Source of the DNA: Treponema sp.
GTDB lineage: Bacteria; Spirochaetota; Spirochaetia; Treponematales; Treponemataceae
Assembly: GCA_012520945.1 (NCBI GenBank)
Contig: JAAYNH010000096.1
Span: 1-46,349 of the forward strand
Direction: 5' to 3'
DNA: 46,349 bases
The stretch's first letter is position 1; the number at the start of each line of letters is the position of its first letter. The translations under genes and the position numbers were made by a program. Below the pieces are notes generated by a model. That model was not told where the DNA came from. It did not search any database and saw nothing but the letters and a program-made list of their open reading frames with translations. This document shows positions 1 through 46,349 of the stretch, piece by piece.

Positions 1-305
1 CCATAAATGTGACGACGCTCAGAGTGTCCTAAAATTACGGTTTTTACACCCAAGTCTTTTAACATAAGTACTGAAACTTCTCCAGTATGAGCACCGGATT
101 CATCAGTGGACATATTTTGTGCACCAAGAATAATATTTGAGCCATTAATTATTTGTCCTACAGCATCTAAATTTGTAAAAGACGGGGCTATCATATATTT
201 GTATTTTCCATCTTTTAGTGCAACAACAAGACTTTTTGCCAACTCAACAGCTTCAGACTTTGTTTTGTTCATTTTCCAGTTTCCGGCAATGTATGTTTTT
301 CTCAT
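1..305 (-). CDS. tpiA: Triosephosphate isomerase, N-terminal part (cut by window edge)
   Basis: Glycolytic interconversion of dihydroxyacetone phosphate and glyceraldehyde 3-phosphate, in the cytoplasm. About 101 codons are visible; the rest lies beyond position 1. Seen: the start MRKTYIAGNWKMN, carrying the family's GNWKMN substrate-binding motif (catalytic Lys at about residue 11), then GAQNMS and the catalytic-His motif ILGHSERR (His94). The ATG at 305-303 is preceded on the minus strand by a GGAGG at 320-316, ten bases away, which fixes the start. The gene points away from the radical SAM gene, so the 105 bases between them carry both upstream regions. Identification is certain; completeness of the C-terminus cannot be judged. 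Confidence 0.96.
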   Translation of the reverse strand, partial: MRKTYIAGNWKMNKTKSEAVELAKSLVVALKDGKYKYMIAPSFTNLDAVGQIINGSNIILGAQNMSTDESGAHTGEVSVLMLKDLGVKTVILGHSERRHIY

Positions 306-398
306 TTTTATTTTTCCTCCAAAAATAATTGTAACATATATTTTTAAAAATTACCATAAATTTTTATACAACCTAAAGACGGAAAATGTATTATACTT

Positions 399-404
399 TA
401 TAAT
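399..404 (+). promoter_or_regulatory. -10 element of the radical SAM gene
   Basis: Perfect TATAAT at 399-404, ending exactly six bases before the ATG at 411. No convincing -35 lies 16-18 bases upstream and no TGN extension precedes it. With normal promoter geometry transcription would start at or next to the A of the ATG, giving a leaderless message. There is no Shine-Dalgarno before this ATG. Confidence 0.5.
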
Positions 405-410
405 GAATTT

Positions 411-1352
411 ATGTTTTATTGTGATGAAATTATCTTTTCTGCAACAACCAAATGCAATTTAGAATGTAGTCATTGTTTTGTTTCTAGAAATAATTTTCAA
501 CTTGATATTGAAGAATGCAAAAATTTTATTTCTTCTTGTTTGAATACTAATGATGATAAATGCAATATTGAAAAAATAGGATTTTCAGGTGGAGAACCAT
601 TTTTATATTTAAATTTTATTACGGAAATTTGTAGTTTTTCAATTAAAAATGAATTAATGTTTGACCGCCTTATGACAAATGGAGATTGGTGGAAAACGAA
701 AACAGAACTTCAAGAAAAATTACAAAAACTATATGACAGTGGCTTTGATGGTAAAATTGGTCTAAGTTACGATATATTTCACGGGCAAAAAACTGAACGC
801 ATTTTTACATTTATAAAAAATGTTTATGAAATTTTTAATGATACAAGTTGTGTTGAAATTTTATGTGTATATCCGCGTTTTAATAAAAATAATAAAAACA
901 AACATAAATTATTTTTAAAAGAATTAAAAATTTTACAAAAAAATCTTAAAAAAATTTTTCCTTCAATTTATTTAAATATAATTACTTTTCCTCAATCTTT
1001 CAGTTCAACACAAAATGATAGAGTTACAAAATGGAAAGACAAAAAATGGTTCCTTGATGACTTATGTCAAAACACAGGTAACATTTTTTTTGTGCATGCT
1101 GATGGAAATATCGCACCTTGTTGCGGTTTCGCAAATGAAAATCCTGAACTTTTTATCGGTACGATAAAAGACAGTGCAGACATTTTAATGAAAAATGCAC
1201 AAAAAAATAAAATGTTAAATCATTGTTTTAATACAGGCTTAGGTCATTTACAAAAAACTATGCAAAATAACGGTCATATTTTTCCAGGCAAAACAAATGA
1301 TATGTGCCTTTTTTGCGATTATATTTGTAATTTGAATGTAGAAAAATTATAA
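411..1352 (+). CDS. Radical SAM protein with C-terminal SPASM-like cysteines
   Basis: A 313-residue protein of the radical S-adenosylmethionine superfamily. The N-terminus holds the [4Fe-4S] motif CNLECSHC (Cys15, Cys19, Cys22), followed by the SAM-binding motif FSGGEPFL near residue 60. The C-terminal third has a DGNIAPCCGF stretch and a final CLFCDYIC cluster, like SPASM/Twitch auxiliary-cluster domains. The substrate cannot be told. SPASM enzymes often modify peptides or act as sulfatase-maturing enzymes, but no precursor peptide or sulfatase is adjacent. It is flanked by tpiA and gap on the other strand, so it is probably a single-gene unit. The codons are very rich in A and T and in Lys/Asn, more than those of its glycolytic neighbours. 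Family confidence is high; function is open. Confidence 0.85.
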   Translation: MFYCDEIIFSATTKCNLECSHCFVSRNNFQLDIEECKNFISSCLNTNDDKCNIEKIGFSGGEPFLYLNFITEICSFSIKNELMFDRLMTNGDWWKTKTELQEKLQKLYDSGFDGKIGLSYDIFHGQKTERIFTFIKNVYEIFNDTSCVEILCVYPRFNKNNKNKHKLFLKELKILQKNLKKIFPSIYLNIITFPQSFSSTQNDRVTKWKDKKWFLDDLCQNTGNIFFVHADGNIAPCCGFANENPELFIGTIKDSADILMKNAQKNKMLNHCFNTGLGHLQKTMQNNGHIFPGKTNDMCLFCDYICNLNVEKL

Positions 1353-1365
1353 CTTAATTTTTTAT

Positions 1366-1395
1366 CAAAAAAAAAGAGCACAAATTAATGTGCCC
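1366..1395 (-). terminator. Intrinsic terminator of gap
   Basis: Read on the minus strand: a seven-pair stem (GGGCACA with TGTGCTC, one G-U pair), a six-base loop, then a run of about nine T. It begins 21 bases after the gap stop codon. The plus-strand side has only a weak T-rich tail, so it may partly serve the radical SAM gene as well. Confidence 0.8.
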
Positions 1396-1416
1396 TTATC
1401 TTTTCAAAAATAAAAA

Positions 1417-2442
<1,026 letters not shown>

Positions 2443-2462
2443 TTATCTATATCTTTTAAAAA

Positions 2463-2491
2463 AATATACTAGATTGTACAAAAATAATCAA
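2463..2491 (-). promoter_or_regulatory. Promoter of gap
   Basis: Minus strand: -35 TTGATT (2491-2486), a 17-base spacer, -10 TATATT (2468-2463), then about 40 bases of leader with an AGGAGA ribosome site before the ATG at 2415. The same TTGATT-17-TATATT pair occurs before the LysM lipoprotein gene. Confidence 0.6.
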
Positions 2492-2518
2492 TAACGTCTT
2501 TTTAGATAACGTTTATTA
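2479..2518 (-). terminator. Possible weak terminator after the HD protein gene
   Basis: Minus strand: about eight pairs with one bulged base (AATA(A)ACGT with ACGTTATT) followed by a T-rich stretch. It lies 27 bases after the stop at 2545 and overlaps the -35 region of the gap promoter, so it may end the upstream transcript just before gap's own promoter. The stem is AT-rich and its strength is doubtful. Confidence 0.35.
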
Positions 2519-2544
2519 ATTGCATTAATTCATAAAAAGAAAAA

Positions 2545-3174
2545 TTATTTACATTCACACTTCTGTTTTTTATTCAATAATAATTCCTTTTTATTATCAA
2601 AATAACCTGAATCTTCCAAATATTTACGACGCGTAATTATTAATGAAATTAATTCTTGATACATATTGTAGTCAACTTCCAAAGCAATTGGCAAAATATA
2701 ATATTCGGTTTCATCGCAATAGCGTTCAATAAACTCACTTTTTGTAACAAAACCCAACGTTATCATATTACTAATTCTATCTGCACATTTTAATATTTTT
2801 GCTTTTTCACTTCCATGATCAATAATGCCTTTTAAATAATCGCATTTTGATTCCTCAGGTTTTCTTGTTACTTCTAAAACCAGCTCATATACTTCTTTGC
2901 TATCAATGTCAATTTCTAAAATCTTATTGTGGTCGTAATCCGATATATCCTCAAGCAAATCATGAATTACAGAGGCTTTAAGCAAAACACTATCTATATA
3001 ACCATAGTCAATAAGAATCCCCATCGTATCAATTTGATGACGAAACATATTGCCACCGTCATGTCGTGCCTTTCCAATGAGCTCTGTGGAAAGTTGCATA
3101 TATGGTGCCATGAAAATATTTTTCAGTTGCAACATTGCTTGTTCATTCATTAACGACGGTTTATTAATTTTCAT
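2545..3174 (-). CDS. Stand-alone (p)ppGpp-hydrolase-like HD protein (MESH1/SAH type)
   Basis: A 209-residue cytoplasmic protein containing only an RSH-type HD domain. The residues known to bind Mn2+ and drive ppGpp hydrolysis in Rel enzymes (R44, H53, H77, D78, E81, D82, D144, N148 in the Streptococcus enzyme, from memory) have counterparts at R37, H46, H71, D72, E75, D76, D132 and N136, with near-identical spacing. HDLLED and KCADRISNM are the clearest motifs. There is no synthetase, TGS or ACT domain, so by family it should only remove alarmone. The annotated start is the ATG at 3174, which has AGGAG upstream, rather than the in-frame TTG one codon earlier. It lies 57 bases after valS and probably shares its transcript. 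A different nucleotide substrate is possible. Confidence 0.75.
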   Translation of the reverse strand: MKINKPSLMNEQAMLQLKNIFMAPYMQLSTELIGKARHDGGNMFRHQIDTMGILIDYGYIDSVLLKASVIHDLLEDISDYDHNKILEIDIDSKEVYELVLEVTRKPEESKCDYLKGIIDHGSEKAKILKCADRISNMITLGFVTKSEFIERYCDETEYYILPIALEVDYNMYQELISLIITRRKYLEDSGYFDNKKELLLNKKQKCECK

Positions 3175-3231
3175 CAAAACTCCTATTCAAATTATACATT
3201 AATTTTATCACAAAAAAAAGATTACACAAAT

Positions 3232-6042
3232 CTAAAGATTTTCCAAATATGAAGCAAGTTTTTCAACACGTCGATTCGCAACTTCTCTTTTTTCTTTTTC
3301 TTGAGCAACAATTTCCGCAGGGGCATTTTGTACAAATTTTCCGGCAAGTTTTGCATCTACTTTTTCAACAAATGCTTTTTCAATACTCATTTCTTTTTCA
3401 AATCTTTTTCGTAATTTATTAACATCAATAGAACCTTCAATGAAAATAAATGCTTCAAAACCATCGCCAACCGTTCCAATTGTATATGCCGGCTTAGAAT
3501 TCACAAAATCTATTTGTGAAACGCCCGCTAAAAGTTTAATTAAATCTGTTTTTTCTTTGCATACTTCAGCAACAGAACCGGCAGTAATTTGCAAAGCAAT
3601 ATGCAATTTGATTTCAGGGGAAATACCGCATTCAGCACGAAGTTGACGAATTAAACGAATTATTTCCTGTAAAGATTCGAATCGCTTAACAACTGTATTA
3701 TCATCACGTTCTGTTATAACTTTAGGATATGATGCCGCTATAAGCATTCCTGTATATTCACTTGTAGAAATAATTTTATTTGCACATGCTTTTTTACGAT
3801 TCTCAGAAATTTCCTCTAACGGCAATTTTTGGTATATCTCTTCTGTAACAAAAGGTAAATACGGATGTAACAATCGTAAACTTTCTTCAAGTAAATTTAA
3901 TAAAACTGAAGCTGTTCTGTCTTTTTCAGCATCATCGCCGTTTCTAAAAGATAATTTAGTACCTTCAACATACCAATCACAAAATTCTGTCCAGAAAAAC
4001 TCATATAATGCAGATGCACCATCATTATATCTATAATTTTCCAAAGCATTACGACAAATTTTTGTAGCATGATTCAAACGAGCATAAATCCATCTATCCA
4101 ATTCCGTCAAATCACTATCTTTTACCGGTATTAAATTACGTCCGTCCAGATTTCCTAAAAGATAACGCGACGCATTCCAGATTTTATTAGCAAAACGACT
4201 TCCTAATTTAAAAGATTCTTTATCTACTAAAACATCTTGACCTTGTGCACACATAAATCCAAGTGTAAATTTTAATGCATCGGAGCCATATTCATTTATA
4301 ATTTCAAGCGGATCCAAACCATTACCCAAAGACTTACTCATTTTACGACCTTGTTTGTCACGGACCAAGCCATGTATATAAATGTCCTTAAAAGGTGCTT
4401 TTCCGGTAAACTCAAGCCCTGCCATAATCATGCGACTAACCCAGAAGAAAATAATATCATATGCAGTAACTAAAGCACTTGTCGGATAAAAAGTTGACAT
4501 ATCTAATGTTTTTTCAGGCCAACCAAGAGTAGAAAAAGGCCAAAGCCAAGAAGAAAACCACGTATCCAAAACATCAGAATCTTGATTAAGTTTTCCATCG
4601 GAAGATTTTGCCCCACACTTTGGACAAAATTCTACATCTTCACGCGAAACAATCATTTCATCACAATCTGCACAATACCAAACCGGTATTCGATGTCCCC
4701 ACCAAAGTTGACGACTAATGCACCAATCGCGTATATTTTCCAACCAATGTGAATATGTATTTTCCCATTTTTTTGGATAAAAAACAATTTCACCTTCTTT
4801 CCATGCTTTTAAGGCTTTTTCCGCCAAAGGTTTCATTTTTACAAACCATTGTTCGCTCATATACGGCTCAACAACAGTATGACATCTATAACAATGTCCC
4901 ACCGGATGACTAATTTTTTCTTCACCTTTGAATAACCCGGACTTTTCTAAATCTGCAACTGTAACTTTACGTGCTTCTTTGCAACTCATTTGTCTATATT
5001 TTTCAGGAACGTTATCATTCAATGTGCCATCAGGATTCAAAATATTTACAACCGGTAAATCGTGTCGTTTACCAACTTCCCAGTCATTTGGATCATGTGC
5101 CGGAGTAATTTTTACTACTCCTGTACCAAAATTTCGCTCAACATATGTATCGGCAATAACAGGAATAATTTTGTCTGTTAAAGCTAAACGAACGTATTTA
5201 CCAACCAAAGCCGTATAACGCGGATCTTCAGGATGAACGGCAACTGCTGTATCTCCAAATAATGTTTCAGGACGAGTTGTAGCTATTTCAATTTTATTAC
5301 CACCGGAAAAAACAGTGCCATCTTCTAAAGTTACAGGAGGGATAGAAACGGACTTTCCATCTTTATCGCAAATTTCATAATACATATGATACATTGCACC
5401 TTGTGTGTCTTCATGGTCCACCTCATCGTCTGCTAATGCAGTTCCGCAAGACGTACACCAATTAACAAGGTATTTTCCACGATATATTAATGAACGTTCA
5501 TATAGAGTAACAAAAACGTCTCTAACCGCTTTTGACAACCCTTCATCTAAAGTAAATCTTTCGCGACTCCAATCTACAGAATTTCCAAGTTTCCGTTGTT
5601 GTTCCGCAATTATTGTATGATGTTCATGTTTTACCGCCCAAGTGCGTTCTAAAAATTTTTCACGTCCTAAATCACGGCGCGAAAGTCCTTCTGCTTTCAA
5701 CCTACGTTCAACAACATTTTGTGTTGCTATGCCGGCATGATCTGTTCCCGGTAACCAAAGTGTATTATCTCCTTTCATGCGATGATAACGAACAACAATA
5801 TCTTGTAAAGTATTATTTAAGCCATGTCCCATATGTAAAACACCTGTAACATTTGGTGGAGGAATTACTACAGTATATGTATCTTTTTCATTACAATCAC
5901 ATGAACAATCAGCTTTTTCGGAATTGATTGGGCTGTCTTTATCTGTTTTTGGTTTAAAATATCCTTTTTTTTCCCATTCTTCATAAAGCCTGTCTTCAAA
6001 ATTCTGTGGAGAGTAGGCTTTTTCCAATTCAATTCCTTTCAT
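3232..6042 (-). CDS. valS: Valyl-tRNA synthetase
   Basis: Class I aminoacyl-tRNA synthetase that charges tRNA-Val; 936 residues, usual length. Domain order: N-terminal catalytic start with the HIGH-type motif HMGH (residues 70-73, in PPPNVTGVLHMGHG), CP1 editing domain, a Cys-rich knuckle (YCADCDEM then FCPKC), the KMSKS loop near residue 566 (GRKMSKSLGN), the anticodon-binding helical domain, and a C-terminal coiled-coil arm rich in Lys and Glu. One oddity is a short insert just before the catalytic core, with three cysteines at 46, 48 and 50 (CSCDC), where most ValRS have a plain linker. A GAGG ribosome site precedes the ATG. The HD protein gene follows in the same direction. Confidence 0.97.
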   Translation of the reverse strand: MKGIELEKAYSPQNFEDRLYEEWEKKGYFKPKTDKDSPINSEKADCSCDCNEKDTYTVVIPPPNVTGVLHMGHGLNNTLQDIVVRYHRMKGDNTLWLPGTDHAGIATQNVVERRLKAEGLSRRDLGREKFLERTWAVKHEHHTIIAEQQRKLGNSVDWSRERFTLDEGLSKAVRDVFVTLYERSLIYRGKYLVNWCTSCGTALADDEVDHEDTQGAMYHMYYEICDKDGKSVSIPPVTLEDGTVFSGGNKIEIATTRPETLFGDTAVAVHPEDPRYTALVGKYVRLALTDKIIPVIADTYVERNFGTGVVKITPAHDPNDWEVGKRHDLPVVNILNPDGTLNDNVPEKYRQMSCKEARKVTVADLEKSGLFKGEEKISHPVGHCYRCHTVVEPYMSEQWFVKMKPLAEKALKAWKEGEIVFYPKKWENTYSHWLENIRDWCISRQLWWGHRIPVWYCADCDEMIVSREDVEFCPKCGAKSSDGKLNQDSDVLDTWFSSWLWPFSTLGWPEKTLDMSTFYPTSALVTAYDIIFFWVSRMIMAGLEFTGKAPFKDIYIHGLVRDKQGRKMSKSLGNGLDPLEIINEYGSDALKFTLGFMCAQGQDVLVDKESFKLGSRFANKIWNASRYLLGNLDGRNLIPVKDSDLTELDRWIYARLNHATKICRNALENYRYNDGASALYEFFWTEFCDWYVEGTKLSFRNGDDAEKDRTASVLLNLLEESLRLLHPYLPFVTEEIYQKLPLEEISENRKKACANKIISTSEYTGMLIAASYPKVITERDDNTVVKRFESLQEIIRLIRQLRAECGISPEIKLHIALQITAGSVAEVCKEKTDLIKLLAGVSQIDFVNSKPAYTIGTVGDGFEAFIFIEGSIDVNKLRKRFEKEMSIEKAFVEKVDAKLAGKFVQNAPAEIVAQEKEKREVANRRVEKLASYLENL

Positions 6043-6104
6043 TAAAAAACCTCATAATTAAAATATATTATTTTTTATACATTAGTTTAATAAATTTTTT
6101 TATT

Positions 6105-6170
6105 TTATTCAATAAATACACCATCAATTTGTATTTCATTATGAGTTTCTTCCGGTTTTTCATTTACAAA
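6105..6170 (-). pseudogene. Possible remnant of a coding tail
   Basis: In the gap between the 6239-7738 operon and valS, the minus strand reads about 21 codons (VNEKPEETHNEIQIDGVFIE, then stop) whose composition looks coding: charged and balanced, unlike the surrounding AT-only sequence. A stop codon lies about seven codons upstream in frame and there is no start codon or ribosome site. It may be the end of a decayed gene or of a once longer upstream protein. The evidence is slight and chance is not excluded. Confidence 0.25.
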
Positions 6171-6238
6171 GTGAACTATTAATTATGTAATATCAAAAAA
6201 TTGAATATGAAAAAAATTTTATTTAAATAATATGAATT

Positions 6239-6880
6239 TTAATTTTCGACATTCATTCCTAAAGCTGTGTCTTCAGATTCTTCACCAAAAATTATAGATT
6301 TATTTTTACCGACTCGCTGTTTTGAATTATAAATAGAATAAATTAATGATATTATGCAATATACAACTAATAAAGCAGTCAAAAGAATTCTTATAACTTT
6401 TATATATTGAATAATTTTTCCATAAGAAATTTCCTTTAGTGAAACTAATGCTTCTTTAATAGATAATTTATTCTCCTTTTTTTCAAGTTTATTTATTGTT
6501 TCAACTGCTAAAGACGTATAATTTTTAATTGTAGCCTTAAAAATATTAGTAACAATTGCATCTATATTTTCAGTTTGAGAATTTTCAAATGTACTTTCTA
6601 AAATTTTTTTTATTTCTTTTGTATCAATTTGTTTATTTAAAATATCCGGATATATTGTATTTACTTGTTTTTCTAATGAAATTATTTGTTGATCTATAAA
6701 AAAGTTAAATTTGTTTTCTATAAAAACTGTAAAAATCATTATTAAAATAAAAACAGCTAAAACTATTATATTCAATGCAAAAAGAAACTTTTTCTTATTT
6801 TTGTTTAAAATTTTTCTGCCTATAGTAAAATTTAACGTAAATATCAATATAATTGCAAAAAATATCAACACAACAATCAT
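6239..6880 (-). CDS. Three-helix membrane protein of unknown function
   Basis: A 213-residue protein I do not recognise. Membrane segments are visible at about residues 2-21, 31-54 and 160-182. Between the second and third lies a roughly 100-residue, Lys/Glu/Ile-rich, probably helical extracytoplasmic stretch; a polar tail follows the last segment. The start codon overlaps the previous gene's stop (ATGA, 6877-6880), so translation is coupled. It is the last gene of a three-gene unit starting at 7738. Composition is very AT-rich, with many Lys, Ile and Asn. Its role is probably tied to the other membrane protein and the PH-like protein of the operon. Confidence 0.7.
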   Translation of the reverse strand: MIVVLIFFAIILIFTLNFTIGRKILNKNKKKFLFALNIIVLAVFILIMIFTVFIENKFNFFIDQQIISLEKQVNTIYPDILNKQIDTKEIKKILESTFENSQTENIDAIVTNIFKATIKNYTSLAVETINKLEKKENKLSIKEALVSLKEISYGKIIQYIKVIRILLTALLVVYCIISLIYSIYNSKQRVGKNKSIIFGEESEDTALGMNVEN

Positions 6881-7296
6881 TTAAGCTCCTCATTTATATA
6901 TATCACCGCTTTTTGCGGTTTAATATTATTTTTCAATGAATCAATAAAAGATTGTTTGTAAACCAGCAATTCCTTATAACGATATTTCATATTCAAATCT
7001 TTTAATACCGATTTAACAAGCAACCTACCACAAGGAGCTTGCATAAAAATCTTAAACGTTTCAGGCCTAAATTCTTTGCTATTTTTTCCTTTTAAAATTT
7101 CATATTTAAGTTGTTTATCTTTCCATGCACTTAAAAGTTTAAATGATTCATAAATAAAAAACAAACTTAATAAAATTTGTGGAATAAGTAAAAACATAGA
7201 CACTTTATACAAAGGCACTATTATTAAAACTATTCCACAAATTAATAAAAGAAAAAAATAAAAATTTAGATATATAAATCTAAATAAATTACGCAT
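6877..7296 (-). CDS. Two-helix membrane protein of unknown function
   Basis: 139 residues from the chosen ATG at 7296. Two membrane helices occupy about residues 8-29 and 32-52; the rest is a basic cytoplasmic-type domain of roughly 85 residues containing QAPCGRLLVK. I know no family for it. A longer in-frame reading upstream runs through the previous gene in another frame and is rejected. The ATG at 7296 overlaps the stop of the PH-like gene by eight bases (AATGCGTAA), and its own stop overlaps the next start by four bases. Such tight packing implies that the three proteins are made together. Confidence 0.65.
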   Translation of the reverse strand: MRNLFRFIYLNFYFFLLLICGIVLIIVPLYKVSMFLLIPQILLSLFFIYESFKLLSAWKDKQLKYEILKGKNSKEFRPETFKIFMQAPCGRLLVKSVLKDLNMKYRYKELLVYKQSFIDSLKNNIKPQKAVIYINEELK

Positions 7297-7738
7297 TACC
7301 GCCTGATTGTGCTGATGAAATTGCTTTAAAGAAAGCATCAACTGTTTTTTGAGCGGCTTCTTCATCTGCACCTGATAAAAGAACATTTGTTCTTTGTGTG
7401 AAACCTTCATAGTAAAGATAATATGCAGGACAGAAAAAACCACATGTTGCAACTTTTATATATCCAACTTCTTTTATACTTGTAGGAAGTAAATATTTAA
7501 CTGTTGTACCGGTATTAACACAATAGCAAACAATTTTTTTAGACACTTCAACAACTCGCCTATTTGTAATTACCAAATAACCGCTTACTCTGTGTCCTAA
7601 AATTTTGCTAATAAATTTTTTGACTTTTCCTAATGCCATTGCAATCGGATTTGAGCTAGTTGCCCAAAGTTCCGCTTCAATTTCCATCACAAGTTTTTCA
7701 CCCTCATTCAAGATAAGTCCTGATTTTAATTCTGCCAT
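7289..7738 (-). CDS. Small PH-like (bacterial PH/GRAM-type) protein
   Basis: 149 residues from the ATG at 7738, which has AAAGGA upstream; the in-frame extension to 7828 lacks a ribosome site and is not used. The sequence has the pattern of a bacterial PH-like beta barrel: LNEGEKLVMEIEAELW, then HRVSGYLVITNRRVVEVSKK, then a second half with several short strands and a hydrophobic Cys-containing patch (KVATCGFFCPAYYLYYEG). LVITNRRVV is typical of proteins of the bPH/YdbT kind. It is first in a three-gene operon with two membrane proteins, so a membrane-surface or envelope role is likely. The family assignment rests on pattern only. Confidence 0.6.
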   Translation of the reverse strand: MAELKSGLILNEGEKLVMEIEAELWATSSNPIAMALGKVKKFISKILGHRVSGYLVITNRRVVEVSKKIVCYCVNTGTTVKYLLPTSIKEVGYIKVATCGFFCPAYYLYYEGFTQRTNVLLSGADEEAAQKTVDAFFKAISSAQSGGNA

Positions 7739-7911
7739 ATACGCATCCTTTAATAGTATTATAATGATTTTACAATCATTAAATCCATAAAATCTTCTTC
7801 TTTTTTTATGGTTTAAATTATAGAGCACCTTTTAAAAAAAACAAGAACTTTTTTTGTCTTTTAGCATTTTTATATTTTTTGTGCTAAAAAGAGAAAATTT
7901 GTAGTAAAAAT

Positions 7912-8541
7912 TTAATCATTTTTTAAGAAGAAAAAAAACCATAAAGAAACACCTATATATACAAAACCTAGTATCATATAAGCAAAATCATTAGAAATAG
8001 CTATTCCAAAAATTGAGCCGATTAAAAAACTAATGATTGTTAAGAGTAGTGTGCCGGTTCTTCGTGGTTTACACTTTTCACGAAAAGCAGTACCAAGAAT
8101 AAAAGCTGAATCGGTAAGATTTCCTGTTATGTGCGACGAGCGTACTTTTGCTCCTGAAACATAAATTGGCATTGAATTTTGAACACCAAGAATTAAAGTA
8201 ATTGCATACAGAGGAAAATTAGTTTTTTCGAGCAATTGTAAAACTAAAAAACAAAATCCGAAACATAAAGGCAAAATCCAGTAATATTTTTTGTTTTTTT
8301 TTGTATTATTTGAAAATAAAAAACCACCTATAACAGAGCCAACAAAAAAACTAAAAATTAGTAAAAAAAATTTAATCACATGAATTACATCACCGGAAAA
8401 AATAGACTCAGCAAGTAAAAAAACATTACCTGTATGATGTGCCGGTCTCATAAAATAGCTTAAACTTACCAACGAGTTTGCAAAACCCGCACAAGCCATT
8501 AAAAAAAATATCCATAAACGAAATAATAGTTCTTTACGCAT
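7912..8541 (-). CDS. YoaK/DUF1275-family membrane protein
   Basis: 209 residues from the ATG at 8541. About six membrane segments, with the features of the DUF1275 (YoaK) family: an N-terminal GFANSLVSL segment, a HHTGNVF motif and later SSHITGNLTDSA. The family is thought to be a small-molecule transporter group without a settled substrate. Its ATG lies only five bases after the hemerythrin stop and has no clear Shine-Dalgarno, so it is probably translated by re-initiation after hemerythrin. The longer reading to 8607 overlaps the hemerythrin coding region and is rejected. It ends about 170 bases before the PH-like gene start. Confidence 0.8.
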   Translation of the reverse strand: MRKELLFRLWIFFLMACAGFANSLVSLSYFMRPAHHTGNVFLLAESIFSGDVIHVIKFFLLIFSFFVGSVIGGFLFSNNTKKNKKYYWILPLCFGFCFLVLQLLEKTNFPLYAITLILGVQNSMPIYVSGAKVRSSHITGNLTDSAFILGTAFREKCKPRRTGTLLLTIISFLIGSIFGIAISNDFAYMILGFVYIGVSLWFFFFLKND

Positions 8542-8546
8542 AAATA

Positions 8547-8978
8547 TTACTTTAACAAATATTTTGCCCAAAGAGCATCTGATTTTCCAATATGATTTAT
8601 GAGCCAATCCATTAAAAAAGCGTAAAGCTTAAATGAATCGGACGGATTATCATTACTCAAGCGTTTAATTTGAGTAAAAACCTCTTTAACAAAAGATTTA
8701 TGTTCTATTTTATGAGACGCTAATTCCGGATAACCGTATTGTTGCATTAACTGTTCTTCCGAACCAAAGTGATATACCGTGTAATCAGTGAGTTTTTTTA
8801 CAATACGGGACATATCAAGTTTATAATCGTTTGTCGGATTTTTTGCCAATGCATATAATTCATTAAAAATACCAAATAATTTTTTATGTTGTACATCAAT
8901 TTCAGGTATATTTAACAACCATTGATCATTCCAAACAATTTCTTTTTTCTCTTTATTTCCCTTAATTTTATTTTCCAT
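8547..8978 (-). CDS. Bacteriohemerythrin
   Basis: A 143-residue oxygen-binding di-iron protein. All iron ligands of the family are visible with the right spacing: His31 (IDVQHKKLF), His70 and Glu74 (YHFGSEEQLM), His89 and His93 (SHKIEHKSF), His129 and Asp134 (NHIGKSDALW). It has no membrane or signalling domain, so it is a free cytoplasmic single-domain form that stores, carries or senses O2 in a microaerophile or anaerobe. The promoter is well formed and its -10 ends only eight bases before the ATG. The YoaK-type membrane gene follows after five bases and is likely co-translated. Confidence 0.93.
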   Translation of the reverse strand: MENKIKGNKEKKEIVWNDQWLLNIPEIDVQHKKLFGIFNELYALAKNPTNDYKLDMSRIVKKLTDYTVYHFGSEEQLMQQYGYPELASHKIEHKSFVKEVFTQIKRLSNDNPSDSFKLYAFLMDWLINHIGKSDALWAKYLLK

Positions 8979-8986
8979 TCTATATA

Positions 8987-9015
8987 AATATACTCATTAC
9001 TAAACGATTTTTCAA
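8987..9015 (-). promoter_or_regulatory. Promoter of the hemerythrin gene
   Basis: Minus strand: -35 TTGAAA (9015-9010), exactly 17 bases of spacer, -10 TATATT (8992-8987). The ATG at 8978 comes eight bases later with no Shine-Dalgarno in between, so the mRNA would be leaderless or carry a leader of one or two bases. Confidence 0.65.
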
Positions 9016-9053
9016 GAGGATACTCTGTTTATATGGTATATTCAAAACGATGA

Positions 9054-10250
9054 TTAATGATGAAACAAACGAACGCCCGTAAATGCCATCACTATGTTAT
9101 ATTTATCTGCAGTAGCTATTACATTGTCATCACGAATTGAACCGCCTGATTCAACAACAGCAGTTACGCCACTTTTATGTGCACGTTCGATATTATCACC
9201 AAAAGGAAAAAAAGCGTCAGAACCAACAGAAACATCGGTATTTTTAGCTATCCACTTTTTTTTTGCTTCACTTGTGAAAATTTCAGGCTTTGTTTTGAAA
9301 ATAGTTTGCCAAATACCTTCTTTCAAAACATCTTCATATTCTTCTCCAATATAAACATCAATGGCATTATCTCTGTCCGCACGTTTTATTCCATCGATAA
9401 AATTAAGACTTAGAACTTGAGGACTTTGGCGTAACCACCAATTATCAGCTTTTTGTCCTGCTAAACGCGTACAATGGATACGAGACTGTTGCCCCGCACC
9501 AATTCCAATTGCTTGACCGTCTTTGACATAACAAACACTGTTTGACTGTGTATATTTTAGTGTAATGAGCGAAATTAATAGATCACGCTTTTGGTCTTTT
9601 GTAAATGTTTTATTTTTAGTTACCACGTTTGAAAGAATACTTTCTTCTATGACAAATTCATTTCTACCTTGTTCAAAAGTCACGCCAAAAACCTGTTTTT
9701 TTTCCACAGGATTTGGTCTAAAATTTTCATCAATTTTAATAATGTTATATGTACCGTTTTTCTTATTTTTCAATATTTTCAAAGCTTCATCCGTGTATCC
9801 CGGACAAATTATGCCATCGGAAACTTCTTTTGCAATGAGCTGTGCTGTTGCTTTATCACAAATATCGGAAAGGGCAATAAAATCACCGAAAGAAGATAGT
9901 CTGTCGGCACCTCTAGCACGAGCATAGGCACAAGCTAGCGGAGTAAGAATCACATCATCTGTAAAATATATTTTTTTTAATGATTCGGAAAGAGGAATTC
10001 CAACGGCAGCACCTGCAGGACTAACATGCTTAAAAGATGTGGCTGCCGGAAGATTTGTAGCGGCTTTAAGCTCTTTTACCAATTGCCAACCGTTAAATGC
10101 ATCTAAAAGATTAATATAACCGGGTTTTCCATTTATTATTTCAATTGGAAGATTTACATTTCCGGTAACGGCAGCACTTTCTTCATCAATAAAAACTCTT
10201 GATGGTTTTTGATTTGGGTTACATCCGTATTTTAAAATAAGTTCTTTCAT
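9054..10250 (-). CDS. Stand-alone AICAR transformylase (PurH C-terminal type)
   Basis: Adds the formyl group from 10-formyl-tetrahydrofolate to AICAR, the ninth step of purine synthesis. The 398-residue protein matches the transformylase half of PurH: KYGCNPNQKP at the start, the catalytic Lys-His in SFKHVSPAGAA, YTQSNSVCYVKDGQ, GIGAGQQSRIHCTRLAG, SDAFFPFGDNI and VESGGSIRDDNVI. The N-terminal IMP cyclohydrolase domain of bifunctional PurH is absent, so IMP ring closure would need another enzyme. It is the last gene of the argJ-argB-argD unit, 25 bases after argD, and has an AAGGAACG ribosome site. This is an unusual partner for arginine genes; the shared folate or ATP economy is only a guess. 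Confidence 0.9.
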   Translation of the reverse strand: MKELILKYGCNPNQKPSRVFIDEESAAVTGNVNLPIEIINGKPGYINLLDAFNGWQLVKELKAATNLPAATSFKHVSPAGAAVGIPLSESLKKIYFTDDVILTPLACAYARARGADRLSSFGDFIALSDICDKATAQLIAKEVSDGIICPGYTDEALKILKNKKNGTYNIIKIDENFRPNPVEKKQVFGVTFEQGRNEFVIEESILSNVVTKNKTFTKDQKRDLLISLITLKYTQSNSVCYVKDGQAIGIGAGQQSRIHCTRLAGQKADNWWLRQSPQVLSLNFIDGIKRADRDNAIDVYIGEEYEDVLKEGIWQTIFKTKPEIFTSEAKKKWIAKNTDVSVGSDAFFPFGDNIERAHKSGVTAVVESGGSIRDDNVIATADKYNIVMAFTGVRLFHH

Positions 10251-10275
10251 ATTATCGTTCCTTTTTTATTAAAAA

Positions 10276-11445
10276 TTATATATTTGTTAAAGCCGAATAA
10301 AAAATTCGCAAGCCCACTTCAATTTCATTATTAGTAATTATTAATGGCGGTAAAAAACGTATTGTATTAGCTCCTGCAGTTGAAACACATAAACCATGTG
10401 CTAAACACCATTTTTGTACATCCGGAGCACTTTGTTCAATGTCTATGCCAATCATTAAGCCTTTGCCGCGAATTTCTTTTATACACGAAAGATCCCATTC
10501 TTTTATAGTATTTATAATTTTTTCACCGGCATCACTAACCCTTGCTAAAAACTGCGGTGTATTTACTTCACTTAAGACTACTCGCCCTGCACAACAAGCA
10601 ATCGGATTTCCTCCAAATGTGGACTGATGATCTCCTGCTACAAAAACATCGGTAGCCTTGCCCCCAAACAAACAAGCACCCATAGGAATACCTGCAGCAA
10701 TACCTTTTGCAAGTGAAATTACGTCCGGTTTTAAGCCAAGCCATTCACTGGCTAAAAAAGTGCCGGTTCTGCCAATTCCTGTTTGCACTTCATCAACCAT
10801 AAAAAGTGCCCCGCAATCATGAGTTGCCTTTTGTAAAGCTTGAGCCCACTTGGCATCAATTAAATTGACACCTCCTTCACCTTGAACACATTCGATTAAT
10901 ACGGCACAAACAGAATCGTCAAGAACTTTCAGTGAATCATAATCATTAGCAACAATGTGCTTAAAACCTTCTGGATATGGTGCAAAACTTTCTGCATGAA
11001 ATTTATCTTGCCCTGTGGCTCTTAATGTTGTAACGGTTCTTCCGTGAAAACTTTTTTGCAAAGTTACAATTGTTTTGCGTTCTTTGCCATTTGTAGCATT
11101 CATACTACCGAATTTTCTAGCTAACTTAATTGCAGCTTCATTCGCTTCCGCACCGGAATTTCCAAAGAAAACACCTTTCATATCCGTCGCAATTAAAAGC
11201 TCTTTTGCAAAAGCTAAACCCATATCTGAATTATAATAATTTGAAATATGAATTTGTTTTTTTACTTGTTTTTTCAATGCTTTTACAAGTTTAGGATGAT
11301 TATGTCCAAGACAATTTACACCTATTCCTGAAACAAAATCCACATATTGTTTTCCTTTAATATCTTTTAAAGTTGCACCCTTACCGGATACAAAAACCGC
11401 ATCCAAACTTCCATAATTATTTGCTATATTTCCTTTATTTGCCAT
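10276..11445 (-). CDS. argD: Acetylornithine aminotransferase
   Basis: PLP-dependent transfer of an amino group from glutamate to N-acetylglutamate semialdehyde in arginine synthesis. 389 residues, standard class III aminotransferase length. Visible motifs: GVNCLGHNHPKLVKAL near the start, FFGNSGAEANEAAIKLAR, SFHGRT, the LIECVQGEGGV and FMVDEVQTGIGRTG stretches, the PLP lysine in SLAKGIAAGIP, and STFGGNPIACC. ArgD can also act on succinyl-diaminopimelate intermediates, so a lysine-pathway role is possible. It lies between argB (44 bases upstream) and the AICAR transformylase gene. Confidence 0.94.
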   Translation of the reverse strand: MANKGNIANNYGSLDAVFVSGKGATLKDIKGKQYVDFVSGIGVNCLGHNHPKLVKALKKQVKKQIHISNYYNSDMGLAFAKELLIATDMKGVFFGNSGAEANEAAIKLARKFGSMNATNGKERKTIVTLQKSFHGRTVTTLRATGQDKFHAESFAPYPEGFKHIVANDYDSLKVLDDSVCAVLIECVQGEGGVNLIDAKWAQALQKATHDCGALFMVDEVQTGIGRTGTFLASEWLGLKPDVISLAKGIAAGIPMGACLFGGKATDVFVAGDHQSTFGGNPIACCAGRVVLSEVNTPQFLARVSDAGEKIINTIKEWDLSCIKEIRGKGLMIGIDIEQSAPDVQKWCLAHGLCVSTAGANTIRFLPPLIITNNEIEVGLRIFYSALTNI

Positions 11446-11489
11446 ATAAACCTCTAAAATTTAATCTTTGATAAAAATGTCAGCCAATT

Positions 11490-12377
11490 TTATTCATTCA
11501 TTATCATCGTTCCTATTCCACGGTCACTGAACATTTCTATGAGTAAGCTATGTGGAACGCGACCGTCTATAATATGAGTTCGCGGAACACCACCTTTTAA
11601 TGCTTCCAGACAACACTCAATTTTAGGAATCATACCACTGGAAATAACACCTGTAGCAATCATTGACGGAATAGCTTCACGTGCAATACGTTTAATTAAA
11701 GATGATGGATCATCTACTTTGCGAAGAACACCCGGCACATTTGTCAATTGCACAAATTTTTCAGCTTTCAAAGCAACGGCAATTTTTGCAGCGGCAGTAT
11801 CCGCATTTATGTTATAACGAGAATCATCACCTTGCTCACCCAATGCTACTGTTGAAATTACCGGTATAAAACCTCTTTCGAGCAACGAAAGCAAAATTTC
11901 AGGATTCACATCAGTTACTTCTCCAACGTATCCTAAATCCGTGCCATCTTTTTCTATCTTTTTTGCACGAAGTAAACCTGAATCAACGCCACTTAAACCT
12001 ACTGCTTTACCGCCCTTTTGAAGTAATATGCCAACAATTTCTTTATTAAGCTTACCCGTAAGAACCATTTGAACAATTTCCATCGTTTCGCTATCTGTAT
12101 AACGTAAACCATTAATAAACTTTGACTCTTTACCAACACGTTCAAGCATATTATTAATTTCCGGCCCACCGCCATGAACTAAAACAACATGAACACCAAT
12201 TGTGCTTAGCAAAACAATATCGTCCATTACGGCTTTTTTTAATTCTTCGTTTAACATGGCATTTCCACCATATTTTACAACTACAATTTTTCCAACCCAC
12301 TGTTTAAAATATGGTAAGGCTTCTGAAAGCACTTCTGCCCATGTTGCATTATCCAAACCGTTATCCTTTTTTTCCAT
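11490..12377 (-). CDS. argB: Acetylglutamate kinase
   Basis: Phosphorylates N-acetylglutamate with ATP, step two of arginine synthesis. 295 residues of the amino-acid kinase fold: [10 protein letters not shown] near residue 34, the glycine-rich [12 protein letters not shown], a QLTNVPGV segment and [12 protein letters not shown] near the nucleotide site. AGGGA precedes the ATG. It sits 70 bases after argJ and 44 before argD. In cyclic pathways using ArgJ, this kinase is commonly feedback-inhibited by arginine; that is not readable here. Confidence 0.95.
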
Positions 12378-12447
12378 AATTATATCCCTGTAATCTTATT
12401 CTTAATTATATATATTGTGCTTATAAAGACACACAAAGCAAACAGAT

Positions 12448-13680
12448 TTATGTGCGATAATCTCCATTAATTTTTACATATTCATACGTTAAATCACAAC
12501 CCCAGGCAGTACCTTCCGCTTCTCCATCTTGCAACTCAACTAAAATACCCACTTCTGTTTCCGTAAGGATAATTTTTGCTTTTTCTTCATCGAAATTTAA
12601 TGGAACACCGCAATCAAAAACTTTAATTGTTCCCAAAGAATTTGTAAAAGAAACAGATGTTGTTTCAGGTGTAAAAAACTCACCCGAATAACCTAATGCA
12701 CACAAAATACGACCCCAATTTGCATCTTTGCCAAAAAATGCAGCTTTTACTAAAGTTGAAGATATTACAGACTTTGCTAAAGCACGAGCAGTTCCAACAT
12801 CTTTTGCTCCGGTAACTTTACATTCAAGCAAATGTTCAGCACCTTCACCGTCGGCGGCAATTTTTTTTGCCATTTGTATATTTAATGCATTTAATGCTTT
12901 CAAAAAAGCATAATAATCTGCATTTTTTTTAGTAATAAGAGCATTTTCTGCCATACCGTTTGCCAGTATCAACAAAGTATCATTTGTACTAGTGTCTCCA
13001 TCAACGGAAACACAATTATATGTGGCATCAGCACTTTCACTTAATGCTTCTTGTAACATTTCTCCGGAAATAGCACAATCTGTTGTAACAAAGCCCAACA
13101 TAGTTCCCATATTAATGTGAATCATGCCGGAACCTTTCGCCATAGTTCCAAGACGCACTGTTTTTCCGGCAATTATAGTTTCCAAAGCACATTCTTTGAA
13201 TTTTGTATCCGTTGTCATAATTGCTTCACGGGCTTTTACATTACCTATTTTAGATAAACCTTTTACTAATTCATCTGCATGACTTTCAACAGTTTCAACG
13301 GGTAGTTGTTGACCGATAACACCGGTAGAGCAAACTAAAACATCATCTTCAGCAACGTTTTTTCCGCTTTTATTTAATGCATTTTGAGCAGCCTTTGTCA
13401 TGCGAATTGCCACTTGCATACCTTGTTTACCTGTGCAGGCATTTGCATTTCCTGAATTTACTATAATTGCTTGAGCACGATGGGTAGCAACACGAATACG
13501 AGTTAATTTTACAGGCTCAGCCTGCACTTTGTTTTTTGTAAAAACACCGGCTGCAGTACATAGCTTTTCAGAATAAATTAATGCAGTGTCATCTTTTGTA
13601 CGACTTTTTTTTATCCCCGAACGAACAGCATTTGCTGTGAACCCTTGTGGTGCACAAATTCCACCTTCTATAAAGGTCAT
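12448..13680 (-). CDS. argJ: Glutamate N-acetyltransferase / ornithine acetyltransferase
   Basis: Recycles the acetyl group from acetylornithine to glutamate, making the arginine pathway cyclic. 410 residues from the ATG at 13680, which has a strong GAGGAGG upstream; the in-frame extension to 13713 lacks one. The self-cleavage and nucleophile region is KGSGMIHINMGTMLGFVTTD, with nucleophile Thr193. Most ArgJ proteins have Ala before this Thr; here it is Gly192. The oxyanion-hole pair Thr-Gly is seen in CSTGVIGQ. First gene of argJ-argB-argD-AICAR transformylase; argC, argF, argG and argH are not in the window. Whether it uses acetyl-CoA as well cannot be told. Confidence 0.94.
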   Translation of the reverse strand: MTFIEGGICAPQGFTANAVRSGIKKSRTKDDTALIYSEKLCTAAGVFTKNKVQAEPVKLTRIRVATHRAQAIIVNSGNANACTGKQGMQVAIRMTKAAQNALNKSGKNVAEDDVLVCSTGVIGQQLPVETVESHADELVKGLSKIGNVKAREAIMTTDTKFKECALETIIAGKTVRLGTMAKGSGMIHINMGTMLGFVTTDCAISGEMLQEALSESADATYNCVSVDGDTSTNDTLLILANGMAENALITKKNADYYAFLKALNALNIQMAKKIAADGEGAEHLLECKVTGAKDVGTARALAKSVISSTLVKAAFFGKDANWGRILCALGYSGEFFTPETTSVSFTNSLGTIKVFDCGVPLNFDEEKAKIILTETEVGILVELQDGEAEGTAWGCDLTYEYVKINGDYRT

Positions 13681-13711
13681 AAATGCCTCCTCAATAATGC
13701 AAAGTAAACAC

Positions 13712-13748
13712 ATTTTACATTAAATAAATAATATGTTCAATAATTGAA
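13712..13748 (-). promoter_or_regulatory. Promoter of the arg operon with an overlapping dyad
   Basis: Minus strand: -35 TTGAAC (13740-13735), 17-base spacer, -10 TAAAAT (13717-13712), about 30 bases before the argJ ATG. The -35 is overlapped by a perfect 5-3-5 dyad, TTCAA TAA TTGAA (13736-13748), a candidate repressor site. It is not the usual ARG-box sequence. Confidence 0.5.
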
Positions 13749-13785
13749 TTTTTTTTGTAACTTTTTTGGTTAAGTTTTGTTGTTT

Positions 13786-13809
13786 TTTTGTACTAATATT
13801 TTGTACTAA
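13786..13809. repeat. Two direct copies of TTTTGTACTAA
   Basis: The 11-base word TTTTGTACTAA occurs at 13786-13796 and 13799-13809, a 13-base period, in the T-rich region between the arg operon and the LysM lipoprotein gene. It lies just upstream of the latter's -35. Either a regulator site on one face of the helix or slippage in low-complexity DNA. Confidence 0.5.
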
Positions 13810-13815
13810 AGATAT

Positions 13816-13844
13816 TTGATTTTTTATACATTTCATGGTATATT
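13816..13844 (+). promoter_or_regulatory. Promoter of the LysM lipoprotein gene
   Basis: -35 TTGATT (13816-13821), 17-base spacer, -10 TATATT (13839-13844) preceded by TGG, an extended -10. The leader then carries GGAGG at 13864-13868 before the ATG at 13874. Confidence 0.65.
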
Positions 13845-13873
13845 TTAAGTCCGATTATTTTATGGAGGTTCAT

Positions 13874-14362
13874 ATGAACAAGAAAATTTCAGTAATTTTA
13901 ACATTTTTTGTAGCTCTTTTTGTAATTTTTGCCATGTCTTGCAAAACCGCTCCACTTACAACTCGTGAAGACACAAATGCAGCTTTTAAAGCAGTTTATG
14001 ACGAATTCCGCAAAAATTTAGTTTCTGACGGTGCAAAATCGCACACAGTTGCCCCGGGTGAAAATCTTTCCATTATCTCAAAAAAATATTATGGAGAAGA
14101 TAGAGGTTATTATTTCCCATTAATTATGCTTGCTTCTTCAGATATTATTTTGGATCCCGATTTGATTCAACCGAATATGAAATTAACCATTCCTGATTAC
14201 AAGAAAAATATTGAAGATGCAGGTTCAAGGGCCGCTATGAAATCATATTTTAAAGAAATAGCCGGTGTTTACAAAAGAAAAGGCAATAAAACAGTTGAAG
14301 CAAAATTGCTTGAAATCTCTAAAAACATAGCTGTACTACCGAAAGATTCAAAAGCTAAATAG
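13874..14362 (+). CDS. LysM-domain lipoprotein
   Basis: 162 residues, from the ATG at 13874 with GGAGG five bases upstream; the in-frame start at 13835 precedes the expected transcript start and is rejected. The N-terminus is a lipoprotein signal: MNKK, a long hydrophobic run, then FAMSC with lipid-attached Cys23. A LysM domain follows at about residues 52-105 (HTVAPGENLSIISKKYYG through PNMKLTIP), which binds the glycan strands of peptidoglycan. The last 55 residues are charged and helical. It is probably anchored to a membrane while contacting the cell wall. It is monocistronic with its own promoter and terminator. Confidence 0.88.
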   Translation: MNKKISVILTFFVALFVIFAMSCKTAPLTTREDTNAAFKAVYDEFRKNLVSDGAKSHTVAPGENLSIISKKYYGEDRGYYFPLIMLASSDIILDPDLIQPNMKLTIPDYKKNIEDAGSRAAMKSYFKEIAGVYKRKGNKTVEAKLLEISKNIAVLPKDSKAK

Positions 14363-14404
14363 TTTTTATCTTTATATTATTACAATCAAAAATTAATATC
14401 TAAA

Positions 14405-14441
14405 ACTGGAGCTGTTTCAAAGCAACTCCAGTTCTTTTTTT
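14405..14441 (+). terminator. Intrinsic terminator of the LysM lipoprotein gene
   Basis: Stem ACTGGAG(C)TG paired with CA(A)CTCCAGT, an eight-base loop, then TTCTTTTTTT. Forty bases after the stop. The right arm overlaps the last codons of the convergent RsuA-type gene (stop at 14417). Confidence 0.9.
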
Positions 14442-15157
14442 GTCATCTCCCGATAACCCCCACAAGGAATTAATTTATCCAAGCAAAGATTAGCAATTTT
14501 TATGCGCTTTAAATATATGACTTCATTATTCATTTGTGCAAACATACGTTTTACTTGATGATATTTCCCTTCTGTAATTATAATTTCCACTTCATTTTCT
14601 GAAATCCAATTTAGCTGTGCACTTTTTGCTAAAAATCCTTCTTCTTTACCTTCAGGAGGAACATTTATACCTGTTTTAAAACTTTTCGTATATCTTTTTT
14701 GATTTTCTGCATCGACAAAATTACGTAATTTCACAAAGTATGTTTTGGGTACATCTGTTTTAGGAGAAGTAAGCCTATGTGTTAACGCTCCGTCATTAGT
14801 TAAAATGAGTAATCCTTCCGTATCAATATCTAAACGGCCAACAGTATGTAAAGTGCCACCCATAAAATTAATTGTATATTTTTCATCAAGCAAATCAAAA
14901 ACCGTTTTATTAAGACCATCTTTATTTGAACAAACCATATCGGCACATTTATTCATCATAATATATATAAAGGTGCGAATTTCTAAAATTTTATCATCTA
15001 CCTTGATAATGTCAAATTCTGTATCAATATGTTTATCACTGTCATAACAAACTATATCGTTAACTAAAACACAACCTGTTCGCAAAAGTTTTTTTACATC
15101 TTTTCTGCTACCAAAACCGTGATGGCTTAAAATTTTATCGATCCGTTGCATTTTCAT
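14417..15157 (-). CDS. RsuA/RluE-family pseudouridine synthase
   Basis: Converts a uridine in rRNA to pseudouridine. 246 residues from the ATG at 15157. An N-terminal S4 RNA-binding domain (residues 5-60: IDKILSHHGFGSRKDVKKLL) is followed by the catalytic domain with GRLDIDTEGLLILTNDG, whose Asp is the nucleophile, and a C-terminal EGKYHQVKRMFA motif. The exact site (16S, or 23S as for RluB/E/F) cannot be decided. Three nearby ATGs compete (15166, 15157, 15151), none with a Shine-Dalgarno. 15157 fits best, seven bases after an extended -10 (TGT TATTAT), suggesting a leaderless message. It is divergent from the IclR gene. Confidence 0.85.
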   Translation of the reverse strand: MKMQRIDKILSHHGFGSRKDVKKLLRTGCVLVNDIVCYDSDKHIDTEFDIIKVDDKILEIRTFIYIMMNKCADMVCSNKDGLNKTVFDLLDEKYTINFMGGTLHTVGRLDIDTEGLLILTNDGALTHRLTSPKTDVPKTYFVKLRNFVDAENQKRYTKSFKTGINVPPEGKEEGFLAKSAQLNWISENEVEIIITEGKYHQVKRMFAQMNNEVIYLKRIKIANLCLDKLIPCGGYREMTKKELELL

Positions 15158-15164
15158 AAAAATC

Positions 15165-15216
15165 ATAATAACACATTTTTATTTGTATAGCAAATTCAAA
15201 AAAAATGTGTTATAAT
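15165..15216. promoter_or_regulatory. Divergent promoters inside a 13-bp inverted repeat (IclR operator candidate)
   Basis: ATAACACATTTTT at 15168-15180 and its exact reverse complement AAAAATGTGTTAT at 15201-15213 flank a 20-base centre. Each arm runs into a -10: TGT TATTAT on the minus strand (15170-15165, with -35 TTGCTA at 15193-15188, spacer 17) for the pseudouridine synthase, and TGT TATAAT on the plus strand (15211-15216) for iclR. A dimeric regulator bound here would control both genes, most simply the IclR protein itself. Confidence 0.6.
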
Positions 15217-15235
15217 TTTGCTTTAAGGATAAAAT

Positions 15236-16012
15236 ATGTCAGAAGCACTTAATGTTACGGCAGCTGAGCGCACTATGCTCATTTTAGAACAACTTTCAAT
15301 ACATTCTTCCATTAACTTGGAAGATTTAGCTAAAGAATGTAATTTACCTAAAGCCACTTTATATAGATTTTTACAAACTCTGATTTCATTAGGTTATGTA
15401 CGTCGCGATAAAAATGATAAATATTCTCTAACATTACGTATGTTTTCTGTGGGCTCAACCAGTTTGGAGCATACAGATTTATTGAATATAGCACGACCGA
15501 TTGCTGAAGAACTTTCAGAGCATACCGGAGAAACCGTTCACATCGGTATGTTGGAAAAAACACGTGCCGTATATGTCTTAAAAATTGAAAGTGCTCACAC
15601 AATTCGAATGTTTTCTCGTGTTGGAAAACGCATTCCCTTGCACTGTACGGCCATAGGAAAAGTGTTTTTAAGTAATTTAAATACTGAAAAGCGTACTGAA
15701 CTTTTCAAAAAAATGCACACCGAAGACGGTAAGTTCAAAAAATTCACAAAAAATACTTTAACAACAGATGAACAACTAAATGAAGAATTAATTAAAGTTT
15801 CAAATCTTGGTTATGCACATGACAATCAAGAACATGAAGAAGGTATTACTTGTTTTGCTGCACCAATTCGTGACACTTCAGGAAATGTTGTGGCTGCAAT
15901 TTCCGTATCTTTTCCATATTTCCGCTTCCCTAAAGAAAAAACAGAAGAAATTGCCACACAAATAAAAAAAACTGCCACAGAAATCTCTGTAGCAGCGGGT
16001 TTTAAAAATTAA
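15236..16012 (+). CDS. IclR-family transcriptional regulator
   Basis: 258 residues. An N-terminal winged helix-turn-helix (about residues 8-70: AAERTMLILEQLS ... NLPKATLYRFLQTLISLGYV) is followed by the IclR effector-binding domain (about 75-255) with GETVHIGML, RIPLHCTAIGKVFLS and GITCFAAPIRD. The effector is unknown; family members answer to small carbon compounds such as glyoxylate or aromatic acids. AAGGA lies six bases before the ATG, and the extended -10 at 15211 implies a leader of only about 13 bases. Citrate synthase lies convergent immediately downstream, which may or may not be a target. Confidence 0.9.
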   Translation: MSEALNVTAAERTMLILEQLSIHSSINLEDLAKECNLPKATLYRFLQTLISLGYVRRDKNDKYSLTLRMFSVGSTSLEHTDLLNIARPIAEELSEHTGETVHIGMLEKTRAVYVLKIESAHTIRMFSRVGKRIPLHCTAIGKVFLSNLNTEKRTELFKKMHTEDGKFKKFTKNTLTTDEQLNEELIKVSNLGYAHDNQEHEEGITCFAAPIRDTSGNVVAAISVSFPYFRFPKEKTEEIATQIKKTATEISVAAGFKN

Positions 16013-16029
16013 TCTTTATTTATCTCAAA

Positions 16030-17382
16030 CTATCTTTCTTCGATTGGAATGAATTTTCGTTCATCAAGCACATTTTTATAGGCAGGGCGATAAATACGAC
16101 CACCGGATATTATTTCTTCAATTCTATGTGCTGACCAACCGGCTATACGCGAAATGGCAAAAATCGGTGTAAATAATTCACGCGGTATATTCAGCATAGA
16201 ATAAACAAAACCGCTAAAAAAGTCTACATTACTACAAATGAGTTTTTTCTCACCTTTTTCTTCTCTAAAAACTACTGGTGCTAACTTTTCAATGAGTAAA
16301 TACAAATTATATTCTTCCAAACAACCTTTTTCTTTTGCCAACTCTCCGGCTTTATTGCGAAGTAAAATAGCTCGTGGGTCGGAAATTGTATATACTGCAT
16401 GTCCTTGCCCATAAATTAAACCGGTTCTGTTAAAGGCTTCTTTACGAATAATTTTACGCAAATATTCTTTTACTTCCGATTCACTTGACCAATCTTTTAC
16501 ATTTTCTTTGATATTATCCATCATCTGAATAACTTGCATATTTGCACCACCGTGACGTAATCCTTTTAAAGAACCCACAGCAGCCGCTATTGCACTGTAC
16601 GTATCAGTGTCAGCGGAAGAAATTACGTGAACAGCTAATGTGGAGTTATTTCCTCCACCGTGTTCAGCATGTAAAATCAAAGCTAAGTCTAATGTTTGTG
16701 CTTCTAATTTAGTATATTGTTTGTTTGAGCGAATAAGTCTCAAAAGATTTTCTGCAGTTGAAAGTTCCGGTTTAGGTAAGTGAATATACATACTTTTGCC
16801 ATCAAAATAACGACGTTTTGATTGATATGCATATGCTACCATAGCCGGATAACGAGCAATTAATTCTATACATTGACGTAAAACATTTTGAATCCCCACA
16901 TCCTCAGGATTATCATCATAAAAATAACAAGCTAAAGTTTCTCGTGCTAGATTATTCATAATATCAACAGATGGTATTTTCATAATAACATCTTCAGCAA
17001 AGCTCATAGGCATATTTCTGCAAAAGCCCATAAGATTTTTAAATTCAGCAAGTTCATCAAAATTCGGTAACTCTCCGAATAAAAGCAAATAGATAATTTC
17101 TTCAAATCCAAAACGATCATGAGAATCTGCATCATAAATAATATCTTCTATATCATAGCCACGATAAATAAGTCTACCTGGAATAGGCACTTTTTGACCA
17201 TCGATTATATCATATCCTACAACATCACCAACACGTGTTAACCCAACTAAAACACCGCGACCATTGTTATATCGTAAACCCCGTCGTACATCGTATTGTT
17301 GATAAAGATCCTGATCAATTGGAACATTTTTTTGTGCAATTGTCGATAATTTTTTTAGATAATTTTCTGAATTTACAACCAT
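16030..17382 (-). CDS. gltA: Citrate synthase
   Basis: Condenses acetyl-CoA and oxaloacetate to citrate. 450 residues from the ATG at 17382, which has GAGG seven bases upstream; the ATG at 17394 would place that site inside the coding region. Motifs seen: GRLIYRGYDIEDI, the catalytic-His stretches LHAEHGGGNNSTLA and GQGHAVYTISDPRA, and the C-terminal SRIAGWSAHRIEE. A 2-methylcitrate synthase activity cannot be excluded. In an organism that probably has an incomplete TCA cycle, its main use would be 2-oxoglutarate and glutamate supply, which would feed the arginine genes in this window. TATACT in the upstream region is a likely -10. Confidence 0.93.
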   Translation of the reverse strand: MVVNSENYLKKLSTIAQKNVPIDQDLYQQYDVRRGLRYNNGRGVLVGLTRVGDVVGYDIIDGQKVPIPGRLIYRGYDIEDIIYDADSHDRFGFEEIIYLLLFGELPNFDELAEFKNLMGFCRNMPMSFAEDVIMKIPSVDIMNNLARETLACYFYDDNPEDVGIQNVLRQCIELIARYPAMVAYAYQSKRRYFDGKSMYIHLPKPELSTAENLLRLIRSNKQYTKLEAQTLDLALILHAEHGGGNNSTLAVHVISSADTDTYSAIAAAVGSLKGLRHGGANMQVIQMMDNIKENVKDWSSESEVKEYLRKIIRKEAFNRTGLIYGQGHAVYTISDPRAILLRNKAGELAKEKGCLEEYNLYLLIEKLAPVVFREEKGEKKLICSNVDFFSGFVYSMLNIPRELFTPIFAISRIAGWSAHRIEEIISGGRIYRPAYKNVLDERKFIPIEER

Positions 17383-17457
17383 GGCATACCTCATATTAAA
17401 TTTCGTTGTAAAGTATAAAAAATTTTTTGTTTTTTTTCAATACTTCTCAAATAAACC

Positions 17458-17486
17458 TCGACACATTCTAAAAAAAATGATATTAT
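17458..17486 (+). promoter_or_regulatory. Promoter of asnS
   Basis: -35 TCGACA (17458-17463), 17-base spacer, -10 TATTAT (17481-17486) preceded by TGA (extended -10). The asnS ATG at 17496 follows nine bases later with no Shine-Dalgarno, so the leader would be a few bases at most. Confidence 0.6.
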
Positions 17487-17495
17487 CGTCTCATT

Positions 17496-18947
17496 ATGAA
17501 ACCAATACTTATTAAAGATATTTTAGTTTCTTCACCTGACGGTCGTGAAATTACAGTTTATGGATGGGTTCGCACAAAACGCGATTCAAAAAATTTAGTA
17601 TTTATTCAAGTAAATGACGGCTCATGCTTTTCATCAATTCAATTAACTTTTGATAGAGATGAAAATATTAATAACCCAGAGTTGAAAAATCTTGAATCTC
17701 AATTCAAAAAAATCACGACGGGTGCTTCTGTAAAAGCCACAGGAAAACTCATTCCTTCCCCCTCTTCAGGTCAAGCTGTTGAAGTAACTTTAGAAAAAAT
17801 TGAAGTTCTTGGAGAAGCTCCGGCAGAAACATATCCTTTGCAAAAAAAAGGACACACCGTTGAATTTTTACGTGAAATTGCTCATCTTCGTCCGCGTACA
17901 AATATTATTGCATCTGCAGCTCGCATCAGAAGTCAAATGGCTTATGCAATTCATACTTTTTTCTATGAAAGAGGTTTTCATTATTTTAATGCACCAATTA
18001 TTACTGCAAGCGATTGTGAAGGTGCCGGCGAAATGTTTCAAGTTACTACTTTAGATTTAGAACGCATTGCCGCCGATGGTGTAAAAGCCGGAGCAAAAGG
18101 TATGTCCGTTGAAAAAGCGGCGAACCTTGTTGATTATAGCAAAGATTTTTTCGGCAAAAAAGCAAGTCTCACCGTTTCCGGTCAACTGGAAGCAGAAACA
18201 TATGCAACTGCTTTAAGCCGTGTTTATACATTCGGGCCTACTTTCCGTGCGGAAAATTCAAACACACCACGTCACTTGGCCGAATTTTGGATGATTGAAC
18301 CTGAAATGGCTTTTTACGAATTGGAAGATAATATGGACCTTGCCGAAGAATTTGTAAAATATCTATTAAATTGGGCTTTAACAAAATGCACAGAAGATAT
18401 GCAGTTTTTCGAACAACGCGTACAAAAAGGTTTGATAGAAACATTAACCCATGTTGCAAACTCTGACTTTGTTCGTATTACTTATACGGATGCAATAAAA
18501 CAATTAGAAAAACTTAATGACAAATTTGAATTTAAGGTTTTCTGGGGTTGTGATTTACAAACCGAACACGAACGATATCTTACAGAACAAATTTATAAAA
18601 AACCTGTAATGGTTTACGACTATCCAAAAGAAATTAAAGCATTTTATATGAAACTCAATGAAGATGGAAAAACAGTTCGTGCCGTTGACGTTTTAGTTCC
18701 AGGAATTGGAGAGCTCATAGGCGGTTCAGAGCGTGAAAGCAATTATGAAAAACTAGAAAATCGCATAAAAGAAATGAATATGGACCCTCAAGATTATTGG
18801 TGGTATTTAGAATTACGCAAATATGGAACAGTACCGCACAGTGGTTTTGGCTTGGGCTTTGAAAGGTTATTACGTTATATAACAGGTTTAGGTAACTTAC
18901 GCGATGTAATTCCTTTTTTCCGCGCACCAAAACAAGCAGAGTTTTAG
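17496..18947 (+). CDS. asnS: Asparaginyl-tRNA synthetase
   Basis: Class IIb aminoacyl-tRNA synthetase charging tRNA-Asn; 483 residues, normal. The N-terminal OB-fold anticodon domain ([25 protein letters not shown], residues 18-110) is followed by the catalytic domain, with motif 2 in [21 protein letters not shown] and motif 3 in [22 protein letters not shown] loop is seen. The insert around residues 190-215 ([15 protein letters not shown] ...) is a known feature of bacterial AsnRS. Presence of AsnRS means direct Asn charging rather than reliance on GatCAB for tRNA-Asn. Monocistronic; the next gene is convergent. Confidence 0.96.
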
Positions 18948-18998
18948 TTTTTAAATATTTTTAAGCAATACTAAAAGCTAACAATGCTTGTAAAAAAA

Positions 18999-19595
18999 TT
19001 ACAATGTGATTTTTCCGTTTGAAAGCTCAATCAATTGTTTTGCAAAATTTTCAAATTCTGTTTCTACGATTGAGCCTTTAATTTTTATTTCAGTTTCAAA
19101 TTCTTCAAATAGATCTGTAATTGAAAAGTTACTCATAAGACGTTTACATTTTTCATACAAAGTATAATCTGTTGAAAATGAAAATTCACATTTTTTAATT
19201 AAAGGCTTCACAAAGTTTTTTTCAAAAGCAAGATTCAAAACTTCTTTACAACTGTCCCCATATGCTTTAACTAAACCGCCCGTTCCCAAAAGTGTTCCAC
19301 CAAAATATCGCGTAACGGTCAACATGACATTTGTACAATTACTTCCCTTTAACACATCAAGTGCAGGTCTACCTGCAGTTCCGCTTGGTTCACCGTCATC
19401 ACTCATGCCCAAAATTTCTGCATTTTTACCAATAACAAAAGCATGAACAACATGAGTTGAGTCCGCATATTTATTTTTTTGCATTTTTAGTAATTCACGT
19501 GCTTCCATTTGCGACGTAACGGGAAAAAGTTCTGCAATAAATCTTGAATTTTTAATATTTAATTCAGTTGAACAATATTCAGTCAAATAATTCAT
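18999..19595 (-). CDS. yigZ: YigZ/IMPACT-family protein
   Basis: 198 residues of the UPF0029/YigZ family. The diagnostic stretch SDDGEPSGTAGRPALDVL is present, with TRYFGGTLLGTGGLVKAYGDS following; the C-terminal 65 residues form the small EF-G-like ferredoxin-fold domain. The family is related to eukaryotic IMPACT, which binds GCN1; its bacterial role is not settled. The start ATG overlaps the stop of the upstream membrane-protein gene by four bases (19592-19595), so the two are translationally coupled. The end is convergent with asnS, about 50 bases away. Confidence 0.9.
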   Translation of the reverse strand: MNYLTEYCSTELNIKNSRFIAELFPVTSQMEARELLKMQKNKYADSTHVVHAFVIGKNAEILGMSDDGEPSGTAGRPALDVLKGSNCTNVMLTVTRYFGGTLLGTGGLVKAYGDSCKEVLNLAFEKNFVKPLIKKCEFSFSTDYTLYEKCKRLMSNFSITDLFEEFETEIKIKGSIVETEFENFAKQLIELSNGKITL

Positions 19596-20419
19596 AAATT
19601 TTCACCGTCTTCAATTTGCAAAACTTTTTTAGAGACTAAGTGAGTATAAAAAGTTGCAAGGACAACCGGTAACTTTGTTGAAAATGCAATCATGGCACAA
19701 ATATTCAAAACACCTAAATTTGTTACAATAACATTTTTTAATGTAAAATCTTTTGTGTTAAAATATGTAAAATAAATTATTAAAGCAGAGCAAAAAATAA
19801 AAATTGATAATGAAATTTTTAATGAATTTAAACAAAGTTTTATAAGATTTTTTCTCTTGCCTTTAATCATATCAAATGATTTTTTTATAACAAAAATGGC
19901 ATTAATATTTTTTTTATCAAAAAGTAAAAACCAAACAAAACTAAAATTTAATAAAATTGTAAATATAAAAACAAAAAATATAACTAATGTAATAGCAATA
20001 AATTTAAAATTAAAAACGATGTTTTCCATATTCATCATAATTTCAGGATTAAAATCTTCTTGAAAAACTATCATAAAAGAAATAGGTAAATATGAAAGAA
20101 CCAAACAAAGTGTAATAATAAAATATTTATAAAGAGATGTTTTATAAACTCTAAAATCTTTAATACCAAAAAATAAATTTCCTAGAATGCTTTTTTCTTT
20201 TAAAACAAGTTGTTTTATAATCACATAAAAACCGTATTGTAAAACTCCTTCAAAAGCAATTGCAAAAACTCTTATAAAACTTGCAATAAATGATGCCTCA
20301 AAAATAATACTAACAAAAATAAAAGCAAATAATATTAATTTTGATAAAATGAATGAAGTTAAAATCTTAAAAAAATTTTTTTTATAAGTTATATTAATTT
20401 CATTTAAAAAAGCATTCAT
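19592..20419 (-). CDS. Polytopic membrane protein of unknown function
   Basis: 275 residues from the ATG at 20419, preceded by a GAGG; the in-frame extension to 20533 runs into the AraC gene and is rejected. Six hydrophobic segments are visible, with a middle loop containing KSFDMIKGKRKNLIKLCL, which resembles the DUF975-like group of six-helix membrane proteins with a conserved Arg/Lys cytoplasmic turn. That resemblance is weak. It is followed by yigZ with a four-base overlap, and lies 55 bases after the AraC gene, so all three may share a transcript. Very rich in Phe, Ile and Lys. Confidence 0.7.
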   Translation of the reverse strand: MNAFLNEINITYKKNFFKILTSFILSKLILFAFIFVSIIFEASFIASFIRVFAIAFEGVLQYGFYVIIKQLVLKEKSILGNLFFGIKDFRVYKTSLYKYFIITLCLVLSYLPISFMIVFQEDFNPEIMMNMENIVFNFKFIAITLVIFFVFIFTILLNFSFVWFLLFDKKNINAIFVIKKSFDMIKGKRKNLIKLCLNSLKISLSIFIFCSALIIYFTYFNTKDFTLKNVIVTNLGVLNICAMIAFSTKLPVVLATFYTHLVSKKVLQIEDGENL

Positions 20420-20474
20420 AAAAACCTCAATTATAATTATACATTTTTTTATAAAAAAATAAACATCAAATAAA

Positions 20475-21338
20475 TTATTTTCTTCTATATATATTAGGAG
20501 AAGTTCCGGTAAAGCTTTTAAATATTCTACCAAACTGAGTTACTGAACCAAAACCACTTTCAAAAGCAATATCTATAATTTTTTTGTCGGTGTTTTTTAA
20601 AATTTTACATGCATGATTAATACGTAAAATATTTAGATATTCAATAAATGAAAATTGAGTTGTCTTTTTAAAAAAACGACTTAAATAGCTTGGAGTAATT
20701 CCAAAATTTTCTGCAACTTCATTTAATGTAACTTGTTCAAAAAAATTATTTGACAAATATGTCATAATTTCTTCACATTTTTTTTGAGCAAAAGATTTTT
20801 CAAGCAAAATTTTTTTTTCTTCATTGCTACGACTAACTAAAGTTAAGAGTTGCAAAAGTTTTGCCAACGCAACATTTTCATAATTTTCTTTTTTTTCAAT
20901 AAATTCTTTTGCAATCTCAAAAAAATTTTTTACTATTTCATTTCTATCTTTTTGTGCTATTTGAATTAGTACGCCAAATTTTTTATTTAATTTTTGGAGA
21001 ATCGGTAAAACAAGTGAAAAATATTTATCATCTTTACAATTAAAATATATATTATATAATTGACAACTTTTTTCATTAATTGCACGATGCAAAACACCAG
21101 GTTCTACACATAAAAAAGCACCTGAATCAATATCATAAGTTTTATCTGCATAAAAAAAATTTCGTTTTCCTGAAACTATATAAAGAATTTCCCAATGATT
21201 ATGAAAATGTCTGTAGGGATTTGTATTTGCAGTTTTTTTGCCCACAATTGTAAATCCAGTAATTTCATCGGTTATTTTTACATCTAAGACTAGCGAATTT
21301 TCTTCTGTAAAATTTCTTAAAAATAAATTATCACTCAT
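20475..21338 (-). CDS. AraC-family regulator with N-terminal cupin
   Basis: 287 residues from the ATG at 21338. The N-terminal half is a sensing cupin (YRHFHNHWEILYIVSGKRNFFYADKTYDI), and the C-terminal 100 residues hold the two helix-turn-helix motifs of AraC proteins (LNEVAENFGITPSYLSRFFK and IIDIAFESGFGSVTQFGRIFK, ending FTGTSPNIYR). The effector is unknown, often a sugar in this family. It is divergent from the first MATE gene with 87 bases between starts, the usual arrangement for a local activator. There is no Shine-Dalgarno; a -10-like CATTAT with TGT before it lies nine bases upstream (21353-21348). Confidence 0.9.
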   Translation of the reverse strand: MSDNLFLRNFTEENSLVLDVKITDEITGFTIVGKKTANTNPYRHFHNHWEILYIVSGKRNFFYADKTYDIDSGAFLCVEPGVLHRAINEKSCQLYNIYFNCKDDKYFSLVLPILQKLNKKFGVLIQIAQKDRNEIVKNFFEIAKEFIEKKENYENVALAKLLQLLTLVSRSNEEKKILLEKSFAQKKCEEIMTYLSNNFFEQVTLNEVAENFGITPSYLSRFFKKTTQFSFIEYLNILRINHACKILKNTDKKIIDIAFESGFGSVTQFGRIFKSFTGTSPNIYRRK

Positions 21339-21425
21339 ATTTTTTTCATAATGACAATATTTGCACAAAACTTCAAAAAAAAGTAAAATTATGTACAGAT
21401 TTTATTATACATCTTCGTTATATTA

Positions 21426-22817
21426 ATGTCCATGACTAAAGATAAAATTTTATTAAGTGACAAAGAAGCAAAACGCAGAGAATTTATGCTTAATGGTAAC
21501 ACCTTGCAAGTTTTAATTACCATTGCCGCTCCTCTAGTTTTTTATAATATGTTACATCAGGCTTTCCAGTTTATAGACACCTGGATTGCCGCAGATATTG
21601 GTAGCGATGTTATCGGAGCCGTATCTTTTATTCAACAACTTCACACAATGCTCATGGCTACCGGTCAAGCATTAGCCGTCGGTGGCGGTATTATTATTGC
21701 TCGTTATTACGGTGCCGGAGATTTAGAAAATGTTAGCAAATACATCAGTACTATTTTTTTTACCGGTTGTTTAATTGCTTTTTTAATTCTCATAATTTTT
21801 ATTCCCGGAGCTGAAGCCTTTTTGCGTTTAATGAATATGCCTGAAGATTTACTTGATATTGGCGTAATTTATTTTATGGTAGAAATTACTTCACTCGTTG
21901 CCATTTTTATTAATACAATTTATTTATCAACGGAAAAATCACGTGGTAACACAAAAAAAATTATGTATTATAACATTCTTGTAGTCGTTGCTAAAACATT
22001 TTTTACAATTTTCTTTGTATATTTTTGTAAAAAAGATATTATAATGTTAGCTTTGGCAACATTACTTTCTCATTCAATTTTAACATTTATTGCCATTTAT
22101 AATCTTACTTCAAAACATAATATATTTAGAGTTTCCGTAAAAAATATTTCATTTCGATGGAAAACTTTAAAACCTGTTATTAATCTTTCGTTACCGATAT
22201 TTTTTGAAAAATTTGTTTTTAACTTCGGAAAAGCAATTGTAAATTCCATGGCTGCAAATTATGGTAGTTTAACAGTCGGTGCACTCGGTGTTTCAAATAG
22301 ACTCGGAGGGCTTGCAACAACACCTCCTATGGGAGTACAAGAAGCAGAATCAACTTTAATCAGTCAAAATGATGGTGCTAAAAATACAAAACGTGCACTG
22401 GATTTTTTTAAAAACACAATTTTAATAAACGGTATTTTAGCAGTTTTCTTTTTAGTAGTTATGATGATTTTCAAAGATTTTCTAATCGGACTTTTTGCAA
22501 AAGGTAATCAGGAATTTGCTAATATCATTACCAGTATTTATCAATATGAAATTTACGGCTCAGTTTTTTTAGCGGCAGGAACGACTGTACACGGTTTCCT
22601 TTACGGCTTCGGATATACAAAACTTGCAATGATTTTAAATATATTACGCTTGTTTGCTTTCCGCTTACCCGTACTTTGGATTATTCAAAATTTTACAAAC
22701 CTTGGCTTTGAAGGAGTTGGTTGGATGATGTTAATAAGCAATGCACTTTTTGGTATTAGTACGATTATTGCAGCCTTTTTTGTATATAATAAAATTAAAA
22801 GCAAAATTAAAAATTAA
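21426..22817 (+). CDS. MATE-family efflux transporter 1
   Basis: 463 residues with about twelve membrane helices. Multidrug/toxin extrusion family by pattern: NTLQVLITIAAPLVFYNMLHQAFQFIDTWIAADIGSDVIGAV at the start (the MATE helix 1-2 signature with a D in a FIDTWIA position), GQALAVGGGIIIARYYGAGD, and a second-half repeat with GSLTVGALGVSNRLGG. Exports cationic compounds using Na+ or H+. Two starts are possible (ATG at 21426 and 21432), neither with a clear ribosome site. It is divergent from the AraC regulator and followed by a second MATE gene in the same direction, 84 bases away. Confidence 0.9.
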   Translation: MSMTKDKILLSDKEAKRREFMLNGNTLQVLITIAAPLVFYNMLHQAFQFIDTWIAADIGSDVIGAVSFIQQLHTMLMATGQALAVGGGIIIARYYGAGDLENVSKYISTIFFTGCLIAFLILIIFIPGAEAFLRLMNMPEDLLDIGVIYFMVEITSLVAIFINTIYLSTEKSRGNTKKIMYYNILVVVAKTFFTIFFVYFCKKDIIMLALATLLSHSILTFIAIYNLTSKHNIFRVSVKNISFRWKTLKPVINLSLPIFFEKFVFNFGKAIVNSMAANYGSLTVGALGVSNRLGGLATTPPMGVQEAESTLISQNDGAKNTKRALDFFKNTILINGILAVFFLVVMMIFKDFLIGLFAKGNQEFANIITSIYQYEIYGSVFLAAGTTVHGFLYGFGYTKLAMILNILRLFAFRLPVLWIIQNFTNLGFEGVGWMMLISNALFGISTIIAAFFVYNKIKSKIKN

Positions 22818-22882
22818 AAATATCTGCAATTACATCAATTAATTTAAATAAATATTTGCATATCAATATCATTTTTGTGTGA

Positions 22883-22888
22883 TATAAT
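22883..22888 (+). promoter_or_regulatory. Extended -10 before the second MATE gene
   Basis: TGA TATAAT (22880-22888), 13 bases before the chosen ATG at 22902, so the second transporter can be transcribed on its own. The leader would be about seven bases. No good -35 is seen. Confidence 0.45.
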
Positions 22889-22901
22889 GAACGAAGGGCT
22901 T

Positions 22902-24254
22902 ATGAAAAGAATTGACATGACATCCGGTAACATTACAAAACTTACGCTTGCTTTTGCACTGCCACTTTGCATTGGAAATATTTTACAACATTTGTATACA
23001 ATCGTGGACACAATTATTGTAGGAAATTTTTGTGGAACAACTTCTGTTGCCGCTGTTGCAACAAGTAGTCAACCAATAGAGATATTACTTTTTTTATTTA
23101 TGGGCATAGGTCGTGGCATTTCTATTTTAACAGCACAAAGCTTTGGCGAAAAAAATTATGAAAAAATTAAACAACTTGCTTCATGTGCCGTTACATATAT
23201 TTATTTTCTTGGCATTCCGCTAACTATAATCGGTATTTTTTTAGGTCCTGTAATTTTAAGATTAATGCAAGTACCTTCAGATACAATTTTTTATGCAACA
23301 AAATATTTAAACATAATTTTTTTAAGCACAATTGCACAAATTGGCTATAACTTTAATTCAGGTATCTTAAACGGAATGGGAGATAGTTTATCTTCCTTAA
23401 TTTTTTTAATTATTTCATGCATAATTAATATTGTACTTGATTTAGTTTTTGTACTTTGTTTTCATATGGATGTAACAGGAGTAGCAATTGCAACATCGAT
23501 TGCAACTTTTTTTTCATGGATAATTTCTATCATTTATATTAAAAGAAAATATCCTGAAATTGAATTTACTTTTTTTCCTCGAAAATTCGAAAAAAAAGTT
23601 ATGTCCGAAGTCTTTACTATAGGCTTTCCTTTAGGAATTAATAATTCAATGTATTCTTTCGGACACACAATTATGCAAGGATTAATTAATACACAAGGTT
23701 CTGTTTTTATTGCCGGATGTAGCATCGGTTCAAAACTTACATCTCTTTCTAATCTCGCATTAAACTCTTTGTCCGCCAGTGCGATGACTTTTGCAGGACA
23801 AAATTACGGTGCCAAAAAATACGCACGTTTAAAAAAAGGCTGTTCATATCTTCCATTTTTAGCAGGAACCATTACGATTTTTTCTTCTATTCTTTTATTT
23901 ATTTTCCGCAATCCTGTTTTATCGATTTTTACCAAAGACACTGAAGTCTTAAAGATGGCTAGCCGACATGTTTTTATAGTAATGTCTTTTACTTGGTGTT
24001 ATGCAATTTTTAATTCTATTTTAAATATTGCAAGCGGTTTAGGAGATGTTAGATTTACAACTATTGTTAACCTGCTCATGCTTTTGGCTGTACGCATTCC
24101 TGTTGCTTTTTTATTGAAAGCATTGAATCTTGGAAAATATTTAATGGCCGCTATTTCAATCAGCTTTATTTTTGGAATGATTGTAAGTCTGTTTTACTAT
24201 AGAAGTAAAAAATGGAAAAAAATTTCTATTCTGGCAAAAAACTGTCCCAATTAA
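22902..24254 (+). CDS. MATE-family efflux transporter 2
   Basis: 450 residues from the ATG at 22902, with GAAGGG just upstream; the earlier in-frame TTG (22875) and ATG (22887) precede or overlap the -10 and are rejected. Twelve-helix MATE pattern: LTLAFALPLCIGNILQHLYTIVDTIIVGNF, ILTAQSFGEKNYEK, and in the second half IGFPLGINNSMYSFGHTIMQG and AGQNYGAKKYARLKKG. It is a different subgroup from the first MATE gene and looks like the DinF/NorM-like transporters common in Firmicutes and spirochaetes. Substrate unknown. Confidence 0.92.
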   Translation: MKRIDMTSGNITKLTLAFALPLCIGNILQHLYTIVDTIIVGNFCGTTSVAAVATSSQPIEILLFLFMGIGRGISILTAQSFGEKNYEKIKQLASCAVTYIYFLGIPLTIIGIFLGPVILRLMQVPSDTIFYATKYLNIIFLSTIAQIGYNFNSGILNGMGDSLSSLIFLIISCIINIVLDLVFVLCFHMDVTGVAIATSIATFFSWIISIIYIKRKYPEIEFTFFPRKFEKKVMSEVFTIGFPLGINNSMYSFGHTIMQGLINTQGSVFIAGCSIGSKLTSLSNLALNSLSASAMTFAGQNYGAKKYARLKKGCSYLPFLAGTITIFSSILLFIFRNPVLSIFTKDTEVLKMASRHVFIVMSFTWCYAIFNSILNIASGLGDVRFTTIVNLLMLLAVRIPVAFLLKALNLGKYLMAAISISFIFGMIVSLFYYRSKKWKKISILAKNCPN

Positions 24255-24286
24255 TTTTTAATATATGCATTGTTCAATAACTGTAA

Positions 24287-24315
24287 TTGCAACATTTTTT
24301 GCATTTTGCTAAAAT
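24287..24315 (+). promoter_or_regulatory. Promoter of aroC
   Basis: -35 TTGCAA (24287-24292), 17-base spacer, -10 TAAAAT (24310-24315) preceded by TGC (extended -10). The ATG at 24325 follows nine bases later without a Shine-Dalgarno; the leader would be about three bases. Confidence 0.6.
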
Positions 24316-24324
24316 AATTTTATT

Positions 24325-25410
24325 ATGGCAGGAAATTCTTTTGGTAATATTTTCAAAGTTACCACATTTGGTGAAAGTCACGGTGAAGCACTTGGTTGCA
24401 TAATAGACGGTTGTCCAAGTGGCGTTCCGATATCAATAGAAAAAATTCAACTGGCACTAGACAGACGAAAACCCGGTGCATCAAATCCGGCAACAACTCC
24501 ACGAAAAGAAGCAGATAAAGTAGAGATACTGTCCGGTATTTTTGATGGAGTTTCTACAGGAACATCAATCGCTTTAATAATAAAAAACACAAATCAACAC
24601 TCCGGCGATTATTCTGAAATATCAAAAATGTTTAGACCCGGTCACGCAGATTATACATATTTCAAAAAATATGGCATTCGTGATTATCGTGGTGGAGGAC
24701 GTTCATCCGGTCGCGAAACTTGCATGAGAGTTGCCGCCGGTTCAATTGCAACACAAGTTCTTCAAGCCATTTTTTCTACATCCGAAGTTCCACAAATCAT
24801 TGCGTACACAACTCAAATAGCAGACATTGCTATAGAAGAAATTGATTTTTTTGCAATTGAAAAAAATCTAATGCGTTGTCCGGATATGAAAGCCGGTAAA
24901 AAAATGCTTGCAAAAATTGAAACAAGCCGTAAAAACGGCGAAAGTGTGGGTGGCATTGTAGAATGTGTTGTAAAAAATGTACCAATAGGTTTAGGCGAAC
25001 CTGTTTTTAATAAATTAGATGCAATATTAGCACAAGCAATGCTTTCAATCGGTGCAATCAAAGGAATAGAGTTTGGTGCCGGCTTTGGTTCCTCCCTTTT
25101 GTCAGGAAGCCAAAATAATGATAATATGTACTTAAAAGAAGGCAAAGTATTTTTTTCAACAAATAATGCCGGCGGAATTTTAGGTGGAATTACTTCAGGG
25201 CAAGACATTGTTTTTCGTCTCGCTGTAAAACCTGTTCCAAGCATAAGTAAAACACAAAAAACAATTGACACGGACAACAATGAAACAGAAATTTCAATAA
25301 GAGGCCGTCACGATGTTTGCCTTTGTCCACGCATTGTACCGGTTGTTGAAGCAATGACTGCCATTTGCATTTTAGACGCAGTTTTGCAAAATCGTTGCAG
25401 TAAATATTGA
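24325..25410 (+). CDS. aroC: Chorismate synthase
   Basis: Makes chorismate from 5-enolpyruvylshikimate 3-phosphate with reduced FMN, last shared step of aromatic synthesis. 361 residues, normal. Signature motifs are all present: TTFGESHGEALGCIIDGCPSG, RPGHADYTYFKKYGIRDYRGGGRSSGRET, and the C-terminal SIRGRHDVCLCPRIVPVVEAM. Other shikimate genes are not in the window. It stands alone between the MATE gene and the protease/cyclase operon. Confidence 0.97.
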   Translation: MAGNSFGNIFKVTTFGESHGEALGCIIDGCPSGVPISIEKIQLALDRRKPGASNPATTPRKEADKVEILSGIFDGVSTGTSIALIIKNTNQHSGDYSEISKMFRPGHADYTYFKKYGIRDYRGGGRSSGRETCMRVAAGSIATQVLQAIFSTSEVPQIIAYTTQIADIAIEEIDFFAIEKNLMRCPDMKAGKKMLAKIETSRKNGESVGGIVECVVKNVPIGLGEPVFNKLDAILAQAMLSIGAIKGIEFGAGFGSSLLSGSQNNDNMYLKEGKVFFSTNNAGGILGGITSGQDIVFRLAVKPVPSISKTQKTIDTDNNETEISIRGRHDVCLCPRIVPVVEAMTAICILDAVLQNRCSKY

Positions 25411-25450
25411 TTTTCCGAAAATTTTAATTGTTTTTATAATTTTTGTGCGT

Positions 25451-25456
25451 TATAAT
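25451..25456 (+). promoter_or_regulatory. -10 of the protease/cyclase operon
   Basis: Perfect TATAAT at 25451-25456, then about 23 bases including a strong GGAGGG before the ATG at 25480. Confidence 0.5.
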
Positions 25457-25479
25457 TTATATATATTGGAGGGTTCTTT

Positions 25480-26703
25480 ATGAAATCTAAAAAGATTATT
25501 TTTTTATTAACCGTCTTTACAATAATGTACATTTCTCTTCACGCAACTCCGGGTGATATTAAATATGTAAATGCAAAAACTGCACAACTAAAAATTTCCA
25601 CTGACTTTTTTGCAAAAAAAGCCGGTACTGTTTCATATGGAGAAAAATTACTCGTTGTGGCTGAAAAAGAAAAATGGACTCAAGTTATTCCGGAATCTAT
25701 GCCAAATATTAAAGCATGGATTTCAAACGCTAATATCACTTCAAAAAAGATTTTATCTAATCGTTCCATATCCAACACGGAAATAGCTTTGGCAGGAAAA
25801 GGTTTTACCAGAAGCGGAAAAGCATTTGATATTGAAAATGATGATTTGAATTACGGTGCCGTTGTATCTTTTGAAAATTTTGAAGTTTCGCAAGATGAAA
25901 TTAAAAAATTTATTAGTGCAGGTAGACTTTCTTCACGGAAAAGCAAAAAAACGTTTGAAAGCAAAGTTGACATTTCCGAAAGAGAAGAATATGAAATAGG
26001 TGAAACTGTAGCGGCGGCCATTTTATCGGTTTATACTGAACAAAATGCACCACAAACAAAGCGTTATCTTAACTTAATTGCTCAAAGTTTACTACAACCT
26101 TCTCCACGTCCAACTATGGAATACGGTTATACGGTGGGCATTTTGGACACAGATGAAATTAATGCTTTTGCAACATCCGGCGGGCACATATTTATTACTC
26201 GTGGCTTGCTTTTAAGTGCAAAAAACGAAGATACTTTGGCGGCTGTCATTGCACACGAAATAGCACACATTCACTTACAACACAGTGTTTTAGCCATTAA
26301 TAAAGACAGAAAACGCTCTGAAATTACAAGCAGAATGGACTCGATTTTACTTGAAGCTTTTGGAGAAACCGTTGCCGCCAGCGATGATTTTGCAGATGAA
26401 GTTCGCAGTACTGTAAATACAATGGTGAACAACGGATATTCACAAACTTTAGAATATGAAGCAGATGTTTATGCCATAGAACTTTTGGAAAATGCAGGCT
26501 ATGACACTGTAGGTATGGTTGATATGCTTAAAATGCTAAAACGTAGCATGAATGAACGCAGAGAATACCCAAGTGGCGGTTTTTCAAGCACACACCCTAG
26601 TCCTGATAATCGCTTAACAAAACTTAAACCTGTTATAGGCAATCCTTCTCCTTCGCGTGCTTCAAAAAAAAGATTGGAGAGATTCAAAAACATTTTCAAA
26701 TAA
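25480..26703 (+). CDS. Exported SH3-domain M48 metalloprotease
   Basis: 407 residues. A Sec signal peptide covers about 1-25 (MKSKK, hydrophobic run, HATPG), without a clear lipobox. Next comes a bacterial SH3-like domain (about 30-90: VNAKTAQLKISTDFFAKKAGTVSYGEKL ... WISNANI), which often binds cell wall. The C-terminal half is an M48 peptidase with the zinc motif in AVIAHEIAHIHLQHS and the third ligand in LEYEADVYAIELLENAGYD. It is probably a periplasmic protease of the BepA/LoiP kind acting on envelope proteins. A GGAGGG ribosome site precedes the ATG. The cyclase gene follows after 11 bases. Confidence 0.9.
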   Translation: MKSKKIIFLLTVFTIMYISLHATPGDIKYVNAKTAQLKISTDFFAKKAGTVSYGEKLLVVAEKEKWTQVIPESMPNIKAWISNANITSKKILSNRSISNTEIALAGKGFTRSGKAFDIENDDLNYGAVVSFENFEVSQDEIKKFISAGRLSSRKSKKTFESKVDISEREEYEIGETVAAAILSVYTEQNAPQTKRYLNLIAQSLLQPSPRPTMEYGYTVGILDTDEINAFATSGGHIFITRGLLLSAKNEDTLAAVIAHEIAHIHLQHSVLAINKDRKRSEITSRMDSILLEAFGETVAASDDFADEVRSTVNTMVNNGYSQTLEYEADVYAIELLENAGYDTVGMVDMLKMLKRSMNERREYPSGGFSSTHPSPDNRLTKLKPVIGNPSPSRASKKRLERFKNIFK

Positions 26704-26714
26704 AGGAAAATTTT

Positions 26715-28892
26715 ATGCCTTTGTTAAAAAAAAAGTTTACTCGTGGATTTATAATTGCACTATTTGTATTTGCTGTTGCTTTAACAATGTATTATTTGAA
26801 TGTATTTCACTTTTTGGAACTAAAAACTTATGATAAACTCATAAGGTCAACAGCAACACAAAGCTCTCCTTCTGAAGAAATCATCGTAGTGGTATTAGAT
26901 CAATCCAGCCTAGATTGGGCTAAAAAAGAAAAAGGTTGGTCTTGGCCTTGGCCACGCGAAGCATATGGTGACATTGCCAAATTTTTCAGCTTTGGTGGAA
27001 CACATAGCGTTGCATATGATATTCTTTATACTGAACCTTCTGCCTACTCGGATGCCGATGATGAAAAATTTGCAAAATTGGTTAAAGAATGTGGCAATGT
27101 CATATTTGCTCTACAATTCGGTGAACAATACGGCGATGTGGAATATTGGCACGATGGAATATCACCACCAAATACAACAATGGAAGGCTACTCAAAATCA
27201 TTCATTGAAAAAGCAATTCCTTCTGAGCCGGCATTATTTCCTATTGATATTATTGCAAAAGCCGCATCCGGTTTCGGCTATGTTTCAAGCATTACGGATT
27301 CAGACGGAATTATTCGCAGAGGAAAGCTTTTTACACTTTTAGAAAATATCCCTGTACCTTTTCTTGGTTTAGCAGGATTATCCATAAATACTGAAAAACC
27401 ACTTAATTTTTCACTCAATGAGAAAAAAATGAATGTTAGTTTTGCTAATAAAACAATTCAAGTTGACAACGATAACTCTGTTTATTTGCGTTATCGCAGT
27501 AATATTGAATCCTATGCTCCATATTTTGCTCGTGAAATTTTAGAAAGTTATTATGCAATTGAAAAAGGAGAACAGCCTTTACTCAATCCAAATGAGTTTA
27601 AAGATAAATATGTATTTTTCGGCTTTTATGCACCTGGTCTTTTTGATATTGCCCCTACTCCTATTGATACAAAATATCCGGGTGTAGGAGTACACATTAC
27701 AATCTTAGATAATTTTTTACAAAATGATTTCATTAATTTACCGGCAAAATGGCTTCCCATATTATTGCTTTTAATTTCTTCTTTTGCAGGTGTATGCATT
27801 GTTCATGGATTTGAGCAAATAAAAAAATCTCAACGAACAATTTTAATACTATCATTATTATGTATTTTACTTTTCTGTGGAATTTATATTACGATTGCAA
27901 CGCTCATTTTTATTTGGAAATATTGGATTCCATTTATTGCACCAATTATTACAGCATTTTTAGCTTTTTTTGTTTCTGTTCTTGTAAATTATAACCTTGA
28001 AGGAAAACAAAAACGCTACTTAAAAATAGCTTTTAAACAATATTTAAGTCCTACAGTAATTGAGCAGATAATTGCAGATCCTGAAATGCTAAAACTTGGA
28101 GGCGACAGAAAAGAGATTTCCATGTTCTTTTCCGATTTACAAGGCTTTACATCAATTTCAGAAAAAATTACCCCTGAAGAATTGACAAATGTTTTAAATA
28201 AATATTTAACGGCAATGAGCGATATCATTTTGGAAAGTGGTGGCACAATTGATAAATATGTAGGAGATGCTATTGTTGCTTTTTGGAATGCACCGATTAA
28301 TCAAGACGACCATCCATTCCGTGCATTGAATGCCGCAATGAAATGTCAAGATAAATTATTTCAAATGCAGGAAGAATTAACGGCTATTTCCGGAGTACCG
28401 ATAAAAATGCGAATAGGCTTAAACACAGGTTTTGCAGTAGTTGGAAATATGGGTTCTAAAAATCGTTTTAATTACTCAATGCTTGGAGATTCGGTAAATC
28501 TTGCGGCACGCCTTGAAGGAATGAATAAACAATTTGGCACTTATACAATGTGTACCAAAAATTTTAAAGAAAAAAGTGAATTGTTTGGAAAACCTTTTTT
28601 TATGCGCGAATTAGCAAGAGTTGCCGTCGTAGGAAAACAAAATGCGGTTACGGTTTTTGAACCAATGTCTGAAGAATCTTATACCAAAAAGAAAAAAGTT
28701 TTACCTCATTTTGATACAGCAAGAAATTTATTTTATGAAGGCAATTTCAAAAAAGCACTGGAAATTTTTCAAGTAATTGAAAAATTTGACGAGCCAAGCA
28801 AATTTTATGCACAAAAATGCCAAGATATGCTTAAAATATATCCTGACGGCAATGCAAATTTCGATGGCGTATGGATTGCAACATCTAAATAA
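26715..28892 (+). CDS. CHASE2-domain adenylate/guanylate cyclase
   Basis: A 725-residue membrane sensor enzyme. An N-terminal membrane helix (about 10-28) is followed by an extracytoplasmic CHASE2 domain (about 35-340: EEIIVVVLDQSSLD, PWPREAYGDIAKFF, GAHSVAYDILY-like stretch), three helices (about 345-425), and a class III cyclase domain (about 465-650). Both metal-binding aspartates are seen: Asp474 in FFSDLQGFTS and Asp518 in KYVGDAIVAFWNAP. GDSVNLAARLEGMNKQ carries the transition-state-type residues. A final 60-residue helical tail looks TPR-like. It makes cyclic AMP, or possibly GMP, in answer to an outside signal. Co-transcribed with the envelope protease 11 bases upstream. Confidence 0.93.
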   Translation: MPLLKKKFTRGFIIALFVFAVALTMYYLNVFHFLELKTYDKLIRSTATQSSPSEEIIVVVLDQSSLDWAKKEKGWSWPWPREAYGDIAKFFSFGGTHSVAYDILYTEPSAYSDADDEKFAKLVKECGNVIFALQFGEQYGDVEYWHDGISPPNTTMEGYSKSFIEKAIPSEPALFPIDIIAKAASGFGYVSSITDSDGIIRRGKLFTLLENIPVPFLGLAGLSINTEKPLNFSLNEKKMNVSFANKTIQVDNDNSVYLRYRSNIESYAPYFAREILESYYAIEKGEQPLLNPNEFKDKYVFFGFYAPGLFDIAPTPIDTKYPGVGVHITILDNFLQNDFINLPAKWLPILLLLISSFAGVCIVHGFEQIKKSQRTILILSLLCILLFCGIYITIATLIFIWKYWIPFIAPIITAFLAFFVSVLVNYNLEGKQKRYLKIAFKQYLSPTVIEQIIADPEMLKLGGDRKEISMFFSDLQGFTSISEKITPEELTNVLNKYLTAMSDIILESGGTIDKYVGDAIVAFWNAPINQDDHPFRALNAAMKCQDKLFQMQEELTAISGVPIKMRIGLNTGFAVVGNMGSKNRFNYSMLGDSVNLAARLEGMNKQFGTYTMCTKNFKEKSELFGKPFFMRELARVAVVGKQNAVTVFEPMSEESYTKKKKVLPHFDTARNLFYEGNFKKALEIFQVIEKFDEPSKFYAQKCQDMLKIYPDGNANFDGVWIATSK

Positions 28893-28930
28893 CATTGCTT
28901 ATATTTTATCTTGTTTTTCAAATTTTTCTC

Positions 28931-28939
28931 TGTTATAAT
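28931..28939 (+). promoter_or_regulatory. Extended -10 of the pectin esterase operon
   Basis: TGT TATAAT at 28931-28939. A leader of about 25 bases with GGAGG at 28962-28966 leads to the GTG start at 28972. No strong -35 is seen. Confidence 0.55.
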
Positions 28940-28971
28940 TTTATGTTGATATAAATTTTTTGGAGGATTTT

Positions 28972-31900
28972 GTGAAAAAGGTTTTTATCTTTGTTGTTGT
29001 AATTTTTAGTTTAATTACAATCATTTCATGTGGTTCGGCCCCAAGTGGTGATATTGGTGCTCCTGTTGGTGAAGTCCGCAAAATTGACATTTGGGACTTT
29101 GGTGGTGTTGAAGCTACCGGCACTCAATATAATAATAATATAACGCGAAACAAAATCGACGCAATTGATACTCTTGCAGGTGGAAAATTTCAAGCAGGCG
29201 AAATTAATTTTGGCGACTTAATATTAAATATGGCAAACAATGACCGAGCATATTATTATACTGCAGACGGAAAGCCGGGAAAAAAATCTTATGGCAATCA
29301 AGGTTATGACTCTGTTATTTTTCCTGACGGATATGAATCGCGTGGTTTATTCTATTCCAACGGTACCGGTGGTGAAGACAGACGTTTTATTATAATTAAA
29401 AATGTAAAAGCCGGAGACAAAATTACTTTTTATGCAATCACAAGTAACTCTGCAGAAACAAATGTTTTTTTCACTCATATAAATGAAGATAATATACAAA
29501 CCGGTGAACAAGTTGAAAAAGATAAAATGGTTCAACGTGAAAAAAGCTATGAATATATTGCAAAAGTAGACGGTTCGTACAAAATTTTTACTGACAAAGA
29601 AGGTGGGAAACCATGCTATTATCGTGTTGTAAGAACACCTAGCGTTTTTGTTTCAGGAACCATTTCAATTCCCGGTAAATTCAAAGAAACTCCTTTCGGA
29701 ATTAGTTTTGTAAACCAAATAACAGGAACATCTACGGAAGGAAAAGTTGCCGGCAATTCTTTTGGTGCATACTTGGCTCCAGGATATTCTTATACTGCTG
29801 TAATTTCAGGTGTTGCCGGTCTTGGCATTAATGACGCAACTAAAGTTGTAACCGTTACAAAAGAATCTTCCCTTTCAGGAAAACAAAATGCAAAACTTGT
29901 TGCCGAAGCACAAAGCATTCTTACCGTAAAAGGCACAATCAAAGGTTTTGAAGCCGGCTATGACACAAGTAAAATGCAACTCATTTTTCTCCCGCCAAAA
30001 GATTCTCTGTATCAAGCAGCTAAAGCAAAATTAGAAGGAATGAATTTTTCCGCACTTCTTGAACCAAACGTTTTATATATGGCAAGTTTTGTTGGCGTTA
30101 ATGATTATTTTGTTACAGCGGGTAAAGACTTTAATGCAGGTAGTGATTTTACACAAGACATATCTGTGGGTTTAAAACCAAAATCAACTGCAAGCGGAAA
30201 TCTTATCGGTATCGTTGAAAACAAAAAAATTACATCAATAAAATTTGTAAATATTGATGATGAATATATCTATGAAGGAAATCTTTCAGGAAATGGATAT
30301 AAAGCGGAACTTCGTAACGGCGTTTATAAAATTGTTCTTGACGGAGGATACAATTGTATGATGCATATTATTCTTGAAGGAGCAAATATTACAAAAAATA
30401 TTTTAGTGCACGAAGAAGAAAAAGCAAAAGAAACTTTACCGTTACGAAAAACAATGTATGTCGGATATAACACAAAAGGAAGTTACGACACTTTAGGAAA
30501 AGCAATTAGAGATGCAGAAAAAATGAATCCTAAAAACGAAAATGAACGCATCACAATTTATATTGCACCGGGAGTGTATCGTGAACAAGTGCGCATAAAT
30601 GTTCCATATATAACACTGAAAAATGAAACTCCAAATAAAGAAGCAAAACTCACTTGGTATTATGGAATTGGATATAAATATTACAGTGCAGGTAAAGATG
30701 GTTTTTTCAGTGAAGATGCAAAGCTTGACCGCTTTGAAAAAAATATCGCCGCTCGCTGGGGTGTTGCTACACAAATTTTACCGGGTGCAATTTCTTTCCG
30801 TGCAGAAGGAATAACATTTGAAAGCTCATTTAATAAATATATAACAGATGAAGAATTAGCCGATGGTGTTGAAAGCGACGGTTCAATTAATTTTGTTAGA
30901 AAACTTACTAGCGATGTTCGTCTTGCAAAAGCAAAAGAACGTTCAAGTGCAATATGTGTTGAAAGTGCAAATTCTGAATTTTATAATTGTAAATTTATTG
31001 GTAATCAAGACACTTTATTTACCGGTTCAGGTGTTCCTCAATATTATAGAAATTGTTACATTGAAGGTACAACAGACTACATTTTCGGTGAAGGCGATGT
31101 GGTATTTGAGAACTGTGAACTGGCATGGTGTGGTGCACCTGATATTTCTGCAGAAGGACACATTGCCGTTGCTAAATCAAAAGGCGACAAAGGGTATCTT
31201 TTCCTTAATTGTACAGTTACGACACTTGACGGCATGAAAATGGGAAAGGCAACGTTTGGAAGACCTTGGGAACAAGCTGCAAAAGTTGCTTTTATAAATA
31301 CAAAGCTTGACAGAATTGATTCTATCATAGATGCAGGCTGGGGAAGCATGAGTGGCAACACTCCTGAAAAAGCAACTTTCCGCGAATTTGGTACAACATA
31401 TGACGGAAATGCAGTTGATACTTCCAAACGTGTACAAGGAACAGTACTTTCCTCAAACGATGGTTATACTATGGAAAAATATCTAGGTTCATGGAAACCT
31501 TTTTACAGTGCAAAAGCTCCAAATACAAAACCTACTTTTTCTCAAAAACCTGCACTTACCTCAAATGATGATATTAATACTCCGTATCCGGGACATATTT
31601 TAACAGTGCGTTATGAACTGGATAATGCATCAAAAGAATTTGATTCAAGTTTGATTCGCTGGATTCGCATCGGTTCAGACGGAAAAGAAACAGTCGTTAA
31701 ACTTTCTGCAGGCAATGCTAACAAATCGTATACACTACAAAAAGCAGATGAAGACTGTACAATTCGTTGTGAAGTTATTGCTGAATCTGCGGGAGTAAAC
31801 AAAGGTGCCAAAGAAATAATCAAACTTGCAACAAAAGTAAAAAAAGGTTTTGCACAAGTTGCTAAAACATCGGAAACAATTGGACTACGCGAAGAAGGTA

Positions 31901-32886
31901 AAATTAATATTTTTCTTGCAGGTGACTCAACTGTAAAAGATTATTCACAAATGGGTATGTATCAAGGTGGTATAAATCGTGACGAAGGTTCTTGGGGTGA
32001 ATACCTTGGAGACTTCTTTGACAGTAAAAAAGTTGTTGTAAAAAATTATGCTAACGGAGGTCGTTCAACAAGAAATTTTATTAATGAAGGAACTTTAGAT
32101 AAAATTGCAACTCAAATAAAAAAAGGCGATTATCTTTTAATTCAATTCGGACACAATGATTCATCAAACACCGCCGGATATATTGAAGACCGTCACGTTC
32201 CGCTTGGGTCCCCGGATGCAAAAGGTATTTATCCGACAAAGGGTGGAAACAAAGTAACAACACCTACTAGCTATGCAGACAGATACGGCACAGAATTTTA
32301 CGGATGGGAAAGCGGAACATACAAATGGTTCTTAAAAAAATATATTGATGTAGCTCGCAATGTTGGGGCAACTCCTGTATTAGTAACACCGGTTAGCCGC
32401 CTAAATTTTCAAGGCGATAAAATTCGTCGCGATATGCATCATGACTCAACAGATAAAAACTCACCAAGTCAACCAACTTCACAAGGCAACGCATATGTTC
32501 AAGCTGTAATTCAACTGGCAAAGGAAGAAAAAGTACTATTAATAGATGCATTTGAAATTTCTGCAAATCTTTATGAAGCAGGTCGTGCAAGTGCAAAAAA
32601 ATATCCACCTCAACTTTTTGGTGGCGATGTTACTCATAATAATAAACTTGGTGGTTTTCTTTTAGCCGGTCTTGTTGCAAAAGATTTAAAAAGCAAAAAT
32701 CTTGATATTTCAAAATCAACGATACGACCTGTTAAAATTATCGGTGCCAATGCAAAAGGAAAAGAAGTTTTCACGGTTGGGGTTTCAAGCACATTCTATG
32801 CTTTTGAATCCGGAATGTCTGAAAATTATGAAAAGCAATCTGATTTTTGGACAGAGTATGGACAAAAACTTATTAATGAATTTTGA
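28972..32886 (+). CDS. Pectin methylesterase / rhamnogalacturonan acetylesterase lipoprotein
   Basis: A 1304-residue surface or periplasmic lipoprotein with two esterase domains. Start: GTG at 28972, five bases after GGAGG. The signal peptide ends LITIISC, a lipobox with Cys about residue 19. Residues 20-490 are beta-rich, likely carbohydrate-binding, with no clear family. A CE8 pectin methylesterase covers about 490-820: GVYREQV, Asp680 in GNQDTLF, Asp702 in GTTDYIFG and Arg764 in GRPW. After an Ig-like linker, a CE12 SGNH acetylesterase covers about 970-1240: nucleophile Ser986 in AGDSTVKDY, oxyanion Asn in QFGHNDSS, and Asp1219/His1222 in GDVTHNNKLGG. It would strip methyl and acetyl groups from pectin before depolymerisation. 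No lyase is nearby. The D,D-carboxypeptidase gene overlaps its stop. Confidence 0.93.
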   Translation: MKKVFIFVVVIFSLITIISCGSAPSGDIGAPVGEVRKIDIWDFGGVEATGTQYNNNITRNKIDAIDTLAGGKFQAGEINFGDLILNMANNDRAYYYTADGKPGKKSYGNQGYDSVIFPDGYESRGLFYSNGTGGEDRRFIIIKNVKAGDKITFYAITSNSAETNVFFTHINEDNIQTGEQVEKDKMVQREKSYEYIAKVDGSYKIFTDKEGGKPCYYRVVRTPSVFVSGTISIPGKFKETPFGISFVNQITGTSTEGKVAGNSFGAYLAPGYSYTAVISGVAGLGINDATKVVTVTKESSLSGKQNAKLVAEAQSILTVKGTIKGFEAGYDTSKMQLIFLPPKDSLYQAAKAKLEGMNFSALLEPNVLYMASFVGVNDYFVTAGKDFNAGSDFTQDISVGLKPKSTASGNLIGIVENKKITSIKFVNIDDEYIYEGNLSGNGYKAELRNGVYKIVLDGGYNCMMHIILEGANITKNILVHEEEKAKETLPLRKTMYVGYNTKGSYDTLGKAIRDAEKMNPKNENERITIYIAPGVYREQVRINVPYITLKNETPNKEAKLTWYYGIGYKYYSAGKDGFFSEDAKLDRFEKNIAARWGVATQILPGAISFRAEGITFESSFNKYITDEELADGVESDGSINFVRKLTSDVRLAKAKERSSAICVESANSEFYNCKFIGNQDTLFTGSGVPQYYRNCYIEGTTDYIFGEGDVVFENCELAWCGAPDISAEGHIAVAKSKGDKGYLFLNCTVTTLDGMKMGKATFGRPWEQAAKVAFINTKLDRIDSIIDAGWGSMSGNTPEKATFREFGTTYDGNAVDTSKRVQGTVLSSNDGYTMEKYLGSWKPFYSAKAPNTKPTFSQKPALTSNDDINTPYPGHILTVRYELDNASKEFDSSLIRWIRIGSDGKETVVKLSAGNANKSYTLQKADEDCTIRCEVIAESAGVNKGAKEIIKLATKVKKGFAQVAKTSETIGLREEGKINIFLAGDSTVKDYSQMGMYQGGINRDEGSWGEYLGDFFDSKKVVVKNYANGGRSTRNFINEGTLDKIATQIKKGDYLLIQFGHNDSSNTAGYIEDRHVPLGSPDAKGIYPTKGGNKVTTPTSYADRYGTEFYGWESGTYKWFLKKYIDVARNVGATPVLVTPVSRLNFQGDKIRRDMHHDSTDKNSPSQPTSQGNAYVQAVIQLAKEEKVLLIDAFEISANLYEAGRASAKKYPPQLFGGDVTHNNKLGGFLLAGLVAKDLKSKNLDISKSTIRPVKIIGANAKGKEVFTVGVSSTFYAFESGMSENYEKQSDFWTEYGQKLINEF

Positions 32887-34196
32887 TGAAAAATAAAATA
32901 AAAATTATAATTGCTGTAAGTTTATCAATTGTACTTGCAGCAATTATTTCTTTTTTTATATATACTTTATCTTTCTCAAAAACACCAAATGTATCTTCCC
33001 TCTCAATAGAAGAAAATTATGCATTGATGGAAATTATTAAAAAAAACTATTCTAAGCCTGTTATGTTTTATCCTGAGTTTGAAACAAGCAACTTAGAAAA
33101 TAAAATAAAACTAAAAGCACGCTCTTGCATTTTACTTGATGCAACAACAGGAGCAATTATTTATGAAAAAAATGCAGATGAACTTATTCCTCCTGCAAGC
33201 ATGACAAAACTTGTTGTAATGTATATTCTTTTTTCCGAAATTGAAAAAGGTAACATTCAACTTACAGACATTGTTTCATTACCTCCGGAAAGTTGGTATA
33301 TTAATGCATTGCCAGGCTCAAGCTTGATGTTTTTAGAACAAGACGATAAAGTTACGCTATATGATTTAATGCTTGGCATGTCTGTTATGTCAGGGAATGA
33401 TGCTGCCGTTGCTTGTGCATATTATGTATCAGATTCAATAGAAAATTTTGTTCAACGTATGAACAAGGAAATGGAAAAACTTAACCTTGTACATACACGT
33501 TTTGTTGACACTTCAGGTTACAGCGAATTAAATCAAACAACTGCACGCGAATTTGCAAAATTTACACGCATATATTTGCAAACTTTTCCACAAAGTCTTG
33601 AACTTTTTCATAACAAAAAAGAAATGACTTTTAAAGGAACATTATTTAAAAGCACAAATAAAGTACTTGGAAAAGTTTTAGGAGTAGACGGTTTAAAAAC
33701 AGGCTTTATTCCTGAAAGCGGTTTTAATTATGCAATGACATGTAAACAAAACTCAACAAGAATTATTGCAATTTTTATGGGTGGTCCTGGATATAATTCG
33801 ATTGAAGGAAATATTAACAGAATTGAAGATGCTATTAACCTAACGGAAAACTTTTTTGCAAATTATGAAACTACATTACCTGAATATTATTCATATAATG
33901 TTAACGTATTTACAGGAAAAAAGAATTCTTTAACATTAATTCCTGCATTTTCAGACAAAATAACAACACCCGTTTTAAATCAACCTTTTAGAATTGAAAA
34001 AAACATTCCTCAGTTTTTAAATGCACCAATTACTGCCGGAGAGAAAATAGGTAATCTAAAGTATTATATAAATGATATTTTAATTCAAACCGTGCCTTTA
34101 ATTGCCGACCGTAACATTGAAAAAGGAAACAAAGCTAAAATTTTTATTGATAAATGTGCAAGAAAAATTTTCAAAATACTGTTTACTTCTTACTAA
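32886..34196 (+). CDS. D-alanyl-D-alanine carboxypeptidase (S11, PBP5-like)
   Basis: 436 residues. Trims the terminal D-Ala of peptidoglycan pentapeptides in the periplasm. An N-terminal membrane anchor or signal (IIIAVSLSIVLAAIISFFIYTL) precedes the serine-transferase domain. The three catalytic motifs are visible: Ser105-x-x-Lys108 in PPASMTKLV, Ser169-Gly-Asn in MSGNDAA, and Lys271-Thr-Gly in DGLKTGFI. A C-terminal PBP5-type beta domain (about 330-420) follows. The ATG at 32886 shares its A with the TGA stop of the pectin esterase gene (TGATG), so translation is coupled; the TTG one codon earlier is less likely. Pairing with a pectin enzyme is unusual. Confidence 0.94.
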   Translation: MKNKIKIIIAVSLSIVLAAIISFFIYTLSFSKTPNVSSLSIEENYALMEIIKKNYSKPVMFYPEFETSNLENKIKLKARSCILLDATTGAIIYEKNADELIPPASMTKLVVMYILFSEIEKGNIQLTDIVSLPPESWYINALPGSSLMFLEQDDKVTLYDLMLGMSVMSGNDAAVACAYYVSDSIENFVQRMNKEMEKLNLVHTRFVDTSGYSELNQTTAREFAKFTRIYLQTFPQSLELFHNKKEMTFKGTLFKSTNKVLGKVLGVDGLKTGFIPESGFNYAMTCKQNSTRIIAIFMGGPGYNSIEGNINRIEDAINLTENFFANYETTLPEYYSYNVNVFTGKKNSLTLIPAFSDKITTPVLNQPFRIEKNIPQFLNAPITAGEKIGNLKYYINDILIQTVPLIADRNIEKGNKAKIFIDKCARKIFKILFTSY

Positions 34197-34209
34197 TCTG
34201 TGCTATAAT
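34182..34209 (+). promoter_or_regulatory. Promoter of the NfeD gene
   Basis: -35-like TTTACT (34182-34187), 16-base spacer, perfect TATAAT (34204-34209) with TGC before it (extended -10). The ATG at 34217 comes seven bases later without a Shine-Dalgarno, so the message should be leaderless or nearly so. It overlaps the end of the carboxypeptidase gene. Confidence 0.65.
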
Positions 34210-34216
34210 TTGTCAT

Positions 34217-34657
34217 ATGAATATATTTTTTTTAAATAATTTACATTGGTTTTGGTTTGTTTTAACAGTTCTATTTGTCTTAACTGAAATTTTTACAATA
34301 GGTCTCACAACGCTTTGGTTTGCTATCGGTAGTCTATTAATGATTTTTCTTTCTTTTTTAAGAATACCCTTTTGGTGGCAAATTTTAATTTTTTTAATTA
34401 TTTCCAGTTTATTGCTTTTTTTAACACGTCCATTATTAATAAAAAAATTAAAAATTGGAAAAGAAAAAACAAATATTAATGCATTAATTGGAAAAACTTG
34501 CCTTGTCACAAAATCAATTTCTAAACTTGAAAAAGGAGAAGCAAAAGTGAACGGTGTTCTTTGGTCCGCAAAAAGTGAAGATAATAGTGAGATTCCAAAG
34601 GGAAGCGAATGTAAAATTATTGCAATTAATGGTGCAACATTAATAATTCAAAAATAA
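34217..34657 (+). CDS. NfeD-family membrane protein (short form)
   Basis: 146 residues from the ATG at 34217. The in-frame extension to 34154 lies inside the carboxypeptidase gene, upstream of the promoter, and is rejected. Three to four membrane helices fill residues 8-75 (GLTTLWFAIGSLLMIFLSF is typical), and the C-terminal half forms the OB-fold of NfeD (IGKTCLVTKSISKLEKGEAKVNGVLWSAKSED). NfeD proteins partner with SPFH proteins in membrane microdomains, and the SPFH gene follows 85 bases later. No protease domain as in long NfeD. Confidence 0.88.
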   Translation: MNIFFLNNLHWFWFVLTVLFVLTEIFTIGLTTLWFAIGSLLMIFLSFLRIPFWWQILIFLIISSLLLFLTRPLLIKKLKIGKEKTNINALIGKTCLVTKSISKLEKGEAKVNGVLWSAKSEDNSEIPKGSECKIIAINGATLIIQK

Positions 34658-34742
34658 ATACATAGATTATTATAACAATAAATTTATATTAACAAACGTC
34701 ATTTATTTACATTTTATTAAATTACGAAGTAAGGAGGAATTT

Positions 34743-35630
34743 ATGAATATCGTAATTATAGGTGCTGTGATTTTATTAGTACTCATACTCATAATCACAA
34801 ATATCAGAATAGTTCCACAGTCTCAAGCGTTTATTGTAGAGCGTCTTGGTGGATATGCAGGTACATGGGAAGTGGGTCTCCATGTAAAAATGCCATTTAT
34901 TGATCGAGTTGTTAACCGAGTTTCTTTAAAGGAGAGGGTTTTAGATTTTAAACCACAACCCGTAATTACAAAAGATAATGTTACAATGCTAATTGACACT
35001 GTTGTATATTTTCAAATAACGGATCCAAAACTTTATACGTACGGTGTTGAACGACCAATGAATGCAATTGAAAACTTAAGTGCAACTACTTTGCGTAACA
35101 TTATTGGAGAGCTGGAACTTGATGGTACATTGACAAGCCGAGATGTCATCAACTCACGTATGCGAGTAATCTTAGATGAAGCAACAGATGCATGGGGCAT
35201 AAAAGTTAATCGCGTTGAAGTAAAAAATATTATTCCGCCCGAATCAATACAAGAAGCAATGGAAAAGCAAATGCGTGCAGAACGAGAACGTCGTGAAGCA
35301 ATTTTGATTGCAGAAGGACACAAACAATCTCAGATTTTAGAAGCGGAAGGAAAAAAAGCCGCATTAATTTTACAAGCGGAGGCAGAAAAAGAAGCTGCAA
35401 TCAAAAAAGCTGAAGGAGAAGCTGAAGCAATTCGTGAATTGCAAAAAGCAACGGCAGAAGGCTTGACAATGATTAAAAGTGTTGATGTAGATGAAAATGT
35501 TATTCGTTTACGCAGTTTGGAAGCATTTGAAAAAGTAGCCAATGGCAAAGCAACTAAAATTATAATTCCTGCAGATATTCAAAACATGGCGGGCATTGTA
35601 ACGAGCTTAACAGAAGTAGCGAAAAAATAA
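34743..35630 (+). CDS. SPFH/stomatin-like membrane scaffold protein
   Basis: 295 residues of the stomatin/paraslipin type. One N-terminal membrane helix (about 3-20), the SPFH domain (about 22-190: VPQSQAFIVERLGGYAGTWEVGLHVKMPFIDRV), then an Ala/Glu-rich coiled coil (about 190-250: AEAEKEAAIKKAEGEAEAIREL). It forms oligomeric scaffolds at the membrane that influence proteases or lipid order. An ideal AAGGAGGA ribosome site precedes the ATG. Its pairing with the NfeD gene is the common bacterial arrangement. The next gene is convergent. Confidence 0.93.
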   Translation: MNIVIIGAVILLVLILIITNIRIVPQSQAFIVERLGGYAGTWEVGLHVKMPFIDRVVNRVSLKERVLDFKPQPVITKDNVTMLIDTVVYFQITDPKLYTYGVERPMNAIENLSATTLRNIIGELELDGTLTSRDVINSRMRVILDEATDAWGIKVNRVEVKNIIPPESIQEAMEKQMRAERERREAILIAEGHKQSQILEAEGKKAALILQAEAEKEAAIKKAEGEAEAIRELQKATAEGLTMIKSVDVDENVIRLRSLEAFEKVANGKATKIIIPADIQNMAGIVTSLTEVAKK

Positions 35631-35661
35631 AATTACATCAAGGCTCAAAAAATAACATAGC

Positions 35662-36222
35662 TTATAAGACTAAAATACCAAAAATTGCACCTGCTAAAAT
35701 AACAAATAGTGGGTGTAATTTTGTTTTTAAAAGAATAAATAAAGCAATAATATAAAAAACAAGTGATGGAAAATTAAATAGATTATACCAAATGCCCGTA
35801 TCTTTTAAACGGGCAAAATTTACAACTGTAATTGCGATAACATTCCAAGCAGCAACTGCAATCATACCGCTAACTGCAGGACGTAAACCGAAAAAAGCAG
35901 CTTGAACTAAAGGTTTTTCTTGAAATTTTCTAAAATATTTAGCAATAATTGTAATACAAATCAAAGATGGTAAAACATAGCCGACTGTAGTAATTACACC
36001 ACCAAAAATTCCATACATTTCACAGCCAATATATGTTGCCATATTTATACCAATTGGACCGGGAGTGCTTTCAGAAATTGCAACCATATTAAAAAATTTT
36101 TCAGGGGTCAGAAGGCCTTTTTCAACAATGACTTGTTGCATAACAGAAATGCCGACTAAACCGCCACCGATTGTAAAAGTGCCAACATAAAAAAAAGTTA
36201 AAAATAATTGTAACAAATTCAT
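35662..36222 (-). CDS. Chromate transporter, second half-protein
   Basis: 186 residues, one CHR domain with five to six helices. Motifs: FFYVGTFTIGGGLVGISVMQQ, SESTPGPIGINMATYIGC, and FFGLRPAVSGMI. Together with the upstream half-protein it matches the split (short-chain) form of the CHR family, in which two proteins of opposite membrane orientation work as a pair. The real substrate is probably an anion such as sulfate or chromate; in gut spirochaetes a detoxification role is unproven. The ATG overlaps the upstream stop (ATGA, 36219-36222). Confidence 0.9.
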   Translation of the reverse strand: MNLLQLFLTFFYVGTFTIGGGLVGISVMQQVIVEKGLLTPEKFFNMVAISESTPGPIGINMATYIGCEMYGIFGGVITTVGYVLPSLICITIIAKYFRKFQEKPLVQAAFFGLRPAVSGMIAVAAWNVIAITVVNFARLKDTGIWYNLFNFPSLVFYIIALFILLKTKLHPLFVILAGAIFGILVL

Positions 36223-36824
36223 TTTATGTTATCCTTATTTTTTGTTTTTTTTAAATTATGTTTTGTACTTATTACAAAATAAATAATTCCAATAAGAGCA
36301 CTACCAAAAATTATAAATACAGTATTAATTTTAAAAAAATGCATACATACAAAAGCTGTAATAAAAATTAAAAAACCTAAAACTTTTTTTATACTACGTT
36401 TAGCAAAAGTTAAAACAGCTTTTGATAACATTGCCGCAACAGCAACATTTATTCCGGCCATAGCTTTTTGCACCCAAATAATATCCATGAAGTTTTGCAA
36501 AAACAAAGCAATGATTGTAATAATAATTACAGAAGGCGTAACAACTCCCATTGTTGCAACAATTCCTCCAATAATTCCGCCACGATAATATCCTAAAAAA
36601 GTTGCAACATTAACTGCTACTACTCCAGGCGTTGATTGACTGATTGCATAAAAATCCATTAATTCTTCACGATTAGTCCAAGAACGTTTATCTACAAGCT
36701 CACGTTCCATAATCGGCAACATAGCTAAACCACCGCCAAAAGTAACCGCACCGATACGAAAAAAAACACCATAAAGTTCCCATAAATTTTTAAAATATGA
36801 TTTTAAAGAAATCTTGTTATTCAT
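36219..36824 (-). CDS. Chromate transporter, first half-protein
   Basis: 201 residues from the ATG at 36824. The in-frame extension to 36863 reads through the promoter and is rejected. CHR signature: FFRIGAVTFGGGLAMLPIMERELV, ISQSTPGVVAVNVATFLGYY, GVVTPSVIIITIIALFL. It forms the partner of the downstream half-protein, whose start overlaps its stop. Transcription starts almost at the ATG: an extended -10 lies six bases upstream and there is no ribosome site, so this is a leaderless candidate. Confidence 0.9.
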   Translation of the reverse strand: MNNKISLKSYFKNLWELYGVFFRIGAVTFGGGLAMLPIMERELVDKRSWTNREELMDFYAISQSTPGVVAVNVATFLGYYRGGIIGGIVATMGVVTPSVIIITIIALFLQNFMDIIWVQKAMAGINVAVAAMLSKAVLTFAKRSIKKVLGFLIFITAFVCMHFFKINTVFIIFGSALIGIIYFVISTKHNLKKTKNKDNIK

Positions 36825-36830
36825 AAAAAG

Positions 36831-36839
36831 AGTATACCA
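36831..36839 (-). promoter_or_regulatory. Extended -10 of the chromate transporter pair
   Basis: Minus strand TGG TATACT (36839-36831), ending six bases before the ATG at 36824. The region 17 bases further up (TTTTAA) is a poor -35, so the promoter depends on the extended -10. Confidence 0.6.
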
Positions 36840-36923
36840 ATTATTTTTATAGATTAAAAGCACTTATGCTTAATAAAAAATTTTTAGTAAAAACATAACT
36901 AATGTCTTTAGCATAGTTTTAAG

Positions 36924-36988
36924 ATATGTCAAGGCATAAAATCTAACATTAAATAAAATCTAACATTCTAAAAATGCCTTGACTATAT
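36924..36988. repeat. Inverted repeat with a tandem repeat in its loop, after pgk
   Basis: GTCAAGGCAT (36928-36937) and its perfect reverse complement ATGCCTTGAC (36974-36983) pair, extended on both sides by ATAT with a one-base bulge. The 36-base loop consists of two copies of the 14-base word TAAAATCTAACATT (36937-36950 and 36954-36967; the first T belongs to the stem). It begins just downstream of the pgk stop. The minus strand has no T-run after the stem, so a plain intrinsic terminator is unlikely. Confidence 0.75.
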
Positions 36989-36996
36989 GTAATAAA

Positions 36997-38265
36997 TTAT
37001 TTAGTTTCCAAACAAGCAATACCTGGCAATGTTTTACCTTCAAGAAATTCTAATGACGCTCCACCACCCGTTGAAACATGGCTCATTTTCTCTGCAAGTT
37101 CAAATTTATTTACAGCAGCAACAGAATCTCCGCCACCTACAACACTCATTGCACCTTTTGACGTTGCTTCAGCAACGAGGCGAGCAACTTTTTCAGTGCC
37201 TTTTGCAAATGCATCAAATTCAAAAACACCAACAGGACCATTCCATACGATTGATTTTGCATTAAGAATTGTTTTTGTATAAATATCAATTGTTTTTGGT
37301 CCAACATCCATTGCCATTAAATCTGCAGGGATATTTATATCATTTATGGCAACCGGTAAAGCATCGGAAGAAAATTCCGTTGCACCAATATGGTCAACAG
37401 GTAAAACTATTTTTACACCTTTTTCTTGAGCTTTTGCCAAAAGTCCTTTTGCAGTATCAATAAAATCATCTTCAACTAATGATTTTCCAACCGAATAGCC
37501 TTGTGCTTTCAAAAAAGTATATGCCATTCCGCCACCAATTACTAAAGCAGACGCATTTTTTAGCAAACTTTCCAAAACTGCAATTTTTGATGAAACTTTA
37601 GCTCCTCCAATAATCGCAATCATCGGCTTTTCCGGATTTGTAACCATTGGTTGAATATATTTTACTTCTTTTTCCATCAAAAATCCGCCAACATTTGTTT
37701 TAACAAATGTTGCAATTGATGCTGTTGAAGCTTGATCACGATGGGCAGTTCCAAATGCGTCATTTACAAATATGTCTCCGTAAGAAGCAAGTTCTTTGGC
37801 CATAATATCACGTTCGGCAGAATCTTTAGATGTTTCTTCTTTGTGAAAGCGTGTATTTTCCAGCATTACAACTGAACCATTTGGCAATGCATCAATTATT
37901 GATTTTTGTCCAAGTGCATCAGTTAAAAAAGTAACTTCTTTGCCTAATTTTGATGCAAAATATTCTACAACAGGTTTCATTCGATTTTTACCATTAATAA
38001 AATTTTCACTGTCTGCATCAGTCCATGTTTTACCGGCTTTTTCAGCTTTTTCCTGTGCTTTTTTTACATCTTTTTGCGGATCTCCCAAATGACTCATCAA
38101 AACCAAAGAACGCGGTTTTTGTTCAAGAATATATTTGATTGTCGGAAGAGCGGCCATAATTCGTGTATCGTCTTGAACAACACCACCTTTCATCGGTACG
38201 TTAAAATCAACGCGCATAATAATGCGTTTGCCATTTAAATCAATGTCTTTGACTGTCTTAATCAT
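36997..38265 (-). CDS. pgk: Phosphoglycerate kinase
   Basis: Makes ATP from 1,3-bisphosphoglycerate. 422 residues, slightly longer than the usual 390-400: an insert around 70-100 (KKAQEKAEKAGKTWTDADSENFINGKNRM) lengthens the N-domain. Motifs: RVDFNVPMKGG, the SHLGDP loop, ENTRFHKEE, GGAKVSSKIAVLESLL, WNGPVGVFE, and the C-terminal GGGDSVAAVNKF ... STGGGASLEFLEGK. A GAGG ribosome site precedes the ATG. It lies 72 bases after the DUF6062-type gene; no clear promoter was seen between them, so it may be the end of a longer transcript. Confidence 0.97.
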   Translation of the reverse strand: MIKTVKDIDLNGKRIIMRVDFNVPMKGGVVQDDTRIMAALPTIKYILEQKPRSLVLMSHLGDPQKDVKKAQEKAEKAGKTWTDADSENFINGKNRMKPVVEYFASKLGKEVTFLTDALGQKSIIDALPNGSVVMLENTRFHKEETSKDSAERDIMAKELASYGDIFVNDAFGTAHRDQASTASIATFVKTNVGGFLMEKEVKYIQPMVTNPEKPMIAIIGGAKVSSKIAVLESLLKNASALVIGGGMAYTFLKAQGYSVGKSLVEDDFIDTAKGLLAKAQEKGVKIVLPVDHIGATEFSSDALPVAINDINIPADLMAMDVGPKTIDIYTKTILNAKSIVWNGPVGVFEFDAFAKGTEKVARLVAEATSKGAMSVVGGGDSVAAVNKFELAEKMSHVSTGGGASLEFLEGKTLPGIACLETK

Positions 38266-38337
38266 TTATTTTTCCTCTTTGAAATGATATTAAAATTCAT
38301 GATTTAGAATACTATAAGGATAAAAAAATATCAATAA

Positions 38338-38991
38338 TTATTGTAATTTTATAGCAAGTTCTTTCCAAACTATTTTATCTTCATCACTTAATTTTGCAAA
38401 ATCTTCTTGACGTCCCCATGCAGAAAGCTCAATAAAATTTGAAACTCTTTCATAAAGTTGCTCAAATTTTTCCATCTGAAATGTTTCAAGCCATTTTGGA
38501 ATGCGTCTAATTAATTTTACCATTTGTGCATAATGCCTCAAACAAAGTCCTTCAGATTTTGTGAAAAAACTTTCAAGTTCACTCTGCATATTTTCATTGT
38601 GTTTTTCAGCTAAAAAAGACAAAAAGCCTTCTTCAATACTATTTTTTTTCAAGCAAGCAGGACAAATTCCTTTATAAAGGCGCATTTTCTTTTTTTTAAA
38701 ATCTTCAATATATTCGCTGAGTGTTCCTCTACCCAAAATGGCTACTGCCAAACCATCACGAAAATTAAGCAATACTTTAGAATGTTCTTTACAAAAACCA
38801 CCGGATTTTTTGTAATCAGCACGAAAACGTCTGTCTGAAATATGTTCAAATAAAATTATATCAATGTAACGCGTAATGCGTTCTTCAATAAGAGTACAAA
38901 GCGGACAACCCGGTTTTTCGCACGCTTTTTGTAAAGCAAAATAATTTACGTGTTTTTCTTCAGCCATATTATTAATGACGGGAGGAGACAT
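38338..38991 (-). CDS. DUF6062-type zinc-site protein
   Basis: 217 residues. Two copies of one pattern stand out: CPLC (Cys29, Cys32) with GFCKEH (Cys67, His70), and CPAC (Cys110, Cys113) with GLCLRH (Cys150, His153). Each is CPxC followed about 35 residues later by CxxH, so the protein has probably two zinc or metal sites from an internal duplication. I assign it to DUF6062 from memory; function unknown. It has no signal peptide and is mostly helical. The ATG at 38991 has GGAGG upstream, but that site is buried in a hairpin; an ATG at 38967 lacks a ribosome site. It lies between htrA and pgk on one strand. Confidence 0.75.
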   Translation of the reverse strand: MSPPVINNMAEEKHVNYFALQKACEKPGCPLCTLIEERITRYIDIILFEHISDRRFRADYKKSGGFCKEHSKVLLNFRDGLAVAILGRGTLSEYIEDFKKKKMRLYKGICPACLKKNSIEEGFLSFLAEKHNENMQSELESFFTKSEGLCLRHYAQMVKLIRRIPKWLETFQMEKFEQLYERVSNFIELSAWGRQEDFAKLSDEDKIVWKELAIKLQ

Positions 38992-39009
38992 TTTTTTTAG
39001 GTCTCCTCC
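38981..39009 (-). promoter_or_regulatory. Hairpin covering the ribosome site and start codon after htrA
   Basis: On the minus strand GGAGGAGAC (39009-39001 complement) pairs perfectly with GTCTCCTCC (38989-38981 complement), nine pairs, six G-C; the 11-base loop is A-rich and ends in AT of the start codon at 38991. The left arm contains the Shine-Dalgarno; the right arm is codons 1-4 of the zinc-site protein. It starts 15 bases after the htrA stop. No T-run follows, so it is not a normal terminator. Confidence 0.7.
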
Positions 39010-39024
39010 ATATCCTTCTAAAAA

Positions 39025-40503
39025 TTAAAATTTATAGTGAGGTGTTGACAACGTATGTCCATCTTTGTGAATATCAAACCAAATTTCTTTTTTACCCACA
39101 AGACTTAATGCGTCATAAAATTCTACAATATTTGTAACGGATTTATCATTTACAGTAGTAATTACTTGAGCATTTTGTAGCCCCAAAGCTGCTGCAGGAG
39201 ACTTTGCCTGAACATTTGTTACAACAACACCTTTTATTTTTTTATCAATTTCCAATTCTTTTCTGGCATCTTCATTTAAAGGATAAACAATAAAGCCCGG
39301 CCATAGTTTTGAATTATCATTTACAACGGCATCTTCACGACTTTCAATCGTTACTGTAACAGATATTTCTTTTTTATTACGAATTAATGTAAATTCAGCT
39401 TTTTCACCGACAGTCAAATCCCCCACTTCACGAACTAACTGATCAACATCTTTTACTTTTTTGCCATTTAAAACTGTAATATAATCACCACTTTGAATTC
39501 CGGCTTTTGCAGCAGGACTATTTATAAAAATATTAGGAACGAATGCACCCTTTATTTTTTCAACTCCTAGTTCTTTTTGGAATTTTTCATCAATTTCCAT
39601 CAACGAAACACCCATCCAACCGTAATTTACTTTTCCTTGAGAAATAAAATCATCAATAGATTTTTTTACATTATTGATAGGAATTGCAAAGCCCAAACCT
39701 TGAGAACCACCGGACTGACTAGCAATCCATGTATTTATTCCGATAACTTCGCCATAAATATTTACAAGAGGACCACCTGAATTACCTTGATTAATTGCGG
39801 CATCTGTTTGAATAAAATCACTAATATTTCCAATGCCGGAACCTTCCCGACCTGTTGCACTGACAATTCCTTGCGTTACGGAAGCATTGTATCCTAAAGG
39901 AGTTCCCATTGCAAAACAAATATCGCCTGTTTGCACTTTATCGGAATTACCCAGTTTTGCCACGGGAATATCATCACTTGTTTGGAAAGATACTAAAGCT
40001 ATATCTTTTCTTTCATCTTTGCCAACCAATTTTCCTTCATATTCACGACCGTCTGAAAGTTTTACTGAAATTTCAGTTGCACTTCCTGCAACATGATTAT
40101 TTGTTAGTAGATAATATGTTTTATCACTTTTGCGAACTATTACACCCGAACCAAGACCACTTTGTTTATATTCGCGTTTTTTTCCTTCACCACGATCAAA
40201 ACCATCCGGTTGACCAAAAAAGAAAAATGGCAAACTTTCTAACGGATTTGCAGGACGTGTTTTTGTTTCGATTACATCCAACTCAACTACAGAAGGCAAA
40301 ACGCCATTTGAAACTGCACGAAAAGCTGATTGTAAAGCTTCAACCATAGATAATGCGTTACTTGGAATTTCCACGACGGGACGTGTGTCAGCAAAAGCAG
40401 TATTTGCAGAAACAACATCTTTCGAGCATGAAAATGATACGAGTCCAAACATAATAGCAACGGCAAAAACAAAACCGATAATGCGTTTTGTAATAACTTT
40501 CAT
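39025..40503 (-). CDS. htrA: HtrA/Do-like serine protease
   Basis: Periplasmic quality-control protease. 492 residues. The signal segment (1-25) ends LVSFSC|S, a lipoprotein-like box with Cys26, so it may be lipid-anchored. The trypsin-like domain has the triad His137 (LLTNNHVAG), Asp167 (RKDIALVSF) and Ser242 (INQGNSGGPLV). Two PDZ domains follow (about 290-380 and 395-485), as in DegP/DegQ. An N-terminal acidic and Gly-rich loop (FFFFGQPDGFDRGEGKK) matches the regulatory LA loop. GGAGG precedes the ATG. It is followed by the zinc-site protein and pgk and preceded by map with 97 bases between. Confidence 0.95.
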   Translation of the reverse strand: MKVITKRIIGFVFAVAIMFGLVSFSCSKDVVSANTAFADTRPVVEIPSNALSMVEALQSAFRAVSNGVLPSVVELDVIETKTRPANPLESLPFFFFGQPDGFDRGEGKKREYKQSGLGSGVIVRKSDKTYYLLTNNHVAGSATEISVKLSDGREYEGKLVGKDERKDIALVSFQTSDDIPVAKLGNSDKVQTGDICFAMGTPLGYNASVTQGIVSATGREGSGIGNISDFIQTDAAINQGNSGGPLVNIYGEVIGINTWIASQSGGSQGLGFAIPINNVKKSIDDFISQGKVNYGWMGVSLMEIDEKFQKELGVEKIKGAFVPNIFINSPAAKAGIQSGDYITVLNGKKVKDVDQLVREVGDLTVGEKAEFTLIRNKKEISVTVTIESREDAVVNDNSKLWPGFIVYPLNEDARKELEIDKKIKGVVVTNVQAKSPAAALGLQNAQVITTVNDKSVTNIVEFYDALSLVGKKEIWFDIHKDGHTLSTPHYKF

Positions 40504-40600
40504 AGAAAAGCCTCCAAAAGTAAAAATCGTTAACCATATAAAATTATTTTCTTTCTATATAAATATAATAAATATGTGGTGAACTTGGTTACAAAAAAAA

Positions 40601-41350
40601 TCACAAAATTGTCAAAATTTCCGTATGGTCAGGAAAAACAGCAACAGTATGTTCTTCATGGCAAGAAAGACTTCTATCACGACTCACAACAGTCCAGCCG
40701 TCTTCTAAAACATCAACATCACCTGTTCCCATATTTATCATTGGTTCAATTGCTAAAACCATTCCTGCTTGTATACGCGGATTAAAGCCTTTCCGAGGAG
40801 GAACATTTGGCACACAAGGATCTTCATGTATATCAAATCCTACACCATGCCCGGAATATTCATATACGACACCATATCCGTGCTTAGTTGCAATATCGTA
40901 TACTGCCTGAGAAATATCAAATATTCTGTTACCGATTTTACATGCTTCAATACCGGCCGCTAAACATTCTTTTGTAACTTCCATCAATTTTTTAGTTTTT
41001 TCCGGCACTTCACCAATTGCAATCGTTTTTGTACAATCACTGATGTATCCGTTCAAATCAATGCCGGCATCTATTGAAACAATGTCACCATCTTTAATTA
41101 TCCTTGATTTACTTGGTATGCCATGAATAACTTCTTCATTAATTGAAATACAAACTGCACCATCAAATCCTACCTTATACCAAGCCGGTTTTCCACCATG
41201 TTTTTCAATAAACTTTACCGCCATATCATCGATTTGTCGTGTCGTCATGCCGGCTTTTACTTTAGGTAAAATTTCATCAAACATCTTTGCTAAAAGTTTA
41301 CAAGATTTTTTAATTTCATTAATGTGCAATAAAGACTTCAACATAATCAT
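40601..41350 (-). CDS. map: Methionine aminopeptidase, type I
   Basis: Removes the initiator methionine from nascent proteins. 249 residues. The five metal ligands are seen: Asp94 (SIDAG), Asp105 (GYISDCT), His168 (YSGHGVG), Glu202 (AIEPMI) and Glu233 (EEHTVAV); His175 in FDIHEDP is also conserved. No N-terminal zinc finger, so the short bacterial form. AAGGAAG lies seven bases before the ATG at 41350; a second in-frame ATG lies two codons in. It comes 46 bases after the J-domain gene. Confidence 0.97.
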   Translation of the reverse strand: MIMLKSLLHINEIKKSCKLLAKMFDEILPKVKAGMTTRQIDDMAVKFIEKHGGKPAWYKVGFDGAVCISINEEVIHGIPSKSRIIKDGDIVSIDAGIDLNGYISDCTKTIAIGEVPEKTKKLMEVTKECLAAGIEACKIGNRIFDISQAVYDIATKHGYGVVYEYSGHGVGFDIHEDPCVPNVPPRKGFNPRIQAGMVLAIEPMINMGTGDVDVLEDGWTVVSRDRSLSCHEEHTVAVFPDHTEILTIL

Positions 41351-41396
41351 AATATACTTCCTTAAAATCTATTATATTACATTTTTGTTTTTTTAT

Positions 41397-42188
41397 CTAT
41401 ATTTTTGAGCGTAATCGTTTTGGAATAAAAACTTTTGCGTCTAGTTTTAAGGCTTCATTCATACAAAGAATAACGGAACGTTCATCGCCCATTCTGTCAT
41501 AAACTTCAGCCATTTTTATAAGAAAAAATGCATCATCTGTTTTAGAAAAACTTAAATCAAAAGCACGCTCCCATGCATCCAAAGCTAATTCATCAGGAAC
41601 ATTTCCGGCAATATTTCTGCGGAATAATTCCTTAGCAAACTTTATTACCTCTGGAAAAAAATGGCGAAAATATTCAAATCGATGTTCCATAAGAATAATT
41701 TGTTCAAGTAAAATTGCCGCATCATAATATTCTCCACGAAAAACCAATTCTTCGGATAAAATAAATCCATAGTCCATAAAATCTTCACGAGAAAACCATT
41801 TTGAAAGAGAAAACCCCGGAATACTCATATTCATCTCTTTGAATGCTTTCACGGCGTCATCTTCTCTATGATGCATTAAATCCCAAATTAATAATTTGCA
41901 TCTTGATTCTTCATCGGTACGTTCAGAAAGCCATTTTCTATAATCAAATGTGCTTTTATGTTTTTTTTTCGCTTCGTGATGGTTTTGAGTCGCATATGAA
42001 ATATCAAATACTAAGCGTTGATTTGCATCGGAGAGAATTTCATAGGCCTGAACTAATTGTTTGAATTTTTCGCTTTCATTTGCAGTTATGTCAGGATGAA
42101 AGATTTTTGCTTTTAGCCGATACGCTCTTTTGATTTCACTTTTTGTTGCTGTTGGTTTTACACCTAGAATTTTATAACAATCAATCAC
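41397..42188 (-). CDS. J-domain (DnaJ-like) protein
   Basis: 263 residues. Residues 1-65 are a J domain with the essential HPD triad at 31-33 (AKIFHPDITA), which stimulates the ATPase of an Hsp70. The rest lacks the Gly/Phe and zinc regions of DnaJ and is helical; the last 70 residues (DDAFFLIKMAEVYDRMGDERSVILCMNEALKLDA) look like one or two TPR units. It is therefore a specialised type III co-chaperone whose client is unknown. The start overlaps the upstream gene's stop by four bases (42185-42188). Its place next to map and htrA suggests a protein-maturation cluster. Confidence 0.9.
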   Translation of the reverse strand: MIDCYKILGVKPTATKSEIKRAYRLKAKIFHPDITANESEKFKQLVQAYEILSDANQRLVFDISYATQNHHEAKKKHKSTFDYRKWLSERTDEESRCKLLIWDLMHHREDDAVKAFKEMNMSIPGFSLSKWFSREDFMDYGFILSEELVFRGEYYDAAILLEQIILMEHRFEYFRHFFPEVIKFAKELFRRNIAGNVPDELALDAWERAFDLSFSKTDDAFFLIKMAEVYDRMGDERSVILCMNEALKLDAKVFIPKRLRSKI

Positions 42189-42598
42189 AATTTTCTTCCA
42201 AAAGACATCGCTTGATTTGAATTTGAAATAATCATAAAATTATTCACAAACATACCTTCTTTTTCCATTGCATTCATCAATGCTATACAAGCTTTTTCCG
42301 CAAAAAAAGAAAATGTATTTTTTAAAATCAAAGCTGAAGATTTTTTTCCAATTAATGTACCATGAGAAGAAAGTACTTTGAGAATTGTTTGATCAATTTT
42401 TGCAGAAAATAAAGATAATGGTTTTGCAACTATAAAGATATAATCATAAATGGGTAGTTTTACGTTATACATCTGTGTATGTGCATGCATTATCGTAACA
42501 TCATGTCCGTTTTTTTTTATACCTTTACTAAGACCTTCCAAAACGCTTTTATGTTTTGCGTTATTCTTTTCTAAAAAATGTATGATTGCAACTTTCAT
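42185..42598 (-). CDS. Small flavodoxin-like protein of unknown function
   Basis: 137 residues. The start MKVAIIHFLEKNNAKHKSVLEGLSKGIKKNGHDVTIM and the later YDYIFIVAKPLSLFSAKI and SALILKNTFSF stretches give the alternating strand-helix order of a flavodoxin-type fold, but the usual FMN phosphate loop (T/S-x-T-x-N-T) is missing, so FMN binding is doubtful. A clear AAGGGGG ribosome site precedes the ATG. Translation is coupled to the J-domain gene (ATGA overlap). A Treponema-conserved protein is likely, but I can name no function. Confidence 0.6.
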   Translation of the reverse strand: MKVAIIHFLEKNNAKHKSVLEGLSKGIKKNGHDVTIMHAHTQMYNVKLPIYDYIFIVAKPLSLFSAKIDQTILKVLSSHGTLIGKKSSALILKNTFSFFAEKACIALMNAMEKEGMFVNNFMIISNSNQAMSFGRKL

Positions 42599-42686
42599 AA
42601 AAGCCCCCTTATTTATAAATATACTACAATTATGATTTTTTGTGTTTTTTTAAATAGTACACAATCTTTTTAAAAAAATATCTTAT

Positions 42687-42728
42687 AAAAAAAAGCAACC
42701 GAAAACCAAAAATCAGGCATCGATTGCT
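42687..42728 (-). terminator. Terminator after secG
   Basis: Minus strand: AGCAATCG pairs with CGGTTGCT (one mismatch), a 19-base loop, then eight T. It lies about 85 bases after the secG stop and separates secG from the flavodoxin-like gene. Confidence 0.7.
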
Positions 42729-42812
42729 ATTTTTACTACAGTTTATTATCTTTAATTATAGTTTAACAAATATTCTCATGAGATAAATTATCTAAAATTC
42801 ACAAAGACAATA

Positions 42813-43187
42813 TTATTCCGTTTTTGTTTCAACAGATTTAATTTCTGCAGGAGCTTCTTTAATTGCGTCTTCGATTTTCTCTTCAAACCATTCGGTTGTC
42901 TGTTCAACAGTTTCTTCTGAGGTTATTTCTTCTGCAATATCTTTTACTGCAGGAGCTTTATTTATTAAAGCTAAACCAAAACTTGACAGAAAAAAAAGCA
43001 CAACTAAAACATACGTAGTTTTTGTAAGAACATTTCCTGAGCGTGAGCCAAATGCAGTATTTTGAGCACCACCTCCAAGTAAACCACCTAGCCCACCACC
43101 TTCTTCATCCTGAATTAAAACGATTGCAACAAGCAAAATACAAATAATAATAAAAGCCACAAGAAGGATAATTCCAATTACACCCAT
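42813..43187 (-). CDS. secG: SecG subunit of the Sec translocon
   Basis: 124 residues. Two membrane helices (about 4-24 and 57-76) flank a Gly-rich cytoplasmic loop (EGGGLGGLLGGGAQNTAFGSRSGNVLTKTTY), the SecG signature. The C-terminal 45 residues are an acidic, low-complexity tail, longer than in E. coli. It stabilises SecYEG and speeds export of proteins such as the lipoproteins in this window. GGAGA precedes the ATG. Probably monocistronic, with a terminator downstream. Confidence 0.94.
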   Translation of the reverse strand: MGVIGIILLVAFIIICILLVAIVLIQDEEGGGLGGLLGGGAQNTAFGSRSGNVLTKTTYVLVVLFFLSSFGLALINKAPAVKDIAEEITSEETVEQTTEWFEEKIEDAIKEAPAEIKSVETKTE

Positions 43188-43379
43188 TTTATATCTCCAT
43201 AAATTATTTCATTAACAAATATCAAATATTATACAAAAATGTAAAAAAAAAAGCAATATAATAAAAAACAAAACATTCGTACTGGTATGATTGTCAGCAG
43301 AGAAAAATTAAAGTATAATTAATTAATGTTTTTTTTATTTATGATGCTTTAATAATAATTATTAATTAGGAGATAACTT

Positions 43380-43939
43380 ATGAGTTACAAAGCAATTTTT
43401 TTTAATGTGCCATTTAAATCATCTTCAAAGAGCTTAGAAATAAATAAAAACAAAAAAGTATATACTATCGTTCTCTGCATTATTTTTGTATATCTTTTGT
43501 TGCTTGCTCAACAATAAAAAATTTCAAACCGACCATTCTTCAAACTGATTTGGTTTTTGAAAACCTACCTTTAGATAAGACAATAATACTCATAAACGAT
43601 TATAGATTACCAAAAACAGATGATGATATTGCCCTCTGTGTGAAAGAGCAATTAACGCAGGCATTATCAAAAAAAGATACTTTAAACAATAATACTTATA
43701 CTTTAACCGTTGACATAATTGCATATAAAAGTTTTTTCACCCGTGTTGAATGGAATGCCGAATTTGTTTTAACTGCAATTCTCAAAGAAAACAACACTAC
43801 GGTAGGAAGTTAGAAAATTGAAGAAACAGCAATACGACCAAATGTTAAAGGATATATAACAGCTAAAGAAGTTTCACAAGATGTGTATGAAAAAACTGTT
43901 GCAAAATTAATTGTTAGCATTAATAATAGAACAAATTAA
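43380..43939 (+). pseudogene. Broken lipoprotein gene (frameshift plus amber codon)
   Basis: From the ATG at 43380 (AGGAG upstream) frame 1 reads 45 codons, including VYTIVLCIIF, then stops at 43515. Adding one T to the T5 run at 43483-43487 moves into the frame that continues as FCISFVACSTIKN, a perfect lipoprotein signal with the Cys codon at 43505. That frame goes on through VEWNAEFVLTAIL to a TAG at 43811, then continues beyond it with coding-like sequence (KIEETAIRPNVKGYITAKEV) to a TAA at 43937. TAG for TGG (Trp) would restore it. About 185 residues intact. The mature part, a Q/K-rich alpha-beta domain, recalls YajG-type lipoproteins, weakly. This stretch explains the otherwise gene-free region before pfp. 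Sequencing error could explain one lesion. Confidence 0.75.
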
Positions 43940-44044
43940 AAGCAAACAGCATATTGTCTTTTCTTTGCATACACAACCATAAAACACACGATAGAAATAT
44001 AAATTCGATTAAATTCGTCTATTGTAAATGTAGTAATTATGGTT

Positions 44045-44050
44045 TATAAT
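44045..44050 (+). promoter_or_regulatory. -10 of pfp
   Basis: TATAAT at 44045-44050, leaving a leader of about 30 bases with AGAGGCG before the ATG at 44087. Other AT-rich hexamers nearby make the choice uncertain. Confidence 0.4.
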
Positions 44051-44086
44051 TATATATCACGTTTAAAATTATAAGAGGCGAAAAAC

Positions 44087-45781
44087 ATGAAAACTATCTC
44101 TACATTGCAAACTGCTCGCTATGAATACAAGCCAAAGTTGCCTGCAGTTTTAACATCAAAACCGGAGGCCGTTGCTATTGAATACGGCAAACCTACTAAA
44201 TCCGTTGCTGACCAAAAAGAGCTGGCAGAGCTTTTCAAAAATACATATGGTAAACCTGAAGCAACTTTTGTTAAAGGCAAAAATCCTACCGTAAATAATA
44301 CGATTCGTGTAGGTGTAATTCTTTCCGGAGGACAGGCTCCCGGCGGACATAATGTAATTGCAGGACTTTATGATGGAATCAAAAAAGGAAATCCCGATTC
44401 AAAATTATATGGTTTTTTAGGTGGCCCAAGTGGTTTGGTTGACGGTAAATATATTGAGATTAAAGACAAATTAATGGATAGTTTCCGTAATACAGGCGGT
44501 TTTGATATAATTGGCTCAGGTCGTACAAAAATCGAAACACCGGAACAGTACGATGCTTCTGTAGAAACTGCAAAAAAACTCAAACTCGATGCCATTGTAA
44601 TTATTGGTGGAGACGACTCAAATACAAATGCCGCACTTTTAGCAGAACATTTTTTAACAATAGGTTTATCAACACGTGTTATAGGTGTTCCAAAAACAAT
44701 CGACGGCGACTTAAAAAATGCACAGATTGAAACAAGTTTTGGTTTTGATACAGCAACAAAAACATATTCAGAATTAATTGGTAACATTGGACGCGATGCA
44801 AACAGTGCAAAAAAATATTGGCATTTTATAAAACTGATGGGACGCAGTGCTAGTCACATTGCTTTAGAATGTGCCTTACAAACGCAACCAAATGTTTGTC
44901 TTATTTCTGAGGAAGTTGAATCACAAAAGCTCACTTTACGCCAAGTAACGGACAATATTTGTTCAATTATTTGTAAACGTGCAGAAAACGAAGAAAACTT
45001 TGGAATTGTTCTCATTCCTGAAGGATTAGTTGAGTTTATTCCTGAAATGAAAAACTTAATAGCGTCTTTAAATGATATTATGGCAAAAAAAGAAGCAGAA
45101 TTTAACAGATGTAAAACATTTACCGACAAAAAAAATTGGCTTCGTAATGAATTAAAGGGTACGGAGTTTCGCACATTTGACTCACTGCCGGAAAGCATTG
45201 CCGACCAATTTTTAGCAGATCGTGATCCTCACGGAAACGTTCAAGTATCGCGTATTGATACTGAAAAATTACTTGCTCAAATGGTAGAAACTCGTTTAAG
45301 TGAATTAAAAAAAGAAAAAAAATATGTAGGCAAATTCAGTTCATATACACACTTTTTTGGCTATGAAGGTCGTTGTGCGTTTCCAAGTAATTTTGATGCT
45401 GACTATTGTTATTCACTTGGCTACACTGCATTTATGCTTATTGCTTCAGGCGTTACAGGCTATTTAGCATCAGTTCGTAATTTAACACTGCCTGCAAAAG
45501 AGTGGACATGTGGAGGAATTCCTTTAACTATGATGATGAATATGGAACAACGTCACGGAGAAATGAAACCTGTTATAAAAAAAGCTTTGGTTGAGCTTGA
45601 CGGCAAACCATTTAAGGAATTTGCAAAAAAACGCGACAAATGGGCTATTGAAACAAGTTTTGTTTATCCGGGAGCAATTCAATATTACGGTCCTACAGAA
45701 GTTTGCGATGCTTGTTCAAAAACATTGACATTAGAACGTGGCAAAAGACCAAGTTGCAAAAAAAATACTGAAAAAAAATAA
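44087..45781 (+). CDS. pfp: Pyrophosphate-dependent phosphofructokinase (long form)
   Basis: Reversibly phosphorylates fructose 6-phosphate using pyrophosphate, a glycolytic step used by treponemes and other anaerobes. 564 residues, the long form related to the plant beta subunit. Seen: the nucleotide-site [18 protein letters not shown], then [16 protein letters not shown], whose Asp176-Asp177 pair (GGDD instead of GGDG) marks PPi rather than ATP use; then PKTIDGDL and the substrate region [15 protein letters not shown] Cys-containing tail closes it. AGAGGCG precedes the ATG. Monocistronic with a terminator shared with the convergent gene. With gap, pgk and tpiA it completes much of lower and middle glycolysis here. 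Confidence 0.96.
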
Positions 45782-45794
45782 TTTTTCAAAAAAA

Positions 45795-45832
45795 TTAAAC
45801 GCCATTTCACTTTTTTTGTCATGGCGTTTTAA
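45795..45832. terminator. Two-way terminator between pfp and the right-end gene
   Basis: Stem TTAAACGCCAT with ATGGCGTTTTAA (one bulge), 15-base T-rich loop. On the minus strand a run of seven T follows the stem, three bases on; on the plus strand the T's are mostly within the arm. It lies 13 bases after the pfp stop and directly after the minus-strand stop at 45835. Confidence 0.8.
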
Positions 45833-45834
45833 AA

Positions 45835-46293
45835 CTACGGAAGTACTTTAAAATTTTCTATTTTGATTTCATCATAACCCCAATTACCAAGAGCATTTTT
45901 TTCCATAAATTCTGCTTCCATTTTATAATATGTCATAAAAGGAGCCTGGTTTGTAAACTCAAATATAACATTATTATAATAGTAATTCGGATATTTTTTG
46001 TAAGATTTATACGCGTCTTCTATAGAAGTTTCAATGTATTTATAAATATTTTCTATAAGTAATTTTTCTTTTGCAAAAATTTTTTCTAAAGAAATTTTAT
46101 CTTCATCCGTTATTTCTGATTTTTTTTTACCTCTATATTCTATAAGCTCGTAAGAAATATTTTCTCCCTCCACCGTTACATCTAATATCATATCATGCGG
46201 CGGATAGGAATCCCAAGAATAAGTATATGAATAATTAGCTATGCCACTGTTATGCCACAATTCTTTTTGTGTATTAAAACCTTCTTTGTCCAC
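45835..46293 (-). CDS. DUF6174-like protein, N-terminus uncertain
   Basis: 152 residues from a GTG at 46293. The sequence has the look of the DUF6174 group: W-x-x-x-G-I-x-N-Y-S-Y (LWHNSGIANYSYTYSWD), then LDVTVEGENISYELIEY, a helical middle and a YYYNNVIFEF strand pair. Usually these are exported. Reading on upstream in frame gives YCFLLSCYIQPHTPG, which looks like the end of a lipoprotein signal with Cys, but an in-frame TAA lies at 46347-46345, two codons from the window end, with no start codon between. Either the signal region is frameshifted or the true start is elsewhere. No ribosome site is visible for the GTG. Confidence 0.55.
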   Translation of the reverse strand: MDKEGFNTQKELWHNSGIANYSYTYSWDSYPPHDMILDVTVEGENISYELIEYRGKKKSEITDEDKISLEKIFAKEKLLIENIYKYIETSIEDAYKSYKKYPNYYYNNVIFEFTNQAPFMTYYKMEAEFMEKNALGNWGYDEIKIENFKVLP

Positions 46294-46349
46294 ATAAACA
46301 CCGGGCGTATGTGGTTGTATATAACAAGAAAGAAGAAAACAGTATTAAC

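Follow-up and report, generated by a model that had tools for sequence, protein, structure and literature searches.

The locus described here raises the question of whether two adjacent genes of unlike function work together. In a Treponema sp., the gene for a large pectin esterase runs into dac, the gene for a D,D-carboxypeptidase, and a first-pass annotation had proposed that both proteins are made in step and that the carboxypeptidase may help to place or release the esterase. The window, by which we mean the whole 46,349-nucleotide stretch analysed, is contig G000:C72 of a 2.19 Mb draft genome; the compared set included no other genome of its genus. Gene order is aroC, M48 peptidase, CHASE2-adenylate cyclase, esterase, dac, an NfeD-like gene and an SPFH gene. 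Residues of the esterase are numbered from GTG 28972 and those of dac from ATG 32886, and the relevant features are as follows.

24325..25410, + strand: aroC (chorismate synthase), in relatives frequently the gene upstream of dac
25480-26703: M48 peptidase gene
26715-28892: CHASE2-adenylate cyclase gene
28972..32886, + strand: multimodular pectin esterase lipoprotein (open reading frame, Pfam, Shine-Dalgarno sequence, motifs)
28972..29031, + strand: signal sequence with lipobox I-I-S-C, Cys20 (motif)
29083..29646, + strand: predicted N-terminal beta-sandwich carbohydrate-binding module (CBM), residues about 38-225 (AlphaFold2)
29647..30375, + strand: about three predicted Ig-like beta-sandwich modules, residues about 226-468 (strand pattern of the model)
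30460..31509, + strand: CE8 pectin methylesterase domain (Pfam; PmeC5 9MM2)
31537..31824, + strand: predicted Ig-like module linking the CE8 and CE12-type domains (seen as strands 360-455 in the second model)
31897..32883, + strand: CE12-type SGNH esterase domain (Pfam GDSL, 1DEO, 2O14, motifs)
32884..32888, + strand: TGATG, in which stop and start codons overlap; the dac ATG is not preceded by a Shine-Dalgarno-like stretch
32886..34196, + strand: dac, PBP5-type D,D-carboxypeptidase with S11 and PBP5_C domains (Pfam, motifs)

The program-called esterase frame starts at TTG 28960; GTG 28972, with GGAGG five bases upstream, is the better start. The esterase stop codon (TGA, 32884-32886) shares one nucleotide with the dac start codon (ATG, 32886-32888), just as the annotation had read the junction. 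The overlap itself is not rare in the window, where 1- or 4-nt overlaps join 5 of 29 co-directional ORF pairs (mostly with program-called starts).

The annotation had also described a single polypeptide with a CE8 and a CE12 esterase domain, catalytic residues intact in both, and the Pfam profiles, motifs and structural matches all agree with this description. Pfam assigned Pectinesterase (6.1e-31) and Lipase_GDSL (2e-8) to the protein. The CE8 profile (PF01095) scored 107.7 bits against a cut-off of 27, and the domain, which matches PmeC5 9MM2 with E 7.7e-34 and Z 41.1, has NQDT at 678, TTDYIFG at 700 and GRPW at 763, so that the Gln-Asp, Asp and Arg catalytic motifs (NQDT, TDYIFG, GRPW) align with 9MM2. 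In the SGNH domain the Ser, Gly, Asn and Asp/His motifs are present as GDST 984, GGRS 1029, GHND 1060 and GDVTHNN 1218. The second structure model had a mean pLDDT of 82.2, and the SGNH domain matched rhamnogalacturonan acetylesterase (1DEO, Z 23.4) and YxiM (2O14, Z 23.0), the other SGNH structures among the matches listed reaching Z 16.2 at most. The domain is not called PaeY, since it scored 61.1 bits against the NCBIfam PaeY equivalog cut-off of 1000. Its predicted CE12-type identity is supported by the PaeY profile, YxiM and rhamnogalacturonan acetylesterase, and we take YxiM, rhamnogalacturonan acetylesterase and PaeY to be CE12 members.

At the N-terminus, a lipobox cysteine follows a short hydrophobic stretch (I-I-S-C20), which bears out the lipoprotein reading for the window genome. 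The lipobox pattern occurs in 1 of 31 readable N-termini of relatives, and doubtfully there (L116, inside a hydrophobic stretch); the other N-termini mostly end, by eye, in AQ-/SQ-type (..SAQ) cleavage sites. By sequence, the lipobox thus appears essentially peculiar to the window genome.

About 470 residues had been left unassigned. This remains true for Pfam, which placed no family over the N-terminal ~450-470 residues apart from stray matches and the beginning of the CE8 profile, and phmmer found no match to the region in the PDB; nevertheless, AlphaFold2 makes the stretch assignable as a carbohydrate-binding module followed by Ig-like modules. The model (493 residues, 48 aligned sequences) had a mean pLDDT of 93.2. 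Its alignment (A3) consisted of the window and 47 of 51 computed loci, the near-duplicates L115, L149, L185 and L186 being left out; another alignment (A4) held the window and 26 chosen loci. Model residues 1-188 matched 8WC1 (Z 16.2, rmsd 2.2 Å, 139 aligned) and 8X8H (Z 16.1, rmsd 2.1 Å, 138 aligned), with the next structural match at Z 9.5, and, independently though weakly (E 0.013), the 48-sequence profile ranked 8X8H, a pectate disaccharide-lyase, first among PDB sequences. In the predicted structure, the N-terminal module therefore has the fold of a pectinase CBM, and a ~450-residue stretch lacking a Pfam match is now given a fold. A literature search found no paper mentioning 8WC1. The stretch between this module and CE8 looks like about three Ig-like modules, their boundaries being a reading of the model's strand pattern; Foldseek, run on the N-terminal model, gave matches to pilin and adhesin Ig-type arrays, with poor whole-length superposition.

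The downstream gene is a resident of these genomes. dac matches Peptidase_S11 (3.4e-54) and PBP5_C (2.5e-9) and has SMTK at 105, SGN at 169 and KTG at 271; the S11 profile, the SxxK, SxN and KTG motifs and PBP5_C together identify an S11 D,D-carboxypeptidase, the sole S11 match in the window genome. We considered dac as a pectin-locus gene and rejected this candidate: 134 of 148 relatives have dac, and almost all of these lack the esterase, whose full-length form, with the own genome counted, is limited to the window genome (G000) and four others. In 16 of the 32 esterase-free loci (L075-L106; counts by eye) the gene immediately preceding dac is aroC, although in one of these, L100, a small overlapping ORF is called between the two; in 5 of the 32 that position is taken by a homologue of window gene 17496-18947. 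The esterase often occupies this aroC-dac slot, the order aroC-esterase-dac being seen in L109, L110, L122, L124, L126 and G058. In the window, aroC is separated from dac by the M48, CHASE2-cyclase and esterase genes. The M48 and CHASE2-cyclase genes (25480-28892) are 11 nt apart, and in none of the other loci of the comparison was a homologue of either labelled next to dac or the esterase. Many Treponema loci, with or without the esterase, also have a gene of ~740 residues convergent with dac (L124:15397-17610 and homologues), the C-terminal part of which resembles a polysaccharide deacetylase, judging from a motif.

Full-length relatives of the esterase were found in rumen and gut Treponema (including T. 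berlinense, T. saccharophilum and T. zioleckii), Lachnospiraceae, Bacillus and Paenibacillus, with 80 loci kept of 106 confirmed. Of the order's 291 genomes, 13 carry the N-terminal module, with one match each. The esterase tree had 58 rows, the window and 57 loci; it was drawn from the 80 loci, leaving out those with fewer than 1000 residues aligned to the window, L163, L164, L175, L111 and L146, and was made without L176-L182 and L184. All 28 Treponema rows fell on one side of a branch with SH-aLRT 100, and because the Treponema esterases form one clade, a single entry followed mainly by descent is likely. Within this clade the window pairs with L107, from a MAG named T. brennaborense. In this stretch of L107 (7368-13816), a pectate lyase with a lipobox-like N-terminus immediately precedes the esterase in the same orientation, and dac is divergent from both. 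Several Bacillota loci (L165, L162, L139 and L143) have tandem sets of at least two large ORFs related to the esterase.

As to gene order in other Treponema, which the annotation had named as a check, dac proved to be a recurrent neighbour. tblastn located dac in 23 of 32 Treponema/Spirochaetaceae esterase loci. In five of the nine others the contig ends close by (L111, L116, L117, L164, L175), and in four (L114, L120, L123, L147) there was no dac in 6.5 kb or more on each side, which leaves 27 informative loci, 23 of them with the two genes as neighbours. Among the 23 linked loci, 15 have dac as the next gene downstream of the esterase in the same orientation; a small gene intervenes in two (L115, L160), two genes in one (L129), and dac is on the other strand in five (L107, L108, L128, L131, L149). 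Even near-identical copies differ, that of T. zioleckii (L115) being linked to dac and that of T. saccharophilum (L114) not. No dac was labelled near the Bacillota esterase copies. Literature searches found no paper joining Treponema, D-alanyl-D-alanine carboxypeptidase and pectinesterase, and none joining Monoglobus pectinilyticus, CE12 and CE8.

Proximity is not the same as coupling. Overlaps of -1 and -4 are described as coupling translation tightly (PMC10666635; PMC6728339), and in the reporter work of PMC10666635 a gap of ~20 nt nearly abolished coupling. Gaps in the 15 co-directional relatives were 1, 2, 18, 34, 35, 63, 90, 90, 100, 104, 110, 115, 136, 209 and 221 nt, that is, an overlap in none and a gap of 18 nt or less in three. 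By the ~20 nt measure, only the window, L109 (1 nt) and L146 (2 nt), the last two being near-zero gaps in a second lineage, look coupled, and perhaps L125 (18 nt). A strong intrinsic terminator, defined as a hairpin of -15 kcal/mol or better plus a T tail, separates the genes in 7 of the 15, whereas random windows of these loci gave at least 4 in 900 by the same definition; the intergenic hairpin of G058 reached -14.7 kcal/mol. Terminators are present in L113 and L185, whose dac genes cluster with those of L109, L125 and L146; in the esterase tree, from which L146 was omitted, the two cluster with L109 and L125. A coupled unit was accordingly rejected as the ancestral state, and the annotation's unit is not supported as a conserved one, given the absence of overlaps, the terminators and the inverted or separated pairs elsewhere. 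Loss of the overlap in other genomes is one half of what the annotation itself had named as refuting its proposal.

Nor does the proposed role of the carboxypeptidase fare better. A lipoprotein is held by its lipid, not by peptidoglycan, and only one relative of 31, doubtfully, matches the lipobox; there is no support for peptidoglycan trimming that places a lipid-anchored or freely secreted esterase. A functional partnership of pectin and peptidoglycan enzymes is not supported. Judging from the relatives, the tight junction looks instead like a chance local product of gene packing, with translational coupling plausible in the window genome. The same genome has a second pectinesterase (G000:C44, L073:8368-10799), a 341-codon open frame whose ATG overlaps the TGA of mnmE, a tRNA-modification gene, as ATGA; pectin esterase genes can thus come to lie flush with housekeeping genes where no partnership is evident, and such a junction between unlike genes need not mean one. 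On another contig (G000:C46:1827-2564, L074), a six-frame search gave Pectinesterase (PF01095) at 60 bits within a 1347-codon frame, for which whole-ORF hmmscan reported only Big_2.

We therefore read the locus, with a probability of roughly 0.8, as a secreted multimodular pectin esterase beside a housekeeping dac, probably after one entry and mostly by descent, with the junction closed locally. Probably the N-terminal module keeps the enzyme attached to pectin. There CE8 would take off methyl esters, with release of methanol, and the acetyl groups would be removed by the CE12-type domain; the de-esterified pectin would then be open to cutting by lyases and polygalacturonases. In the window genome the lipobox may tether the esterase to a membrane. 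The gene probably entered the Treponemataceae once, next to dac and often in the aroC-dac gap, and would have stayed there mostly by descent. In the window the genes would then have closed up to TGATG, and dac translation may partly rely on reinitiation if there is one transcript. This reading is preferred because of the domains, motifs, matches to PmeC5, 1DEO and YxiM, and CBM fold; because full-length relatives occur in Treponema and Bacillota with the Treponema esterases in one clade; and because of the aroC-dac slot, the terminators, the variable gaps, the comparable mnmE junction and the dac tree. In that tree, made from the 60 stretches, of 70, in which tblastn found dac, 25 EST-positive rows (one genus-level group) form one clade (99/98); the window, on a long branch, falls outside it, as do L067/L107.

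Persistence of the neighbourhood in 23 of 27 loci and the near-zero gaps in a second lineage are not demanded by descent alone and count against the preferred reading. Together with the TGATG overlap, they are what favours a functional unit, in which peptidoglycan trimming lets a large surface protein be placed or released. We consider such a unit highly improbable, given that none of the 15 co-directional relatives has the overlap and seven have strong terminators, that the pair is inverted or separated in other loci, that Bacillota copies have no dac labelled nearby, and that dac is the genome's sole S11 match and widespread in esterase-free relatives. Hardly more probable is selection for the neighbourhood itself, whereby surface pectin digesters would benefit from coordinating peptidoglycan trimming with an exported esterase of very large size; if it were true, the linkage would have survived inversions and flush junctions would have arisen in two lineages.

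Coupling without partnership, in which the overlap sets the dac level via reinitiation and is incidental to compaction, has a slightly better than even chance of being correct. It is compatible with the preferred reading, of which it is the least tested step. The tight coupling reported for such overlaps speaks for it, as does the lack of a Shine-Dalgarno-like stretch before dac, a lack shared with 8 others of 28 window genes tested; however, promoter-like matches in the AT-rich stretch were at chance level (38 found vs 37.0 expected), so an internal dac promoter is possible. It is doubtful, though by no means far-fetched, that the esterase instead moved between Treponema lineages by recombination via flanking genes. 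Its arrangement near dac differs among the three lineages that have it there, most genera are without it (as the 13 genomes with the N-terminal module show), and the window is placed differently in the two trees, which leaves a single insertion followed by descent unproven. Against recombination, the Treponema esterases form one clade, the large EST-positive group is likewise one clade in the dac tree, and the long branch makes the placement of the window dac unsure. The durable dac neighbourhood is nevertheless read most simply as inherited from a single insertion.

Compared with known systems, the esterase is ordinary but large, as multimodular pectinases of this kind are already known. Its closest solved CE8 structure is PmeC5 of Butyrivibrio fibrisolvens D1 (PDB 9MM2), which is described, like the esterase, as a large secreted multidomain rumen pectinase (PMC12109409). 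According to the same source PmeC5 carries a PL9 lyase and adhesin-like/cell-wall-binding domains, whereas the window esterase has a CE12-type partner and an N-terminal CBM. Rumen methanol, a methane precursor, is reported to stem mainly from pectin methylesterase action (PMC10530356). The N-terminal module shares its beta-sandwich with the CBMs of a putative pectate lyase and a pectate disaccharide-lyase (8WC1, 8X8H) at 15-17% identity to the predicted Treponema module, and the SGNH fold and motifs are shared with YxiM (2O14), rhamnogalacturonan acetylesterase (1DEO) and PaeY. dac shares S11, SxxK, SxN, KTG and PBP5_C with the PBP5/PBP6-type carboxypeptidases (DacA, DacC); its best match is DacC 3IT9, with no notable difference from that type. 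The N-terminal module, CE8 and CE12-type domains extend along nearly the whole query in T. berlinense, T. saccharophilum, T. zioleckii, Lachnospira multipara, Clostridium fimetarium and Paenibacillus turpanensis. The Treponema relatives have a Sec-type signal in place of the window's lipobox, and the Bacillota copies often contain additional sequence that makes them longer. A large CBM-CE8-CE12 pectin esterase is thus common to gut and rumen Treponema and pectin-degrading Bacillota.
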